Shown here in pieces: positions 1-64,000 of a stretch of DNA of 64,000 nucleotides (position 1 is the first letter of the stretch; every line of letters starts with the position of its first letter). The position numbers and the translations under genes were made by a program. The notes beneath the pieces were generated by a model that saw only the letters and a list, made by a program, of their open reading frames with translations, made no database searches and was not told the DNA's origin. The DNA comes from Streptomyces sp. NBC_00708 (GTDB lineage: Bacteria > Actinomycetota > Actinomycetes > Streptomycetales > Streptomycetaceae): contig CP108997.1 of the NCBI GenBank assembly GCA_036226585.1, positions 1-64,000 of the forward strand. The letters run 5' to 3'.

Positions 1-308
1 CGAAACGAACCGCTTCGCGGTTCGTGACGCAGTGTTGAAAAAGCCGCTTCGCGTCTTTCGGATTTCCGCTTCGCTCCATCCTGGGGCCTCCGCTTCGCTG
101 CGGCCCGAAGTGCGGGGCGGGTCCGCTTCGCTCCCCCGCCCGGTTCCGGCTCCGCCGGAACGGCTGGCTACATGATGACGGTGCATCATTGCTGGTCTGT
201 GTAGCATCCCGAGAAAACAGCCACCCCCGAGCCATGACAGCCCGTCACCCCGGCCGGGTGCCGGCCCGGACCCGTTGGGTGCGGGTTCCGCTTCGCTCCA
301 CCCGCACC
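1..308. repeat. Telomere-like palindrome cluster (inner part of a Streptomyces telomere)
   Basis: Six copies of GCTTCGC (complement GCGAAGC) occur at about 12, 46, 68, 92, 125 and 290. Most lie at the tip of a palindrome. Arms at 5-13 and 17-25 pair perfectly around a 3-base loop. Arms at 84-88/102-106, 115-121/135-141 and 278-285/301-308 enclose the same core, and 143-150/154-161 is a perfect 8-bp hairpin. Streptomyces telomeres are known to carry closely packed palindromes with very stable purine-loop hairpins such as GCGAAGC, which fold in the 3' overhang during end patching. The usual outermost telomere sequence is not seen here, so the extreme end is probably missing from the assembly. 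Confidence 0.8.
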
Positions 309-477
309 GGACAGGCCGTCAGCCGTATTCGGGGATGCCCCTGCCGCCGGGGAGATGCTCTGGAACTCCCCCTTGGTGAACATCGGCCCGCTACGATGAT
401 ACCCGTGCATCACTTGCACATGCGCTGCTTGGTGCATCATTGATGTGCTGTGTAGCATCCCGAATATGTTGCCACCA
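181..477. repeat. Pair of ~45-bp direct repeats and GTGCATCA sites upstream of the helicase
   Basis: A segment starting GTGCATCATTG at 181 recurs at 432. Both copies continue into CTGTGTAGCATCCCGA and then a GCCACC tail, so about 45 bases are shared with a few differences. A third GTGCATCA lies at 405. The second copy ends about 45 bases before the helicase start. The placement suits protein-binding sites for helicase control or for the telomere/replication machinery. That role is inferred. Confidence 0.55.
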
Positions 478-523
478 CCTCTGGCAGCCTGCCTGTTCAT
501 TCATGGATTTCCGGAGATTTGGT

Positions 524-2833
524 ATGCCGAGTACGGGGAAATTCACGCTCCGACCTCACCAGGTCGAAGCCGTTGACGCTGTCGTGCGCGGCCTTGATAT
601 CCCGCCGGGGAAGAAGATCCCGCGGACCGGGCTGCGGGCCACGGTGGTCGCGGCGTGCGGCACGGGCAAGACGTTCATCGCCGCGCACTCCGCGCTTCGT
701 CTGGCCCGGCACGGCCGGGTCCTGGTCCTGGTGCCGACCCTGGACCTGCTCACACAGACAGTGCGGGAGTGGAGGGCAGCCGGCCACCACGGGCCCGCCG
801 TCGCCGTCTGCTCGCTGGAGGACGACCCGCACCTGTGGGACCTGAAGGTGCGCTCCACGACGAGTGCTCCGCAACTGGCGTTGTGGCACGGGCGCGGACC
901 GGTGACCGTCTACGCCACCTACGCCTCCCTCCCCGTCCTCGCAGAAGCCCACGAAGGCGCCTACGGACTGCCCATGGACGTCTTCGACCTCGTGGTCATC
1001 GACGAAGCACACCGAACCAGTGGATCGGCAGGCAAGGCATGGGCCGCGGTTCACGACCAGGACATCATCCCCGCCATGCGCCGGCTCTACATGACCGCCA
1101 CACCCCGAATCTGGAAGGAACGCCCACCCCGGCCCTCCCGGACGCAGCGGCAGGAGGAGGCGGGGGAGCTGCGGGACCGGTTGCCGCAGGACATGGCCTG
1201 CTCCATGGACGACCCCAAGATCTTCGGCCCCGTCGTCTACGAACTCTCACTCGCATCAGCCATCTCCCGGGGCCTGCTGGCGCGATACCAGATCGTCGTC
1301 GTAGAACTCACCGACCCCCTCATCACCCCGGAACGGCTGTCCGGACCACAGAAACGCGACGAGGACGTCCGCGGCGAACGCATGGGCGCGCTCCAGGCCG
1401 CGCTGCTGGAGACCATGGCCGAACACGGGCTGCAGACCACCATCACCTTCCACCACCGCACCATCGAAGCAGCCGCGTTCGCCGGCGGGCTGGGCCGGGT
1501 GGCGAAGCGGCTGCATGCGGCGGACTCGGAGCGGTATCCGGAGCGGGTGTGGGCCAACTGGTTGTGCGGGGACCACGAGCCCGACCATCGGCGCCAGGTC
1601 CTCGCCGACTTCGGCCGGCGTGCGGGGCGTGCGGTGCTGTCGAACTGCCGGGTCCTGGGTGAGGGCGTCGACATCCGGGCCGTCGACTCCGTGGCTCTCC
1701 TCGACCCGAAGGGGTCGGCGGTCGACATCGTGCAGGCGATCGGCCGGGCACTGCGGCAAAAGCCGGGACAGGGGAAAATGGCGACGCTGATCGTGCCTGT
1801 CTTCCTCGCGCCGGGTGAAAAGCCGGAAGACATGCTCACCTCCAACTCGTACAGGCCCCTGGTAAAGGTTTTGGAGGGGCTACGGGCGCACGACGAACGT
1901 GCCATCGAGCTGCTTGCCATTCCCCAGGAACAGCAGAAGGCGATCGTTGACCCGTCGCCCGTCATCGGTCCCCCGCCCGAGGAGGGCCAGGAGGACACGC
2001 GGCCGCTGCTGCGGTTCGCCGCCCCCAGGGATCCGGTCATGATCGCGAAGTGGGTGCGGTTCAACATCATCAGCACCGAGCGCCAGGACTGGCAGCGCGG
2101 CTACGACGCCGCCCGCCGCTACTACACGCGCGAAGGCGACCTGGACGTGCCCTACGACCACACCGAGGGCGCCTACCCGCTCGGAAGATGGCTGTCCGAC
2201 CAACGACGCTCGTTCCGGGCCGGGACCATGAACGGCGAACGCGCCGACGAACTCGAAGAACTCGGAATCGTATGGGACATTGCCGACGCTGGTTTCGAGG
2301 AAAACCTTGCCGCCGCACGCGCCTACTACGCCGAGGCCGGAACCCTCGCCGCACCCCGCCACGCCACCACCCTCGACAAGCCCATCGGACAATGGCTCAC
2401 CAACCTCCGACGACCCGACGGACTCGGGAAGGACACCGGCCGGGCCCGCCGGCGGGCCGAGCAGCTCGCCGCAATCGACCCCGACTGGAACCCCCGACTC
2501 CTCGGATGGACCGTCGACTGGCAACGCAGCTACACCGGCCTAGCGGCGCTCCTGAACGCCGGGAACACGCTCGAGGACGTACAACAGCCGGGGGTGACAT
2601 ACCGCGGCGACGACATCGGCCGCTGGGTCCTCCGGCAGGCGCGCGACTGGGCCCAGCTCAACACAGAACAACAACGACGTCTCGAGAAGCTCGGAGTACG
2701 ACCACGAGCCACTGCACCCGCCCCCACGCGAGGCACCGCGAAAACTGAAGGCGGCTACGGTCCGGTCGTGGGTGGGGATCAGGGGGCCGTCCACGATCAG
2801 CACGGTGTCCTGCGGAACCGTCGCCGGGCCTGA
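524..2833 (+). CDS. Telomere-proximal DEAD/DEAH helicase with helicase-associated repeats (TtrA-like)
   Basis: Superfamily 2 helicase. With the ATG at 524 (GGAG at 513-516) the protein has 769 residues. Walker A GTGKT is at 46-50, DEAH at 160-163, TATPR at 191-195 and the motif VI segment QAIGRALR near 405. The C-terminal third has about three helicase-associated repeats with the W-GY-A---Y pattern (roughly 520-590, 592-655, 665-725). Being the first gene beside telomere palindromes matches ttrA-type terminal helicases of Streptomyces linear replicons, which are implicated in conjugal transfer. The last ~28 codons read antisense through an IS5-type remnant, so the native C-terminus has been replaced. 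An upstream in-frame start at 440 has no ribosome site. Confidence 0.85.
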   Translation: MPSTGKFTLRPHQVEAVDAVVRGLDIPPGKKIPRTGLRATVVAACGTGKTFIAAHSALRLARHGRVLVLVPTLDLLTQTVREWRAAGHHGPAVAVCSLEDDPHLWDLKVRSTTSAPQLALWHGRGPVTVYATYASLPVLAEAHEGAYGLPMDVFDLVVIDEAHRTSGSAGKAWAAVHDQDIIPAMRRLYMTATPRIWKERPPRPSRTQRQEEAGELRDRLPQDMACSMDDPKIFGPVVYELSLASAISRGLLARYQIVVVELTDPLITPERLSGPQKRDEDVRGERMGALQAALLETMAEHGLQTTITFHHRTIEAAAFAGGLGRVAKRLHAADSERYPERVWANWLCGDHEPDHRRQVLADFGRRAGRAVLSNCRVLGEGVDIRAVDSVALLDPKGSAVDIVQAIGRALRQKPGQGKMATLIVPVFLAPGEKPEDMLTSNSYRPLVKVLEGLRAHDERAIELLAIPQEQQKAIVDPSPVIGPPPEEGQEDTRPLLRFAAPRDPVMIAKWVRFNIISTERQDWQRGYDAARRYYTREGDLDVPYDHTEGAYPLGRWLSDQRRSFRAGTMNGERADELEELGIVWDIADAGFEENLAAARAYYAEAGTLAAPRHATTLDKPIGQWLTNLRRPDGLGKDTGRARRRAEQLAAIDPDWNPRLLGWTVDWQRSYTGLAALLNAGNTLEDVQQPGVTYRGDDIGRWVLRQARDWAQLNTEQQRRLEKLGVRPRATAPAPTRGTAKTEGGYGPVVGGDQGAVHDQHGVLRNRRRA

Positions 2834-2910
2834 AAGGAGTCTCTCCCGCACCGGGCGGAAGGGGCGGCACGCCTCCGGGGGCACGTTCCCGCAGTGATGG
2901 TCACGACGAG
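2745..2910 (-). mobile_element. IS5-family transposase fragment overlapping the helicase 3' end
   Basis: On the minus strand the stretch reads DTVLIVDGPLIPTHDRT. This closely matches DAVLIVDGTLVPTRDHT in the larger IS5-type fragment at 5161-5710. Only about 50 codons around the first catalytic Asp remain, and no ends or inverted repeats were found. It supplies the final codons of the helicase frame on the opposite strand. Confidence 0.7.
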
Positions 2911-3145
2911 CAGGTGACACCTCTAGCTAGCCCGACCTTGCCCGACTACTCGGCCGACCGCTCACCGTGGCCACGGACACCGCGGCCACGATGCGCCCCG
3001 AAGCCAGCTGACACGGACGGTTCACCGCAACGCTCCGCTGTCCATCGAAGGTCGCCGTCGCCTGGCGAAACCTGTCGCCGGCCGATCGCGCTCGTCCTCA
3101 CCGTAGATGACGGCAGTGGACCGGCTTTGATCCGTCGGACAACGC

Positions 3146-3787
3146 TCAGGGATACCTCTCTTTCCACGGGTCCGGCGACAGCTTCAGGCCGAACGTGCGG
3201 TGGAGTCGGGCCTGGACGGTCTTGAGGCTCTTGATTCCTTTGTCGAACGTCTGCCACCCCCGCAACGCCTGGCCGGCTTCTTGGGGAGACTGGATCAGTC
3301 CGGCTTCCGGCGCCGAAGCAAGGACCTCGCGCGCGCCCTCATCGAGGTGTTCAATGGCTGCCGACCAAGCTGTCCGGGTCTTGGGATCGGGGAGAGACCC
3401 GAACAGCCGTGCCGCGCTGAGCGCATCCATCAGACCGCCGAAGTCCACTGTCACCAACTCCATGTCGGACCGGGGACGGCCCGCTTGCGCCTTCACCGCT
3501 TCCTTGATCAGGCTGACCACCGCCGTCTCGCCTCCGTACGTGTACCAACTGCCGACGGCCTCGGCAATCTCGGCGCTGGTGGTCGGCGTGGGCGTTGGAG
3601 ACAGAGATGGAGATGGAGATGGGGATGGAGATGGAGACGGGAACGAGGACGGGGCAGCCGTTACGGTCGGTACAAAGCCGCCATTGACCGGGCCGGAGTC
3701 AGCACCCGCACACGCACTGAGCAGCACAGCCGTAACGACCGTGAGCAGCGACAACAGCACGCGAACACACGCAAGCCACTTCACCAC
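3146..3787 (-). CDS. Secreted lipoprotein of unknown function with Ser-Pro linker
   Basis: 213 residues. A short basic start and hydrophobic stretch (residues 8-22) lead to a lipobox, Leu-Ser-Ala-Cys, with the lipidated Cys at 26. A Ser/Pro/Thr-rich linker follows (about 45-70). It looks like a flexible tether and is encoded by the GGAGAT hexamer run. The remaining ~140 residues are alpha-helical in composition and match no family I recognise. The protein should be anchored to the outer face of the membrane. It stands alone between the helicase and the NmrA-like gene, both on their own transcripts. Confidence 0.75.
   Translation of the reverse strand: MVKWLACVRVLLSLLTVVTAVLLSACAGADSGPVNGGFVPTVTAAPSSFPSPSPSPSPSPSLSPTPTPTTSAEIAEAVGSWYTYGGETAVVSLIKEAVKAQAGRPRSDMELVTVDFGGLMDALSAARLFGSLPDPKTRTAWSAAIEHLDEGAREVLASAPEAGLIQSPQEAGQALRGWQTFDKGIKSLKTVQARLHRTFGLKLSPDPWKERYP
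3603..3640. repeat. GGAGAT hexanucleotide tandem repeat inside the lipoprotein gene
   Basis: Six to seven near-perfect GGAGAT units (one GGGGAT variant) encode the Ser-Pro linker on the minus strand. Six-base units keep the frame, so slippage would change linker length without breaking the gene. Confidence 0.8.
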
Positions 3788-4027
3788 GAATGCTCGGCAG
3801 GCCGAAGCAGCAGGCTGCGCCTGGCCGACCGAGTGATCATTAAGGCATCCGGCTGCTTCCCGGCGTCCTGCTGGCGGGGCGCTCTTCCGGCTTGAGCGTA
3901 CGGGCGTGGTTGGTGGTGGGCCAGGAACGATAAGGGGCGTCGCGAGCTGCTGGCGTTGACGCCTATCTGTCGGCTCGCCTCCGGTGCACGCCGGTGCTGG
4001 GGTCTTTGCGGGCAGCGGCTTGGCCGA

Positions 4028-4636
4028 TCAATTGCTGATCGCCGGGGCGCCGCGCAGGTAGGTCTCATCGGTCACTTGGCTGAGCAGGAAGGCGGCCATG
4101 TCAGCGCGGCTGATGGAGAGGTCCACTACCCCGTGGCCGTAGTGGCCGACCTTGATGTTTCCGGTGGCGGGCTTGTCGTTGAGTTTGGCCACGCGGACCA
4201 GCGTCCATTCGAGGTCGCTGGCGCGTACTGCCTCGGCCGCAGAGCGCACCTCGGCCCAGGCCTGGGGCGCGGCGGTCTTGACGAATCGGACGAGGGCTTT
4301 GAACTTGAGGTCTGGCTGATCGGCGGGGTCCGGGACACTGCATGTGGATACGACCACGAACCGTTTGACGCCAGCGGTGTGCATGGCGGTGATGATCCTG
4401 CGGGTCGCGGCGCTCTCGGAGCCGACGCCCTCAATGACGGCGTCGGCGGTTCGAACCGCTTCGAGGATCGCCTCGTCGTCATCGAGCTGTCCGGTGGCTA
4501 TGGACAGGTTCGCATGCATGGTGCGGAGTTTGCCCGGGTTACGGGCGTAGGCCGTGACCGCGTGCCCCGCGTCAAGGGCCTGCTGCACCAGCAGCTGCCC
4601 CATCCGTCCGGTCGCGCCGAAGATCGTAATTCTCAT
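4028..4636 (-). CDS. NAD(P)-binding oxidoreductase, NmrA/atypical SDR type
   Basis: 202 residues from the ATG at 4636, which gives the standard start MRITIFGATGRMG. Glycines 7, 10 and 13 form the dinucleotide-binding motif of NmrA-like and atypical SDR proteins. No classical YxxxK pair is evident, which suits a redox-sensing or flavin-reductase-like member. It is transcribed divergently from the HxlR regulator at 4721. Such pairs usually respond to quinones, aldehydes or other electrophiles, but the substrate here is unknown. An upstream GTG at 4657 is possible but has no ribosome site. AGGAAGG lies 5' of the chosen ATG. Confidence 0.85.
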   Translation of the reverse strand: MRITIFGATGRMGQLLVQQALDAGHAVTAYARNPGKLRTMHANLSIATGQLDDDEAILEAVRTADAVIEGVGSESAATRRIITAMHTAGVKRFVVVSTCSVPDPADQPDLKFKALVRFVKTAAPQAWAEVRSAAEAVRASDLEWTLVRVAKLNDKPATGNIKVGHYGHGVVDLSISRADMAAFLLSQVTDETYLRGAPAISN

Positions 4637-4666
4637 GGTGGGCGGCGCCTTCCTCACAGGGAAACC

Positions 4667-4688
4667 ACTAAAGATTCTTTACTAGTGA
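4667..4688. promoter_or_regulatory. Imperfect dyad between the NmrA-like and HxlR genes
   Basis: CACT and AGTG flank an AAAG-ATT-CTTT core in the intergenic space. An AT-rich dyad stands out in this GC-rich region and lies between two divergent starts, so it is a likely HxlR operator. Operator function is inferred. Confidence 0.45.
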
Positions 4689-4720
4689 CGATAGCACGGC
4701 AGTTTAGAATGGGTGGCATC

Positions 4721-5053
4721 ATGGATCAGGCAGGGGACCTCCAGACGGCGCGGTGCATGCAGATCCTGTCGGTCATCGGCGACCTGTGGACGCTGGCGAT
4801 CGTGATGACGCTGCAGGAGTCGGGGATGCGCTTCAACGAACTTCAGCGGGCCATCCCGAAGGTCAATGCGGTCACTCTGACCAACCGCCTGCGCAAGCTG
4901 GAGGAGACCGGCATCGTCAGCCGGGTCGCGGAGACGAGGAGCAAGCAGTCGACCGTGTACGACCTCACCTCATTTGGTCGCAAGCTGCTGCCGATCGTCG
5001 ATGCGGTGCGTACCGTCGCCCTCGACCTGGAGCGTTCAGGGCAGGCTCCCTGA
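4721..5053 (+). CDS. HxlR-family winged-helix transcriptional regulator
   Basis: 110 residues. The family signature is clear: a Cys near the N-terminus (C12), then IGDLWTLAIV, then a winged helix through FNELQRAIPKV and LRKLEETGIV. HxlR proteins are often redox- or aldehyde-sensing dimers that control an adjacent oxidoreductase. The ATG at 4721 is preferred because GGGTGG lies just upstream; 4709 is an in-frame alternative. It is divergent from the NmrA-like gene with a dyad between them, so mutual control is likely. Confidence 0.88.
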   Translation: MDQAGDLQTARCMQILSVIGDLWTLAIVMTLQESGMRFNELQRAIPKVNAVTLTNRLRKLEETGIVSRVAETRSKQSTVYDLTSFGRKLLPIVDAVRTVALDLERSGQAP

Positions 5054-5160
5054 GCGGGCTACGGACACATGCCAAGCCCCGCTGCTTGCGCCAATGGAAG
5101 GTCGGCTCCATGCCGGTGGGGCGTCGAGACCAGAGTGGCACCACCATGGACGGCATCGAG

Positions 5161-5710
5161 TCACCGCGGCTGCTCGCGGCCGGCCTCGTGGCCGTCCTCG
5201 CGGTCGGCGGCCTTGGCGCCGGACTCCTCCCCAGCCTTGCAGTCGTTGCGGTTGCCCGGGAGAGGTTTGCCGATCACGACGACCAGGCGGGTGTGGGCGT
5301 CGATGACGACCTTGTGGTTGGTGGAGTACCCGTAATTATTGGACTGCTCGGCAGTGGTGTGGTCTCGGGTAGGGACCAGGGTGCCGTCGACGATCAGCAC
5401 GGCGTCCTTGCGGAACCGCCGCCTCGGCTTGAGCGCAAGGAGTGGGCCGACGTGGTCGATGATCCTGTCGGCCGCCGACTTGGACACCCCGAACAGCGGC
5501 GCAAGCTGCCGCAACGTCAGGTTGGTGCGCCAGTAGGTCGCGACCAGCAGTACTCGGCCCTCCAGGGACAAGCCCCACGGCCGCCCTGGGCCGCACGGTG
5601 TCGGCACCCTCGCGGCGCAGCGCGGTCAACCACTTGCGGAAGTCGCGCGGGCTCAGCCCGGTGAACGGGACTATCCAGGACGGTTCCGACGCCGTGATCA
5701 CGCGAGGCAT
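5161..5710 (-). pseudogene. IS5-family transposase, frameshifted and truncated
   Basis: The N-terminus starts MPRVITASEPSW at 5710 in one frame. Near 5595 the reading shifts frame to GLSLEGRVLLVATYWRT, then FGVSKSAADRIIDHVG (HTH-like), then AVLIVDGTLVPTRDHT with the first catalytic Asp, and KVVIDAHTRL. The protein breaks off after PGNRNDCKA, so the later catalytic residues are missing. It is a dead copy of the element also represented at 2745-2910. Confidence 0.8.
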
Positions 5711-5759
5711 CGCAGGATCATCGCACCCACGGTCGGCACTCTTGGAGGTCAGGCTGGCC

Positions 5760-5951
5760 TCAGAGCTCAAACCACAGATCGATGTTCGGGTGGACTTGTT
5801 CGCGCAGACAGTCTGAGTGTGAATAGACCTGCTGCCGCATGACACCGCCTCGCACCGGGTCAACCGCACCGAGCCTGAGCTTGGTCGCTGCCCCGTCCTG
5901 GTCGAGATCGATGACCTGATAGCAGAACCAGCAGATGAGGTTCGGGTTCAA
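5760..5951 (-). CDS. Small cysteine-containing protein of unknown function
   Basis: 63 residues from a TTG at 5951, chosen because GAGAGGG lies six bases upstream. It contains Cys-Trp-Phe-Cys near the start and SHSDCLREQVHPN near the end, which could form a small metal site. A longer in-frame version from 6176 exists, but its added N-terminus looks non-coding. I do not recognise a family. The gene lies among IS fragments and could itself be a remnant. Confidence 0.45.
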   Translation of the reverse strand: MNPNLICWFCYQVIDLDQDGAATKLRLGAVDPVRGGVMRQQVYSHSDCLREQVHPNIDLWFEL

Positions 5952-6242
5952 CGATGCCCTCTCATGTCGCCGAGACAACAGCGCCAGCCGCGCCGTCTCG
6001 CAGACCCTACGTCGAACAAGACGCCGATAACGGGACAGCCCTTGGCTCGCTGTTCCGATCAGCATGGTCAGCGGGAAGCTCTGGCGGGGCAGGATGTGGT
6101 CCCAGCCCGAAGCCCACCAGTCGTTGTGCATCGCCAGATCCCGGCGCGGTCCGGGCACAGACGGATTCTCAGTCATCCGCAGCTCGTCCTCAAAAAGGCA
6201 GGCGAAACGCCTGCAGCGTACGCACCGCAGCGCAGCCCGCTC

Positions 6243-6755
6243 TCACGGGCGTCCGACCCAGGCCTGGTGCTCTGGGGCAACGTGCAGTTCTTCACGCAGC
6301 CGGCATCGTAGGACGCCGACACGCGTGCGGCCCTCCAGGACCTGCAAGCCTCTGTCCGACGGGTTCAGGAGGCGCCGGTCGAGGAGGAGCGGCGGTCGCA
6401 GCCACGTCCCGCGCTCTTCCCAGCATCGGCCGACCTCCGGGGGCCGCCGTTCGACCCGAGACGCATGGGTCTCTGCGAAGCGCTCGATGCAGTCGCCGTC
6501 GCTCTCGCCGGTCGGCATGGTGAGAAACCCTGCGGCCGGGATCGACTCCAGCTGCCAGCTGATAGCGCACAGGTTGATGTCTCCATAGTCGTCCATAAAG
6601 TAGCTGCCGTGGTCGAAGAGGAACTGCTCCAGCACATCGTCCGGCCACTGCAGGGTGTTCAGTACCGGGTCGGCGCGGAACTGGCTGTAGCTGTAGTTGA
6701 ATCCGCCGGCCCGGCGGCGGGCCATAAGCGGGCTGAGGTCGCGGAGCTTTATGAC
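6243..6755 (-). pseudogene. Conserved-looking hypothetical protein, N-terminus lost
   Basis: The minus-strand frame from about LSPLMARRRAGGFNYSYS onward has protein-like composition (DDVLEQFLFDHGSYFMDDYG) for ~165 codons. The codons upstream of 6755 are antisense to the PIN-domain fragment and make no sense, so the true start is missing. The junction with the plus-strand PIN fragment falls near 6775. Function unknown. Confidence 0.4.
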
Positions 6756-6789
6756 GCCAGGTCTGCAGGAGCGGACCTGCCCTGGGAAG

Positions 6790-7290
6790 TTAAGAGTTCC
6801 CTGGAGCCTCTGGACCTTGAGCGTCTCTTGGAGCACTGGCGGGGGGCTTATGGGGAGATCTTCGAGGTCATCGAGACCAGCGGCGCGGTACTGCGTAGGG
6901 CGTACCAGCGGGAGGCGATGGCTCTTCCGCCAGCAAAAGAGGTCAGGGATCACGCGGAAGGTGGCCACGATGCGGCCATCTGGTTCTCCATCCTGGACTT
7001 CCTCAAGCAGAACCCCGACGAACACGTCTACTTCCTCATCAACAACACCAAGGACTTCGGGGACGGGAGCTCCTACAAGTACCCGATGAGCGAGGACATC
7101 CGCGGGCTCGAAGACCGGCTGACCATGCTCAAGGACTTCGCTCAGGTCGTCTCCGAGTTCACTACGGAGGTATCTGGCAAGGTGGCAGAGGATGCTGCCG
7201 CACAGTTGTTGGCATGGTCAGGGGTCCGAGACGGCATCGCGGAATCGGCAAGGGGGCTGAGCACTCTCACTGGGTATGACGGCCTCGGTG
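6790..7290 (+). pseudogene. PIN-domain protein, C-terminal fragment
   Basis: The plus frame reads LERLLEHWRGAYGEIFEV, then HDAAIWFSILDFLKQNP, then VYFLINNTKDFGDGSS. These resemble the second half of large PIN-like nucleases (DUF4935 type), where a late acidic residue in the NTKDF-like segment completes the active site. The N-terminal half with the first Asp is absent, no start codon with a ribosome site is present, and the frame runs into IS630 sequence near 7295. It cannot encode a working nuclease. Confidence 0.55.
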
Positions 7291-7297
7291 ATGACGG

Positions 7298-7648
7298 CGC
7301 TTCCCGGAACTGGCCAAGGACACGCTCTACGGTCACATCAAGCCGGTCAAGAAGCGCACCCAGTTCTTGGAGTTCTGCCGCCACCTGCGAACCCTCTGCC
7401 CGCCCGAGGTCCGTATCGCGCTCGTCTGTGACAACTTCTCCGCGCACCTGACCACGAAGAGGTGCCAGCGGGTTGGCCCCTGGGCCGCGGCGAACAACGC
7501 CGAGATCGCCTACACCCCTACAAACAGCTCCTGGCTCAACCGCATAGAAGCCCAGTTCACCGCCCTGCGGTACATCACCCTCGATGGCACCGACCACGTC
7601 AGCCACAAGGAGCAGGGCAGCATGATCCGCCGCTACATCATCTGGTGA
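7298..7648 (+). pseudogene. IS630-family transposase, C-terminal fragment
   Basis: The frame reads LAKDTLYGHIKPVKKRTQFL, then LVCDNFSAHLT with the second catalytic Asp, then TPTNSSWLNRIEAQF with the final Glu, and ends at a stop at 7646-7648. This is the last ~115 residues of an IS630-type DDE transposase. The N-terminal HTH and first Asp are missing. Confidence 0.82.
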
Positions 7649-7754
7649 AATCGCCACGCCGACGACCGGCGCCTACGCTCAGTCGTCGAGAGGGCCAACG
7701 TCGCCTGATGGCACGGCAGTAGCTACACCTTGGACGGGATCTGGACAGCCGCCT

Positions 7755-8324
7755 TTACGGCACGTTCCACCCGAGCACGACTGGCAGCTTGTGCTCGTAA
7801 CCCAGCGTGTTGATCGTCCCCGGATGCGGGTGCCCGAACTGCCGCGCGGCCGACGCGTCGAGCCCGAGCCAGCGCGCGGTGAGTATGCGTGACAGGTGGC
7901 CGTGCGCGACGACGGCCAGGTCGCCCTTGTCCAGCAGCGGCCGGACCCGGCCGAGGAAGGCGTCGACCCGCACCGTCACGTGCCCGAGGTCCTCGCCAGC
8001 GTCGACGCCGTCGCGCCACAGCTCCCAGCCGGGCTTGAGCTCCTGGATCTGCTCGGCGGTCAGCCCCTCGTAGCGGCCGTAGTCCCACTCGATCAGGTCG
8101 GGGTCGGGCTCCGCGCCGCTCAGCCCCGCCAGTTCGGCGGTCCGCACGGCGCGAGTCAGCGGGCTGCTGTAGACGGCGGCGAACTCCCGTTCGGCCAGCC
8201 GGGGTGCGAGCGCACGCGCCGCGTTCTCCCCCGCCTCGGTCAGCGGCAGGTCGGTGCGGCCAGCATGCCGGCCGGTCCGGCTCCATGCGGTCTCGCCGTG
8301 CCTGATCAACACCAATTCGCCCAT
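7755..8324 (-). CDS. Histidine phosphatase family protein
   Basis: 189 residues. The N-terminal RHGET motif (Arg8-His9-Gly10) and the second catalytic His in VVAHGH (His141) define the histidine phosphatase superfamily. Arg58 and Glu79 occupy the usual phosphate and acid positions. The size fits small phosphoglycerate-mutase-like or sugar/nucleotide phosphatases. The protein has no signal peptide and is cytosolic. It is a single gene with no operon partner, so the substrate cannot be named. Confidence 0.9.
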   Translation of the reverse strand: MGELVLIRHGETAWSRTGRHAGRTDLPLTEAGENAARALAPRLAEREFAAVYSSPLTRAVRTAELAGLSGAEPDPDLIEWDYGRYEGLTAEQIQELKPGWELWRDGVDAGEDLGHVTVRVDAFLGRVRPLLDKGDLAVVAHGHLSRILTARWLGLDASAARQFGHPHPGTINTLGYEHKLPVVLGWNVP

Positions 8325-8551
8325 GACTGAGGACCGTATCTCACATCGAACACAGGGCGAACGTTGCCTGATACGGCACTGGAGCTGAGCTGGTCAAGAT
8401 CACGCACGTCTTGTCGTAAGTGGGCTCAACCCTGGTCACAGGGGTTACCGTAGCCAGCTCATAGCGGCGGCATCGTCACCTCATGACAACGAAGATCACT
8501 TACGGACCCACGAATACTGCCACGGACCCCCACGGCCACCACCCCACCCAG

Positions 8552-9556
8552 TTACAGGCGGGTCCGGCGCCAGTACGAGAAGGCCGCGACAGTCAGGGCG
8601 ATGCCGTAAGCGGCGAAGGCGACCATACCGAGCCAGCCGACCAGCAGGGCGTCGCCAGAAGTGTGGAAGTCTCCGCGCCGCATCGTCACTACGCCGGCCG
8701 TGGCCAGGGTCAAGTATCCGGTCCCCACAACACCGTACGGGGCTAGCGTGGCAGCGCCGAGCAGAGCCGGGGCTAGCGGCAGCCAGCGTGGTACTCGTCG
8801 ACCGTGCAGGAACAGGGTCCAGCGTGGGAAGACCTGCCCCCATGGGCGGACCAGACCCCAGAGCAGGAAAACACCGAGCACGGCCAGCAGCGCGGTGGGG
8901 TCCAGGCCCCAGGACTCCAGGGTAAGGAAAGTTCCCGAAGCGCCGTTCCGCTCCGAAATCGTGAGCATCTCCTCACCGCTGATCCCCGCGAACGTGCCGC
9001 CCAATGCCCAGACCAGCTTCATCACAGCGTACGGAACGAAGGCAAGCGTCCCTGTCCAGGCGGCGAGTTGGGCGGGCTGCGGAGCGGCGGACGGCGCGCG
9101 TACAGCAGTACTGGCGAGTCGGTGGTCGGATCGGGCCGTGGCCGCGAGCAGAACCGCCCCGACCGCTGCCAGGACCTTGTTCGCGGCAGAGGCCTGACTG
9201 TCCACTCCTTGACCGAGCATCAGCGTGATCGCATCCATCAGCAGGCTGAACGCGGTGGCCCCGGCCAGCCCGCAGGCCACCCAGAGCAGCACCCGTATCG
9301 CCGGCCGAAGCCCGCACAGCACTACCGCTCCGCTGACCAGCGTCGCCAGCGCGCCCACCGCCGTGACCGCCCAACCCAGTCCGGAAACCACCGAGTCACC
9401 GCCATGGTCGAACAAGGGCGCCCCGCTCAGCGCGCACGCCAGGCCGAAGCCGGTATACAGCACCGCCCACAGCACCGTTGCCCAAGCCACCCAGCGCGGC
9501 CATCGCTGCCACCAGACGCTCCAGAGCACCTTCATCGTCCATTCAGCACCAGTCAT
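8552..9556 (-). CDS. Polytopic membrane protein of unknown function
   Basis: 334 residues from the ATG at 9556; an in-frame ATG at 9535 is equally possible. About eight hydrophobic segments cover most of the length, among them VAWATVLWAVLYTGFGLA, VVLCGLRPAIRVLLWVACG and YGVVGTGYLTLATAGVV. It has a soluble tail of only a few basic residues (YWRRTRL). No transporter signature is visible. It is a monocistronic gene with its own upstream space. Confidence 0.8.
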   Translation of the reverse strand: MTGAEWTMKVLWSVWWQRWPRWVAWATVLWAVLYTGFGLACALSGAPLFDHGGDSVVSGLGWAVTAVGALATLVSGAVVLCGLRPAIRVLLWVACGLAGATAFSLLMDAITLMLGQGVDSQASAANKVLAAVGAVLLAATARSDHRLASTAVRAPSAAPQPAQLAAWTGTLAFVPYAVMKLVWALGGTFAGISGEEMLTISERNGASGTFLTLESWGLDPTALLAVLGVFLLWGLVRPWGQVFPRWTLFLHGRRVPRWLPLAPALLGAATLAPYGVVGTGYLTLATAGVVTMRRGDFHTSGDALLVGWLGMVAFAAYGIALTVAAFSYWRRTRL

Positions 9557-9829
9557 TTTCCGAACGTCGCATCGACTGCGGCGCGGTGGCATCGGCCACC
9601 GAAACGATCTCCCTCCACCGACCGGGTGAGTCACCTCTCATACCAAGGTAGGTGCCACAGAGCGTGACGACGCACCTGGTCCTTTGGGTGTCAGGTGGGC
9701 GCAGGGATTCGCCCGTGCTCGTGAAACCCGCGTTGGCGACGAGGCGGTGGGCACGCATACCGGCCTCCCGAACCGCGGGAAGAGCGTTCCGGCCACCACG
9801 GGCCGCGGGACGAGGACATCGCCCGTCCC

Positions 9830-9971
9830 CCTCAAGCACAGGGACCTGAACGTGCTGGGGCGCTACAGCTTCGCTTCCTTCGATCCGGCCGCCGGCACCC
9901 CGCGGCCACTGCACAACCCGGACACGACCGAACGCGACGACGAGGAGGTGCAGGCGACCTTGGCGGGGTGA
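9830..9971 (+). mobile_element. Possible transposase C-terminal fragment
   Basis: The frame ends HRDLNVLGRYSFASFDPA, then TPRPLHNPDTTERDDEE, then a stop. Short acidic tails of this HLNLLGRYSF style occur at the C-terminus of some actinobacterial transposases, possibly Tn3-like. Nothing upstream is recognisable, so the call is tentative. Confidence 0.35.
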
Positions 9972-9994
9972 GAGCCGTGTGGCGGCGCGTCTGC

Positions 9995-10645
9995 TCAGAT
10001 TTCGGCGTTGCGGCGCCGGTCGGGGCTGAGAAGGTAGGCGATCGCCATGTCACCGAGCTCGTCGGCGTAGCGGCGTCTGGCTGCTTCGCCGGTGGCGGCA
10101 TCGGGGCGTACGGAGTTGTGGAAGCAGGCACCGAGGATGGCGCGGGCCGCGGCGTCGAGAGCCTGCTGGGGCTCGGAGCGGCGGATCTGGTCAGTGTACG
10201 GGGCTGCTGCTTCGAGAAGGAGGCGGTGGAGTTCGGTGATGGTGCGGGCCCCGCGGTCCAGTGACCTGGTCCCGCGCGTGCGCAGCAGCTCGGGGAAGAG
10301 GCTGCTGTGGTCGGCGAAGGACTTCAGCAGGGCGTGCGCGTATGCGTCCATGACACCTGAGAGCGAGGGTTCGGCCGCGCGCAGTTGCTCGGCCACGTAT
10401 CCCTCGCGGCGTTCCAGCATCCGCTCGCTCAGGGCGGTGATCAGCTGTTCCTTGTCCTCGAAGCGGCGGTAGATCGTGCCGACGGCGACCCCGGCGCGCT
10501 GGGCGACACCGGCGATCGTCATCTCCTCCAGGCCGGAGGCGGCAGCGATCTCCTCGGCCGCCCGCAGCACACGGGCCAGGGTGGCGGCGCTGCGTGCCTG
10601 CTGGGGCTCCCGGTAGGTCGCCGGGCGCTGCGGCTCCTCGCTCAT
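9995..10645 (-). CDS. TetR-family transcriptional regulator
   Basis: 216 residues from the ATG at 10645 (MSEEPQRP). The N-terminal HTH is typical: ILRAAEEIAA-like helix, then MTIAGVAQRAGVAVGTIYRR. The C-terminal ligand domain is of ordinary length. It is divergent from the unknown gene at 10760, and a clean dyad lies over that gene's promoter, so it most likely represses its neighbour and perhaps itself. Confidence 0.9.
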   Translation of the reverse strand: MSEEPQRPATYREPQQARSAATLARVLRAAEEIAAASGLEEMTIAGVAQRAGVAVGTIYRRFEDKEQLITALSERMLERREGYVAEQLRAAEPSLSGVMDAYAHALLKSFADHSSLFPELLRTRGTRSLDRGARTITELHRLLLEAAAPYTDQIRRSEPQQALDAAARAILGACFHNSVRPDAATGEAARRRYADELGDMAIAYLLSPDRRRNAEI

Positions 10646-10683
10646 ATCCCGCATGGTAGCCGGGGCGCTCTCAGCAGGATCTC

Positions 10684-10739
10684 TTGACAGCTGGTGCGCT
10701 CCTCGGCGTACGCTGACGCGAACGTGAATTCACATTCAC
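10684..10739 (+). promoter_or_regulatory. Promoter with TetR operator dyad
   Basis: TTGACA at 10684-10689 and TACGCT at 10709-10714 (19-base spacer) form a good vegetative promoter for the gene at 10760. Just downstream, GTGAAT-TCAC-ATTCAC (10724-10739) is a perfect dyad that overlaps the expected transcription start. This is the classic layout for TetR repression. Confidence 0.65.
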
Positions 10740-10759
10740 ATGTTGATGGAGGTTCAACC

Positions 10760-11455
10760 ATGACCGAAATCCCGAAGGCTCCGTCCGTCACCGTGGCGCT
10801 GGTGTCCGGGCCCACCGGCGCCGGGAGCATCGACGACTTCGAGCTCTTCTACGCCCGTCGAGCGGTGGAGCGCTTCCGGACGCTGCTGGGCCGCCAGGGG
10901 CTCCTCGACCTCCTGGCAGCGGAGATCGAGGAGGGCAACACCTTCCTGCGCGAGAGCGCCCGCGCCTCCGGCGGCGCCTTCAAGGGGGGCACCACCGTGC
11001 TCCAGGCGACGGGCCTAACCTCGGGCGAGTTCCTGGCATGGATGGACAAGGCATTCGCCGGCGACGAGAAGCCGCTCCTCTCGGCGCACCCCGAGCACTA
11101 CGCAATGGGCACCGATGACATCGGCGCGCGCGTAGTGGAGAACATTGGCCCGCACGTTGCCTCCTTCTACATGGGCGGCTGGGGCACCGACGCGCTGGAC
11201 TGGGCCAAGGACGCGGCCGAGCTCCTCCCGGAGTCGCAGTTCCCGCGCAAGATGTCCTCGAACCTGTTCCTGGCCGACGGCACCGTGGTCGGGAGGGCGC
11301 TGATCCAGTTCGGCGACACCGCCGACGGGTTCACCGCGAACCTGACGGTCTACTTCCCCGTCACCTGCCCGGACGGGGTCCTGGAGCATCACATGCGGCA
11401 CTACGCCGTCGAGTTCCGCAACTGGATCGTCGCCGCCGCAGCCGCCCGCGCCTGA
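10760..11455 (+). CDS. Conserved hypothetical protein under TetR control
   Basis: 231 residues with GGAGG 8 bases before the ATG. It is a soluble protein with no signal peptide or membrane segment. Features include an early FELFYARRAVERFRTLL helix, a central FKGGTTVLQATGL loop, and YMGGWGTDALDW. I do not recognise the family. Its promoter carries a TetR-type operator and the TetR gene is adjacent, which suggests it responds to a small molecule. Confidence 0.75.
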   Translation: MTEIPKAPSVTVALVSGPTGAGSIDDFELFYARRAVERFRTLLGRQGLLDLLAAEIEEGNTFLRESARASGGAFKGGTTVLQATGLTSGEFLAWMDKAFAGDEKPLLSAHPEHYAMGTDDIGARVVENIGPHVASFYMGGWGTDALDWAKDAAELLPESQFPRKMSSNLFLADGTVVGRALIQFGDTADGFTANLTVYFPVTCPDGVLEHHMRHYAVEFRNWIVAAAAARA

Positions 11456-11797
11456 CACCCCCGGCCGATGGAGCGATCACCGAAGCCGAAGGCGGACAGG
11501 CCGTGGACGTCCGGATCACCACACGGCACCCCGACCGTGTCCGGGCCCTCGTCCTCACCGCACTACGGCGGCCGGCGGTTACGCCGCCCGCGAGTGCCTG
11601 GCCAACTGCCGCTTCACGAACCTGTCGTCTCCCACCGATGCGCGGGCGGCCCGTGATCTCGTCCCCACCTGTGGGTGGGGAACGTGCGACCTACCCGCAC
11701 CCCTGGCCGCTCGGATGCTCGTGCCCTTGGCCTCAGCACCCAGGCGGTCCACGAAGGTGTCGCCCGTCCCCAACTCGCTCGACAGAGGGAATGGGCC
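11456..11797. other. Intergenic stretch with no convincing gene
   Basis: A short plus-strand run TRHPDRVRALVLTA resembles part of an alpha/beta hydrolase, but it is only ~15 codons long. The rest shows no coding signal or structured RNA that I can support. Confidence 0.5.
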
Positions 11798-12084
11798 ATG
11801 GCCGTCACTGCCAATGAAGCCCGAAATGCACTCGTTCCACTGATCAAGAAGGTCAATGACAATCGTGAGGTCATCGCGATCGTGTCCGAGCACGGCAACG
11901 CCGTACTCGTCTCGGCCGAGGACTAGCGGTGCTGTGCGAGGGCTTGTACCTGCTGCGTTCTCCGACGAATGCGCGGCGTCTGCCCAAGGCCGACGGGAAC
12001 GCGCCGGCTCACATCGACGTGTCGGAGCGCGGGCTGGACGACCCGGATGCGGCGGGCCCGGCGTGGACGCATCGGCACCCCTGA
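11798..12084 (+). pseudogene. Phd/YefM-type antitoxin, frameshifted
   Basis: The ATG at 11798 begins an antitoxin of the Phd/YefM family: ANEARNALVPLIKKVND, then VIAIVSEHGNAVLVSAED, then a TAG at 11924-11926. In a different frame immediately after, LCEGLYLLRSPTNARRL supplies the expected continuation (normally a Tyr-Asp-x-x-x-ETxYLLRSPANARRL stretch). A small deletion at the TAG explains the shift. No YoeB-type toxin gene follows, so the module is dead. Confidence 0.75.
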
Positions 12085-12275
12085 CGCGCGCACCTGACGT
12101 CCATTCGGGCATCGAGGAAGTGGCCCGGTACCCAACACGGTGCGGGCACAGCGGTGCCCTGCTCCCTCAGCTCGGCCGAGGCCGTTGGTTCGGGGCCGGC
12201 AGCGCGCGCTCGCTTTGCCGCAATGCACGGCAGGCGGAAGACCGCACCCTGGTCAGGGGCCCCGAACGTCTGAGG

Positions 12276-13253
12276 TCAGCCGGGCGGCTGGGTTGGTTTG
12301 ACGGGAGCGGTCTGCGGGGCTCTCCAGCTGGCGAGGAGTCTGAGGCGGTCCTCCGAGGGGGAACCTGGCTCGGCCGTGTAGATGGTCAGGTCGTGAACGG
12401 CCCGTTGAGGGAGGGGCAGGCTCAGGGAGCGGAAGGTCATCTCCAGGCAGCCGACTTCGGGGTGGTTCAGCCGCTTGGTGCCTTCGTGGTGGATTCGGAC
12501 GTCATGGCTGGCCCACATGGTGCGGAAGTCGGGGCTGAGCGTGGACAGTTCGCCGACGAGTTCACGCAGGGCCCGGTCGTGGGGTTCACTTCCGGCTTCG
12601 GCGCGGAGAACGGCGACCGTGGCCCTCGCACCTTCCTCCCAGTCGGCGAAGAAGTCGCGGGAGCCGGGGTCGAGGAAGAAGTAGCGGGGGAAGTTGGCGC
12701 AGCCCCGTTCGCCGGTGGTATCGCTGTCGAACATCGGTGAGTACAGGGCTCTGCACAGCGCGTTGCTCGCGACGATGTCCAGATGGCCGTCACGTACGAA
12801 GGCGGGGGTCATCGTCATGGAGTCGACCATCCACCGGACGGAGGGCGGGATCCTGACGCCCTCGCGGCGGGGCGGCCTGCGGCGGGCGAGGCGGGCCCCT
12901 CTGGCCAGGTCGAGCAGGTAGGTGCGCTCGTCCTCGTTGAGGTGCAGCGCCTTCGCGACCGCTTCCAGGACGTCCTCGGAGACGCCGCCGATGTGGCCCT
13001 TCTCCAGCCGCGTGTACCACTCGGTGCTCACGCCGGCGAGGGCCGCGACCTCCTCGCGCCGTAGTCCCGGGACCCGGCGTCGTCGGCTGGTGGGCAGCCC
13101 GACCCGCTCCGGGGTGATCTTGGCGCGTCGGCTGATGAGGAAGTCGCGGATCTCCGAGCGGTTGTCCAATCGGTTCTGCGGGCGGTTGTCCGGACTGTCG
13201 GCCGGGCGGTTTTCCGTGTGACTCCCGGTGGGGCTTCCGGGCGGAGGTTCCAT
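12276..13253 (-). CDS. Helix-turn-helix regulator with MmyB-like ligand domain (copy 1)
   Basis: 325 residues from the ATG at 13253. A Pro/Asn-rich N-terminal tail precedes an XRE-type HTH (RRRRVPGLRREEVAALAGVS, then YTRLEKGHIGGVSEDVL). The C-terminal MmyB-like domain (about 120-310) ends in the family pattern LTIYTAEPGSPSEDRLRLL. Such proteins in Streptomyces typically control an adjacent SDR and bind a hydrophobic ligand. It is divergent from the SDR at 13436, with 182 bases between the two start codons. Confidence 0.9.
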   Translation of the reverse strand: MEPPPGSPTGSHTENRPADSPDNRPQNRLDNRSEIRDFLISRRAKITPERVGLPTSRRRRVPGLRREEVAALAGVSTEWYTRLEKGHIGGVSEDVLEAVAKALHLNEDERTYLLDLARGARLARRRPPRREGVRIPPSVRWMVDSMTMTPAFVRDGHLDIVASNALCRALYSPMFDSDTTGERGCANFPRYFFLDPGSRDFFADWEEGARATVAVLRAEAGSEPHDRALRELVGELSTLSPDFRTMWASHDVRIHHEGTKRLNHPEVGCLEMTFRSLSLPLPQRAVHDLTIYTAEPGSPSEDRLRLLASWRAPQTAPVKPTQPPG

Positions 13254-13435
13254 GCGCCCACGGTACCCAGGGTCCGGCCGATGGAGAGGGGTTGAATCCG
13301 TACCCCCTGTAAACGCGACCTTGTCCGCCTCTGACGCCGCCGGTTTCGTGGGGCCGGCGGACGTGAACGGCACGCCGCCGTCATCCATCGCGGACCGCCG
13401 TCCGCCACCCCCGACCACGCTTCAGGAGCATGACC

Positions 13436-14128
13436 ATGACCAGCAAGACGGTACTGATCACCGGCGCGACCAGCGGTATCGGCGCCCACACCGCGCGGTT
13501 GCTCCTCGACCGCGGCCACCGCGTGGCCGTCACCGGCCGCGACGAGGGCCGGCTGAAGGCCTTCCTCGACGAGGCCGGTCACCCCGACCGTCTGCTGGGC
13601 CTGGTCGCGGACGCGGCGGACTGGCAGGCCACCGAGTCGGCCGTTACCCGTACCGTGACGCATTTCGGTGTCCTTGACGCGGCGGTGGCCAACGCCGGAT
13701 TCATGTCCGGTGACTCCATCGGGGCAGGCGACCCGACGCTGTGGTCGCCCATGGTCCTCACCAACGTCCTCGGTCCCGCGCTGCTGGCCCATGCCGCCCT
13801 GCCCCACCTCGAAGCCACCGGCGGACGGCTGGTGCTCATCGGCAGCGTCGCCGGGCTGAAGAACTCCTCCGCCAATCTCTACTCGGCCACCAAGTGGGCC
13901 ACCACCGGACTCGCCGAGAACCTGCGCCTGCACGCGACGACCCGCGGCGTCGGTGTCACTCTCGTCAACCCCGGCATGATCGACACCCCCTTCTGGCAAG
14001 ACATCGATGTTCCCCTCTTCGCCCTGCCTACCCAGCCCATCGCCGAGGCCATCTGCTTCGCCCTCGACCAGCCGGCAGGTGTCGACCTCAACACCCTGAC
14101 CATCCGGCCCCTGGGCCAGCCCGCCTGA
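13436..14128 (+). CDS. SDR-family oxidoreductase (copy paired with HTH-MmyB regulator 1)
   Basis: 230 residues. Classical short-chain dehydrogenase: TGATSGIGAH cofactor motif near the N-terminus, NAGF, catalytic Ser in the LIGSVAG strand, and Tyr-Ser-Ala-Thr-Lys for YxxxK. The ATG at 13436 is favoured over 13430 because AGGAG at 13423-13427 is then well spaced. It ends head-to-head with the second SDR at 14192, sharing a hairpin terminator. Substrate unknown. Confidence 0.9.
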   Translation: MTSKTVLITGATSGIGAHTARLLLDRGHRVAVTGRDEGRLKAFLDEAGHPDRLLGLVADAADWQATESAVTRTVTHFGVLDAAVANAGFMSGDSIGAGDPTLWSPMVLTNVLGPALLAHAALPHLEATGGRLVLIGSVAGLKNSSANLYSATKWATTGLAENLRLHATTRGVGVTLVNPGMIDTPFWQDIDVPLFALPTQPIAEAICFALDQPAGVDLNTLTIRPLGQPA

Positions 14129-14136
14129 CCATGCCC

Positions 14137-14189
14137 GGTTGCTCCTTCTCCAGGGCAGTGAAGGAGCAGCCCGGAGCCGGGGCTGCTCC
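14137..14189. terminator. Nested hairpins between convergent SDR genes
   Basis: Two mutually exclusive stems share one arm. GCTCCTTC at 14141-14148 pairs with GAAGGAGC at 14160-14167. GGAGCAGCC at 14163-14171 pairs with GGCTGCTCC at 14181-14189, which is followed by TTTC. The position between two convergent stop codons fits a bidirectional terminator. Confidence 0.6.
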
Positions 14190-14191
14190 TT

Positions 14192-14986
14192 TCAGGCGCC
14201 GGCGCCGCCGTCGACCGGGACGATCGCGCCGATCACGTACGAGGCCCGGTCGCTGAGCAGCCACGCGGCCACCTCGGCGACCTCGCGGGGCTGGGCCATG
14301 CGGCCGAGCGGTGTCGCCGCGGTACTGGCCTCGATGACGCCCGGAGTCGCCGCCTCCCACTCCTCCATCATCTCTGTGGCCGTGCCGCCGGGAGTGATGC
14401 CGTTCACCCGGATGCCCTCCGGAGCCCAGGTCGCCGCAGCGGTCTCGGTGAGACTGTTGAGCGCGCGCTTCATGGCGCCGTACGCGGGCAGGGGCGGCAC
14501 CGCGCGGCGGCTGCCGATGCTGGAGGTGTTGACGATGGCCCCGCCGCCGCTTCGCCGCATGAGTGCGGCCTCGGCAGTCATGGCGGTCCAGTGCGAGCGG
14601 AAGTTCACCGCGAACTGCCCGTCGATGTCCGCGTCGCTCGTGGTGTCGAGCGGGCCGGGCTGCTGCTGAACGATCGCACCGTTGTTGAAAGCGCCGTCGA
14701 GCCGTCCGTGCAGTTCCTCGACGCGGTCGACGGCGGCGCGGATGCTCGTGGGGTCGGCGAGGTCCAGGGTGACGGCGTCGGCGACACCGCCGTCTGCGCG
14801 GATCTCCTTCACGATGCGCTCCAGGGCGTCGGTACTGCGGGCGGCGAGCACGACGGCGGCGCCCTCGGAGGCGAAGAGCCGGGCTGCGGCGGCCCCGATG
14901 CCGCGGCTGGCGCCGGTGATGAACAGGACCTTGCCGGTGAGCAGGCCGATGGGTGCGCTGTCGGTGGGGTTTGTGCGATGCGTCAT
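14192..14986 (-). CDS. SDR-family oxidoreductase (copy paired with HTH-MmyB regulator 2)
   Basis: 264 residues from the ATG at 14986. TGASRGIGAA is the cofactor motif, NNGA replaces the usual NNAG with a small shift, the catalytic Ser is in NTSSIG, and YGAMK supplies YxxxK. The C-terminus ends VPVDGGAGA as in glucose/ketoacyl reductase-like SDRs. It is divergent from the HTH-MmyB gene at 15072 (85 bases between starts), forming a mirror image of the 12276-14128 pair. Confidence 0.9.
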   Translation of the reverse strand: MTHRTNPTDSAPIGLLTGKVLFITGASRGIGAAAARLFASEGAAVVLAARSTDALERIVKEIRADGGVADAVTLDLADPTSIRAAVDRVEELHGRLDGAFNNGAIVQQQPGPLDTTSDADIDGQFAVNFRSHWTAMTAEAALMRRSGGGAIVNTSSIGSRRAVPPLPAYGAMKRALNSLTETAAATWAPEGIRVNGITPGGTATEMMEEWEAATPGVIEASTAATPLGRMAQPREVAEVAAWLLSDRASYVIGAIVPVDGGAGA

Positions 14987-15071
14987 GGCAACAGCATCCG
15001 GCCGGCTGCCGGCCGGATACAGGCACAGGCTGTACCAGGATCCGCCACCGCGCCGCGCGCACACTGGGCGT

Positions 15072-15923
15072 ATGGACAAACAGGAACTCGGGGCGTTCCT
15101 CCGCAGCCGCCGCGAGCGGCTTCGCCCGCAGGACATCGGCCTGCCCTCGGGCCCGCGACGCCGCACACCAGGTCTTCGCCGCGAGGAAGTAGCGGTCATC
15201 GCGCACATCTCCACGGAGTACTACATCCGCCTTGAACAGGGCAGGGCGCCACGCCCCTCGGGCGATGTCCTGGCCGCGATCGCGGGCGCGCTGCGGCTCA
15301 CCGACGCAGAGTCCGACCACCTCCACGTCCTCGCGGGCACCGCGCCGAACCGTACCGGACTGCACCGGCGCGACGTCCGGCCCAGCATCCTCGCGCTCCT
15401 GGAGCGGCTGCCACAGACGGCCGGCTTCGTCATGTCCGCCGCATGCGAAGTCCTCGCCTGGAACGACCTCGCGGCCGCGCTCATGGAGGATTTCTTCCCG
15501 CTGGCCCCCAAGGACCGCAACCTCGCCCGCCGGGCCTTCCCCGGACCGCAGTGCGCCGATGCGAGGCTCTACGGGATCTCCGACGCCGCCGAGTTCCGTC
15601 TCGGCGTCGTCATGCAACTCCGCACCACCCTCGCCCGCTACCCCACCGATCCCGCGGTGACCTGCCTCGTCGATGAACTCCGCGACGCCAGCCCCGACTT
15701 CGCCCGGCTCTGGGAACGACACGACGTACAGGCCGCGCCGATGCTCACCAAGACCTTCCACCACCCGGCCGTCGGCGAGGTCACCGTCGACTGCGACACG
15801 CTCACCCTCACCGACCGTGACCAGTACCTCGTGCTCTTCAGCGCGGCGCCGGGATCCCCCGGTGCCGAGGCCCTGGCCCTGCTGAACGTCCTGGGAGCAC
15901 AGGCCAGCCACTACCCGCGGTAG
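15072..15923 (+). CDS. Helix-turn-helix regulator with MmyB-like ligand domain (copy 2)
   Basis: 283 residues. It has the same architecture as the regulator at 12276: an XRE HTH (TPGLRREEVAVIAHIS, YIRLEQGRAPRPSGDVL) followed by an MmyB-like domain ending LVLFSAAPGSPGAEALALL. The start MDKQELGAFLRSRRERL is standard for the family. It most likely regulates the divergent SDR at 14192. A hairpin at 16025-16058 lies downstream. Confidence 0.92.
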   Translation: MDKQELGAFLRSRRERLRPQDIGLPSGPRRRTPGLRREEVAVIAHISTEYYIRLEQGRAPRPSGDVLAAIAGALRLTDAESDHLHVLAGTAPNRTGLHRRDVRPSILALLERLPQTAGFVMSAACEVLAWNDLAAALMEDFFPLAPKDRNLARRAFPGPQCADARLYGISDAAEFRLGVVMQLRTTLARYPTDPAVTCLVDELRDASPDFARLWERHDVQAAPMLTKTFHHPAVGEVTVDCDTLTLTDRDQYLVLFSAAPGSPGAEALALLNVLGAQASHYPR

Positions 15924-16024
15924 CGCCACAGCCAGCCACCGCGAGCACCGACGCCGGCAGGGACGACGTGCCCATCCGGGTGGCCGTCGCCTACTCGTCC
16001 AGGCGGCGATCTCTTGGCGGCGCT

Positions 16025-16058
16025 CCGGCACCCACCAGGCACACCCTGCGGGTGCCGG
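16025..16058 (+). terminator. Hairpin downstream of the HTH-MmyB gene
   Basis: CCGGCACCC (16025-16033) pairs perfectly with GGGTGCCGG (16050-16058). It lies about 100 bases after the regulator stop. There is no T tract, as is common in high-GC actinobacteria. Confidence 0.45.
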
Positions 16059-16129
16059 AGGCTGTTTGCCCGAGCCGGGCGATGCACCCTGACGTGCCTC
16101 ACACCACCAACATCACCGATGCGTCCTAC

Positions 16130-16690
16130 AGCCCGGCCGCCGGGTCGTGGGTGGCAACGGTCCGCAGCGGCCGGTGGCCCTTCCCCTCGAGCTGGGCCAG
16201 TTCGTGCTCGTGGTCGACGGTGATGGGGCCCCAGTAGTTCGACCACCGAACCGCGGGCCGGAGGGATGCGCGCCAGGACCTCGGCATCCACCTCGCGGCC
16301 GGCGCCGGGCAGTTCGCCGACTGCCGGACCCATATGCTCCGTGTGCCGGCAGCCGACCGCGTTCGTCACCACCGTCAGGCACCACACCTGCTCGTTCTGC
16401 TGCTCGGGCTGACGGCGGGTGACCTTGCCCTCGCGGACGCAGTGGAGCTGACGGCGCAGGGCATGCAGCGACTCGCCCTCGTTCAGCTGCCGGGCGATGT
16501 TGCGCCGGGATCCCTCGTCCGACAGGTACTTCGCCGTATAGATCGTCTTTCTGATCGCCCCGTACTCCTTGAACACGCGGCGGCCAGCGCGTTCTGCCGG
16601 GAGGAGGCGGAGAGCTTGCCGGCGATCAGGGAGGCGGTGGCCTGCCCGTACTTCGACCAGTCGAGATTGGCCTTCTACGGGTGGCCGTGA
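16130..16690 (-). pseudogene. Tn3-family transposase, C-terminal fragment with frameshifts
   Basis: The minus strand starts with ANLDWSKYGQATASLIAGKL and SASSRQNALAAA. After a frame change near 16570 it continues EYGAIRKTIYTAKYLSDEGS, IARQLNEGESLHALRRQL and VWCLTVVTNAVG. A further shift follows near 16270. These are hallmark C-terminal segments of Tn3 transposases. About 180 of ~1000 residues remain. No 38-bp inverted repeat was located. Confidence 0.85.
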
Positions 16691-16752
16691 GGCCGTCTTG
16701 GGCCTTCGGCCGGTGCGTTGCCTGAGTCAATCAGGCATGATTGGCTTGTCCG

Positions 16753-17421
16753 ATGGAGCTTCTGCTGACGTCGGCCGGTCTGCGTAACGAGACCCTGCGG
16801 GATGCCCTGCGGAACATGCTGGGGAAGCCGTTCGGTTCGGCGAACATCGTGTACGTACTCACGGCGTCCGTGGCCGAGTCCGGGGACCATGGGTGGCTCC
16901 TCTCGGACATGAATCGGCTGCACGGCCTCGGCTGGCGGGAGTTCGACGTCCTGGAACTGAACGGCCTGCCTCGGCGGCTGGTACTCGACCGGTTGCTGCG
17001 CGCCGACGTCATTTATGCCGGGGGCGGCAATCACTACCACCTCGCTCGCAGCATCACCGGCAACGACCTGGCAGACGGCTTCCTGGAAGCGCTTGCCGGC
17101 CGGGTCTATGTAGGGTTGAGCGCCGGATCGATGATCTTCAGCCGGAATCTCACCGAACACTCTGCCGGCGTCATCGGGGACACGGCAGACCTCCATGCTC
17201 TCGACGCGACAACCGTGAAGCCGCCCTTCGGCCTCTTCGGCTGGTACCTCAAGCCCCATCTGTACTCACCGGACTTCCCGGAGCGCGACGACGCCTGGGC
17301 CGATCGCATCGTCGGGCGGGCGGACTTCCCGATCTACTTCATCGACGACGACACAGCCATTCGCGTCAGCGGCGACAAGGTGGACGTCGTTTCAGAAGGC
17401 CGGTGGCGCCTTCATCCGTGA
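16753..17421 (+). CDS. Peptidase S51 (dipeptidase E-like) family protein
   Basis: 222 residues. AGGGNHYHL (89-97) and the nucleophile elbow GLSAGS with Ser123 match the S51/class I glutamine-amidotransferase-like fold of dipeptidase E and related proteins. His169 in YLKPHLYSPDF fits the second catalytic residue. The protein is cytosolic, with no signal peptide. The start at ATG 16753 is supported by homology-like length; a TTG at 16741 lies upstream. It is monocistronic, so its peptide substrate is unknown. Confidence 0.85.
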   Translation: MELLLTSAGLRNETLRDALRNMLGKPFGSANIVYVLTASVAESGDHGWLLSDMNRLHGLGWREFDVLELNGLPRRLVLDRLLRADVIYAGGGNHYHLARSITGNDLADGFLEALAGRVYVGLSAGSMIFSRNLTEHSAGVIGDTADLHALDATTVKPPFGLFGWYLKPHLYSPDFPERDDAWADRIVGRADFPIYFIDDDTAIRVSGDKVDVVSEGRWRLHP

Positions 17422-17804
17422 TCGCCCTCTGCATTGATCGTGCGACACGGCTTCTGACGCGAGCTGCGAGATGGTGTCCGTGATCACCGCCACCCGAGTG
17501 GCCAGGTCAACGGCCGGGACATCGATGAGGCCGGAGCCGAACTGCCGATAGCTCTGTTCATGGATCCTCTCGAAGGCCAGCGAATACTGGAAACCGATCC
17601 GGCGGGGCCGCATGATCAACGGGCATGCCCGGGTCTGTTCAAGGAACGCTGCAGCTGTCGAGGTGCCCGTTGTCGATCCACGTCCGTTCTGGTGAGCAGG
17701 TCCGTTCTCTGGCCGTGCAGATAGCACGGGCGCGTGCGGTTGGTGCTGCTGCTCGCACCAGGTGCGGCCGCACCGTGTGTCGACTCGGTCTCAGACGCCT
17801 GGGC
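17422..17804. other. Intergenic stretch, no clear gene
   Basis: A minus-strand run (GFQYSLAFERIHEQSYRQFG, then LATRVAVITDTISQLASEA) looks protein-like for ~60 codons. It lacks a credible start and a family match, so it may be a fragment. Nothing else is apparent. Confidence 0.4.
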
Positions 17805-18269
17805 TCATCGCGCCTCGTATGAATGAGCCTGTCCCTCGAGCCGCTCAAGCAGTTGCTGGGAGCCTTCGATGGCGCCGAAGTCCTCGATGTGACGGCGTTT
17901 GTCCTCCGCGGAAACGAACCTGGCTTCCATGACGACCCGGGTGCGTCGGTCATCGATCTGGATCAGTTCCACCACAGACTGTGATGGCGCCAGTCCGAAC
18001 TCCTCCGAGCCCAAGTGGGTGTAACCGATCCGCTTGTACGGCACAATGTCGTCGAACCGGTACACGTTCGGGTAGTCGGTGCCGTCCGGGCCGTGCATGG
18101 TGATCTTCAGATGGCCACCGCTACAAACGTCCAGCTCATGAACCGTGCTGCGGAAACCAGCAGGTCCCCACCATTTTGCGACGCTGTCCGGATCCGTCCA
18201 TGCGCTCCAGATCTGTCGCGGCGTCACATTCATTGCGCGTTCCGTGACCATGGCATGGGCGTCGTTCAT
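17805..18269 (-). CDS. SRPBCC/AHSA1-type lipid-binding-fold protein
   Basis: 154 residues. The pattern RQIWSAWTDPDSVAKWWGP near the N-terminus, followed by YRFDDIVPYKRIGYTH and a C-terminal helix SQQLLERLEG, is diagnostic for the AHSA1 branch of the START-like SRPBCC fold. Members bind hydrophobic ligands in a cavity. They are often paired with ArsR regulators, but none is here. The ATG at 18269 or the GTG at 18272 may be used; GGAG lies upstream. Confidence 0.9.
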   Translation of the reverse strand: MNDAHAMVTERAMNVTPRQIWSAWTDPDSVAKWWGPAGFRSTVHELDVCSGGHLKITMHGPDGTDYPNVYRFDDIVPYKRIGYTHLGSEEFGLAPSQSVVELIQIDDRRTRVVMEARFVSAEDKRRHIEDFGAIEGSQQLLERLEGQAHSYEAR

Positions 18270-18432
18270 CACTGCATCTCCACTCTCTTTGCGGGCGCCG
18301 GCGCGTCACCACCCTTACCGACACGGTTCGTGGCCCGCAACGGTGATGCCGCTTCCAGGCCGACTTGAGGGCGTTGTGGTGATCCGAAAGGGACGCTCGG
18401 TCGCGTGACGCGACCAGAGGAGATCGTGTTCT

Positions 18433-18751
18433 GCGGGCCCAGGGGCGGCAGGACCGCCGAGGAGAACCGCGCGTGCTCGCCGGTAGCCTCGCCCACCCGG
18501 CGGTCGTTCACCCGCGGCGCGGTGACTTCCACTGGCCCGGCGGCCGTGGTCACGGTGTGCGGCCGAAGGCGGCCGTTGCATACCAGTAGATGCCGCCCGG
18601 CCTCGTCCTTCTGGGCGACGCGATGGGCTCTGTACTGATCGACCTCGCCCTCCGGTGCCGCCGCCAGCATACGCCGGGCGCCCTCCCGGACGATCTCGTC
18701 GATCAGGGAGCCGGACTCCGTGGCGCCGTCTTCGTTGACCACGCTGAGCAT
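18433..18751 (-). pseudogene. IS256-family (mutator-type) transposase, N-terminal fragment
   Basis: Reads LIDEIVREGARRMLAAA, then EVDQYRAHRVAQKDEAGRHL, then NGRLRPHTVTTAAGPVEVTA and RVNDRRVGEATGEHARFSSA. These are the conserved N-terminal segments of IS256 transposases. The sequence breaks off right after AVLPPL, before any catalytic Asp. Confidence 0.85.
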
Positions 18752-18906
18752 GAGCGCGCCTTCCTGAGCGACGGTGCACCGTCGGTCCACTCGGTGACCT
18801 GTCGATCACCCGGGAAGGTACGCCCTCACGTCCCAACTCAAGTCCGACTCACAGGCCTTGAGCGTTGCTCCCCGCCGAGGGGCCAGAGTCCCAGAGAAGT
18901 TTCAGA

Positions 18907-18966
18907 AATGCCGCCGCACCCCGTCTGACTCGCTGCATAGCAGCCCAGACGGGGTGCGGCGGCATT
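18907..18966. terminator. 21-bp perfect inverted repeat (strong hairpin)
   Basis: Bases 18907-18927 and 18946-18966 are exact reverse complements. The loop itself contains GCTGC-ATA-GCAGC. It sits 72 bases past the stop of the SDR at 19038, so a bidirectional terminator is the simplest reading, although the stem is unusually long. Confidence 0.65.
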
Positions 18967-19037
18967 CGCCTATCAGATGCCCCGGAAGAGACCGGACGAG
19001 CCTGCAACCTGCTGGGCCGAGACCTCGAAGCCAGGCG

Positions 19038-19781
19038 TCAGAGCTGGGAGCCGCCGCCGTCGACGGCGAGTTCGGCGCCGGTGGTGAAGGTGGCGTCGAA
19101 GGCGAGGAAGACCACTGCCTTGGCGACTTCGGCGGGGTTTCCCATGCGCAGCATGGGGTTGTCGGCGGCCATCTGCGCCTTGGTCTGCTCGGCCGCTTCC
19201 CTGGGCATGGACTTCTCCAGGATCCCGGAGTCGATCGGGCCGGGGCTGACCGCGTTGACGCGGATCTTGCGCGGGAGCAGTTCCCGGGCCAGGCTGCGGG
19301 TCATCGAGCGCACGGCCGCCTTCCCGGCGGCGTACGCGCTGAGCATCGGCAGCCCCAGGACGTTCGCTACGGAGGTGGTGAGCACCACGCCGCTGCCTTC
19401 CGCCAGGAGCGGGGCGAGCTTCTGCACGGTGAAGTAGGGGCCCTTGGTGTTGATGGCGAGCAGTTGGTCGAAGAGCTCCTCACTGGTCTCCTCGAATGGT
19501 GCGAAGCCGTTGACGCCCGCGTTGGCGAACAGGGCGTCAACCGTGCCGAACTCGGCCTTCACCCGGTCGGTCAGCGCGTCGATGTCGGGCAGCGACGCGG
19601 CGTCGCTGCGGACCGCGATCGCCTGGTCGCCCAGCTGCCGGCGCGCGGTGTCCAGGGCGCCCTGACTGCGGCCGGTGATCAGGACCCGTGCCCCCTCGTC
19701 CACAAGTAGTCGAGCGGTGACCAGGCCGAACCCGCTGCTGCCTCCGGTGATCACCACACGCTTGCCGTCGTACTTGCCCAT
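19038..19781 (-). CDS. SDR-family oxidoreductase, divergent from a LysR gene
   Basis: 247 residues from the ATG at 19781, which is well spaced from GGAG; a GTG at 19790 is too close to that site. TGGSSGFGLV is the cofactor motif, NAGV and TTSVAN follow, and YAAGK is the YxxxK motif. The C-terminus ELAVDGGGSQL is standard. The divergent LysR at 19929 probably controls it. The natural substrate is unknown. Confidence 0.92.
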   Translation of the reverse strand: MGKYDGKRVVITGGSSGFGLVTARLLVDEGARVLITGRSQGALDTARRQLGDQAIAVRSDAASLPDIDALTDRVKAEFGTVDALFANAGVNGFAPFEETSEELFDQLLAINTKGPYFTVQKLAPLLAEGSGVVLTTSVANVLGLPMLSAYAAGKAAVRSMTRSLARELLPRKIRVNAVSPGPIDSGILEKSMPREAAEQTKAQMAADNPMLRMGNPAEVAKAVVFLAFDATFTTGAELAVDGGGSQL

Positions 19782-19928
19782 TTCGGACACACTCCGTTTG
19801 TTGGTTGGGTTTCGTCCGCAGGATCGATCCGGCTGGACACCACTGAGTCAACAGCGGTCCGAAGCAGCCGTCCAAGACCCGTTTTGCACCCCGCCATGCA
19901 ATATCTGCATAACGAGTAGGCTGCTGGT

Positions 19929-20855
19929 ATGGACGACGAAGCGCAGCCCTCCGCAGCTCTCCATCCCGCCTCCGACCTGGACCTGAGGCTCGTCCGGTAC
20001 TTCACGGTCGTCGCCGAGCACCTGAATTTCGCCCGGGCGGCCGAGGCACTGCATGTAGCCCAGCCCTCCCTCAGCCGCCAGATACAGCGGCTGGAGGACA
20101 GCCTCGGCGTGCGTCTGCTGGAGCGCACCACCCAGGGCAGTCGACTCTCCGTGGCCGGCGCGGCCTTTCTCCCGCAGGCGCAGACGCTCCTGTACGCGGC
20201 CGACCGGGCGGCGCTCATCGCACGCGCCGCCGCGCCGCCGCGTGTGATCACCATCGGGTATGTGGAGGACCTCGTCATCACTCCCGCGGTACGTCGCCTG
20301 CGCCGCCTCCACCCCGAAGCCCATGTCCGCACCCGCCACCTGGACTGGGACGAGGCCCGTGCCCTGCCCGACCGACGCGTCGACGCGCTCGTCGTCCGTA
20401 CCCCCCTGCCGATCCCGGCCGACGGCCTGGAGGTGACCGTCCTCTACGACGAACCCCGGGTTCTGCTCGTACCCGTGCTCCACCGTCTGGCCGGCAAGGA
20501 GGTGATCACGCCGGAGGACTTCGCCGACGAACCACTCGTGGCCTGTGCCGGCATGGCCGCGCAGTGGACCGGCTTCTGGCGGCTCGATCCCCGTCCGGAC
20601 GGCAGCCCGGCACCAACGGGCCCCATGCTCGTCGACACCTTCGAGGACAAACTCGAAGTCGTCGCCGACGGCCAGGCCGTCGCCCTCGCCCCGGCCGACG
20701 ACCCGCGCTGCTCGCTCCGGGACGATGTCACCACCGTCCCCGTCGAGGGAATCGAGCCCTGCCAGGTGGTGGTCGCCACCCGCAGCGGTGACGCCGACCC
20801 ACTCGTCGCCCGCTTCCGCGAATCCGCGCAGGACCTCCTCGTACGCAAAGCCTGA
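19929..20855 (+). CDS. LysR-family transcriptional regulator
   Basis: 308 residues. The N-terminal winged HTH is clear: LRLVRYFTVVAEHLNFARAA, then LHVAQPSLSRQIQRLEDSLG, then LLERTTQGSRLSVAG. An effector-binding periplasmic-protein-like domain follows from about residue 100. The intergenic region to the SDR is 147 bases and contains AT-rich TGCAATATCTGCATAA, a dyad-like site typical for LysR binding. It probably activates the SDR in response to a small molecule. Confidence 0.92.
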   Translation: MDDEAQPSAALHPASDLDLRLVRYFTVVAEHLNFARAAEALHVAQPSLSRQIQRLEDSLGVRLLERTTQGSRLSVAGAAFLPQAQTLLYAADRAALIARAAAPPRVITIGYVEDLVITPAVRRLRRLHPEAHVRTRHLDWDEARALPDRRVDALVVRTPLPIPADGLEVTVLYDEPRVLLVPVLHRLAGKEVITPEDFADEPLVACAGMAAQWTGFWRLDPRPDGSPAPTGPMLVDTFEDKLEVVADGQAVALAPADDPRCSLRDDVTTVPVEGIEPCQVVVATRSGDADPLVARFRESAQDLLVRKA

Positions 20856-21464
20856 CCACTGACAAAACTCGTCCGCACATACGATCGTTTACCGACAGGG
20901 CTGGAGGCTGAGACCGGTCTGGATACTCACGCGGGACTTCTCGGTGTGCGATCCAGGTCGGCGCTCATTCGTCCTCCCGCAGGAGTTGGAGCGTGGCGAG
21001 GAGGTCTGGTCGATCATGATGCCTTCCTCCTACGGGGCCGCGTGGTCGCCGGTGAGCGCTGCGGCGTAGTCCAGCTCAGCACCCACGGCCCTGGATCCAG
21101 CGAGCCTCCCTCTTACGCCGATTCCGCTGAGTGACGGCCCGTTTCCCGTAGGATCTGTCCGACCATGCCCAGCGCCGCATCGGCCGCGTCTATGCGATCA
21201 GGGCGAGACGCGGACTACGGCACGTCGTCGCTGGCCATGCCTTCCCTCGCAGGGCAGCCTGCACCGTCCTGCCGGCCGGTCGGCACACCCTGACGGCCTA
21301 CGACCGAAAAGGCCCTGGAGAACCAGACCACCGCGCTGATCTCCCCCTGTCCGAACACCGAAATCGCGTCGTCCGCCCGACAGCAGTTCCCCCTCGACGA
21401 CTCCTCATCGCCCCGGCCAGGACAGCCAGGTCAGATCGCTCATGAGACGTCTGGCCGACGGCGC
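20856..21464. other. 609-base stretch without a recognised gene
   Basis: Only very short frames with ribosome-site-like sequences occur, for example minus-strand AGGAGGAAGGCATC before an ATG near 21018. None exceeds ~45 codons with a recognisable pattern. No tRNA or IS end was seen. Confidence 0.5.
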
Positions 21465-21842
21465 CTACGGGTGCGTGTCCGAGATCGCGATGATTTCGTC
21501 GAGGTGGTCCAGGGCACCCTGCAGGTCGTCGATCTTGGCCTTGATGCGCTCGCGCTCGGTGCGCAGCATGGCTCTTTGCTCGGCGTCGGTGTGCCCGGAG
21601 TCCCAGCACGGAAGGAGTTCGGTGATCCTTCGGCTGGTGAGGCCGGCAGCGAACATCTGCTGGAAGAAGCGAACCAAGGGAATGGCGTCCTGCCGGTACA
21701 GGCGCTGGCCGGATGGGCTGCGTTCCGCGATAAGCAGCCCTTGCTGTTCGTAGTAGCGCACGGCGCGCACTGAGACGCCGGCGCCTCGTGCCACCTCTCC
21801 GATGCGGATCAGCCGCTCGGCTGCGGCCCCTGTGACAGTCAT
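21465..21842 (-). CDS. MerR-family transcriptional regulator
   Basis: 125 residues from the ATG at 21842. The MerR HTH is intact: IRIGEVARGAGVSVRAVRYY, then EQQGLLIAERSPSGQRLY. A long dimerisation helix follows (TERERIKAKIDDLQGALDHL). No Cys pair for metal binding is present at the C-terminus, so it senses an organic or redox signal. It is divergent from the SDR at 21918, with a MerR-type promoter between them. Confidence 0.92.
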   Translation of the reverse strand: MTVTGAAAERLIRIGEVARGAGVSVRAVRYYEQQGLLIAERSPSGQRLYRQDAIPLVRFFQQMFAAGLTSRRITELLPCWDSGHTDAEQRAMLRTERERIKAKIDDLQGALDHLDEIIAISDTHP

Positions 21843-21878
21843 AGTGATCCCTCTCACCCTGGCCGTGCCGACCAGCGC

Positions 21879-21909
21879 TTGCCTCTGACGCCAGCGTCAG
21901 GTTTTAGCG
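21879..21909 (+). promoter_or_regulatory. MerR-type promoter: dyad within a 19-bp spacer
   Basis: TTGCCT (21879-21884) and TTAGCG (21904-21909) flank a 19-base spacer. Within it, CTGACG-CCAG-CGTCAG (21885-21900) is a perfect dyad. Long spacers carrying the operator are the hallmark of MerR activation by DNA distortion. Transcription would begin at or very near the ATG at 21918, suggesting a leaderless mRNA. Confidence 0.75.
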
Positions 21910-21917
21910 TACTGGTC

Positions 21918-22646
21918 ATGGATATCAACAACTCAGTTGCCCTTGTCACCGGAGCCAATCGCGGCCTGGGCCGCGCCTTCGCCCAGCGTCTGCTCGAACG
22001 GGGCGCCCGCAAGGTCTACGCGACGGCCCGTCGGCCGGAGACCGTGGACCTGCCCGGGGTCGAGGTGCTGGCCCTTGACATCGCCGATCCCGCTTCCGTG
22101 AGGGCCGCGGCCGAGGCCGCCACGGACGTCTCGCTGCTCATCAACAACGCGGGAATCCAGACGGGGACCAACCTGGTGAACGGTTCGCTGGACACGGTGC
22201 GGCACGAGATGGAGACCAACGTGTTCGGCCACTTGGGAATGGTCCGGGAGTTCGCGCCGGCGCTCGCCGGGAACGGCGGGGGTGCGATCGTCAATGTCCT
22301 CTCGGCCATGTCGTGGTTCGGGGGCGCGGGCGCCAATGCCTACCACCTGACCAAGGCCGCCGCCTGGGCCATGACCAACGGTGTCCGCTTGGAACTCGCC
22401 GAGCAGGGCACGCTCGTGACGGCGGTGCACCTGGGCCTGGCCGACACCGACATGTCGGCGGGCTGGCCCGTGGCCAAGTTGGCGCCGTCGGACCTGGCCG
22501 ACGCGGCGCTCGACGGTGTTGAGGCGGGCTCCGCAGAGGTCCTCGCCGACCAGTGGAGTCGGGACGTGAAGTCCCGTCTGCCGCTGTCGCCGGAAGAGTT
22601 CAACGCCGCGATGGAACGGGCCCTGGTGGCGCTGACGGCGGTCTGA
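21918..22646 (+). CDS. SDR-family oxidoreductase controlled by MerR
   Basis: 242 residues. TGANRGLGRAF cofactor motif, LLINNAGIQ, catalytic Ser in NVLSAMSWFG and YHLTK as YxxxK. No Shine-Dalgarno is visible and the promoter -10 lies only ~9 bases upstream, so the message is probably leaderless. It belongs to the group of MerR-paired SDRs common in Streptomyces. Substrate unknown. Confidence 0.92.
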   Translation: MDINNSVALVTGANRGLGRAFAQRLLERGARKVYATARRPETVDLPGVEVLALDIADPASVRAAAEAATDVSLLINNAGIQTGTNLVNGSLDTVRHEMETNVFGHLGMVREFAPALAGNGGGAIVNVLSAMSWFGGAGANAYHLTKAAAWAMTNGVRLELAEQGTLVTAVHLGLADTDMSAGWPVAKLAPSDLADAALDGVEAGSAEVLADQWSRDVKSRLPLSPEEFNAAMERALVALTAV

Positions 22647-22903
22647 GGGGCCCCTGGGGCCGAACGGACTGCGGCCGGCTGCTTCTCCATCGGCCTCTCG
22701 AACTCCACTACTTGAGGTTGAACTCGTGGTGTCGTGTCACTGATCAGGCCAGTCCGGTGGTCAGTCCGGTCTCGGCGAGGCAGCCGTCTATGAGGTGACT
22801 GCGGTACTGGATGAGGCGTAAGGCGCGTCGGGTGCGCTGGTCGAGGGCGTACTGCGGGCCCACGGCCCGCGCAGCCATGGGGTCGGCTGCGCGGGCTGCG
22901 CGG

Positions 22904-25900
22904 CTACTTGCCGAAGTAGGCGTTGTAGATCGCCACCGAGGACGTGTTGCCCTTCTTGTCCGTGACCTTGGCCTTGAACGAGAGCGACTTCTTCTTCGCC
23001 GGGTTCTTCACCGAGATCCTGCCCTTCTTGACCGCGGTCTTCTTCCAGGACTTCCCTGCGTCATAACTGACATACACGGTGAGCGACTTGAGGTTTTTCC
23101 CGGCGGCCGCTCCCTGCACGGTCACCGGAACGGACACGGACTTGCCGGCCTTGGCCGTACTGTCCAGCGCCACCGCCGGAGCGAAGCGGACCATGGAGAC
23201 CGGCAGGGCGGTGAGCCCCTTGGTCCGGCCGGAGCGGAAGGTCCAGCTCGCGTCGATCCGGGTGGAGACCGAGGCGACGTCGGCGGCGCGCCGTACCGAC
23301 GTGGTCAGCCGGTAGTCGGCCGCCGCGGCTGGCACGGTGACGGGGGTTTCGCCCGACAGCGGGTCGTCGTTCCTGGCGAACGCCTTGCCGTTGCGGTAGA
23401 GCACCGTCTTCACCGAGCTGTACAGGGAGGACCCGGCGTTCCGGTTGCCGTCGGCGACCAACGGTATCGACCCGGTGATCCCGTCACCTTCCCGGAAGAC
23501 CCCGAAGTCGGCGTTGACGTAAGGTCCGAACACCGCGGTGTTCACGGTCTTCGTGTACGTCTTGCCGGCCTTGAGCGTCTTCGGGGCCCCGAGGGAGTAC
23601 CAGGCGTCGAGCTGCGGGTAGCCGTCCGCGTCGAGCGCCCCGTTCTGGGAGAAGTCGAAGCCCCACTGCACCTTGTCGGCGGTGGAGACGTACGCGGTGG
23701 TGGTAGCCGGAAGCTTCTGGTTCGTTCCGGCGGACCAACCTCCGAACGAGTCGGGCAGCAGGCCCCAGGCGTAGACGTCACCGGTCTTGCCCTTGACAGA
23801 CGAACCGGCGCGGATGGCGACCTTGGCCAGCTGGTCGCTGCCCAACGCACGGTGGTAGCCGGTCGCCACCCGGGTCACGGGGCCCCCGAGTGCGATGTCG
23901 TAACGGGTCGCCGCGCCCTTGGCCCACGTGCCGTACCAGTGCTGGGAAAGCTGGACACCGGTCGCCTTCGGACCGATGTGCGCGGTGCGCAGCTGCTTGT
24001 ACGAGTCGAGCACCCAGCCGTACCCGTAGCCATTGCCCTCGTAGTCGACCTGGAGGTCGGGCGAGGCCATCACGGGCTTCGTGCCGGTGGCCGGAAAGGT
24101 GAAGTCCACCGGCTTGGCCAGGCGTGCGTCGAACGTGACCGTGGTGTTCCCGGTGAGGTTCAGATAGGGCTGGGCGAGCCAGTCGACGCCCTTGCCCAGG
24201 TCCTCCGGGTCGATGTACACGGCTGAGTTCAGCACGTACCCGCCCTTGGGGACGCGAAGCTTCGCCGTTCCGCTCACGGCCTCGGGAGACTCCCACACGC
24301 CGATCGCGGCGCCGCTCATGCCGTAGACGTCGCTCGTGGTGTACGGGGCCGGCTTGCCGTCGCGCCCGACGGTCTTGAGCGTGAGGTCGTACGACTCGCG
24401 CTCGCGGTCGACGGCGGCGGCGGTGCGGACGGTCTGGCCGCCGCCGGTCGCGACGACGTAGGCGGAGTAGCCGCCGTCGGCCGTGCCGCCGAGCTTGGTG
24501 TTCACGGTCAGCGGCACCTGGGCGGTGCCGCCAGCCGGGACGGTCACGTGGGTGGCCCCGAGGGAGAAGAAGCCGGCCGGGGCGGGCTTGCCCGTCGGGC
24601 CGGTGCCCTGGACGGTGAGCGCGAGCGTGACGTCGCTCGTGCCGAGGTTGCGGTACGACACCTTCTTGGTGACCGGCACGTCATCGGTGTGCGGCCACTG
24701 CTGGACGCCGAAGCCGACCGAGACCGGGTCGGCGACCACGGACTGGGTGATCGCCCGGTCGACGGCGATCCGGCCCGAACCCTGCTGGAAGGGGGTGTAC
24801 TTCCCCGGCTTCGTGGAGGCCGCGAGGGCCGCCTTGAGCTCGGTGTACTTCCAGGTGGGGTGCTGCTGCTTGAGGAGCGCCGCGGCGCCCGCGACGTGCG
24901 GGGTGGCCATCGACGTACCGGAGATCGTCAGATAGCCCGCCGGGCTCTGACCGACCTCCTTGTCGATGACGGAGCCGGGTGAGGCGGCCGCCGTGATGTC
25001 CACGCCGGGTGCGGTGACGTCGGGCTTGATCGCGCCGTCGCCGACCCGGGGGCCCCTGCTGGAGAAGTCCGCCAGCAGGTCCTTGTCGTCGACCGCACCG
25101 ACGGTCAGCGCGGCGTCCGCGCTGCCGGGGGAACCGACTGTGCCCGCCGCGTCGCCCTCGTTGCCCGCCGCGATGGCGAAGAGCACGCCGCTGTCGGCGG
25201 AGAGCTTGTCGACCGCCGCCTCCAGCGGGTCGATCCCCGGGGTGTCGGTCCCTCCGAGGCTCAGGTTGATGACGTCGGCGCCCTGCGCGACCGCCCACTC
25301 CATGCCGGCCAGGATGTCGGAGTCGTCGCCGAAACCGTCGTCGTCGAGCACCTTGCCTTCGAGGAGCCTGGCGTCCGGCGCCACGCCCTTGAACTTCCCG
25401 CCCGACTTCGCGCCCGTGCCTGCCGCGATGGAGGAGACATGGGTGCCATGGCCGAAACGGTCCTTCGTGTCGGGCGAAGCGGAGAAGTTCTTCGCCGCGA
25501 GGATCTGGCCCTTGAGGTCCGGATGAGTGGCGTCCGCGCCGGTGTCCAGGACGGCGATCTTGACGCCTTTGCCGGTGTAGCCGGCCTTCCAGGCGGTCGG
25601 GGCGCCGATCTGCGCGACGCTCTTGTCGAGGCTCGCCCGGCGTACTCCGTCCAGCCACACCCGGTCGATCCCGGCGGCCGTGGTCCGCTGGGCGCTGCCC
25701 GACGGCTTGCTGGTGAGCGCCTGCCAGACGGAGCGGGCGTCTTCCTGCGGAGTGGTCACCGCCTGGGCGTTCAGCGACTTCAGCACGGGTCCGACGCGGG
25801 TGGCGCCCGCGTCGCGCACCTCGGCCTTCGCGGCCGTGGCCGCGCCGCCCCGGTAGGAGACGATCAGCTTCAGGCCCGACTCGTGGTCCGTGCGGGTCTC

Positions 25901-26242
25901 CGCCCGGCTCAGCTCCGTGACGTCGAACAGCCGGCGGTCCAGCTTTCCGGAGTTGATCAGCCGGTGTGCGTCGGCCGGGACGAGCAGGGTGTGCCCGTCC
26001 CGCATCTGCCGTTGCACGGGTATGTGCTCGCGCCCCGCCGCGGGACGGAAGCCCAGGACCCGGCCCTTGGCGTCCACCGTGACGCGGTCGCCGGTGATGA
26101 GTGTCAGCTGATGCCGTGCGCCGGACGAGCCCTCGGCCGGCTGCGACGGGCTGTTGTCGTGTGCCATGGCCGGGGTGGTCAACCCGGCTGCGAGCGCCAC
26201 GGCCGCCGCTGTGGCGACGGTGGAAACACACGCTCTTCTCAC
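22904..26242 (-). CDS. Secreted S8-family serine protease (subtilase) with long C-terminal region
   Basis: 1112 residues from the GTG at 26242, which gives a clean signal peptide (RR, then a hydrophobic core, cleavage after AMA near residue 27). GGGGGAGAG lies upstream. A GTG at 26338 would add 32 residues. After a prodomain (about 40-200) comes the catalytic domain: Asp233 in VLDTGAD, His265 in GHGTHV, Asn361 in AAGN and Ser444 in GTSMATPH. The remaining ~600 residues are beta-rich with repeated Ser/Thr/Gly segments and a Lys-rich end resembling Ig-like domains. It is likely an extracellular protein degrader. Monocistronic. Confidence 0.92.
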   Translation of the reverse strand: MRRACVSTVATAAAVALAAGLTTPAMAHDNSPSQPAEGSSGARHQLTLITGDRVTVDAKGRVLGFRPAAGREHIPVQRQMRDGHTLLVPADAHRLINSGKLDRRLFDVTELSRAETRTDHESGLKLIVSYRGGAATAAKAEVRDAGATRVGPVLKSLNAQAVTTPQEDARSVWQALTSKPSGSAQRTTAAGIDRVWLDGVRRASLDKSVAQIGAPTAWKAGYTGKGVKIAVLDTGADATHPDLKGQILAAKNFSASPDTKDRFGHGTHVSSIAAGTGAKSGGKFKGVAPDARLLEGKVLDDDGFGDDSDILAGMEWAVAQGADVINLSLGGTDTPGIDPLEAAVDKLSADSGVLFAIAAGNEGDAAGTVGSPGSADAALTVGAVDDKDLLADFSSRGPRVGDGAIKPDVTAPGVDITAAASPGSVIDKEVGQSPAGYLTISGTSMATPHVAGAAALLKQQHPTWKYTELKAALAASTKPGKYTPFQQGSGRIAVDRAITQSVVADPVSVGFGVQQWPHTDDVPVTKKVSYRNLGTSDVTLALTVQGTGPTGKPAPAGFFSLGATHVTVPAGGTAQVPLTVNTKLGGTADGGYSAYVVATGGGQTVRTAAAVDRERESYDLTLKTVGRDGKPAPYTTSDVYGMSGAAIGVWESPEAVSGTAKLRVPKGGYVLNSAVYIDPEDLGKGVDWLAQPYLNLTGNTTVTFDARLAKPVDFTFPATGTKPVMASPDLQVDYEGNGYGYGWVLDSYKQLRTAHIGPKATGVQLSQHWYGTWAKGAATRYDIALGGPVTRVATGYHRALGSDQLAKVAIRAGSSVKGKTGDVYAWGLLPDSFGGWSAGTNQKLPATTTAYVSTADKVQWGFDFSQNGALDADGYPQLDAWYSLGAPKTLKAGKTYTKTVNTAVFGPYVNADFGVFREGDGITGSIPLVADGNRNAGSSLYSSVKTVLYRNGKAFARNDDPLSGETPVTVPAAAADYRLTTSVRRAADVASVSTRIDASWTFRSGRTKGLTALPVSMVRFAPAVALDSTAKAGKSVSVPVTVQGAAAGKNLKSLTVYVSYDAGKSWKKTAVKKGRISVKNPAKKKSLSFKAKVTDKKGNTSSVAIYNAYFGK

Positions 26243-26623
26243 GTGTTTGCGCAACTCTCCCCCTGGAGAATCAGGCGGCCCCCGAGAGGGCCGGTGGGCA
26301 GTCGGCACCGATGCGTGCACCGGTTTCGGCTGTTTCACCCGTAGAGAGGGAGAAGTGATCGAATGGGTTCACAGCAAGCGCACAGGTGGCTGGAGTTGGC
26401 GGTTCCCCACCCATCTTGGTCCGCCGGCGGTAGCCTTCCGGTCAGCCCCATGGGACGGGAGAGCGGCCGTCAGGAGGGTGGCCGGAGGGGTCCCTGGCCA
26501 GCCCGCGGCACCGGAGACCCCTCCTGGGAGCCGGAGGGAGACGGCGCTCGGGTCCGGCGGGAGGCGGAGAACGGCGATGCGATGAGTTTCGGCCGCCGGA
26601 CCGGTCTTCCTCGTATGGATCCC

Positions 26624-26890
26624 CTCTCACCGGCCGTCTCGTCCTCTCCGGATACGTCACCCGAGCCGGTATGCCGCGCCTGTGCGCCGACCTGGAGGCG
26701 AGATCGGCCGCGTCGGACGCCACCGTGACGGTCTGCGCGTGGGAGGTATCGCGAAGCCGGACCTCGCCCCGGGAGAGGCGATCGTCCGCCTGTCCCTGGT
26801 CGCGCCGGGCGGGAGCAGGCGGCTGCGGCTGCGCGGGACGCCGCCCGGACTCCAGTCGCTGATCGAGCTGGTGGGGACGGCCGACGTGGT
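26624..26890 (+). pseudogene. STAS-domain protein, frameshifted fragment
   Basis: One frame reads LTGRLVLSGYVTRAGMPRLC, then ADLEARSAASDATVTVC. Near 26735 the sense moves to another frame, KPDLAPGEAIVRLSLVAPGG, then LRLRGTPPGLQSLIELVG. Together they trace an anti-sigma-antagonist-like STAS domain. No single frame encodes it and no start is evident. Confidence 0.5.
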
Positions 26891-27386
26891 GGGCCTGGAT
26901 GACGGGTGGGGGGCCGGGGCGGGCCGAACCTGTCGCGGCAGGCTATGCGCGAGATGGTGCGAAACTCGTCCGCGCAGCCGCCGGAGCGCACGCGGACGCT
27001 CAGCAGCGCGGGCAGATCGAGGTCTGGACAAGGCGCGGGGGCGGGGCGCAAATCGCCCGCCAGATTAAGGACCCTCTCCCGCCGCGTGCTGACGGCCGAA
27101 ACGGACCTCGCTGCCGCACGGACCGGTGGGGCGCCGCTCCTGGTTCAAAGAACCCGGCCCCCCTGCCATGCCCCAAAGGCAGGTACTGCTTCAACGACGA
27201 TGACAGCGGCGGCAGGGACCGGCGGCCGCTCCCTCACGAAGAACGGCTCAAGCTGATCATCGGCACACGCAACACAGGTCCCAAACAGACCACGCAACGA
27301 CTCCATGCTCAGCCACGGCCCGCCTCCCCCACCGGGCAGGCCGGGGAGGCCACTTGTCCTGAGTATGCTGCCGCGCCTGGGAGGAA
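26891..27386. other. Intergenic stretch, no supported gene
   Basis: A minus-strand run SMESLRGLFGTCVACADDQL near 27290 looks protein-like for ~45 codons but has no family match. The remainder shows scattered frames with low coding quality. Confidence 0.4.
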
Positions 27387-27566
27387 TTGCATGACCCGGC
27401 CGGGCTGCGGCTGACCGGCCAGGGAGGGCTACTGCAGCAGTTGACCGAGCGGTTGCTGGAGTCAGCCCTGGAGGGCGGGATCGCGGATCATGTCGGCGAT
27501 GACAAGCACGACGCAGCCGGCCGGAACTGCGACAGCTCGCGGAACGGCACCCGTTCGAAGACGGTG
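27387..27566 (+). pseudogene. IS256-family transposase, N-terminal fragment (second copy)
   Basis: Reads GLRLTGQGGLLQQLTERLLE, then SALEGGIADHVGDDKHDAAG, then SSRNGTRSKTV. This is the N-terminus of an IS256-type transposase and differs in sequence from the copy at 18433. It ends abruptly before the catalytic domain. Confidence 0.85.
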
Positions 27567-27827
27567 AGCCCTTTCCAAGCCTGCGGCGTTGCGCAGAAGT
27601 TGGACGGCCCTGCGCAACGACGAAGCTCCTGGTGGACGAGTTCCCGACCAAGATCATCCGTGTCCGCCAGGAAGTTCGTGTGCTTGTCTACCCTCGTCGA
27701 TCGATCTGTCCACCCGACGCCGAACCTGGTCCGGTCTCGCGACGGGCCGGGTGGGCCGGCCCTGACTGGAGCTTCTGCCCGTAGCGCGGACGAGGCGCCC
27801 GCTGGACGGCCACTCACGCGTGCCGGC

Positions 27828-28052
27828 TCAGGCGAGGTGCTTGCTGAAGAACTCGACCAGCTTGGCGACGGCAGGGGTCACGTACTGGTCGCGGTCGTAA
27901 AGATCGACGTGGGTAGCGCCGTCGACGAGGATCAGCTCGGCGTTGCCGGGGCTGTCGGCGACGGCCTTCTCGGAGAACCCGCAGGTCACCGCCTCGGTCC
28001 CGGCGATCATGAGCAGCGGGCGGGGCGCGACCTTCGCGACGCGGGCTCGCCG
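27828..28052 (-). pseudogene. Alpha/beta hydrolase, C-terminal fragment
   Basis: The last ~75 codons read VAPRPLLMIAGTEAVTCGFS, then LILVDGATHVDLYDRDQYV, then AVAKLVEFFSKHLA. They contain the late His (ATHVDLY) of an alpha/beta hydrolase. The nucleophile and N-terminal half are absent. At its 5' edge the sequence switches to an unrelated fragment on the other strand. Confidence 0.65.
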
Positions 28053-28055
28053 GCG

Positions 28056-28220
28056 GCTTCGGCGCTGCGGAGGTTCGCGGAGTTCGCCACCATCCGCTGG
28101 GACGCCTTCCGCTACGCCGGTGCCCCCGAACAGCACCTTGTGCTCTGGTCGGCCGAGTCCGGCACCCCGGACGCGGAGCGACTGGTCGCTCTGGCCCTCA
28201 GCACGGCCCAGAGTCCGTGA
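28056..28220 (+). pseudogene. C-terminal fragment of an MmyB-like regulator
   Basis: About 50 codons read RWDAFRYAGAPEQHLVLWSA, then ESGTPDAERLVALALS, then a stop. The pattern matches the end of the two intact MmyB-domain regulators in this window (LVLFSAAPGSPGAEALALL). Only the tail survives. Confidence 0.5.
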
Positions 28221-28692
28221 CCTTCCTGAGCACCACGGAGACCGGAAGGTTCGAGGAGCAGCGGACCGTCACCACTTCCGAAACACGCCGTAGGAGAGCG
28301 CCTGCTCACGTTCCGCGCGGGGCTGCGGCTGTTCCTCGGCCGGTTGCTGGACGCCGACCCTGGGGCCGTCGCAACGGACGACGGCCCTTGTCCGTATTGC
28401 GGTCGGCTCCTGAAGATGGCGGCCATGTGGAGGCCGGCGAGGCAGACAGTGACGGCCTTGTCCTAACGGATGGCAAGGGCGCCATGCGTTGCACGCCTGG
28501 ATCGCGTCGTCCGCCAACTTTGGGCGGGCGACCAGCAGCTCAGCGATCTGCTCAAGCTCAGCGCACAGGTCGTCCAGCCGTAGCTGGCTCACGAGTGGGC
28601 CGGCCTGCTCTCCCACCAGCAGACCGCAGACCTGACGCCTGCACGGCAGATGTGAACACCAAGCCTCACACTGCCTGCCGTGCACGAGCTTG
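28221..28692. other. Intergenic stretch, no supported gene
   Basis: A minus-strand run LRLDDLCAELEQIAELLVAR near 28560 is helical but isolated. No start, RNA structure or IS signature was found. Confidence 0.45.
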
Positions 28693-29568
28693 TCAGGCGG
28701 CGGGGGTGGGGTAGCCGTCGTAGAAGCCGCGGCCGGTCTTCACCCCGAGGTGGCCGGCATCGACGTAGCCGCGGAGCAGCTTGCGCGGCCCCTCGGGCAG
28801 GTGCGGGTTCTCGGCGGCGTAGTGGTTCTCGATGTCGAGCACCACGTCGAGGCCGACCTGGTCCATCATCCGGAACGGGCCGGCCTTCAGGCCCATGTTG
28901 ATCTGCCACATCTGGTCTACGTCCTGAGGGGTGGAGACGCCCTCGGCAACCACGGCCAGGGCCTCGCGCTTGATGGCGGCCCAGATGCGGTTGAAGATGA
29001 AGCCGGTGCTTTCCTTGTGGGCCTCGAACGGGAAGACGCCGTACTTGGGCAGTTCGTCCTTGAGGAAGGACAGCACGTCCGGGTCGGTCCGGCCGTCGGA
29101 CATCAGGTCGACGGCGTTCTGCTTCGGCGGCATGTAGAAGTGCATGTTGACGACGCGTTCGGTGTGGGTGACCCCGTCGATGAACTGGCTGGTCGGGTAG
29201 GACGAGGAGTTGCTGGCGAGGATCGCGTCGGAGGCGGCCTGCCGGTCGAGGTCGGCGAAGACCGTCTTCTTCAGGTCGAGGTGCTCGGGCACGGCCTCCA
29301 CGACCAGCCAGGCATCGGCCACGGCGTCGGCCTGGTCGTCATGGGCCACGGCGGTGCCTGGCCGGCCGGCCTCGACGGTGGCGGCGACCTCGCCGATGTG
29401 CTCGGAGACGTAGGCGACGGCCTGCTCGGCGACGGCGCGGTTGGGGTCGAAGATCCGGACCTCTCCACCGCGGGTGGCGAACATCAGGGCGATCCGGCGG
29501 CCGAGGGTGCCCGCGCCGATCACGGTGACGGGGCGGGACTCGATGCGGGTAGGAAGGACGAAAGCCAT
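28693..29568 (-). CDS. 3-hydroxyacyl-CoA dehydrogenase family protein (third gene of operon)
   Basis: 291 residues. GAGTLG (18-23) is the NAD-binding motif. ASNSSSYPTSQF and VVNMHFYMPP match the HADH active-site region, and a helical C-terminal domain follows (FIFNRIWAAIKREALAVV, GPFRMMDQVGLDVVLDI). NMHFYMPP in place of GxHFFNP suggests a non-CoA or unusual hydroxyacid substrate. It is the last gene of the run 31424 to 28693, 42 bases after the SMP-30 gene. Confidence 0.88.
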   Translation of the reverse strand: MAFVLPTRIESRPVTVIGAGTLGRRIALMFATRGGEVRIFDPNRAVAEQAVAYVSEHIGEVAATVEAGRPGTAVAHDDQADAVADAWLVVEAVPEHLDLKKTVFADLDRQAASDAILASNSSSYPTSQFIDGVTHTERVVNMHFYMPPKQNAVDLMSDGRTDPDVLSFLKDELPKYGVFPFEAHKESTGFIFNRIWAAIKREALAVVAEGVSTPQDVDQMWQINMGLKAGPFRMMDQVGLDVVLDIENHYAAENPHLPEGPRKLLRGYVDAGHLGVKTGRGFYDGYPTPAA

Positions 29569-29610
29569 GGCTCTGCTCTTTCGGAGGGGTGGGGGGTGTG
29601 CGGTCCGCGG

Positions 29611-30531
29611 TTACGGCAGGAACAGTCCGGTCAGCGGGGTGCCGAGGGCGGCCACCTCGCGCGGCGCGCGGCCCGCGGCGGGGCCGTCCGGAAGCGGGAC
29701 TTCGCGGATGTGTCCGCCGAGGTCGGCGACGTAGGCGAGGCCGGCGGTGGCGTCGACGGCGAGTCCGATCGCCTCGGCGAAGCCGGACGCCAGAATCTCC
29801 GGTGGCGTGCCGGACGCGCCGGGGCCGGGCAACGGGGCCCGGTTGAGGGTGTTGCCGTCGGGGGCCGCGCCGCGGTCGGTCCAGTACAGGGTGTCGCTGT
29901 CGAGGTGCAGGTCGATCGGCTCGGGCAGGTGGTCCCAGAGCACCTCGACGTCGGTGCGGTGCTCGGCGCTTTGTCCGGCGGGGATCTCCAGTCCGGCTCG
30001 CAGGATGCGACCCCGGCCCCCCTTCGCGGGCCCTTTCTGGGTCCAGTACAGGTGGCCGCGGACGGGGTCGACGGCGATACCGACGCACTCGCCGGTGATC
30101 CCTTCGGCGGCGGGTGTCACCACGAGGTCGGTCAGGCCGCTGCCGTCGGTGCGCACCCGGCTGATCCGGTGGCCCTCGCGGTCGCACCAGTAAAGGGCGC
30201 CCGCGCCGTCGGATGTGAGCTGTTTGCCGGTGGTCATCGCCCCGGCCGGGACGAGGTCGCGCCGCGGGCCGCCGGGGTTCCAGCCGTGGACGCCGCCGTT
30301 GCGGCGGGAGAAGTCGTAGCCGCCCTCGCCCGGGGTGCCGGAGTCGATGTCGGGCGCGCCCATCGTGGTCCAGTACACGGCACCGTCCACCGCGACCACA
30401 CCGTCCGGGGAGTCCCCGGCGTCCTCGACCAGGGTACGCACCCGGCCGTCGGCGGTGTCCACCTCCAGCACCCGGCTCGGAACGAGCTGCAGCACCAGCA
30501 GGCGCTTCGGGGTCGCTCCGGCTGTGGTCAC
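29611..30531 (-). CDS. SMP-30/gluconolactonase-like beta-propeller protein
   Basis: 306 residues from the GTG at 30531, overlapping the upstream stop by 4 bases, which indicates translational coupling. Repeated propeller strands such as GAVYWTTMG, GALYWCDREGHRIS, GHLYWTQKG and DTLYWTDRG recur every ~45-55 residues. The YWT-type strands resemble both SMP-30 lactonases and LDL-receptor YWTD repeats. No signal peptide. Between two hydroxyacid dehydrogenases, a lactone-hydrolysing role is reasonable but inferred. Confidence 0.82.
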   Translation of the reverse strand: MTTAGATPKRLLVLQLVPSRVLEVDTADGRVRTLVEDAGDSPDGVVAVDGAVYWTTMGAPDIDSGTPGEGGYDFSRRNGGVHGWNPGGPRRDLVPAGAMTTGKQLTSDGAGALYWCDREGHRISRVRTDGSGLTDLVVTPAAEGITGECVGIAVDPVRGHLYWTQKGPAKGGRGRILRAGLEIPAGQSAEHRTDVEVLWDHLPEPIDLHLDSDTLYWTDRGAAPDGNTLNRAPLPGPGASGTPPEILASGFAEAIGLAVDATAGLAYVADLGGHIREVPLPDGPAAGRAPREVAALGTPLTGLFLP

Positions 30532-31424
30532 TTCCGGCCTCCTTCGGTGACGCCGGTCGGAGGCTCGGGCCAGTCCAGCGGGACGAGGGCGGCCCTGGTG
30601 CGCCGGTCGCGGAGTTCGGCGAGGCGCCGGTATGCCTGCTCACCGGTGCCGTAGGCCGCTTCGACCGCGTCGAGGACCTCGCCCATGCCGGCTGGGTCGG
30701 GGCTGCCGATCTCGAAGGTCAACTGGGACCCCACGTGCTCCACCAGGTGCCGCATGCCGGCCGGTCCGCCGCCGAGGCTGCCACTTTCGAACGGTCCGAT
30801 GGTGGCCCAGCGCAGTCCGAGGGAGGCGCGGACCAGGTCGTCGAGGTCCGACACGTCGATGACGCCCTGCTGCACCAGGTAGGTGGCCTGGTCGTTGAAG
30901 ACTTTCTGCAGGCGGTTGCCGACGAAGCCCGGGATCTCCCTCTTCAGCCGGATCGGCAGCTTGCCGAGCCCGCGGTACGCCTCCATGGCCCGGTCCACCG
31001 TCGCTGCGGAGGTCTCCGGTCCGGGCACCACCTCCACCAGTGGCATCAGCTCGGGCGGGTTGAACGGGTGACCGATCACGATCCGGTCCGCCGCCGGGTT
31101 GCCCTTCGCGATCACGGAGGGCAACAGCGAGGACGAGGACGAGGCCAGCACCACGCCGTCCGCCGTGTGCGCGGCCAGCGTGCCGAACATCTGCTCCTTG
31201 ACGTCGGTGCGCTCGGGCCCGGCTTCCTGGACGAAGTCGGCGCCGGCCGCTGCGGCGGCCAGGTCGCCGGTCGCCGTCACCTCGAGGCCCGCCAGGTCGC
31301 GGGCCACCACCTCGGCCAGGTCGGGCCGCGGGTCGCTGATCCGGACCTCCCAGCCCGCCTCGCCGAACAGCCGTGCCCACGAGATGCCGATGACACCGGC
31401 TCCGACGATCGTCACAACCGCCAT
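30528..31424 (-). CDS. 3-hydroxyacyl-CoA dehydrogenase, NAD-binding (lambda-crystallin/gulonate dehydrogenase-like)
   Basis: 298 residues from the ATG at 31424; GGGGTGA lies upstream. GAGVIG (8-13) binds NAD. SSSSSLLPS and GHPFNPPELMPLVEVVPG are the classic HADH catalytic segment with its His. The C-terminal domain has EIPGFVGNRLQ. The short single-domain form with GHPFNPP is seen in L-gulonate/carnitine-type dehydrogenases. First gene of a three-gene operon, opposite the LysR gene at 31623. Confidence 0.9.
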   Translation of the reverse strand: MAVVTIVGAGVIGISWARLFGEAGWEVRISDPRPDLAEVVARDLAGLEVTATGDLAAAAAGADFVQEAGPERTDVKEQMFGTLAAHTADGVVLASSSSSLLPSVIAKGNPAADRIVIGHPFNPPELMPLVEVVPGPETSAATVDRAMEAYRGLGKLPIRLKREIPGFVGNRLQKVFNDQATYLVQQGVIDVSDLDDLVRASLGLRWATIGPFESGSLGGGPAGMRHLVEHVGSQLTFEIGSPDPAGMGEVLDAVEAAYGTGEQAYRRLAELRDRRTRAALVPLDWPEPPTGVTEGGRK

Positions 31425-31622
31425 GAAGATCACCCCAAAGGAATCAGAAGAACATGAGAGCCGGCCCCAGTCCGTCACCGGAACGGATTCCAGGAGATGG
31501 GCCGCCCGGCGGGGCGGCAAGCCGACGGGGCCGAACGGGTCGGGCTGCGGCGGTGTCCCACGGGCCGTGCACGATCTAGTCCACACCCGCCCGGAGGAGT
31601 CTGTCCAATATATGTTTGTGTC

Positions 31623-32546
31623 ATGGAAGATAGGCCTGAAGATATTGCGTTGTCTCGGCGGCTGCTGGAGCAGTTCCTCACCGTGGCCCGGGAAGGGCAC
31701 TTCGGACGGTCCGCCGAGCTCCTCGGCATGAGCCAGCCGCCGCTCAGTCAGTCGATCCAGCGCCTGGAGCGGATGCTCGGTGTCCGCCTGCTGGACCGCG
31801 GCCCCGGCGGGGCCCGGCCGACCGCCGCCGGGCGGGTGTTCGCCGCTGACGCGCAGCGACTGCTCGACCTGCAGGGCGCCGCGGTCGCCCGGGCCCGCCG
31901 GGTCGCCGACGGCGTCGAGGGCGACCTCCGGGTCGGTTACGTCAGCCTGCTCAGTCACCTCTACCTTCCGGCGGTGCTGCGCGCTGCTGCCGAGGAGCTC
32001 CCGGGGCTGCGCATCCACCTCCGGCACGGCTCCTCGGGCGCGGTGGCCGACCAGGTGCGGACCGGCTTGATCGACCTCGGCTTTCTGCGCGACCCTGCCC
32101 GACTCTCCGCCGACCTGGTCAGCGCTGTCGTGGCCACCGAGCGGATCGAGGCCGCCATCCCCCGCTGCCACCGCCTCGCCGGTACCGACAGGATCGGACT
32201 GGACCGCCTCCGCGACGAGGACTTCGCGCTGCCCGACCCCACCGCCCTGCCGGTGCTGGCCGAGCAGGTCCACCTGGCCTGCCACCGGGCCGGCTTCACC
32301 CCCCGGGGCATCGTCCTGGCCGACGACCTCAGTGGCCTGCTCAGCCACGTCGCCGCCGGACGATGTGTCAGCCTGCTGCCCGCAGGGGCCCGGCAGCTCA
32401 CCGACGAGGTGGTGCTCCTCCCCCTGCTGGGCGACACAGGCGACCTGCGGACCACCGTCCGGGCCGTGCACCGCACCGACGCAGACCCGACCGTGACCCG
32501 CCTGCTCCAGGTGATCGCGGGCCTGCGCCCCGGGCACGCCCACTGA
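31623..32546 (+). CDS. LysR-family regulator of the dehydrogenase operon
   Basis: 307 residues. HTH: LLEQFLTVAREGHFGRSAEL, then LGMSQPPLSQSIQRLERMLG. An effector domain follows. It is divergent from the HADH operon with a 198-base intergenic region. The AT-rich AATATATGTTTGTG just before the start is a plausible LysR site. LysR genes placed this way usually activate the facing catabolic operon when the substrate is present. Confidence 0.92.
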   Translation: MEDRPEDIALSRRLLEQFLTVAREGHFGRSAELLGMSQPPLSQSIQRLERMLGVRLLDRGPGGARPTAAGRVFAADAQRLLDLQGAAVARARRVADGVEGDLRVGYVSLLSHLYLPAVLRAAAEELPGLRIHLRHGSSGAVADQVRTGLIDLGFLRDPARLSADLVSAVVATERIEAAIPRCHRLAGTDRIGLDRLRDEDFALPDPTALPVLAEQVHLACHRAGFTPRGIVLADDLSGLLSHVAAGRCVSLLPAGARQLTDEVVLLPLLGDTGDLRTTVRAVHRTDADPTVTRLLQVIAGLRPGHAH

Positions 32547-32689
32547 TGTTTCGTTGGGTCTGCTCTGCGCGGACGCAGCGCCCCGGCGCCTTCGCAGGGG
32601 CTTGCGCTGTGGTGCGAAGTCGGTCCTCACCCCGGTAGTCATCTCCAACATGGACGAGATCAACGAACCGACCACGCTCTCCGGCCCGG

Positions 32690-32935
32690 TCACCGCCGGC
32701 GAAACAGTGATCCTGCGCGCCACCAAGCAGTAGCCCGGCATGGAGTTTCCGGGCACGCATAAGAGGCCGCGGGGCGGCGGACCAAGCTCGCCGCCGCGAT
32801 GTTCTGCCACATCGCCGCCGACCTCGCGCTTACCTCGCCGACCAGGGCGGGGATCTGCCGGATCCAGGGTCGCTCGCCGTGCTCGGCGATCCGCTCCCGC
32901 ACCGCGCGCAGGACTGCCTCCTGCCGCGACGACAA
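32690..32935 (-). pseudogene. LexA-like DNA-binding domain, decayed
   Basis: LSSRQEAVLRAVRERIAEHG, then PWIRQIPALVGEVSARSAA, resembles the winged-helix N-terminus of LexA (RQ-x-x-VL-x-x-I, then VREIG-x-x-VGL-S-S). After that the sequence loses sense (PETPCRATAWWRAGSLF), with no peptidase domain. It may be a remnant of one of the short LexA-like proteins. Confidence 0.4.
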
Positions 32936-33187
32936 CCCAGTGGTCTGGCGGCTCGATCCGACGGATCGCGGCGACGGTCTGTTGATGGCAGGTGGAGCCG
33001 TCGCGGTGGAGAAGTCCGTGAGGAGGCCGCTGTCCGGACGCAGAACGACCCGCGCCCGCAGAACTTGGTCAAGGGAGTGGGCGGCGCTCCTCGTCCGGTG
33101 GGCTCCACCCACCACGCTGAGTGGAGCCCACCGGGTGGATTCCACTCGGTGGATTCGCTCGGGCGGCCGGCCGCCGGTGTGCGGGCG

Positions 33188-33619
33188 CTAGCCGCAGGAG
33201 TGCCACGGCGTGTAGTAGTTGTCGACGAACTTGGTGCTGTCCGGCGTCCGCATCCACACCATCTCCCGGATGCAGGTTCCTACGCCGTCAATCGTCGCCG
33301 GCCCAGCAAAGGTCCTGTACATACCGGAGTCTCCCGACGCGGGATCGTAGCCGCCCTTCTGGTTCTCGATTCGGATGGAGGTATAGGTTGCCTGGTTCTC
33401 GTAGGCGCCTTTGACGAAGACGGAGCAGTTGCGGCTGCCGTCGAAGTAGTCGTAGATCGTCCCTGCCTGACGCCCCCAGGCGTCGTAGACAGGACCGGAC
33501 CAGGAGGAGCTTCCGGAACAGCCGTATCCTCCGGCGTGCGCGGCCGGAGCCGTGAGGGCCGTGGCGAGTACGGTGAGTGCACCAACGATCAGTGCGGATG
33601 TGCGCCTGCGAGCGTGCAT
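33188..33619 (-). CDS. Small secreted protein of unknown function
   Basis: 143 residues from the ATG at 33619 (AAGGGGATTACCT upstream). Signal peptide: basic start, hydrophobic LIVGALTVLATALTA, cleavage after AHA near residue 28. The mature part has Cys at CSGSS, NCSVF, TCIRE and HSCG, so one or two disulfides are likely. Its aromatic, Gly/Ser-rich composition suggests a small beta fold. No family is recognised. Confidence 0.82.
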   Translation of the reverse strand: MHARRRTSALIVGALTVLATALTAPAAHAGGYGCSGSSSWSGPVYDAWGRQAGTIYDYFDGSRNCSVFVKGAYENQATYTSIRIENQKGGYDPASGDSGMYRTFAGPATIDGVGTCIREMVWMRTPDSTKFVDNYYTPWHSCG

Positions 33620-34383
33620 AGGTAATCCCCTTGAAAGAGCCACTGTCGCGGGAAAGCTAGAGACGTGCACCAACGCGACACCAACCACACACCAACGTGC
33701 CGACCGCGGCAGAAGCCAGGTCACGCCTGCGGGGACTGAATGCCGAAGCCGGTGCGGAGCGTCGCGCGCCAACGGGGCGGGGCCGCCCATGCGGGCGGTG
33801 CCGCACTTGACGCTGGCGCACACCGGGTTCGGGGTGTGTGGACTGTCCTGCCCGCGGCGCTGCACCTCTTCGGTCTGCCGCGCACCACTCAGAAGAGGGT
33901 CGGCTTGGAACTCCTGACGAGGTGAGTGGCGGGGTCGGTAGGCTCGGTGAGGAGGAGACCGCATCCGGCCTCGCGGCGCTGGCGCCAAGGACAAGCTGAC
34001 CACCGCCAACACAGTCCTCCTCACCGTGCTCTGGCTGCGCGAACTCGGCACCCGAGATGGGGACAGTCAGGTTCCACGCACCTGCCGGCGTCACCGCATT
34101 CCTCACCAGCAGCCCCACGAAGATCAAGTCAGCATGTTGATTCTCTGCGAGCTCTTCAGTCAGGCACACGCGCCAGGGATCTCAGACAGGCGGTTGTCGT
34201 CGTCACGGATCGTGGTGGCCGCCTGTAGCCGTTCACGACCCGGATGAAGGGATCAGGTCCGAGGTGCTCCAGCTCGACCCGCGCTGGACGGCACGGTGGA
34301 GATCGGCGGCAGGGTCGTGCTGGCCCACCCCACCCGCCACGCGCCGGTGACCGCACCCGGCGCGGGAGCACCCCGCATCCGGC
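33620..34383. other. 764-base stretch without a supported gene
   Basis: A plus-strand run PKDKLTTANTVLLTVLWLRE near 33990 looks protein-like for ~25 codons and could be an IS or regulator remnant. Everything else is low-quality frames. No RNA gene was recognised. Confidence 0.45.
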
Positions 34384-35535
34384 TCAGCTGAGGCGCCCGC
34401 GCGGCAGGAACGACCGTCGCGCGCGCGGCGGTTCGGGCAAGGGCACCTCGTCGGCGCCCTCGCGGACGGCGCGTTCGGCCGCTTCCGCGTCGGCGCCCGC
34501 GGAGACCAGGACGTCCTGGACCACCAGCCGTACGTTCTCCCACATCGCGACAGCGGGCGCCGGCCCGGTCTCCGGCGCGTCCCGAACGATCCCGAGCGCC
34601 CAGCGGGTCGCGTGCCGGCGTACCGGCCGGCTGCCCGGGGCCGCCGCGAAGGAGGCCAGGACGCCCGAGAGGTCCCGCAGTACGGAGGCGAACTCCCGTT
34701 GGCACGCGCCGTCCAGGGTCAACGCGCGGCGGACGAGGGTGAAGCAGCTGTTGCCGAGCATATCGAGCTGGAGGGCGTCGGCCATCTCGCGGGAGAGGGG
34801 CCGCCGGTCCCTGCGGCGGTGGAGGGTGCGGCCGGCGACGCTGAGGCTGTCCGCCCGCGCCCGGCCCAGCTCGTCGAGCAGGGTGTACACCGTGCGCACC
34901 TCCTCCCAGGTGCGGGCGGTCCGCTCTTCCTCCGGTGCTTCCAGCTCGCGGGCGGTGAACTCCAGGGTGTCGGCCAGACCTGACAGGGTGGTGGACTCGG
35001 CCCTCCTGAGCAGGGCGACCGGGTGCACGGGGAAGAGGAGCTGGCTGAAGACCAGGGCCACGGCGCCGCCGACCAGAGCGTCCAGGACCCGGTTCGTCCC
35101 GGCCTGTCGCCCGGCGGCGACGCAGATGACGGCACCCACGGCTGCCTGGGCCATGGTGATGCGCTCGCCGTCCAGGACCAGGGTGATCAGGAGCGCGGCG
35201 AACACGGCCAGGCCGAAGGCGGCGGTGCCGTGGCCGAGGAGCGCGTAGGCCAGGTCCCCGACAACGACCCCCGTGATGACACCGACCAGGACCCGGACGG
35301 TGTTGGTGCCGCGTCCGCCGAGCGGGGTGTTGAGGGCCACCAGGGTGGCGATCGGGGCGAACAGCGGGACGTGGTGGTCGATGAGGTCGTCCGCGATCCA
35401 CCAGGACAGCGCGGCTGCCACGGCCTGCTGAAGCATCGGCCAGAGGTTGTCGCGCACCCGCCTCAGGACCTTCGCCGCCGTGCTCCCGCGCCCGGCCTCG
35501 GAGGCGTGGGGGATCATGGCGGGCTTCCCGGGCAT
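34384..35535 (-). CDS. FUSC-family membrane protein (aromatic acid exporter-like)
   Basis: 383 residues. The first ~170 residues contain six closely spaced membrane segments (VAAALSWWIADDL, FAPIATLVALNTPLG, VLVGVITGVVVGDLAYALLG, FGLAVFAALLITLVLDG and others). A long cytosolic helical half follows (EEVRTVYTLLDELGRARADS). This is the fusaric-acid-resistance/AaeB-type layout. It starts 26 bases after the zwf-like stop on the same strand, so it is probably the third gene of that operon. Confidence 0.85.
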   Translation of the reverse strand: MPGKPAMIPHASEAGRGSTAAKVLRRVRDNLWPMLQQAVAAALSWWIADDLIDHHVPLFAPIATLVALNTPLGGRGTNTVRVLVGVITGVVVGDLAYALLGHGTAAFGLAVFAALLITLVLDGERITMAQAAVGAVICVAAGRQAGTNRVLDALVGGAVALVFSQLLFPVHPVALLRRAESTTLSGLADTLEFTARELEAPEEERTARTWEEVRTVYTLLDELGRARADSLSVAGRTLHRRRDRRPLSREMADALQLDMLGNSCFTLVRRALTLDGACQREFASVLRDLSGVLASFAAAPGSRPVRRHATRWALGIVRDAPETGPAPAVAMWENVRLVVQDVLVSAGADAEAAERAVREGADEVPLPEPPRARRSFLPRGRLS

Positions 35536-35560
35536 GCCGCCGGGACGGGCCGCCCGGTCG

Positions 35561-36991
35561 TCAGACGACGTCCTCGAAGAGCCGCCGCCCCGGCTGGTGC
35601 CAGTACTTCAGCTCGGGGAGCCGGTTCGCCGGTTCCGGGCCCCAGGAGCCGGGGGCGTACGGCAGGGGCGGCTCGGACGGGGCGAGGACGGAGGCGACGA
35701 TCCGCCAGCACTCCAGGATCGTCGGGTAGAAGGCGAAGGCCTCCGGGTCGCCCACGACGGCGCCGCGCAGGATGTTCTCGTAGGGCAGCTCCTGCCGTCC
35801 GAGAACCGTCGCGAAGTCGACGCCGATGGGCACGGTCACCGGCTGCTCGACCCCGTCCTCGGGTTTGCGCAGCATCAGGTCGGCCCGGATGCCGGTGTCG
35901 CCGTCGATGCGGAAGCGGATGAGGTTGGGCGGGGTCTCGGCCGCATCGCTGCCGAAGAGCTCCAGCGGCGGGGTGCGAAGCTGGACGATCACCTCGGTGG
36001 CGGTCACGGGCAGTGCCTTGCCGCTGCGCAGGTAGAAGGGGACCCCGGCCCAGCGCCAGTTGTCGATGAACAGCCGGGTGGCGAAATACGTCTCGGTGGT
36101 GGAGCCGGGCGCGACGCCCTCGACGTCCAGGTATCCGTCGTACTGGCCGCGCACGGTGGCCTCGGGGTCCAGGGTGCGGACGGCGCGCAGCACCCGCCAC
36201 TTCTCCAGGCCCTGGGCGCGGGCGTTGGAGACGTTGGGCGGGTCCATGGCAAGGAAGGCCAGCACCTGGAGCAGGTGGTTCTGGACGACGTCGCGCAGGC
36301 AGCCCACGGCGTCGTAGAAGGATCCCCGGTCGGCTACGTCGAAGTCCTCGGCGAGAGTGATCTGGACGTTGTCCACATACGAGCGGTGCCAGATCGGGGC
36401 GAGGAGGGTGTTGGCGAATCGGGCGACCATCAGGCTCTCCACCGCGCTGTTGCCCAGGAAGTGGTCCACCCGCAGCAGGTGGTGGTCGTCGAAGGAGGCG
36501 CTCAGGTCCTTCTGGAGCTCGCGTGCGGACTTCTCGTCGTGCCCGAAGGGCTTCTCGACCACGAGGCGGGAGTGGCGGTTGAGGCCCGCGTCGGCCAGGG
36601 CACGGGCCACGGTGGTGAACAGGGTCGGCGGGATCGCCAGGTAGTGGGTGACGAAGCCGTATCCGGCGACCGCCTCGCGCAGCCGGGCGAAGGTGCCGGG
36701 ATCGGTGAAGTCGCCGGTGACGATGGAGAGGTTCGCCGCGAGGCGGTCGAAGACCTGCTGGTCGAAGTCGGGGACGGCGGCGGCGACGGCCTCCCGGGCG
36801 TGTCCGCGCAGCGCGTCGTCGTTCCAGTCGCCCGAGGCCACGCCGATGACGGGCACGGTGAGCCGGCCGTCCTCGGTGAGCCGGTACAGGGCGGGGATCA
36901 GCATCTTCTTGGCGAGGTCGCCGGTGATGCCGAAGAGCACGAGGGCGTCGGCGCGTTCGAGGTCGTCCGGGCCGAGGAGGGTGTCGCTCAT
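35561..36991 (-). CDS. zwf: Glucose-6-phosphate dehydrogenase paralogue
   Basis: 476 residues from the ATG at 36991 (AAAGGA upstream). GITGDLA (21-27) binds NADP, VEKPFG is at 145-150, RVDHFLG at 174-180 carries the catalytic His177, and QNHLLQ holds the second His. In canonical enzymes the motif continues DHYLGKE, where the Lys contacts the sugar phosphate. Here it is DHFLGNS, so that Lys is Asn181. Together with the upstream sugar porter (ATGA overlap) and a nearby mutarotase, a divergent sugar dehydrogenase is possible. Strict glucose-6-phosphate use is not assured. Confidence 0.88.
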   Translation of the reverse strand: MSDTLLGPDDLERADALVLFGITGDLAKKMLIPALYRLTEDGRLTVPVIGVASGDWNDDALRGHAREAVAAAVPDFDQQVFDRLAANLSIVTGDFTDPGTFARLREAVAGYGFVTHYLAIPPTLFTTVARALADAGLNRHSRLVVEKPFGHDEKSARELQKDLSASFDDHHLLRVDHFLGNSAVESLMVARFANTLLAPIWHRSYVDNVQITLAEDFDVADRGSFYDAVGCLRDVVQNHLLQVLAFLAMDPPNVSNARAQGLEKWRVLRAVRTLDPEATVRGQYDGYLDVEGVAPGSTTETYFATRLFIDNWRWAGVPFYLRSGKALPVTATEVIVQLRTPPLELFGSDAAETPPNLIRFRIDGDTGIRADLMLRKPEDGVEQPVTVPIGVDFATVLGRQELPYENILRGAVVGDPEAFAFYPTILECWRIVASVLAPSEPPLPYAPGSWGPEPANRLPELKYWHQPGRRLFEDVV

Positions 36992-38460
36992 CGCGAGCGT
37001 CCTTTCTGGGGTGAGGAACTCTGCGGGGAGCTGTCCGGGGCGTGCTTGAAGCGGGAGTCGAGGGCCTCCTGGATCTGTTCGGCGTTCCGGCCCCGCGTCT
37101 CCGGCAGGTAGCGGCTGACGAACAGGAACGCGAGCACGCAGATCGCCGCGAAGATCCAGAAGGTCTCGCCCTGGCCGATGAGCCCGGCCAGGGGCAGGAA
37201 GGCGAGGCTCACGAGGAAGTTGGAGATCCAGTTGACGGCGGTGGACAGGCTCGACCCCTCGGCCCGGACGGACGGCGGGAAAATCTCGCCGATCAGTGTC
37301 CAGAAGACGGGGCCGAGGCCTCCGGCGAAGGAGGCGATGTAGATCACCATGAACGCCAGGGTCAGCACCGATCCCATGTCCACGACGAACGCGAGGCCCA
37401 GCATGAAGATGGACACCGCCATCAGGCCGAGCGAGACCAGGACCATCGGGCGGCGCCCCGCCCGGTCCACCAGCTTGATCGCCACCAGGGTCATGACCAG
37501 GTTGATCAGGCCGATGAACACCGAGTAGAAGATCGAGTTCGAGGCGCTGAGGCCGGTCTGCTGGATGATGGTCGGCGCGTAGTAGATGATCGTGTTGATC
37601 CCGGCGAACTGCTGGACGGCCGCCAGGGTGATCCCGACGACCAGGGCGGGCCGCACATCGGGCGCGAACAACCGCCGGGTGCCACCGTCGCCCTCGGCTT
37701 GCCTCCGCCGCTGCTTCTCGCGCTCCTCGTCCACGCGTTCCCGGGCCCGCCGGATCAGTTCGTCCGCCGTCTTCTCGTCGGTCAGCGCGGCGATTCCCTT
37801 GCGCGCCACGTCCTCCCGGCCGTGAGTGATGAGCCATTGGGGCGACTCGGGCAGCAGCCACAGGGTGGCCGCGATCATCAGGAAGGCGGGCACCAGACCG
37901 ACCGCGAACATCGCCCGCCACCGCTCGCTGCTCGCGAAGGCGAGGTTGACGAGGTACGCCACGAGGATGCCGACCGTGATCATCAGCTGGTTCATCGTGA
38001 GCAGCCGGCCCCGGATGCGGGTCGGGGCGATCTCCGAAAGGTAGACCGGCACGGTCGCGGATGCCGCGCCGACGGAGAGGCCGAGGACGACCCGGCCCGC
38101 CATGAGCATTGGGTAGCCGTTGGACAGCGAGGCGATCACCGTCCCAATGGCGAACACCAGGCCGATGAGGCCCAGGGCCTTGCGCCGGCCGACCCGGTCG
38201 GCGAAGCCGCCCGCCGAGGTGGCACCGATGACGGCGCCGATGAGCAGGACGCTGACCACGCTGCCCTGCTCGAAGGAATTGAGGTGGAAGTCCTTCTTGA
38301 TGTACAGCAGAGCACCGGAGACGACGCCTGTGTCGAAACCGAACAGGAACCCGCCCAACGCGATCGCGGCCGCCCAGAAGGTGATCCTCCGAATCCCCTC
38401 CGGCCCGACCTGCGTCAGCGGACTGTGGGTCCCCGGCTCCCTGGAGAATCCCTGAACCAT
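36988..38460 (-). CDS. Sugar porter family MFS transporter
   Basis: 490 residues with twelve hydrophobic segments. Sugar-porter signatures are present: GFLFGFDTGVVSGAL in helix 1, DRVGRRKA after helix 2, RVVLGLSVGAASATVPVYLS, LPESPQWL at the end of the first half, QQFAGINTIIYYAPTI in helix 7 and PETRGR at the C-terminus. These place it near XylE/GalP-type proton symporters. Its stop overlaps the zwf-like ATG in an ATGA, so import and oxidation are translationally coupled. Confidence 0.92.
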   Translation of the reverse strand: MVQGFSREPGTHSPLTQVGPEGIRRITFWAAAIALGGFLFGFDTGVVSGALLYIKKDFHLNSFEQGSVVSVLLIGAVIGATSAGGFADRVGRRKALGLIGLVFAIGTVIASLSNGYPMLMAGRVVLGLSVGAASATVPVYLSEIAPTRIRGRLLTMNQLMITVGILVAYLVNLAFASSERWRAMFAVGLVPAFLMIAATLWLLPESPQWLITHGREDVARKGIAALTDEKTADELIRRARERVDEEREKQRRRQAEGDGGTRRLFAPDVRPALVVGITLAAVQQFAGINTIIYYAPTIIQQTGLSASNSIFYSVFIGLINLVMTLVAIKLVDRAGRRPMVLVSLGLMAVSIFMLGLAFVVDMGSVLTLAFMVIYIASFAGGLGPVFWTLIGEIFPPSVRAEGSSLSTAVNWISNFLVSLAFLPLAGLIGQGETFWIFAAICVLAFLFVSRYLPETRGRNAEQIQEALDSRFKHAPDSSPQSSSPQKGRSR

Positions 38461-38676
38461 GCGATGCCCTCATCTGTCGACGGCCGATTGGGCCATCGTC
38501 ACCGCGCGAGGGACGGACCGACATCCAGGAGGGCAACCGGGTGAACACGCACACCGGAACAGGGGCGTTGATCCGGAGGACCGCCGGGGATACAGGGGGC
38601 CGACGACGGGGCCCGGCTCCCGGCTCGCCCGCCGCACCGTCGGGACGGGCCATCACCAGCAGCGGAGGGATCGGAC

Positions 38677-39304
38677 ATGATCGTGACCTACGGGGGCGGA
38701 GCCATGGGCAAATCCCTGCTCGCCGGCCTCGTCCGCGGCGGAAGGGACGCGGACGACCTCGCGGTCTTCGACCGTTCCGCCGAGCACCCCCGGACACTCG
38801 CCGAGCGGTACGGGGCACGGCAGGCGGAGGCCGAGGAAGGGGCCGCGAGCGCCGCGGCCGTCCTGCTGGTCGTCCCGCCCAAACCCGTTCCCAGTCTGCC
38901 GGCCCGGATCGCTCCCGTGCTGCGCCCCGAATGCCTGGTGCTGTCCCTGGCGGCCGGCCTGCACACCGGGGAGGTGGAGCGGGCGCTGCGTACGGGCACG
39001 CCTGCCGTCCGGGTGATACCCAACACCGCGGTCGAGGTGGGGCAGGGGATGTGCGTCCTGTCGGGGCCGCCATGCCGGGCCGGACCGGACCGCCGAGGCG
39101 TGCCGCCTGTTCGGCCCGCTCGGGGACATGGTCGAGGTCCCGGAGGAGCAGCAGGACGCCGCCACTGCCTTGGCCGGCTCGGGTCCCGCGTACTCCAACT
39201 ACGTGATCGAGCACCTGGCGGCGGGCACCGCGCTCGGGCTCGTCCCCGACGCCGCCCGCCGGATGGCCGTCGCCGCCGCCTTACGCAGCGCCTCCGGCGG
39301 TTGA
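38677..39304 (+). pseudogene. proC: Pyrroline-5-carboxylate reductase, frameshifted and truncated
   Basis: The start MIVTYGGGAMGKSLLAGL has the ProC cofactor motif GGGAMG, then VVPPKPVPSLPARIAPVLR, SLAAGLHTGEVERALR and RVIPNTAVEVGQGMCVL. Near 39080 the frame shifts. In the new frame RLFGPLGDMVEVPEEQQDAA, then ALAGSGPAYSNYVIEHLA continue the family. The protein stops at 39304, well short of the usual ~270 residues and without the SPGGTT segment. Confidence 0.8.
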
Positions 39305-39649
39305 GCAGACGGGCACTGTCCCGGGCGGTGCCGAAGAGGAAGGGTGCGCGGCGAAGGGCTCGGGGACGTGCTCACTCGGTGCGGCGGAGGCCGCGGCCAT
39401 CGGGGAGAAGAGGGGGCACGACCTCGACGAGCGACCGCGTTCTTTCCCCGGACCGTTACCCTGCACTGCTTTCGGTGATCCGCGCCTGACCGCACCGACT
39501 GCGGAGACCGTCACCGGTTGTGCGGTGCGGGACCTCGCGCGGAGTTCGGCGGGCGGGGCCACGTGCGACCGGCGCCGCCCGGCAGCCCAACCAGCCGGGT
39601 TCCGAGGTCTCCGGTGGTCGCGGTTGTGGTTGTGCCGGAGACTCGGCCT
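39305..39649. other. Intergenic stretch between proC remnant and K+ channel gene
   Basis: Arg-rich low-information frames only. The lost C-terminus of ProC was not found here. The last 20 bases contain the GGAG used by the next gene. Confidence 0.5.
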
Positions 39650-40717
39650 GTGGACGTTCAGGGTGAGGACCAAGCCAGCCGGCAGTCCCGGTTCGGGTTC
39701 CCCTACCGGCCCCGCGGACCGTTCCGGATTATCGTGTCGCGGCTCGCCGTCGCCTTCGGGTTCATCCTTCTCGGTACGGTGGTCGTATACCTCGGCCGCA
39801 GCGGCTACCGCGACTCCACCGGGCACCCTCTCGGTCTGCTCACGAGCTTCTACTACTCGGCCGTCACCCTCACCACGATCGGGTACGGGGACGTCGTCCC
39901 GGCCAGCGACACTGCGCGGATCGTGAACACTCTGGTGATCACCCCTCTGCGCCTCGGCTTCCTGCTGGTCCTGGTCGGCACCACAATCAGCGTGCTGACG
40001 CAGCGGACCCGGGCCGAGTGGCGCGAGCAGACCTGGAGGAGCAAGGTGCGCAACCACACCGTGGTCGTCGGCTACGGCACCAAGGGCCGGGCAGCGGTCG
40101 CCACCCTACGGGCACGGGGCGCGCAGCCCCGAGACGTTGTGGTGGTCGACGTCGCCGCGTCCGCCGTCGGTGAGGCGAACCGGCACGGCCTCGTCGGCAT
40201 CGTTGGCGACGGGACCCGTACCGATGTGCTGGCGCGGGCGGAACTGGGCAAAGCCAGGCACGTGCTGATCGCCGCCGGGAGTGACGACACCGCCGTCCTG
40301 GCGGCCCTGACCGCCCGCCGGATGAACGCCACTGCTGTCATCACCGCCTCCGTGGCCCACGCCGACAACGTCGCCCTGCTGCGCGAAGGCGGCGCGGACA
40401 ACGTCATCACGTCCTCCGAAACGGCCGGACACTTGCTCGGCGTCGCATCGCTGAGCCCCTCGGTCGGCACCGTGCTGGAGGAACTGCTCTCTGCCGGACT
40501 CGGACTGGAGGTCGCCGAACGCCCCCCGGAACCGGCCGAGGCCGGCCGCGATCCCCGGCAGATCGCCGAGCCCGTGCTGGCCGTGGTCCGCGACGGCAAA
40601 CCCCTGCGGTACAGCGACCCCCGGATAGGTACCGTCCGCGCCGATGACCGCCTGGTCATCGCCCGTGAGACACCCGCGTCCCGCCGGCGGAGAGCCCGTC
40701 ACGAGCAAAAGGGCTGA
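39650..40717 (+). CDS. Potassium channel protein with RCK (TrkA-N) domain
   Basis: 355 residues from the GTG at 39650, with GGAG nine bases upstream. Two membrane helices flank a pore loop with the selectivity filter TTIGYGD (75-81). A cytosolic RCK domain follows with Rossmann motif VVVGYGTKGRAAV and VGDGTRTDVL, then a TrkA-C-like end (ADDRLVIARET). It forms a tetrameric, ligand-gated K+ channel of the MthK/Kch type. An upstream in-frame start at 39518 would add an implausible Pro/Arg tail. Confidence 0.9.
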   Translation: MDVQGEDQASRQSRFGFPYRPRGPFRIIVSRLAVAFGFILLGTVVVYLGRSGYRDSTGHPLGLLTSFYYSAVTLTTIGYGDVVPASDTARIVNTLVITPLRLGFLLVLVGTTISVLTQRTRAEWREQTWRSKVRNHTVVVGYGTKGRAAVATLRARGAQPRDVVVVDVAASAVGEANRHGLVGIVGDGTRTDVLARAELGKARHVLIAAGSDDTAVLAALTARRMNATAVITASVAHADNVALLREGGADNVITSSETAGHLLGVASLSPSVGTVLEELLSAGLGLEVAERPPEPAEAGRDPRQIAEPVLAVVRDGKPLRYSDPRIGTVRADDRLVIARETPASRRRRARHEQKG

Positions 40718-40832
40718 GGGGCTTCCGGGGCGGTACCGGGACGGAGCCGTACGGAGCAGGAATCCCGCCCGATCAGCCGACACCGGGCTCCCGACCGGTA
40801 CCACTCCGCCTCAGGGGGACAGCTATCTGTCC

Positions 40833-41789
40833 ATGAGCGAAAACACCACTGGTGAGCAGTACCTGCTGACGGCCGGCGACTACGCGGCCACCGTCACCGA
40901 GACGGGGGCGGGCCTGCGGGAGCTGATCCACCGGGGCGAACCGCTCCTGCTCTCGTACGGCCCCGACGAACCGGCCCCGGCGGCCTTCGGCCAACTGCTG
41001 ATCCCCTGGCCCAACCGCGTTGACCGGGGCCGCTACACCTTCGACGGCACGGACTACCGGCTCGACGTCTCCGAACCCGAGCTGGACTGCGCGATCCACG
41101 GCCTCGTCCGGTGGACGACCTGGCGGTTGGTCCAGCGGGATCCGCACGCCGTCACCCTTGCCTACAGCCTGCACGGGTCGACGGGCTACCCGTTCCGCCT
41201 CGACATCGAGGTCACGTACACCCTGGACGCCGGTACGGGCCTCAACGTCCGGCTGACGACCCGCAACGCCGGCACCCGCCCCGCCCCGTACGCCCACGGC
41301 ACACACCCCTACCTGACGGTCGGCGAACCGATCGACGACTGCGTGCTGACTCTGCCCGGCCGCCGCTATCAGCCGGTGGACGCGCGGATGCTCCCCTCCG
41401 GCCCGACGATCGCCGTCCCGGGCACGGAGTACGACTTCACCGCCCCGCGCCGCATCGGGACGCAGGCCATTGACGTCGCCTTCACGGATCTGGACCGCGA
41501 CGCCGGCGGGCGCGCCTGGGTCCGGCTGGAAGGCTCGCGGCGCGCTGTCCTCTTCTGGCTGGACGAGGCCCAGCCATGGCTGGAGGTCTACACGGCGGAC
41601 CAGGTGCCGGCCGCCTCGCACCGCCGCGGCATTGGCGTCGAACCGATGACGGGACCGCCAAACGCCCTCGGCAGCGGTACCGACCTGATCCGGCTGGACC
41701 CAGGGGAGTCGTACACGGGCGGCTGGGGGGTCCTGCTTCAGAATGGGCAGCCCAAAATGCGCACGCGCCCGTCGGCACCCACGCGGTGA
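40833..41789 (+). CDS. Aldose 1-epimerase family protein with IS-derived C-terminus
   Basis: 318 residues. WPNRVDRGRYTFDG near the front, the catalytic His in HGTHPYL, and the catalytic Glu in RGIGVEPMTGPPNAL define the mutarotase family. The true fold ends near GESYTGGWGVLL. The last ~18 codons after 41735 are read antisense through the istA remnant, so the natural C-terminus was replaced without loss of the catalytic residues. It may interconvert anomers of a sugar handled by the neighbouring porter/dehydrogenase. Confidence 0.88.
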   Translation: MSENTTGEQYLLTAGDYAATVTETGAGLRELIHRGEPLLLSYGPDEPAPAAFGQLLIPWPNRVDRGRYTFDGTDYRLDVSEPELDCAIHGLVRWTTWRLVQRDPHAVTLAYSLHGSTGYPFRLDIEVTYTLDAGTGLNVRLTTRNAGTRPAPYAHGTHPYLTVGEPIDDCVLTLPGRRYQPVDARMLPSGPTIAVPGTEYDFTAPRRIGTQAIDVAFTDLDRDAGGRAWVRLEGSRRAVLFWLDEAQPWLEVYTADQVPAASHRRGIGVEPMTGPPNALGSGTDLIRLDPGESYTGGWGVLLQNGQPKMRTRPSAPTR

Positions 41790-42533
41790 AGGCGGCGTCC
41801 ATCTCCTCGATGCAGGAGAAGGCCCGGCCCGGGAGAACGTGGTCGCGGACGATCAGGACCTGACGTTCGACGCGGCCCTTGCCCTGGGGCCGGTAGGCGG
41901 CCAGCACATCGATGTCGAAGTCGTAGTGGCCGGCGAACCCCACCGCCTCCGGATGCAGGGGGACCGCCACACCTGGGGCGACGTGACGGCGCACGACCGT
42001 CTTGGTGCGGTCGTAGACAATCGTCATCGGGACCCCGTTGAAGTGCGCGAATGCCCGCCGATGGCAGTCGAAGAACGTCTGCAGGTCCAGGCTGGTAGTG
42101 AAGCAGCAAAACGGATCACGCGAGTACGACAACACCATGTGGAAGGAGTAGACCTTCGGAATGCCCATGTGGGCCAAGAGCTTGCCCTCATCGCCCCAGT
42201 CCACCTGAGCCTGAGCACCCGGGATCGCCTCGAACCTGCGATGCATCCCCGCCAGCTCTCTCGGAGCGATCCCCAGTTTCTCCGCGTCCTTGGGCGGGCT
42301 TCCTGCACGTAGAGCTTGACCCGCTGGTAGTTTCCGGTGAATCCGTACTCCGTGGCCAGCCGCTCGTGAATCACCGCGGCCTTCATCAAAACCTCGGCCC
42401 GCAGCATCGCGTCGATCAGCGGAGCGACCTCGTCGACCACCCGCTTGCGCCGCTGACTCCTCACTTCGCGCCGCTGGGGACCGGTTTCGGGCCAGGTGGG
42501 TCTGGGATTTGGGCTGTCAGCGCCTCGTGTCAC
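41748..42533 (-). pseudogene. istA: IS21-family transposase IstA, truncated and frameshifted
   Basis: The N-terminal part reads VVDEVAPLIDAMLRAEVLM, then AVIHERLATEYGFTGNYQRV. A frameshift near 42290 leads to FEAIPGAQAQVDWGDEGKLL (first Asp), then VYSFHMVLSYSRDPF, IVYDRTKTVV (second Asp) and YRPQGKGRVERQV (Glu). The sequence is cut at 41748 inside the epimerase 3' end. No istB follows. Confidence 0.88.
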
Positions 42534-42587
42534 ACTCTTCCCTGATCACGGGGGTGTTCGGCCCTCGTGCGCTGGGAGGGGAAGCGT

Positions 42588-43147
42588 GTGAACAGGGTGG
42601 GGTGGGCTGTCGTCGGTACGGCGGCAGTCGCGATCGGAGTGGCCTTGCGGGGGCGCTACTAGCGATCGTTGGGGTAAATGGGACGTCCGTGGCTCACTCC
42701 GGCCCGGTGGGAGCGAGACCGGAAGACTCCGGTCCGATTACCAGGGCCAAGACGCGCCTGGTGCTCGACGGCGTCACCAGGGACGTCGGGGCGCCGCCGA
42801 GCGATCCAGAAGCGGCTTCGCTGATGAAGTCGTCCGAGAATCCGTTGGCTGCGTGCTTCGCCACTTACAAGGGGTTCGACACAGCCGCATCCACGCTGGA
42901 CGTGGACCGGACCAACGCCCTGGCGGCCGCGTTGACTGGCCGTGGGTGGACAGAGGTCAAGTAGCGCCATGAACAAAAGGCGCCGGACGGGACAGTCGAC
43001 TCGGTGGAGGCGGTGTTCAAGAAGCGCGGATGGACCATAGTCATGGAGTACCGCCTGCTCTCTACCCGGATGCTCAGTTTGAACGCCTTCGACGATGCCT
43101 GCGTTGAGAAGGCCCAGGCGGCCGAGGACGCCACGTCCTCCAACTGA
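42588..43147 (+). pseudogene. Secreted protein gene broken by a frameshift and an amber codon
   Basis: The GTG at 42588 has GGGAGGGG upstream and begins a signal-peptide-like NRVGWAVVGTAAVAIGVAL. Near 42650 the sense moves to another frame that runs to a TAG at 42962-42964. The same frame then continues in sense, HEQKAPDGTVDSVEAVFKKR, then MEYRLLSTRMLSLNAFDD, to a TGA at 43145. One frameshift plus one in-frame stop is enough to restore a ~185-residue secreted protein. Family unknown. Confidence 0.6.
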
Positions 43148-43422
43148 GGAACCGAGCGCCGGTGACGGCGCCCCGCGCCTGCCGTCGCCCGCAGGTAGAC
43201 GATGCTGTTGGTCTCGTTGCTTACCCTCACTCCATGATCGGCCGGACAAATCCGCAGCGGAACGTGCGGAGGACCTGGATGAAGCGTCAGATGCCGGATC
43301 CGGTTGCAGATGGACGGCACCGGACCGTCAATCTCCGTCATCGCTCGCGCGGTCGGTGTGCGGGCCGTCTCTGTTGAGCTCTGGGAACGGCGTGCAGCCC
43401 CTCACCGTTGCGTGCCTTCTCT

Positions 43423-44151
43423 CTACCCGCCCGTACGAGGCCCCGGCACTCTCGGCAGGAGTTCCCACAAGGGTCGGCTGCCGGCAGCCCAGGCGGCGAG
43501 CATGCGGCGGTCGGCCAGGTGCATGTGCAGCTGCTGGGCGAGTGGTGCGCAGCGGGAGGAGAAGCGTCCGTTGGTGACGACGAGGACGATGTCGGCGCCG
43601 TGGAGTTGACGGGCGGTGCCGTTGACGCGTTGGAGGTCGGGGGTGCCGACGGCTGAGCCGCGGTCGCCGGCTCGGCGGTGTTTGCATTGGATGACCCAGG
43701 TGCGGCCGTGGGGGTCGGTGGCCAGGACGTCGGCGCCGTTGTCGCCGGAGCCTCCGACCTGGCGGGCGTCGGTGCATCCGTCGCGGCGCATCAGGTCGCG
43801 GACGGCGTATTCGAAGTCGCGGTGGCCCAGGGCGTCGAGCTGCGGCAGTTCGTAGCGCAGGGCCTGCTGCTGCACCCTGTTCCAGGTCTGCCGTTGCCGG
43901 CGCTGGTTGACGAACCAGGTCGCGGCCACAACCGCGACGGCCCCGAGCATGACGACGGCCCACAGGTGGGTGACCAGCCAGGCGACGGCGAACCAGAGTG
44001 CGGCGATGCCCAGGACGCAGGCGCCGAGGACGAGGACCTGACGGTCGCGCTGCCGCTGCCGGCGGGTGCGTGCGTAGCGGCGGCGCTGGGGCGTTCGGCG
44101 GGAGGGCCGTCGCGCTCCGGGGCGGGGACGACGCGGGTGGCGGGTGGGCAT
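43423..44151 (-). CDS. Membrane-anchored Mrr-like restriction endonuclease
   Basis: 242 residues. A very basic N-terminus is followed by two membrane helices (about 40-82: VLVLGACVLGIAALWFAVAW and VVMLGAVAVVAATWFV). The C-terminal domain has the Mrr/PD-(D/E)xK pattern: FEYAVRDLMRRDGC, GGSGDNGADVLA with the metal-binding Asp, and WVIQCKH as the QxK core. Mrr-type enzymes cut modified or foreign DNA. Tethering to the membrane suggests action on entering DNA. It lies 19 bases after a small membrane-protein gene on the same strand. Confidence 0.85.
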   Translation of the reverse strand: MPTRHPRRPRPGARRPSRRTPQRRRYARTRRQRQRDRQVLVLGACVLGIAALWFAVAWLVTHLWAVVMLGAVAVVAATWFVNQRRQRQTWNRVQQQALRYELPQLDALGHRDFEYAVRDLMRRDGCTDARQVGGSGDNGADVLATDPHGRTWVIQCKHRRAGDRGSAVGTPDLQRVNGTARQLHGADIVLVVTNGRFSSRCAPLAQQLHMHLADRRMLAAWAAGSRPLWELLPRVPGPRTGG

Positions 44152-44170
44152 CGGCTGGACTCCGGGGTTC

Positions 44171-44383
44171 TCAGTGGCTGGACTTGGTGATGCCGGAGGC
44201 GAGCTGACCCAGGAAGTCGAGAATGCCCTCGCCCACCGGGGTCGGGGCGATGACCACGCCCAGGACGAGCACGATGACGACGGTCAGCTTCTCGTCGTTG
44301 CGGCTGCGGGCCTCAGTACGGCGGCGGAGCCGGAGAAGGACGATCACAGCAAGCAGCACTCCCACATTGATCGTCAGCATCAT
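44171..44383 (-). CDS. Small two-helix membrane protein, likely partner of the Mrr-like nuclease
   Basis: 70 residues. Hydrophobic segments INVGVLLAVIVLLRL (about 5-19) and KLTVVIVLVLGVVIAP (about 32-47) are separated by a charged Arg-rich loop. The C-terminus GILDFLGQLASGITKSSH is amphipathic. It shares a likely transcript with the nuclease gene downstream. Function is unknown; a scaffold or sensor role is only a guess. Confidence 0.7.
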   Translation of the reverse strand: MMLTINVGVLLAVIVLLRLRRRTEARSRNDEKLTVVIVLVLGVVIAPTPVGEGILDFLGQLASGITKSSH

Positions 44384-44571
44384 GTCAGCAGCCCCCCGAT
44401 TGCTTCACCCGGCTCTTCGGCGCCCTGTCTACCGACACAGACGCCGCCATGGCGTTCGGTTACGTCCTTTTGACGCAATGTCATCGGTTGGCTTGATCGC
44501 AGGGCGAGTTGCTGAGCTGCTGCCCTCACCGGCTACCGTCGACTGGCCGCTCTGCTCACGGCCTGAGCCGG

Positions 44572-44830
44572 TTCTGCTGTACGTCGAAGCAGACCAGCCC
44601 CATGGCCGCGGCCGCGGCGTACGCCGACGCCTCCTCGACCATGCTCCACCGCATAGGGGAAGTAGATCAGCGGGCCTCTGGCTTCGCCGATCAGCGGCCC
44701 GGTTGACCACGGTGAAGTGTCCTCTTCGTCCTCCGTCAGATCGCACCACCGCTCAAGCAGCACGGCGACGTACGCTGCAATGCCTTCGGGCAGAGGTACT
44801 TGCACCTCGCTGTCGAAGTAGCGGGCGTCA
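44572..44830 (-). pseudogene. Hypothetical protein fragment with frameshift
   Basis: One frame reads RYFDSEVQVPLPEGIAAYV, then LLERWCDLTEDEEDTSPWS, then GEARGPLIYFP. In another frame the sense continues RWSMVEEASAYAAAAAMGLV, then CFDVQQNRLRP and a stop. The combined C-terminus resembles a common actinobacterial hypothetical family. The start is missing. Confidence 0.5.
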
Positions 44831-44948
44831 CAGACGCGTGGGAAGCACGGCAGTTGTCGCCGACTTCAGGGCTTTGCCGCTGTCCGACCTGCACGATGGG
44901 CCCGAGTTGCAGAGCGGACGGTCTCTTCAGCGCCCTTGTGTCCAGTCG

Positions 44949-46316
44949 CTAGGAATCGAGAGAGACGGTCTTGCGTCGGGTCTCCGCGAGGTGGATGTCG
45001 ATGTATCGCGTGAGGGTGAGCGCGTCCCGCGGCTGGTCGGCCTGGAAGGTGACGCGGCGCAGCAGGCTGACTCCGTCGAGTGCAATGCCTTCGCGGGCGA
45101 GGACGAAGACGAGGGTGAGGAAGGCCGATCGGGCATTGCCATCGTCGAAGGGATGGAAGAAGCAGACGTCGAGATAGGCACGTGCGGCCCGGGCCGAGAG
45201 GGAAAGGGGCCGCTCGGCGTCCTGCGCGCTCTGAGCCAGGCACACATCGAGGCGGGCCCGGGTGTCCGAACTGATTCCGTAGCGTTCCCGGCCACCCTTG
45301 GCGAAGGCCGGCAAGTGACGGAACGGCGGCGTCGGTGTGTCCAGGACGTACTGCTGCCAGCGCTGGATCAGCTTGAAGTCGAGCACGGCGCTGCGCGCCG
45401 CGTCGGCCCGCAACAATTCCAGAGCGGCAAGCAGGCCCCGTGCGCGGGCGGGATCCACGGCGCCGTCGAAGGCGCGGATGTCCTCCGCCGCGCCATCGTT
45501 CGACGGCGCCACCGGCTCGTCCCGGCCGCCTTCCGGAACCTCCTGCCAGGGCACGGACTCGCGCACCGCGAGCCAGCGCTCGAGGTGGTCCGGCGCAGGC
45601 CCAGTGGACTGTGCGCCGTCGTCCGCCCGCAGCGACAGCGCGAGGCGCTCCGCGACATCGTCAACCAGCAGGGGGTCAGGGCCGGTCCAGCTCTTGAACC
45701 GTCCACCGATCGCCTCGTCGACCAGTTCCCTCGCAAGGTCAGGGAGCACGCCCCAGCGGCTCAGGAACCAGGTGAGCACTTGATGGCAGTGCCCGTGCCA
45801 GCCGCTGCCGCAGCCGGTGCGGTCGGTTACCTGCAGAATCAGGTTTCGGGCGGCGCGCTCCCACAGAATCCGCTGGTCCTCAATCTCGGTCAGGTTCAAC
45901 AGGTACGCGTCGAACCACCCGGCGAGACTCTCCAGCCACTCACGCCACTCGCACAGAGCCGCGACGACACGGGCGAGCGTCTCCTGCTCGCTGGTGATCG
46001 AGTCCCGCGGGCAGCACCAGTTCCCGACCGGGCCTCCGTCGAAGTCCCCTTCATCGTGCGCCCAGCGCCAGCCCAGGGTCCAGCGGCCGTAATGCTCGAC
46101 GAGGGCCTGCGACATGGCGTCCGCCCAGGGCATGCCCTCGCCCCAGCTCCAAGCGCTCATCGCCGGGTCACCGAAGGGGATGTCGGGGCGGCTGGGAACC
46201 CTCTGTGCGGGGCCAAGCGAGCGCACCACCTGCCGAGCCGACGCACTGTCGAAGCGATGACGGGCGGGATCCACATCGTCCCAAGTCAGAAAGCAAGGGG
46301 CCAGCTCCACAATCAC
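44949..46316 (-). CDS. Fic-domain protein with variant Fic motif
   Basis: 455 residues. A Trp-rich N-terminal region (1-270) has no recognisable domain. The C-terminal Fic domain carries HPFDDGNARSAF at 388-399. Canonical AMP-transferring Fic proteins have HPFx[D/E]GNGRxxR. Here the second Gly is Ala and the final Arg is Phe, so nucleotide use may differ or be lost. Related HPFDDGNAR variants are frequent in actinobacteria. No antitoxin gene is adjacent. The protein is cytosolic. Confidence 0.8.
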   Translation of the reverse strand: MIVELAPCFLTWDDVDPARHRFDSASARQVVRSLGPAQRVPSRPDIPFGDPAMSAWSWGEGMPWADAMSQALVEHYGRWTLGWRWAHDEGDFDGGPVGNWCCPRDSITSEQETLARVVAALCEWREWLESLAGWFDAYLLNLTEIEDQRILWERAARNLILQVTDRTGCGSGWHGHCHQVLTWFLSRWGVLPDLARELVDEAIGGRFKSWTGPDPLLVDDVAERLALSLRADDGAQSTGPAPDHLERWLAVRESVPWQEVPEGGRDEPVAPSNDGAAEDIRAFDGAVDPARARGLLAALELLRADAARSAVLDFKLIQRWQQYVLDTPTPPFRHLPAFAKGGRERYGISSDTRARLDVCLAQSAQDAERPLSLSARAARAYLDVCFFHPFDDGNARSAFLTLVFVLAREGIALDGVSLLRRVTFQADQPRDALTLTRYIDIHLAETRRKTVSLDS

Positions 46317-46698
46317 CGCGCCAGCCTGTCACGCCACCCCGACTGTCGTGCAAGCGGATTACCGCAGGGTCCGGAGAACCCTGGCCAAGGCGGATACGTA
46401 AGGTTAGCGGCCGGATCAGGCCTCCCGGCTGCACGGCCCGCATGTGGGACAACCGAGTGTGAGCAAGGGGCCCTTCGCCACAACTGTGGCGCTCAAAGCG
46501 CCAGGTGATGCGCTCAGGTGCCAGCCGAAGTCGTCTCATGCCGGCTGCCCTGCCGCAGTTCATCTGGCGAGTAGATAGCCGTTGACCTGCTGGCATGCCA
46601 TGTCGTTTGAGAACGCTGCCCTGCCGCGATCTCAAACCACATGGCTTGAGATCGCGGAAGACTTGGTGGTGAGAGTGTCAGCGCAGCCGTCCTGGTCC
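46317..46698. other. Intergenic stretch with a 12-bp hairpin
   Basis: Bases 46624-46635 pair exactly with 46646-46657 around a 10-base loop, 42 bases beyond the stop of the gene at 46699. It is a likely terminator for that gene. The remaining ~300 bases before the Fic gene show nothing recognisable. Confidence 0.55.
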
Positions 46699-47214
46699 TC
46701 AGCCGGGCTGCCCGTAGTCGCCCGGAGACGGTGCCGTGGTTGGTGGTGGCGATTCTTCAGGCAGCAGGCTCCAGCCGAGGTGCGCCGTGAGGAATGCGGC
46801 GATCTCGTCCGCATCGGTCGACTCCGCGGGCAGGTCATCCGGCCGGGGCTGATAGAGACCAATCAGTTCGTCCCGCAGCCGAGCGTCCAGGATCGGTGCT
46901 TGACAGCAGTCGATGGTCCCCCGATAGAACAGCCAGTCGAAGATCCGGACAGCAGGGCAGAGGCCAGATTGGGGTATTTCTGCCAGATGCCTGTCCTGCC
47001 AGGAGCCGACGTAGGCGTAGTCCGCTTGTTTCAACGCTCTGTCGAGGGTCGGAGTGGGGAGATCCTTCAGGTTCCAGTAGATGCGGGCTTCGGCTTCAGG
47101 TAGGGGTTCCGGGACTGCAGCAAGCCAGAGGCGATATTCGAACACCGAAGCAGCTTGACAGACCCTTTCCCTGAGCTGGCGAGGCCAGCGCCACCACCAG
47201 CCGGTCGTGATCAA
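46699..47214 (-). CDS. Hypothetical protein
   Basis: 171 residues. Protein-like composition: VFEYRLWLAAVPEPLPEAEA, IYWNLKDLPTPTLDRALKQA, VRIFDWLFYRGTIDC and DADEIAAFLTAHLGWSLL. A Pro-rich C-terminus follows. No signal peptide or membrane segment. Family unknown. It is followed by a hairpin at 46624-46657. Confidence 0.55.
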   Translation of the reverse strand: MITTGWWWRWPRQLRERVCQAASVFEYRLWLAAVPEPLPEAEARIYWNLKDLPTPTLDRALKQADYAYVGSWQDRHLAEIPQSGLCPAVRIFDWLFYRGTIDCCQAPILDARLRDELIGLYQPRPDDLPAESTDADEIAAFLTAHLGWSLLPEESPPPTTAPSPGDYGQPG

Positions 47215-47554
47215 GGGTCATGGCCCGGTCCCGCTCCAGCCACGACTCGAGCCCCACCAGCGACTGCATCGTTGCCGCCCAGTAGCAGCAGGCCCCAGAT
47301 CCATCGCCACCCCCGGCTCCGCGTGCCTGCCGAAAACGACCGTGACAGGTACCGCAAGAACCGGATCAGGAAAATGAGATCACCCCCCGTACGGGGCAAA
47401 CATCGCCGCACGGCGTACGACACGACGAGAATCCGACAGGTCCAGTGCGACAGGACACCGGCCGGGCCCTACGCGGGCCGGTCCGGCGATCTTGGTGACA
47501 TCTACCGTGCTTCGGCATAACAGCAGTACATCCGCCGGAACCGCTCCGCCACCG
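47215..47554. other. Intergenic stretch downstream of tpg
   Basis: No coding frame of quality and no clear structure. It separates the tpg remnant from the hypothetical gene on the same strand. Confidence 0.5.
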
Positions 47555-48112
47555 CTACAACTCGATCTCGATGTGCTCCACGTCGGCGAATTCGACGCCC
47601 AGGTCGTGCGCGCGGCTGTTGTTGGCGCGGAAGTAGACCTGTGCGAGGCCGTCGGCGGCGATCTGCTGGAGCTGCTGTTCGGTGGCGCCCTGCTCGCGGG
47701 CAGTAAAATAGCCGGTCCGCATATTCGGGAGGCAGGGCCTGGGTGATGTCGCGGATCCGGGCGGCGCCCGTGGTGCCCGGTGCCGCGGTGTACCCGAAAC
47801 GGGCGCGGGTGTAGATCGTCAGGCCGTCGGTCGAGCTGGCCTTCCGCCTCGCCCTCGCCCGTACCTGCGGCTGCCACCGCTTGGCGACCTCGCGTTCTAT
47901 GCGGCCCCGGAGGTCCTGGGGCGGGCGCCGCAGCTTGCCGGCCCCGTACCGCTCTACCGTGCTCTGGGAGACCCCGAGCGCCTGGGCTACGGCCCTGGTG
48001 CCCTTGAGCTGCTTGACCAGGTACCGCATCTGCGCCTGAGCGTCTGCGGCGGCTTGCGGGTGACAACCGCCTCCAGCGCACGGTCCAGGCCTTCCCCGAA
48101 CGAATCGACCAT
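47555..48112 (-). pseudogene. tpg: Terminal protein gene (Tpg) with two compensating frameshifts
   Basis: Tpg is the protein bonded to the 5' ends of Streptomyces linear DNA. From the ATG at 48112 (GGGGAG upstream) the first frame gives MVDSFGEGLDRALEAVVTRK. Near 48060 the sense shifts to QMRYLVKQLKGTRAVAQALG, VSQSTVERYGAGKLRRPP, EREVAKRWQPQVRARARR, TRARFGYTAAPGTTGAARI and ITQALPPEYADRLF. Near 47715 it shifts back to GATEQQLQQIAADGLAQVYF, RANNSRAHDLGVEFADVEH and stop. The assembled protein has the HTH, basic core and C-terminus expected of a ~184-residue Tpg. The first and third parts share one frame. Confidence 0.88.
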
Positions 48113-48159
48113 GACCTGCTACTCCCCTTCTGTCACAGTCCAGTTGAGTCCCTCCGACA

Positions 48160-49020
48160 TCACGCCGCTCCCGTCCTGGCCAGGTCCTCCGGCAGCGGCC
48201 GGGCAGCGAACTTGGTGAGCCGCTCCGTCCACGAGAGCACCGGCCCCCGCTCGTCCTGGAAATCGGCCCGGCGGCGCAGCTGCTCCAGGCGCGTCGCGAA
48301 CAGGTGCTCGGCCACGCGCCGCCGCGCCGTGTCACCGGCCTTGGTCGCAGCCTCGACAGCCTCCTTGACGGCCTGCCGGTCGAGGGGGTGGGGAATGTGC
48401 CGGTTGCGCTCGGTCCGGTAGGCACTGCGGTACTCGGCCTCGGCCTCGTCACTGCGGCCCAGCTGCCGCAGGGCGCTGCTGCGGTACTCCTCCTGGGCCG
48501 TTTCCGCGGCCTGTAGCCCGGCGTATGCGAGCGCGGCCTTTGCCGCGACCGGGTCGGCGGCCAGCTGCTCCGGTCCGGCCACGTCTGCGAACCTGTCGCG
48601 TACGAGGGCGGTGTCGCTCTGCATCGTCGCCCGGACGTGGTCGATCACCGCGGTGACGCCGGCCGGGTCATCCAGCGCGGCCCTCCAGGTCGCAGCGATG
48701 AGCCCGCATTCCGCCACGAGGTCGTTGGTGCGGCGCTGGTAGCGGCAGGCCTCGCACAGCCCGCCTGCCTGGGCCAGCCTGCAGTCCTCACACGGCACGG
48801 CCAGGTGTACCGCTTCGGCGGCCGCCAGAGCCTTCTGCTCGCGCTCGGCCTGCTGGGCCGCTGCCGCACGGGCCCGGCCCGCCGGGCCTGCTGTTCGCGG
48901 GCTTCCTTCAGCCGCTGGGTCAGGCTCTCCGCTTCGGCGGCGGCGTGTTCGCGCAGTCGCTCATCGAGGACACGTCGGCGCTCGTCGTCGGGCAGGCCGG
49001 GGAGCTCGCGGTCGATGTCC
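48160..49020 (-). pseudogene. Broken gene in the tap position upstream of tpg
   Basis: Two frames are needed: ELPGLPDDERRRVLDERLRE, then EHAAAEAESLTQRLKEARE (coiled coil), and after a shift near 48870 PCEDCRLAQAGGLCEACRYQ (two CxxC pairs), then long helices to a stop at 48160, 47 bases before tpg. In Streptomyces the telomere-associated protein gene tap lies directly upstream of tpg in one operon. This gene occupies that position, but I cannot confirm that its sequence is Tap. Its N-terminus is cut by phage-like DNA at about 49022. Confidence 0.5.
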
Positions 49021-49021
49021 G

Positions 49022-49560
49022 CTGGAGTGGTCCGTCGCGACCATCACCAACCACGCGAACCGCCTCGGCCTCACCTTCGACACGGTGCGATGAGCTCCAC
49101 CCAAGACGACGACAGGGCGGAGGGCTGACGATGGCGATCTACAACATCACGACGCTGAACGCGAATGGCTCCATCCGTTCCGTGGACACGTCGGGCGACT
49201 GCCTCGAGGCGCGGGCAGCAACTGGCATGCACCCGCCCGCGTCCAGCGGCAACGTATCCACCTCCAGGATCTGGATCGGGCAGAGCGGCGGGACCCAGCC
49301 CCAGGTCTACGAGAGGTTCACCCGGTACGTCCTGCCATCAGCACGGTCGAGGTCTCCTCCGCGAAGAACTCTTCGGTCCATCCGTAGCCATCACGGGAAC
49401 TCAGTGGGACATGGAGGTCCGCGACTACGGGATCTGGACCACGCTGAGCGCTGCCACCTACGTCGCAGGAGCGTCGATCAGCGGCAAGCCCCTGCTCGCC
49501 ACAGTGGCCGGCATGGCGACGAACGGGAACACGACCAAGAGCTACGTGGGGTCGGACAGC
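49022..49560 (+). pseudogene. Phage structural gene remnants
   Basis: A tail LEWSVATITNHANRLGLTF ends at 49092. A 12-codon frame and then an ATG at 49131 follow: MAIYNITTLNANGSIRSVDT, then RIWIGQSGGTQPQVYERFTR. After frame changes ISTVEVSSAK and TQWDMEVRDYGIWTTLSAAT, then VAGASISGKPLLATVAGM appear. The WDMEVRDYG and VAGASLSG-like segments resemble minor tail/structural proteins of actinophages. No frame is intact. Confidence 0.45.
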
Positions 49561-49860
49561 CTCTTGACCGTCATCTCTGCCACCGCCGTACCCGACCACC
49601 TACGCCGCGCCCCAACCCGAAGTCACCCCCGAGCTCTACGTCGGCAACGTCTCCGCCCGCGTCCGCGACACACTCTGGGCAGCAGTCACCGCCTGCACCA
49701 ACGACGGCCTCGCCGTCCTCGCCCACCCCGCCGACAACGAACAACGCTTCCAACTACGCACAGCAGGAACCCGTCGCCGCGAACCCCTCGACATCGACGG
49801 CCTCACCCTCATCGCCTTCAAACGCGAAAGCCGAGGAACAGCAAAGCCCCTCCAACAGGC
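49561..49860 (+). pseudogene. cas2: Type I-E Cas2 (cas2e), internally deleted and truncated
   Basis: The N-terminus LLTVISATAVPDHLRR is directly fused in frame to the phage-like segment. After a small deletion with frame change near 49610 it continues EVTPELYVGNVSARVRDTLW, then ACTNDGLAVLAHPADNEQRF, then TAGTRRREPLDIDGLTLIAF. These are the conserved blocks of Cas2 from type I-E systems (TAVPDHLRG, VGxVSARVRD, DGLT). The native stop is lost, because the frame runs on through the CRISPR repeat. No cas1 or Cascade genes are present. Confidence 0.85.
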
Positions 49861-49873
49861 CAGGTCGAAGAGG

Positions 49874-49902
49874 GTGCTCTCCGCGCGAGCGGAGGTGAAC
49901 CC
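49874..49902 (+). CRISPR. Single type I-E CRISPR repeat (array remnant)
   Basis: A 29-base element begins GTGCTCTCCGCG and ends GAGGTGAACCC. Its internal dyad is CTCCGC-GCGA-GCGGAG (79-84/89-94 within 498xx). Length, first bases and hairpin all match Streptomyces type I-E repeats. It follows the cas2e fragment by ~14 bases, where a leader should be, and no second copy lies within the next 100 bases. Confidence 0.8.
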
Positions 49903-49992
49903 GGGTTTCCAGCAGTTCCGCGGGAGGCCGGATGATCAAGAGGGAGGAGTGGTTTTCGACAGCGGCGAGCTCGGTGGGGCCCGCGTTTCCGG

Positions 49993-50628
49993 TCAGCCGG
50001 TCTCACGGTCGGGTGGGGCGCTCAGCAGGCGGCGGACGAGGATGCTCCAGCTGTCGGCCAGTGGGCGGCCTTCGGCCGAGGAGAGGGGCCTGTCGGTCTC
50101 GGGCATAGCCAGGAACAGCAGGAGCGGGCCTTCGAGTGCGCCGGTCAGCTGGACGGCCAGGCTGTCCAGGTCGGGGAGATCGGCTTCGGCCTGTCCCAGT
50201 AGGACGCGTAGGTGCACACGCGTGATCGACGCCGGGCCGGCGGGGACGGGTTGGTTCTGGTCGAGGGCGGCGCGGGCGACGCCGTGATGGTCCAGCAGGA
50301 AGGCGATCCTGGCCTGCCCGTAGGCGACCATGCGGTCGAGTGCCGGCGCACCCGGACCCAGTGGAGGGGGGCCGTAGAGCACCTGTTCCTGGAAGGCGCG
50401 GTCTTCGGCGTCGAGCAGGGCGCGGAAGATTCCGGCGCGGGTGCCGAAGCGCCGGAAGACAGTGCCCTTGCCCAGGCCGGCGCGTTCGGCGAGGGCGTCC
50501 ATCGTGACGCTGCAGGGTCCCCCGTCGGCCAGCATCTCCCGGACGGTCGCCAGGAGCAGCTCGCGGTTGCGCACGGCATCGGCGCGTTCGGGGCGGGGCC
50601 GGCCCAGAGGAATGAGGGATCCGTTCAC
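49993..50628 (-). CDS. TetR-family transcriptional regulator
   Basis: 211 residues from the GTG at 50628. HTH: RNRELLLATVREMLADGG, then VTMDALAERAGLGKGTVFRR. The C-terminal domain resembles TetR proteins that repress quinone or azo-compound reductases (SBP-like helices VAYGQARIAFLLDHHGVAR). It is divergent from the azoreductase-like gene at 50746, with a dyad in between. Confidence 0.92.
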   Translation of the reverse strand: MNGSLIPLGRPRPERADAVRNRELLLATVREMLADGGPCSVTMDALAERAGLGKGTVFRRFGTRAGIFRALLDAEDRAFQEQVLYGPPPLGPGAPALDRMVAYGQARIAFLLDHHGVARAALDQNQPVPAGPASITRVHLRVLLGQAEADLPDLDSLAVQLTGALEGPLLLFLAMPETDRPLSSAEGRPLADSWSILVRRLLSAPPDRETG

Positions 50629-50650
50629 CTGTCCAACCTACCGCCCTCAC

Positions 50651-50675
50651 ATTAAGCGGGGTATAGTCCGTTTAT
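50651..50675. promoter_or_regulatory. Dyad operator over the TetR/azoreductase promoter
   Basis: ATTAAGCGG (50651-50659) and CCGTTTAT (50668-50675) form an imperfect dyad around GTATAGT, which contains a good -10 (TATAGT) for the plus-strand gene. It is a probable TetR binding site. Confidence 0.55.
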
Positions 50676-50745
50676 GCCGCGGTGAAGTCCCCATCCCGGA
50701 CCTTCCGCCGCCTGCCCTCTACCACTGCCCTTGAGGAGTTCCACG

Positions 50746-51378
50746 ATGAACCTGTTCCGTCTGGACGCGAGCATCTTCCCGGCCACTTCGGCCAGCACCG
50801 AACTGGCCTCCCTGGTCGAGGCCGAGTGGACTGCCGCACACCCCGGCGCCACCGTGACGCGACGGCACATTGCCACGGATCCCCTCCCCTCCGAGGCCTG
50901 GGCCCTGGCGACCACGGCGGGCTTCACCCCGAAGGCGGACCGGAGCCCGGCCCAGCGCGACGCGGCGGCTCTCGCGGCCACACTCGTAGAAGAGCTGCGC
51001 GACGCGGACGCAGTCGTCCTCGCGGTGCCGTTCTACAACTTCGGGGTCTCCCAGCACTTCAAGGCCTGGGTCGACCTCGTGATCGCCGGATGCGGCCCCA
51101 CCGACCCGGTACTCAAGGGCAAGCCCACCGCCTTGATCACCACCATCGGCGGCGGATACGGGCCCGGCACGCCGCGCGAAGGCTGGGACCACTCCACTTC
51201 GTACCTCGAGCGCATTGTCCGCGACCTGTGGCAGGCCGACCTCACCCTGGTCAAGCGCGACCTGACCCTGGCTGCCACCACACCAGCCATGGAGCAGCTG
51301 CGGGATCTCGCGGACCGGCACCACACCGCCGCCAGGGAACAGGCGCGCGAGGCCGGACTCGCCCTGGCCGGCAACTGA
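50746..51378 (+). CDS. FMN-dependent NADH-azoreductase / NAD(P)H oxidoreductase
   Basis: 210 residues with GAGGAG upstream of the ATG at 50746. Flavodoxin-like fold: the phosphate-binding start RLDASIFPATSASTELAS, then AVVLAVPFYNFGVSQHFKAW (matching the MYNFxxxxxLKxxxD block of AzoR) and TTIGGGYGPGTPREGWDH. It reduces quinones or azo compounds using NAD(P)H and bound FMN. The divergent TetR gene and the shared dyad suggest induction by such electrophiles. Confidence 0.9.
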   Translation: MNLFRLDASIFPATSASTELASLVEAEWTAAHPGATVTRRHIATDPLPSEAWALATTAGFTPKADRSPAQRDAAALAATLVEELRDADAVVLAVPFYNFGVSQHFKAWVDLVIAGCGPTDPVLKGKPTALITTIGGGYGPGTPREGWDHSTSYLERIVRDLWQADLTLVKRDLTLAATTPAMEQLRDLADRHHTAAREQAREAGLALAGN

Positions 51379-51516
51379 GGTGGGCGGGCCGGCGGCCGCT
51401 CCCTACGAACCGGCTCCCGGCGCCTCGGAGTAACGGCGTGGGATTGCCCCCGCCCCGCGGCTGTATGCCTATCATCATGTACGCGACATACTCACTCTCG
51501 GGAAGAGCAGCCCCTC

Positions 51517-51831
51517 ATGCGTACCAAGCGTCCCGCTTCCGCCGTCCTGATCACCGCTCTCAGCTTCGGCTTCTCGCTCACGACCACCTCGGTCGTCGAG
51601 GCCTCACCCCGGTCCGGGTGCCAGTACAAGGTCGTCTGGCCGACGGCCGGGGTGTACGAGGATCCGAACCCGAGCAGTGCCGTCGTGAAGACCAAGTACG
51701 CCGGTGACATAGTCGGCGCGGCAACGTGCGAGGGCGCGTCCTACAACGAGTACGGCTATGTACTCGTCACCACCGACGCGGCCGAGGACGGGCGAGGCTG
51801 GATGCGCGAGGGCGCGGTAGTCGCTCTCTGA
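51517..51831 (+). CDS. Small secreted SH3-like protein
   Basis: 104 residues. Signal peptide: MRTKRP, then hydrophobic AVLITALSFGFSLTT, cleavage near VEA (about 29). The mature part YKVVWPTAGVYEDPNPSSAV, then KTKYAGDIVGAATCEGAS and WMREGAVVAL has the spacing of a bacterial SH3 domain (GVYEDPxxxxxVVKxxxxGxxV). It has two Cys, probably one disulfide. Monocistronic. It may bind cell-wall material; the role is unproven. Confidence 0.8.
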   Translation: MRTKRPASAVLITALSFGFSLTTTSVVEASPRSGCQYKVVWPTAGVYEDPNPSSAVVKTKYAGDIVGAATCEGASYNEYGYVLVTTDAAEDGRGWMREGAVVAL

Positions 51832-51875
51832 CCGCCACGCCGCAGGTTTCGCCCGGAGGCACCGGCCAGCCACTC

Positions 51876-52164
51876 CTAAGGACACGCGGCGCCGCGCATG
51901 CCACGGTCCCCTTCCGCGTCGCCCATCCCCGTCCCCGTCCCGTCCAGCACATCGAGCAAGCGCGTCACAGCGTCCCGGTCGGCCCTGCCGGTGCCGCTTG
52001 CCGCGATGTGTCCGTCCGGGCGGATCAGCAGGAAGCCCCGGTGGGGTGCCGTGCGATGGGTCAGCAGGTGTGGACGGCGGTCCGCCAGGGCGCGGGCCCA
52101 GTCCGCGGACGCGTCGCCCGTCCGGCGCGTTGCCGCGTGGTCCTGGTCGCCGGTGCGGTTGTCC
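51876..52164 (-). pseudogene. FAD-dependent monooxygenase, C-terminal fragment
   Basis: ADWARALADRRPHLLTHRTA, then FLLIRPDGHIAASGTGRAD matches the thioredoxin-like tail of PheA/TetX-type aromatic hydroxylases (LLIRPDGHVAWR). Only the last ~60 codons are recognisable, and the FAD domain is absent. Confidence 0.55.
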
Positions 52165-52295
52165 GGGGCCGGCCCGCGCGGGCGTCGAGACCATGAGCTG
52201 GAGGCAGTCGAGAAAAACGTTCGTTCGCGACCTGTTTGTCTTCGTTTGCCGCCGGTCGACATCGTGGCCGCGTCGATGAGCGCGGTGTCGGAACC

Positions 52296-52451
52296 TTCCG
52301 CGAATGGGGGCAGGTGTTCGCTGACGAAGTCCTCGCCACGGCCATCCTCGACCGGCTCTTGCACCACTGCGACGTCGTTTCCATCAACGGTCCGAGCTAC
52401 CGGCTGAAGAACCGGCTCGCCGCCATCGAGCGCGACACCAACGTCGCTTGA
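52296..52451 (+). pseudogene. istB: IS21 helper ATPase IstB, C-terminal fragment
   Basis: FREWGQVFADEVLATAILDR, then LLHHCDVVSINGPSYRLKNR, then a stop, is the standard IstB C-terminus (W-x-x-IFGDDVVAAAMIDRLVHH, then G-x-SYR). The Walker ATPase portion is missing. It is separate from the istA fragment 10 kb away. Confidence 0.82.
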
Positions 52452-52472
52452 TTGATCACTTCGCTCGGGAAC

Positions 52473-53111
52473 TCAGGCCGCTGCCCACGGCTCAGCACGC
52501 CAGCCCGGCAGTTCCCTGTCCAGCCACTCCTCGACGGTCCGCCGCCAAGGATCGGTGGAGTCACCGTCGACGACATCGACCCAGGTGTCTTCAGCGATGT
52601 CCGGATCGACAACGAGGCTGTCGAGGTAGGCGTCAAAGTCGTCAGCAACTTTGGTGAAGACCCCCTTCGACGGGTATCCCGGGTGAGGAATGCCATGCAC
52701 AAAGGCATGGAGCCGGCCATGGGTCGCCGGGTTCAGGTCCAGGAACAGGGTGTCGCTTCCGCCGTTGCGGGCGATCGGGAGAAGGCCGGCCAGTGAGACC
52801 TCGTGGGCGAGCCACCCGTCACGGCTGCGGCGGTACTCGCCCAGCAGGGTGCCCCAGCCGTATTCATCATCGTTGTCACGGCCGAGCTGATAGAGGTCGT
52901 CGAAACTCTGGAGCGGCTCCGGCTCGCAAGCCGGCAGTCGGACCGAGTACATGAGGCTCTCACCACCCGCCGCCTCCAGGAATGAGCGATAGGAAGACGG
53001 CAGCGGAAGCCCGACCTCCCGTTCGAGACGTTCAACTTCACCGACCCCGAACGGCGTGAACGGCCCCACGACCAAGCGGCCTCGATACCAGCGCGACAAC
53101 TCCTCAGACAC
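52473..53111 (-). CDS. SMI1/KNR4 (SUKH) family protein
   Basis: 212 residues. VERLEREVGLPLPSSYRSFL, then EAAGGESLMYSVRLPACEPE and YQLGRDNDDEYGWGTLLGEY, followed by LLPIARNGGSDTLFLDLNPA, form the SUKH/SMI1-KNR4 pattern (E-x-x-LG-x-xLP-x-x-Y and IA-x-xG-x-G-D). Many members are immunity proteins for toxins, but no toxin is next to it. The protein is cytosolic. Confidence 0.9.
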   Translation of the reverse strand: MSEELSRWYRGRLVVGPFTPFGVGEVERLEREVGLPLPSSYRSFLEAAGGESLMYSVRLPACEPEPLQSFDDLYQLGRDNDDEYGWGTLLGEYRRSRDGWLAHEVSLAGLLPIARNGGSDTLFLDLNPATHGRLHAFVHGIPHPGYPSKGVFTKVADDFDAYLDSLVVDPDIAEDTWVDVVDGDSTDPWRRTVEEWLDRELPGWRAEPWAAA

Positions 53112-53389
53112 GGCCAGATTGTCGCACTCCGTGGCCTCCCGAAATCCTCCAAGCCCCCGCGATACCGAACGTCGAGCTGAGCACGTTCATCCGTACCTGG
53201 CTGAGCACTCCGACGAGTACGCGGACACTGGCCCTCGTCCGGGGCCGGCCCTTCGCGGGGATCCCGGCCCACCGCTGTACCTGGGCCGAGCCCCTGTGTC
53301 AGGACATGGTCTCCCCCATCGTGGACGCCGCGGACGACCTGGCCGACCGGTGCCTGAACCTGGGCAATGCGCGGGGTGCGCTACGGAGT

Positions 53390-53575
53390 GACGAGACAGC
53401 CTCGACAGGATTCAGGTCGGGTGCATACGGCGTCAGCCGGACGGTGGTGAGCCAGTCGTGTTCGGCCTCGTACTGCTTCAGCCCTGCGGCCAGGTGGGTG
53501 TTGAGGTTGTCCCAGACGACGACGATCGGTCCGTCGAGCTGAATGTGTGCGCGCCAGGAGGTCGCGACTGTCCTG
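53390..53575 (-). pseudogene. IS630-family transposase fragment (second, unrelated copy)
   Basis: Reads TVATSWRAHIQLDGPIVVVW, then DNLNTHLAAGLKQY (catalytic Asp), then LTPYAPDLNPVEAVSSL (final Glu). About 60 codons survive. It differs from the copy at 7298-7648. Confidence 0.8.
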
Positions 53576-53843
53576 TCAGGAGAAGCTCTTGCGGGCGACC
53601 TTGAGCCTTTTTCATAGCATGGGACACCTGCTCATCGCAGGGCTGGTCACCGCGCAGTCGGCACACGAGTCTTGGCCCTGTTCTGGGCCGTACCGTCCGC
53701 CTGACTGACGTGCCGGCCGTTCGGCAGCGCGGAGACAGCCGGCCAGATTCCCGCGACGGACAGGCCCGGCCTTCCCGTGACCGTCCCGGCGGTTGATCGT
53801 TTCCCAATCGTACTGGCGGCCGGACCCGCAGAGGCCGACGAAC

Positions 53844-55211
53844 ATGGACAGGACGGCCAAGCTCATGCGTGTCGACAGGACGGCCTGCCCCGGTGAACCG
53901 CCCGTACCGCCCGGCCCGGAGGTATTCACGCACTCCCGCGCCCTGCGGTTCTGGCTCAACCCGGCCAACCTGGCGGCCCGCCTCGACCGGTCCGGCCCGG
54001 TCGTCCGGACCAGGACCGGCCCGGCGACCGCCTTCCAGGTCAACGACCCGTCGCTGCTGCGCAAGGTAGGCAGTGATGAGGACACCTTCCGGTTCTGGGG
54101 CCCGGACCCGAGCCTGCGCGACTTCAATGAGAACGGCGTGGTCGGCCTTGAGGGCGCCGCTCACCGGGAGCGGCGCGCCGTGATGAGGCCCGCGTTCGCC
54201 GCGTCCCGGCTCACCGCTCTCGGGCCCAGTGTCCAAACCTGCACCCGGCGCCTTCTCGCCGATCTGCCCGCGGACCGGCCGCTCGGCATCCAGGTGGAGA
54301 TGAGCCGGCTCGCCTGCGGCCTCGTCGTCAGCTGTGTCCTCAACAGCGAGCTCACTCCCGACACCTTGTCCGGGATCGCGGCCGCCCGTTCCACCCTGTC
54401 GGGTGGCACCTTCTGGCGCTACGCGCTCTCACCCTGGCCCTGGGTGCCCGTCCCCCGGCGCCGCGCCTGCCGCCGCGCGCTGGCAGAACTGGACGAGGCC
54501 GTCCGCCAGGTGCGAGCCCGGCACCGGCCCGCCCCGGACGGCCAGGACCTGGTGTCCCTGCTCGAAGGCGCCGCCCGCGGGAATCCCCACCTGGTGCACC
54601 GCGACATCCGTGCCCTGCTGATCGCCGGCATGGAGACCAGCGCGTCCACACTCGCCTGGGCCTGCTACGAACTGGGCCGCCACCCGCACTACCAGCAAGC
54701 GCTCCGGGACGAAGCCGACGCCGCACCCGATCCCAGCCGCCTCCAAGCACATCACCTTCCGCTCGCGACCGCCTTCGTCCAAGAAGTCACCCGCCTTCAC
54801 GGCATCCCGTTCCTGGTCCGCCGCACCCGCCACCAGACCTACCAGGGCGGTGTACGGATCCCGGCCGGGGCCGTGGTCACCCTGCCGCTGGGGGCCTTGC
54901 GCCGGGACAGGAACCGCTACCCTGACCCGAACGTGTTCGACCCGCAGCGCTGGCACCCCGACGCCGAGCCGAAAGCGGCCCCCGCCGCGCTTCTCGCCTA
55001 CGGCCTTGGTCCCCGGTACTGCCCCGGCGCGGCCGCGGCCGATGTCATGTTGCCCGTCGCCCTGGCAACCCTCGCAAGCACGCGCACGCTGCGCCCGGCA
55101 CGACCGGGCCGCAGGATCGGCGTGAGCCTTGAACTCACGCCGACACCCAGGGGCCTGACCATGTACGCCACACCATACGAACCTCGACCCGCCGGCCCCC
55201 GGGGGGTGTGA
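53844..55211 (+). CDS. Cytochrome P450
   Basis: 455 residues. The heme loop AYGLGPRYCPG has Cys393, with Tyr386 in place of the usual Phe. The I-helix AGMETSAST (261-269) supplies the acid/Thr pair region, and ExxR is Glu314-Arg317 (EVTRLHG). Length and layout fit soluble bacterial P450s of the CYP-type monooxygenases. No ferredoxin or reductase gene is adjacent, so electrons must come from partners elsewhere. The start at 53844 has AGAGG upstream. Substrate unknown; the gene is isolated from any biosynthetic cluster in view. Confidence 0.92.
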   Translation: MDRTAKLMRVDRTACPGEPPVPPGPEVFTHSRALRFWLNPANLAARLDRSGPVVRTRTGPATAFQVNDPSLLRKVGSDEDTFRFWGPDPSLRDFNENGVVGLEGAAHRERRAVMRPAFAASRLTALGPSVQTCTRRLLADLPADRPLGIQVEMSRLACGLVVSCVLNSELTPDTLSGIAAARSTLSGGTFWRYALSPWPWVPVPRRRACRRALAELDEAVRQVRARHRPAPDGQDLVSLLEGAARGNPHLVHRDIRALLIAGMETSASTLAWACYELGRHPHYQQALRDEADAAPDPSRLQAHHLPLATAFVQEVTRLHGIPFLVRRTRHQTYQGGVRIPAGAVVTLPLGALRRDRNRYPDPNVFDPQRWHPDAEPKAAPAALLAYGLGPRYCPGAAAADVMLPVALATLASTRTLRPARPGRRIGVSLELTPTPRGLTMYATPYEPRPAGPRGV

Positions 55212-55361
55212 GCGGCAACAGGAACCTGCACCACCAGGAGGTCCCTCTGCTGCTTCGTCGGGGCCGGCCGAAATCCCGCCCGCATCGGCCGCCACCTTGC
55301 CCTGCGGATGCGGGGTGCTGGCCCACAGCCCGCCAGGTTCGGCATCTACGGACATAGGCGC

Positions 55362-55517
55362 ATGCCTTATACGAAGGCGCTGCCGCTGGTGGAGCCCGCC
55401 GACGGTCAAGGTGTGGTGCCGTGCTTTCCCTCGCTGACCGAGCACCCGATGACCGAAGAGCAGGCCGGGACAGCCTCGTGGAGATTCAAGGCGCTCGGCG
55501 ACCCGGTCCGGCTGCGG
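55362..55517 (+). pseudogene. ArsR-family regulator, N-terminal fragment
   Basis: MPYTKALPLVEPADGQGVV, then EHPMTEEQAGTASWRFKALG and DPVRLR matches the start of arsenic-type ArsR regulators (FKALGDPVRLRLL). The sequence then switches frame and loses identity. The usual Cys-Cys is Pro-Cys here. Confidence 0.6.
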
Positions 55518-55711
55518 GCACAAACGCCGTCGACGCAGCCCGCAAGGCACGAGAAGCCATCTCCCAGCTCGTCGACGAGAGCTACAACAACGCGATCGCG
55601 TCCAGTGAGCGGCACATGGAGCAGAACGATCCCGGCTGGGGATCACCGCATGCACGCGTGGCTGGATGATCTGCCTGCGAGGAGTGATCCCGTGCGGTTC
55701 CGTATCCGCTC

Positions 55712-56527
55712 TCAGGCAGTGCCGCGCTTGAGGCCCAGGCCGCCACGGAACCCCATGTCGTCAGACCCCTCGGACACCGATGCGTCCGGGCGCCAGCGGT
55801 CGACGGGTACTACGCCCGGCTCCAGCAGTTCCAGTCCCGTGAAGAACTCCTCGATCTGCTTTTGTGTGCGCAGCACCACGGGCTTGGAGACTTTGTTCTG
55901 CCGGTAGAAGGCCGATGCCTCCGCTGCCCTGACGGGATCCGCGTCACCGCAGGCATGGGACAACGCGACATACGAGCCGGCCGGAAGAGCGTCCACGAGG
56001 ACCCGCAGGACACCCGCCGGGTCCTCGTCTTCGTCGAGGAAGTGCAGGATCGCGGCCAGTACCAGGCCCACCGGACGTGTCATGTCGAGTGTCCCGGTCA
56101 CCTCAGGCGATTCGAGTACCGCGCGCGGGTCACGCAGGTCGGCCTGCAGGTAGGTCGATCGGCCCTCGGGTGATATCGGGGTGAGCAGCGCCTCGGCATG
56201 CCGCAGCACCACGGGGTCGTTGTCCACGTAGACGATCCGAGCCGAGGGCACCAAGCCTTGAGCGATCTCGTGCAGGTTGGGCCGGGTGGGGATGCCAGTG
56301 CCGATGTCCAGGAACTGTGTGACACCGCCGTCTTTCACCATATGCCGTACAGCGCGCGCCATCCATGCCCGGTTCTGCTGCGCACTGCGCTGGATTTCCG
56401 GCCAGCGCTGGGCGATGCCCTCCGCGACGGCTTGGTCCACCGGGTAGTTGTCCTTGCCACCGAGGAGGCTGTCGTAGACCCGCGCCGGGTGCGGCTTTCC
56501 CTGTTCGAACGACCCATTGGGGAACAC
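55712..56527 (-). CDS. SAM-dependent methyltransferase (DUF574 type)
   Basis: 271 residues from the GTG at 56527 (AAGGAG immediately upstream); a GTG at 56551 is an alternative. KPHPARVYDSLLGGKDNYPV near the start and VTQFLDIGTGIPTRPNLHEI (SAM motif I) are the signature of the abundant Streptomyces DUF574 methyltransferases. VYVDNDPVVLRHAEALL and THE late QIEEFFTGLELLEPGVVPV follow. Substrate unknown. Monocistronic. Confidence 0.9.
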   Translation of the reverse strand: MFPNGSFEQGKPHPARVYDSLLGGKDNYPVDQAVAEGIAQRWPEIQRSAQQNRAWMARAVRHMVKDGGVTQFLDIGTGIPTRPNLHEIAQGLVPSARIVYVDNDPVVLRHAEALLTPISPEGRSTYLQADLRDPRAVLESPEVTGTLDMTRPVGLVLAAILHFLDEDEDPAGVLRVLVDALPAGSYVALSHACGDADPVRAAEASAFYRQNKVSKPVVLRTQKQIEEFFTGLELLEPGVVPVDRWRPDASVSEGSDDMGFRGGLGLKRGTA

Positions 56528-56598
56528 ACGATCTCCTTCACGCGATGGCACGTTCGGTTCACACAACAACGCTCTGGCCAGAGCCATTTGAGCATACT

Positions 56599-56862
56599 GT
56601 GGGGCCGGGTCTGGTCCGCGTGGCTGTGCGGCAACCGCCTCGTGGCCGAGCGGCGCGAGGTCCTGGGCCAGTTCGCAGGCAGCATCGACGCCGCCGGGTG
56701 CAGGGTCCACCGCGCCTTCCTCGCCTCAGTGCGCGTCCTCGGGGGGGCGTCGACACCACCGACGAGCGGGGGACGACTCGATCTGCTTCGCGGACACCCG
56801 TGGCTCCCAGGTGGAGATCGTGCAGAACATCGGCCGGGTTCTCAGACCACGGAGGTGAGGCA
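56599..56862 (+). pseudogene. Fragment of a second terminal-helicase-like gene
   Basis: WGRVWSAWLCGNRLVAERRE, then VLGQFAGSIDAAGCRVHRAF aligns with VWANWLCGDHEPDHRRQVLA of the helicase at 524. After a frameshift near 56750, DDSICFADTRGSQVEIVQNI and GRVLRPR match motif VI of that protein. About 85 codons remain, all from the second helicase domain. Confidence 0.7.
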
Positions 56863-57546
56863 CGCGCTCGCCTTCCACCGCTTGCGCAGCTGCGCGAGCG
56901 GCCAGCGCACTTCGGCGCGGCGGGAGTTTGCACCGACGGTCTCCCTTCCCGGGTGACGATGAGTGTGACGCACTCGGCCAGGGCGTGAGACATGCCCAAC
57001 GCGGCAGAGCAGGGAACCGACAGGGCTCCGGTGTTGCTGAGTTGAGACGTCGAAGCTTTCTCAAGGGCATGCGAGCCCTGTCCGTTGCGCACTCCGATGC
57101 CACGCCGCCCGCGACCCGATCAGTGGCCACGCTGAAATCGCTCAGTGCTGCCGATATGTCGTTCCTGCCTTAGCGGCGGGTGCTGGAACGGAGCGATAGC
57201 CACCGCGTCGGCCCCCGGCCACTGGGTCTTCTTCAACCTCTCCCTGCGCCAACTGCCCAGTTTCAGTGGCGGGTTGGAGTGCTTCCATCACTTGAGCCGT
57301 ATCCACCATGGAGAGACCATGGCGAGAAGGCTCAGGGGCCGGTCGTCAGGTCGTGCGCTTGAGGTCGGCCCAGGAGGTCGCTCCTACACGTCCGTAGGTA
57401 GACGAGCCCGACCGGGGCGGGCGTGGATGGCAACCGTTCATCCGCTCTTCACCCTGCCGGTTGAGGGACGTGAGCCCGGGGACTGTTGGCGTGTGCATGC
57501 TCTGACCGCACCGCCACCGTCGTCACCCCCTCACCGGAGGTCTGCA
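56863..57546. other. 684-base stretch without a supported gene
   Basis: Frames are short and low in quality. A Ser/Ala-rich plus-strand run near 57060-57170 has no family pattern. The last 20 bases include GGAGG for the next gene. Confidence 0.45.
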
Positions 57547-58434
57547 GTGCCCGGCAGAAACGTGTACCGCCGCAGTCGTGCCGTCGTGGCCGCCGCTCTC
57601 GCGTTCACCGCGGCAGCGGCCGGGATCTGGACCGGCTTCGCCGGCTCGGCGCCCGCGCACGCCGCGGGGGCCGTCCCGACCCCGGACCACGTCGTGGTCG
57701 TGGTCTTCGAGAACCACGCGTACAGCCAGGTGATCGGCTCCTCCAGCGCTCCCTACATCAACTCGCTCAAGACGGGCGGGGCCAACCTCTCCCAGTCGTA
57801 CGCCGAGACGCACCCGAGCCAGCCGAACTACTTCGCCCTGTTCTCCGGCTCCACGCAGGGGATCACGGACGACGGCTGCTACACACCCGGCTTCTCCTCC
57901 GCGCCGAACCTCGCCTCCGAGCTGATCGCCAAGGGCAAGACCTGGGGCAGCTACAACGAGACGCTGCCCAGCCAGGGGTCGACGACCTGCAGCAGCGGCG
58001 ACTACGCCCGCAAGCACAACCCCTGGTTCGGCTTCAGCAACGTCCCCACGTCCAGCGCCAAGACGTTCGCGCAGTTCCCGACGGACTACTCGACGCTCCC
58101 CCAGGTCTCCTTCGTCGTCCCGAACCTGTGCAGCGACATGCACGACTGCTCGGTGTCCACCGGTGACACCTGGCTGAAGAACAAGCTCGGCGCCTACGCC
58201 ACCTGGGCCAAGACCCACAACAGCCTCCTCGTCGTCACCTTCGACGAGGACAACCGGCTCGCCGGGAACAAGATCCCGACGGTCCTCTACGGCCAGCAGG
58301 TGACCCCGGGGTCCTCCTCGGCCACCACCTACAACCACTACGACCTGCTGCGGACGCTGGAGGACATGCACGGCCTCACGCACGCCGGCAACGCGGCCTC
58401 CGCCAAGGACATCACGGGCATCTGGACGTCCTGA
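57547..58434 (+). CDS. Secreted phosphoesterase (acid phosphatase/phospholipase C-like)
   Basis: 295 residues from the GTG at 57547 (GGAGG upstream). Signal peptide: RRSRAVVAAALAFTAAAAG, cleavage near AHA (about 40). The mature protein reads HVVVVVFENHAYSQVIGS, then THPSQPNYFALFSGST, then SLLVVTFDEDNR and NHYDLLRTLEDMHGL. These are the metal-binding blocks of the PF04185 phosphoesterase family (ENHxY, TFDExD, NHY). It is probably exported to release phosphate from organic esters. First gene of a tightly coupled three-gene operon. Confidence 0.9.
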   Translation: MPGRNVYRRSRAVVAAALAFTAAAAGIWTGFAGSAPAHAAGAVPTPDHVVVVVFENHAYSQVIGSSSAPYINSLKTGGANLSQSYAETHPSQPNYFALFSGSTQGITDDGCYTPGFSSAPNLASELIAKGKTWGSYNETLPSQGSTTCSSGDYARKHNPWFGFSNVPTSSAKTFAQFPTDYSTLPQVSFVVPNLCSDMHDCSVSTGDTWLKNKLGAYATWAKTHNSLLVVTFDEDNRLAGNKIPTVLYGQQVTPGSSSATTYNHYDLLRTLEDMHGLTHAGNAASAKDITGIWTS

Positions 58435-58435
58435 C

Positions 58436-59836
58436 ATGTACGTAGCGGACAGCCGCGCCGGCACGCCCGAGACCCCGGCGGCGGCCCCGTCCGCGGACAG
58501 CGCCGCCCGGCCCCTCGCCGGGCGGCGCCGTCCCGCGGTCGCGCCCACGGTGCTGGCCCTCGGCGCGGTCAGCCTGATCACCGACGTCTCCTCCGAGATG
58601 GTGACGGCGGTGCTGCCGCTGTACCTGGTGGCGGGCCTCGGCCTGTCCCCGCTGGGGTTCGGGCTCCTCGACGGGATCTACAACGGCTTCTCGGCCCTGG
58701 TCCGCCTCGTCGGCGGACACCTCGCCGACCGGGGAGGCGGGCGCCACAAGTGGGTGGCGGGGGCCGGGTACGCGCTCTCGGCGGCCTGCAAACCCCTGCT
58801 CCTGGTGGCGCAGACGCTGACCCCCATCGGCCTGATCCTCGCAGCCGACCGCACCGGCAAGGGCCTGCGCACCGCTCCGCGCGACGCCCTCATCTCCCTG
58901 TCGAGCACGCCGGAGAACCGCGGCCGGGCCTTCGGCGTGCACCGCGCGCTGGACACGGCGGGCGCCCTGCTCGGCCCCCTCGTCGCCTTCCTGATCCTCC
59001 GCGCCACCGTCGACGGCTACGACGCCGTGTTCACGGTGAGCTTCTGCGTGGCCGTGGTGGGCGTGCTGGTGCTGGTGCTGTTCGTACCGGGGGGTGCGGG
59101 CACGAAGGACGGCACCGGGCGGCCGACAGGTACCGATGCCGATGCCGCTACGGGCCGAGCCGGGGAGCCCGGAGCCGAAGCTCCGGCCCTCCCTGCCATC
59201 CCCGCCCCCGCACCGCGCCGCACCCACACCCCCACCCTGCGTGCTGCCCTGGCTCTCCTCCACCGCCCGGAGCTGCGGCGCATCACGGTGTGCGCGCTGC
59301 TGCTCGGGCTCGCCACGGTCAGTGACTCCTTCGTGTTCCTGCTCCTCCAGCGGCGCCTCGGGGTGCCGGACCGCTGGTTCGCGCTGCTGCCCCTCGGCAC
59401 CGCAGCCGCTTTCCTCCTCCTCGCCGTCCCGCTCGGCCGGCTCGCGGACCGGGCCGGCCGATGGCGGGTGTTCCTCGGCGGACACGGCGCCCTGCTCCTC
59501 GCGTACGCCCTGCTGCTCAGCTCCTGGCAGGGCACGGCGGCGGCCTGTGCCGTACTGCTCCTGCACGGCGGTTTCTACGCGGCGACCGACGGCGTGCTGA
59601 TGGCGGCCGCCTCGGACAGCGTGCCGCGCGAGCTGCGTTCGTCCGGGCTCGCGCTCGTCCAGACGGGCCAGGCGCTGGCCCGTTTCGCGTGCTCGCTCGG
59701 CTTCGGCGCGGCCTGGACGGCGTGGGGCGACCGGACGGCGCTCGCGGCGTCGGCCGTCCTGCTCGCCCTGTGCGCCGTGTTCGCGCTGTGCCTCCGCCCG
59801 ATCCGCCCCACCACCCCCTCAGAAGGCCTCGTATGA
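58436..59836 (+). CDS. MFS transporter
   Basis: 466 residues starting one base after the phosphoesterase stop. About twelve hydrophobic segments are present, with FGLLDGIYNGFSALVRLVGG and DRTGKGLRTAPRDALIS (a conserved loop of this MFS branch), and a long Ala/Pro/Arg linker at about 205-260 between halves. LIPID-like or drug substrates cannot be told apart from sequence. Its stop overlaps the next ATG (ATGA). Confidence 0.9.
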   Translation: MYVADSRAGTPETPAAAPSADSAARPLAGRRRPAVAPTVLALGAVSLITDVSSEMVTAVLPLYLVAGLGLSPLGFGLLDGIYNGFSALVRLVGGHLADRGGGRHKWVAGAGYALSAACKPLLLVAQTLTPIGLILAADRTGKGLRTAPRDALISLSSTPENRGRAFGVHRALDTAGALLGPLVAFLILRATVDGYDAVFTVSFCVAVVGVLVLVLFVPGGAGTKDGTGRPTGTDADAATGRAGEPGAEAPALPAIPAPAPRRTHTPTLRAALALLHRPELRRITVCALLLGLATVSDSFVFLLLQRRLGVPDRWFALLPLGTAAAFLLLAVPLGRLADRAGRWRVFLGGHGALLLAYALLLSSWQGTAAACAVLLLHGGFYAATDGVLMAAASDSVPRELRSSGLALVQTGQALARFACSLGFGAAWTAWGDRTALAASAVLLALCAVFALCLRPIRPTTPSEGLV

Positions 59837-60852
59837 CGCTGCGCAACCGCATCCTGGTCCTGGTCTGTGCCCTGGTCGTCCTCGCGGGCGTCGCGGTGGC
59901 CTCCGTGCTGCACGCCTCGGCGCGCGCGGACCGCAGGAACCAGGCCCGGCCGGGCGGCCCCCGGATCACCGCCGGGCCGGTGTCGCTGACCGCGTCCCGG
60001 CGGCTGGTGTTCCGCAACATGGCGTGGGGGCCGCACCGCGACGAGCTGACGTCCGTCCCGGCGTCGGACCCGTCGAGCCCGCGGGTCGCGTCGAAGGTCA
60101 AGTGCCTCCGCTTCCACGCCGCTTCGGGCACCGGCGTGTGCCTCCAGGCGAAACACGGCGCTGTCCAGGAGACCTACCGGGCGGTGATCCTCGACGCCGG
60201 GCTGCGCGAGCGGGCCCGCTACGACGTGCCGGGGATCCCGTCCCGTGCCCGGGTCTCACCCAGCGGGCGGTACGCGGCCTGGACGGCGTTCGTCGGCGGC
60301 GACTCCTACGCGGGCACGAACTTCTCGACGCGGGCGGCCATCGTCGACACCCGCACGGGGCGGTTGACGCCGTCGCTGGAGGCGTACCGCGTGATCAAGG
60401 ACGGCCGGACCCATCACGCTGCGGACGTCAACTTCTGGGGCGTGACGTTTGCTTCGGACGACCGCACCTTCTACGCCACGATGGCCACGCACGGCTCGAC
60501 CTATCTGGTCCGCGGCGACCTGCGGGCCCACACCGTCACCACCGTGCACACCAACGTCGAGTGCCCGTCCCTCTCCCCCGACGGCACGCGCGTCGCCTAC
60601 AAGAAGCGCGTCAAGGGCCTCCCGGCGGACGCCCCGTGGCACCTGTACGTCCTCGACCTCCGCACCGGCCACGAAACGGCCCTGGCGGAACCCCGCAGCG
60701 TCGACGACCAGGCGGTCTGGCACGACGACCACACCCTGACCTACGCCCTGCCGGGCGACTACGGAGCCGACCTCTACACGATCCCGTCCGACGGCACGGG
60801 CACACCCCGACGCATCAGCACGGCGGCAGTGTCTCCGGCGTACATCGGCTGA
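59833..60852 (+). CDS. Membrane-anchored TolB/WD40-like beta-propeller protein
   Basis: 339 residues from the ATG at 59833, overlapping the MFS stop. An N-terminal membrane anchor (ILVLVCALVVLAGVAVASV) is followed by propeller strands with SPSGRYAAWTAFVGG, FASDDRTFYATMATHG, SLSPDGTRVAYKKRV and HDDHTLTYALPGDYG. PD40-type repeats (SPDGTRVAY) are typical of TolB-like proteins. It may help the exported phosphoesterase or the MFS protein at the cell surface. A strong hairpin follows. Confidence 0.85.
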   Translation: MTLRNRILVLVCALVVLAGVAVASVLHASARADRRNQARPGGPRITAGPVSLTASRRLVFRNMAWGPHRDELTSVPASDPSSPRVASKVKCLRFHAASGTGVCLQAKHGAVQETYRAVILDAGLRERARYDVPGIPSRARVSPSGRYAAWTAFVGGDSYAGTNFSTRAAIVDTRTGRLTPSLEAYRVIKDGRTHHAADVNFWGVTFASDDRTFYATMATHGSTYLVRGDLRAHTVTTVHTNVECPSLSPDGTRVAYKKRVKGLPADAPWHLYVLDLRTGHETALAEPRSVDDQAVWHDDHTLTYALPGDYGADLYTIPSDGTGTPRRISTAAVSPAYIG

Positions 60853-60863
60853 GCGAACCGGTC

Positions 60864-60905
60864 ACACCGCAGGGCCGACGTCGATGATCGTCGGCCCTGC
60901 GGTGT
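60864..60905 (+). terminator. 16-bp perfect hairpin after the phosphoesterase operon
   Basis: Bases 60864-60879 pair exactly with 60890-60905 around a 10-base loop, starting 12 bases past the TolB-like stop. It is a strong factor-independent-like terminator without a long T tract. Confidence 0.8.
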
Positions 60906-61112
60906 CGTTTGTGGGGCGGCGCCCGTGAAAGCCCCACACCACGTGCCCCTGCAGCACCGGAAGGTCTTCCGCAGCTCGAACCCCGTGACCTCGTTGCGGT
61001 ATTCCTCCTACTCCGACTTCTTGTTGGGACGGCCCCCGGTACCGCATCCGCACGGAGCGGTTCGAGGCCGCATTCCTGCCGGATGCACGGTTGCCCGGGT
61101 CGACGTCCTGTT

Positions 61113-61355
61113 GAAGCGGTGGGCCAGATCGCGCCCGAGGCATGGCCGCAGGACGGGTCACCCAACGCCCACCTACTGACACTTCTCGAGGTCGAAGACC
61201 TGGCCAATGAGGTCAAGGCCCGAGGCGCCGGCGGCATGTCGCTCTGGAGCGTGTACAAGCAGCCCAAGCCCGGCACACCCAGTGCCCGGGAGGTCTCCCG
61301 GACCATCTGCGACGCCCTGGACCTGGGCGACAGTACACAGCCGTGGGCGTGGTGA
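61113..61355 (+). pseudogene. C-terminal fragment of a secreted glycosidase-like protein
   Basis: GQIAPEAWPQDGSPNAHLLT, then EDLANEVKARGAGGMSLWSV, then KPGTPSAREVSRTICDALDL and a stop has the feel of a GH18/chitinase-like tail (G-x-GGLMLW-x-V). No start or catalytic core is present. Confidence 0.35.
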
Positions 61356-61681
61356 TGGGGCATCACGAAAATGGATCTGCATCGGACCGCCCTCGCGGTC
61401 GGGATGAGCTGTTCGACGAAGGCGCCGCGCAGAGCCGGGCCGAGGTCGGGGGCGCCCCGAGCCCGACCGCCGGCGCCGCGTTCCTGTGTGCTGGCCCCGA
61501 CCATCGGTGCGGCGCGCCTGTACTGAGTCCGCTGACCCGGTGCCGACCCGACGCCACCCGCGCCGACTCTGGGGGCCCGGTCCTGGCCTGCCGCCGGGGT
61601 CAGCGTTTGGGTAACGTCTTACCTGCGCTTTCGGGGGTTTGGGTCGGCGATTGGGTCGGGGGCTGAACAGCATTCACGGCA
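61356..61681. other. Intergenic stretch, nothing recognised
   Basis: GC-rich with short frames only. A GGGTTTGGGTCGG-like run near 61640 was checked as a possible attachment site, but no integrase or partner repeat was found. Confidence 0.45.
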
Positions 61682-61954
61682 TCACCTGAACGGGCGTTGT
61701 CGTGAATGGAAGACGGGTCGGTGCCCCCCGTAGTAGTAGTTCTCGCCCGAGCGGAAGAAGTAGGCCAGCAGGACTCGTTTCACGTTGCTTCCGCTCGTCG
61801 TCGCGCACTGGGAGGCGGCGGGGTGCTGGAACGCGGTGAGGGCGGTGAGCAACCTGCCAGGGGGCCTGCCCAAAGCGGCTGTTGCGGTCAGCGGTGCTCC
61901 GCGCAGGACGGTGTGCCGGCCGGGCAGGGCGCCGTGGTGCTGTGGCGTGATCAT
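61682..61954 (-). pseudogene. Flavodoxin-like Tat lipoprotein, truncated
   Basis: The N-terminus GRHTVLRGAPLTATAALGRP resembles a Tat signal with one Arg changed to His. It then continues SNVKRVLLAYFFRSGENYYYGG, shortened here as VKRVLLAYFFRSG then ENYYYGG, matching the FMN-binding start of Streptomyces flavodoxins. It ends after ~90 codons in unrelated sequence. It lies 95 bases after the aldo/keto reductase stop on the same strand. Confidence 0.6.
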
Positions 61955-62049
61955 GGTGGGCGGCTCCCGGTGAACCGTGGCGGCCGGGCGGGTGCCCCGG
62001 GCATTCGCCTTGAGGACACTCGCGGCCGGCGAGGGGCAGGTCGAGGCGT

Positions 62050-62901
62050 TCAGCTCCCCAGGCGGCGCGCTGCGAGCCAGGTGACCATTTCGGGGTCGTG
62101 GTGGTCGAAGAACAGGGTGCTGCCGGTGTCGAGGGTGGCGATGGCTGCCATCTGCTCGTCGGTGAGTTCGAAGTCGAAGACGTCGATGTTCTCGGTCATG
62201 CGCTCGGCGCGCACGGACTTGGGGATGGCGACGACGCCGCGCTGGGTGAGCCAGCGGAGCACGACCTGGGCGACGGACTTGCCGTACTCCTTGCCGATCC
62301 CGGCGAGGAGCGGGTTGTGGAACAGGTCGTTCTTGCCTTCGGCGAAGCCGCCCCAGGACTGGATCTGCACGCCGTGCTCGCGCATGAGGTCCTGGTAGCC
62401 GGCGCGCTGGAAGAAGGGGTGGGTCTCGATCTGGTTGACCTGCGGGGTGATCTCGTTGTTGATGATCAGGTCGGTCAGCCGGTCGGGGTAGAAGTTGGCT
62501 ACGCCGATCGCCTTCGCGAGGCCCTCGCGGTTGAGGGCTTCCATGGCGCGCCACTGGCCGTAGACATCGCCGAAGGGCTGGTGCATGAGGTACAGGTCGA
62601 GGTGGTCCAGGCCGAGCTTGGTCAGGGACGTCTCGAACGCGCGGCGGGTGTTGTCCTGGGCGGGGGCGTCCTGGACCCACAGCTTGGTGGTGACGAACAG
62701 TTCCTCGCGCGGGATGCCGCTGGAGGCGATGGCGCGGCCGACGGCTTCTTCGTTGCCGTAGGCGGCGGCGGTGTCCAGCAGGCGGTAGCCGGCGGCCAGG
62801 GCCTCGGAGACGGCGCGCTCGGTGTCCTCGGCGGGGATCTGGTAGACGCCGAAGCCGAGGAGCGGCATCTCGACGCCGTTGTTGAGGGTGACGGTCTGCA
62901 T
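62050..62901 (-). CDS. Aldo/keto reductase
   Basis: 283 residues from the ATG at 62901 (AAGGACATC upstream); a GTG at 62919 is an alternative. The catalytic tetrad is visible: Asp and Tyr in [11 protein letters not shown], Lys in VTTKLWV and His in YLMHQP. NADPH-binding [15 protein letters not shown] is near the C-terminus. It belongs to the 2,5-diketo-gluconate reductase-like AKR group. It follows the alcohol dehydrogenase gene by 35 bases on the same strand and is probably co-transcribed. Confidence 0.93.
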
Positions 62902-62936
62902 GAGAGGGATGTCCTTCACGGTATGGGGGTGGGTGG

Positions 62937-63965
62937 TCAGGGGCGGAGGAGCGCCTTGAGGACCTGGCGGTCGGCCATGGCCCGGTAGGCGTCCGGTGTC
63001 CGGTCGAGGGGGAAGGTCCGGTCGAAGACGCGGCCGGGGGCGATGGTGCCGTCCAGAACGTCGGGCAGCAGCTCGGGTATGTAGGCGCGGGCGGGGCCGG
63101 CGCCGCCGGTCAGGGTGATGTTGCGCATGAACTCGGCCGGGCCGATCGGTCCCTGCTCGTACTGGGGAACGCCCAGGCGGCTGATGGTTCCGCCGTCCAG
63201 GACCGCCCCGAGCGCGGTGTCGAGGGCCGGGCGGGTGCCGACGGCCTCGATGACCTTGTCCACGCCACCGGTCAGCTCGCGGATGCGGGCGATGCCCTCC
63301 TCACCGCGCTCGGCGACCACGTCGGTGGCACCGAACTCACGGCCCAGGCCGGTGCGGGCCTCGTGGCGGCCGGCGAGCACGATCCGCTCGGCACCCAGCC
63401 GCTTCGCGGCGATCACGGCGCACAGGCCGACCGCCCCGTCCCCGACCACCAGCACCGCGTCACCGCGGCCGACGCCGGCCGTGACGGCACCGTGGTGGCC
63501 GGTGGTCATCACGTCCGACAGCGCAAGGAGCGAGGGCAGCAGCGCGGAGTCGGCGGCCACCGGCAATGTCACCAGGGTGCCCTCGGCATAGGGGACGCGG
63601 ACGGCTTCGCCCTGGCCTCCGTCGACGCCGTCGAAGCCGTACCGGCCGCCGTTGCGGCAGGAGATGTGCAGGCCCTTGGCGCAGTAGTCGCAGGTGTTGT
63701 CGCTGTAGGTGAACGGGGCCACGACCAGATCACCGGCCTTCAGGCCGGTCACGTCCGGACCGGTGTCCTCGACGACACCGAGGAACTCGTGGCCCATGGG
63801 GCGGCCGGTGCCGACGGCGGGCATGGAGGCGTAGGGCCACAGGTCACTGCCGCACACACAGGACGCGACGACGCGCACCACGGCGTCGGTGGGCTGGACG
63901 ATCTTGGGGTCGGGCCGGTCCTCGACGCGGACGTCACCGGCTCCGTACATCACTGCTGCACGCAT
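62937..63965 (-). CDS. Zinc-dependent alcohol dehydrogenase
   Basis: 342 residues. Catalytic zinc ligands are in [11 protein letters not shown] and [10 protein letters not shown], structural zinc Cys in [13 protein letters not shown], and the NAD-binding motif is GDGAVGLCA. This is the medium-chain (MDR) layout. It is the first gene of the ADH to AKR run; the promoter lies at the right edge of the window, so upstream partners cannot be judged. Confidence 0.93.
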
Positions 63966-64000
63966 CAGGGGTTACTGCTCCAAACGGGGGTCGTACGAGG

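What the first reader, a model, noticed from the sequence alone, without database searches (positions are those of the whole stretch)
1..308. Window begins inside a Streptomyces-type telomere
Six GCTTCGC cores, most at the tips of palindromes, lie in the first 300 bases. Streptomyces 3' overhangs are known to fold into hairpins with such loops. The outermost canonical telomere block is absent, so the terminal bases were probably lost in assembly, or the end is of a less common type.
Basis: partly seen in the sequence, partly recalled or inferred. Interest (0 to 1): 0.85.

Follow-up and report, generated by a model that had tools for sequence, protein, structure and literature searches.

The report
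Clipped Streptomyces chromosome end (telomere)
The window starts a few dozen bases inside the end of a linear Streptomyces-type chromosome; the same end caps the other chromosome arm and a linear plasmid of the same cell, and the missing outermost bases were most likely lost in sequencing, so it is a known kind of structure with an interesting plasmid connection.

Summary
In detail: six GCTTCGC cores at 12, 46, 68, 92, 125 and 290, one strand, all at hairpin tips. The window is the left end of a 7.30 Mb contig; its first 1.38 kb recurs inverted at the right end and at both ends of a 197 kb contig (C2), identical except for one base missing in the window. The other three ends reach 24-27 bases further out, through palindrome II of an archetypal Streptomyces telomere. 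Counted against 51 public loci with that head, the window lacks about 39 terminal bases. Compensatory changes in relatives support the hairpins. A TtrA-like helicase gene follows, reading inward. An intact tap-tpg pair, which makes the end-replication proteins, was found only on C2; the chromosome holds a broken tpg (47558-48112) beside a remnant of a plasmid gene, and C3 a tpg without recognised Tap. So the chromosome probably shares its telomere with C2 and borrows C2's proteins, as reported for S. rochei and S. clavuligerus. Less usual: most loops are GAA, and palindrome I has no partner at the usual palindrome IV place (also absent in 15 of 48 comparable loci). A known kind of structure, clipped by assembly.

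The parts
1..317 (-). Inner part of the telomere; the minus strand is the one that ends 3' and would form the hairpins. About 39 terminal bases are missing to the left of base 1
   Evidence: Present at all four ends of C1 and C2; relatives at plasmid ends
5..25 (.). Palindrome III, 9-bp arms, loop TTC (GAA on the 3' strand)
   Evidence: four pairs with compensatory changes, all letters-on-both-sides cells paired (helix 2)
40..58 (.). Hairpin with core GCTTCGC and one mismatch in the stem
   Evidence: helix 3
60..81 (.). Hairpin arm-TCC-GCTTCGC-TCC-arm; the window lacks one A here that the other three ends have
   Evidence: helices 4, 5
84..106 (.). Hairpin arm-TCC-GCTTCGC-TGC-arm
   Evidence: helices 6, 7
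115..141 (.). Hairpin arm-TCC-GCTTCGC-TCC-arm, 7-bp arms; the stretch matched in several more distant telomeres
   Evidence: helices 8, 9
143..161 (.). Palindrome with 8-bp arms and loop TCC (GGA); best, but statistically weak, partner for palindrome I (11 of 13)
   Evidence: (helix 10)
278..308 (.). Innermost GCTTCGC hairpin, 9-bp arms, TCC/TCC internal loop
   Evidence: helices 11, 12 (least well kept, 85.7% of cells in helix 11)
1..3804 (.). Left arm of the chromosome's terminal inverted repeat; 1-2754 shared with C2 left end, 1-1380 with C2 right end
524..2833 (+). TtrA-like DEAD/ResIII helicase with helicase-associated (HA) repeats, reading inward; start codon 524 is my choice within the open frame
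   Evidence: Domains; full copies at both C1 ends, altered or cut copies at C2 ends; homologues at 38 of 51 archetypal loci, 37 of them inward
47558..48112 (-). Broken tpg-like gene in three pieces over two changes of frame; no recognised tap beside it
48163..49037 (-). Remnant (last third) of the 864-aa gene that precedes tpg on C3

Best explanation
Bases 1-308 are the inner part of an archetypal-headed Streptomyces telomere at the left end of a linear chromosome; the assembly has lost the outermost 39 or so bases. When replication from the internal origin leaves the minus strand as a 3' overhang, the GCGAAGC-tipped palindromes fold it into hairpins; Tap binds palindromes II and III and positions Tpg, which primes the fill-in and stays on the 5' end. 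Shown here: the terminal inverted repeat, palindrome II at the other three ends, covarying hairpins, the neighbouring helicase, an intact tap-tpg pair on C2. Inferred: the missing palindrome I, folding in the cell, the protein steps (taken from published work on typical telomeres), and that C2's Tap and Tpg serve the chromosome, which has no recognised tap and only a broken tpg. The identical 1.4-2.8 kb on chromosome and plasmid ends are best explained by recent exchange or copying of ends between replicons; the direction is unknown.
For: Window 1-400 at all four ends of C1 and C2, inverted at the right ends. Terminal repeat about 3.8 kb on C1, 2755 and 1381 bases shared with C2. The other ends add 24-27 bases with palindrome II. 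51 public loci carry the archetypal head, 41 of them with exactly four bases before the pattern; one of them, L074, is 84% identical to this subtype over 337 bases. Twelve pairs with changes on both sides, 0 of 500 shuffles as many. Twenty-three plasmid records with a match, all Streptomyces. Helicase at 38 of 51 archetypal loci. Tap above cut-off only on C2, Tpg intact on C2 and C3.
Against: Palindrome I is not seen at any of this genome's six contig ends. The usual palindrome IV partner is missing. No read data; covalently bound protein cannot be tested. The hand-drawn structure came from one of the aligned rows, and several rows are near copies, so the covariation is less independent than eight rows suggest. 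'Further pair types' does not exceed shuffles (470 of 500 as high). Dependence on C2 is inferred; the breaks in the chromosomal tpg could in part be sequencing errors, though the neighbouring gene is also cut to a third.
Confidence: 0.92

Rival explanations
1. The left chromosome end is truly shortened in the cell: palindromes I and II were lost there and the end awaits repair by recombination with the right end or with C2.
For: The window starts 24-27 bases inside the other three ends and differs from them by one base.
Against: Palindromes II and III are the published Tap binding sites (PMC4513846, introduction), so such an end should not be maintained. Other public ends of this kind also stop inside or beyond palindrome II, and NBC_00727's left end shows the same one-base gap and a similar clip, which points to an end-of-contig artefact.
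Confidence: 0.05
2. The identity of chromosome and plasmid ends is produced by the assembler or polisher, which copied one telomere onto all four ends.
For: Identity is 100% over 1.4 kb between C1 right and C2 right; C3's left end proves that the assembly has faults at ends.
Against: The shared stretch ends at three different places (1380, 2754, about 3805), each inside long unique sequence, as nested recombination would give; the helicase copies differ after these points.
Confidence: 0.08
3. A palindrome-rich internal sequence at which an unrelated contig break fell.
For: Palindromes often break assemblies (recalled).
Against: In this genome full copies occur at the four contig ends only; the remaining matches are a short repeat inside those ends and two weak 50-base matches on C3. 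The three best plasmid relatives lie at record ends.
Confidence: 0.01

Closest known systems
Archetypal (typical) Streptomyces telomere, e.g. S. scabiei 87.22 and plasmid pSV2
   Same: Palindrome II and III places, hairpins with three-base purine loops on the 3' strand, inward TtrA-like helicase, tap-tpg in the genome
   Different: Palindrome I not seen (clipped); loops mostly GAA instead of GCA; no palindrome I partner at the usual palindrome IV place
Telomeres of plasmids of Streptomyces sp. NBC_00727 and ITFR-6, and of contig L074 of Streptomyces sp. 130
   Same: 84-87% identical along the telomere, same hairpin order
   Different: NBC_00727's ends and the ITFR-6 ends fetched are clipped too; L074 keeps palindrome I from its third base
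Chromosomes served by plasmid-borne tap-tpg: S. rochei 7434AN4, S. clavuligerus with pSCL4
   Same: No full chromosomal tap; chromosomal tpg damaged or absent; intact pair on a linear plasmid (passages)
   Different: Here not tested by curing; in addition chromosome and tap-tpg plasmid share identical ends

Membership tests
Archetypal Streptomyces telomere | 13-base palindrome I at the very end | tested here: inconclusive
   Not in the window nor complete at the other ends; C2 starts at what would be its 13th base; present from base 3 in the close relative L074
Archetypal Streptomyces telomere | Palindromes II and III directly after palindrome I | tested here: met
   Palindrome II on C1 right and both C2 ends, III in the window at 5-25
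Archetypal Streptomyces telomere | Palindrome I complementary to part of palindrome IV | tested here: not met
   4 of 13 at the usual place on C1 and C2 ends; best anywhere 11 of 13, reached by 54 of 1000 shuffles; 15 of 48 public loci with the archetypal head also lack it, so it is not shared by all with that head
Archetypal Streptomyces telomere | Three-base purine loops (sheared G:A type) | tested here: met
   GAA 6-7 and GGA 1 per end on C1 and C2, GCA 0, counted as exact 7-mers
Archetypal Streptomyces telomere | Tap and Tpg encoded in the genome | tested here: met
   Tap 1076 bits on C2 (cut-off 600); Tpg 291 and 280 bits on C2 and C3 (cut-off 90)
Archetypal Streptomyces telomere | Terminal protein bound to the 5' end | not testable with these tools
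   Needs DNA from cells
SCP1-type telomere | Starts with a run of G; hairpin loops of four bases | tested here: not met
   Loops are of three bases; the first 12 bases are unseen; tac/tpc were not searched
Sg2247, Sg13350, pRL1, pRL2 telomere classes | Sequence similarity to the class members | not tested
   Reference ends of these classes were not fetched
TtrA subtelomeric helicase | DEAD-type helicase reading inward next to archetypal ends | tested here: met
   TtrA of SLP2 itself not compared, conjugation role not tested

The most novel reading that the evidence does not exclude
Archetypal-headed telomeres fall into loop dialects (GAA against GCA) that travel with their own Tap clade. In this strain a GAA-dialect plasmid end replaced the chromosome ends, and the chromosome, with no tap and a broken tpg, now depends on that plasmid; priming in this dialect does not use the palindrome I to palindrome IV fold-back of the usual model.
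Probability: 0.3. Interest if true: 0.55.

Novelty: new member of a known kind. Interest (0 to 1): 0.33.

Why it matters
It turns a suspected telomere into a well-supported one and says which bases are missing. One telomere on chromosome and plasmid, tap found only on the plasmid, and a broken chromosomal tpg make a natural test of whether exchange of ends makes a chromosome dependent on a plasmid. The 15 of 48 archetypal-headed loci without the usual palindrome IV partner make the fold-back step of the priming model directly testable.

Tried and rejected
A family accession guessed for the terminal proteins was wrong (a conjugation family, no match; uninformative). The phage collection has no match. 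Palindrome 143-161 as a displaced palindrome IV: 11 of 13 to palindrome I's complement, but 54 of 1000 shuffles do as well, and its loop is TTC in Streptomyces sp. 130 and NBC_00344. My first count of loci with the usual palindrome IV (30 of 48) missed loci whose best match lay elsewhere; recounted by place it is 33 of 48. The 864-aa protein before C3's tpg as another Tap: no Pfam or NCBIfam family; 194 plasmid records hold a match and I fetched six. In the five with gene tables the next listed gene downstream is a hypothetical or DUF721 protein, none annotated as tpg; the sixth has no gene table there; the neighbours were not searched for tpg. Left open. The genus search (392 genomes) gave 8 with a match at 1e-8, own included, the best other 71% identical over 220 bases; only two candidates per genome were scored, so it says little about rarity. 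A wider search of 61 genomes gave 20 with a match at 1e-3, mostly short.

Full report
What is there. The window is bases 1-64000 of contig C1 (7,301,835 bases) of a three-contig genome. Six GCTTCGC cores lie at 12, 46, 68, 92, 125 and 290, all on the + strand; 2000 shuffles of bases 1-308 give 0.07 on average and never more than 2. On the minus strand, which ends 3' here, each reads GCGAAGC, a hairpin with loop GAA.

It is a replicon end. Bases 1-400 recur inverted at the right end of C1 and at both ends of C2 (197,494 bases). C1's two arms agree over about 3.8 kb (99.9%); C2's left end agrees over 2755 bases and its right end over 1381. Within the first 1380 bases the only difference among the four ends is one A missing in the window near base 77. 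In the alignment of relatives sp. 130, NBC_00727's right end and both ITFR-6 ends have that A; NBC_00727's left end lacks it. I take it for an end-of-contig error; that is inference.

What is missing. C2 starts 27 bases and C1's right end 24 bases further out. Those bases contain CCCATCGCTTCGCGATGGG, palindrome II. A scan of public genome contigs with a pattern for the archetypal head found 51 loci, 41 with exactly four bases before the pattern. Counted from that start, C2 begins at base 13, C1's right end at base 16 and the window at base 40. Streptomyces sp. 130 (L074) has the head from base 3 on and is 84% identical to this subtype over 337 bases. Hence 'lost in assembly' is preferred to 'another class'. 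Of 19 ends that I read by eye, the 17 other than pSV2's lack a complete palindrome I, both pSV2 ends have it; the 51 scanned loci have it because the pattern asks for it, so this is no estimate of how common the loss is. The cause may be that the last bases of the 3' strand are not base-called; that is a guess.

Hairpins. On an 8-row alignment a hand-drawn structure of 66 pairs is formed in 95.7% of 489 cells; 12 pairs have changes on both sides (shuffles 5.1 on average, 0 of 500 reach 12); sliding the partners drops pairing to 32-44%. Palindrome III alone has four such pairs. 'Further pair types' does not exceed shuffles. The structure was drawn from one of the rows and some rows are near copies, so the figures lean towards it. 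C2's 345 terminal bases fold with z -4.1, 0 of 100 shuffles as good, though that fold does not contain all the listed hairpins.

Mechanism. In typical telomeres the 3' overhang folds, Tap binds palindromes II and III, Tpg is the primer, and Tap and Tpg make the first 13 bases (PMC4513846, abstract and introduction). In this genome Tap above the cut-off is found only on C2; C1 has one weak match to the N-terminal part (74.5 bits, cut-off 600), and the family also rings weakly in 4 of 14 control genomes. Tpg is intact on C2 and C3 and broken in the window at 47558-48112, in three pieces over two changes of frame. The pieces are 84-88% identical to C3's Tpg, 46-65% to C2's (two pieces matched), and beside them lies the last third of the gene that precedes tpg on C3, so this tpg is probably plasmid-derived debris rather than the chromosome's ancestral gene. 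C2's Tpg has a Thr at residue 114, the number of the published attachment site (passages of PMC3572947; sequence; not aligned with the published protein). The chromosome thus likely depends on C2. Precedents: S. rochei and S. clavuligerus (passages of PMC6662830, and PMC8743545). Exchange of telomeres with plasmids is discussed in PMC7205883 (passages and one section) and PMC8743542 (passages).

What is less usual. In typical telomeres palindrome I is complementary to part of palindrome IV. Of 48 usable loci with the archetypal head (3 of 51 skipped for missing or short sequence), 33 have a partner of at least 11 of 13 bases 55-64 bases beyond palindrome I and 15 do not, the close relative L074 among them; C1 and C2 ends score 4 of 13 there (C3 was not placed). 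Some of the 15 have 12 of 13 elsewhere, so another partner is possible. Loops, counted as exact seven-base cores in the first 330 bases, are GAA 6-7, GGA 1, GCA 0 on C1 and C2 left. Four plasmids whose Tap is 88-94% like C2's have 4-8 GAA and 0-3 GCA cores per end (8 ends); pSV2, whose Tap-like protein is 62% identical, has 0 GAA and 5 GCA. The set is small and hand-picked: a lead only.

Verdict. A real telomere of a known kind, clipped in assembly; the end shared by chromosome and plasmid, and Tap found only on the plasmid, raise its interest somewhat.

Noticed in passing
L013 (left end of contig C3) 1-170: Foreign sequence before the telomere: about 46 of 49 bases of a Mu transposon end (such an oligonucleotide is printed in PMC5517011), then a 24-base barcode printed as number 36 in PMC12717432, then the start of a nanopore adapter (PMC4678842). 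Looks like an unsplit rapid-kit nanopore read, left in the assembly; the telomere stops about five bases inside palindrome II just before it.
   Followed up: yes
window 47558-49037: Broken tpg and remnant of an 864-aa gene, matching the order on contig C3: plasmid-derived debris 47 kb from the chromosome end.
   Followed up: partly
L114 4842-7436 (contig C3) minus strand: 864-aa protein without Pfam or NCBIfam family beside an intact tpg; 194 plasmid records hold a match. Possibly a plasmid replication gene.
   Followed up: partly
window 180-212 and 431-463: A 33-base element repeated at 91% identity between telomere and helicase gene; the first copy is kept in the aligned relatives. Function unknown to me.
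   Followed up: no
L139 (right end of NZ_CP107920.1): A GC-rich unit with a GCTTCGC core is repeated several times in tandem just inside palindrome III of this related plasmid telomere.
   Followed up: no
L088 and L035 (ends of NZ_CP108982.1): The left end of this public record is clipped 31 bases further than its right end and lacks the same A as the window.
   Followed up: partly
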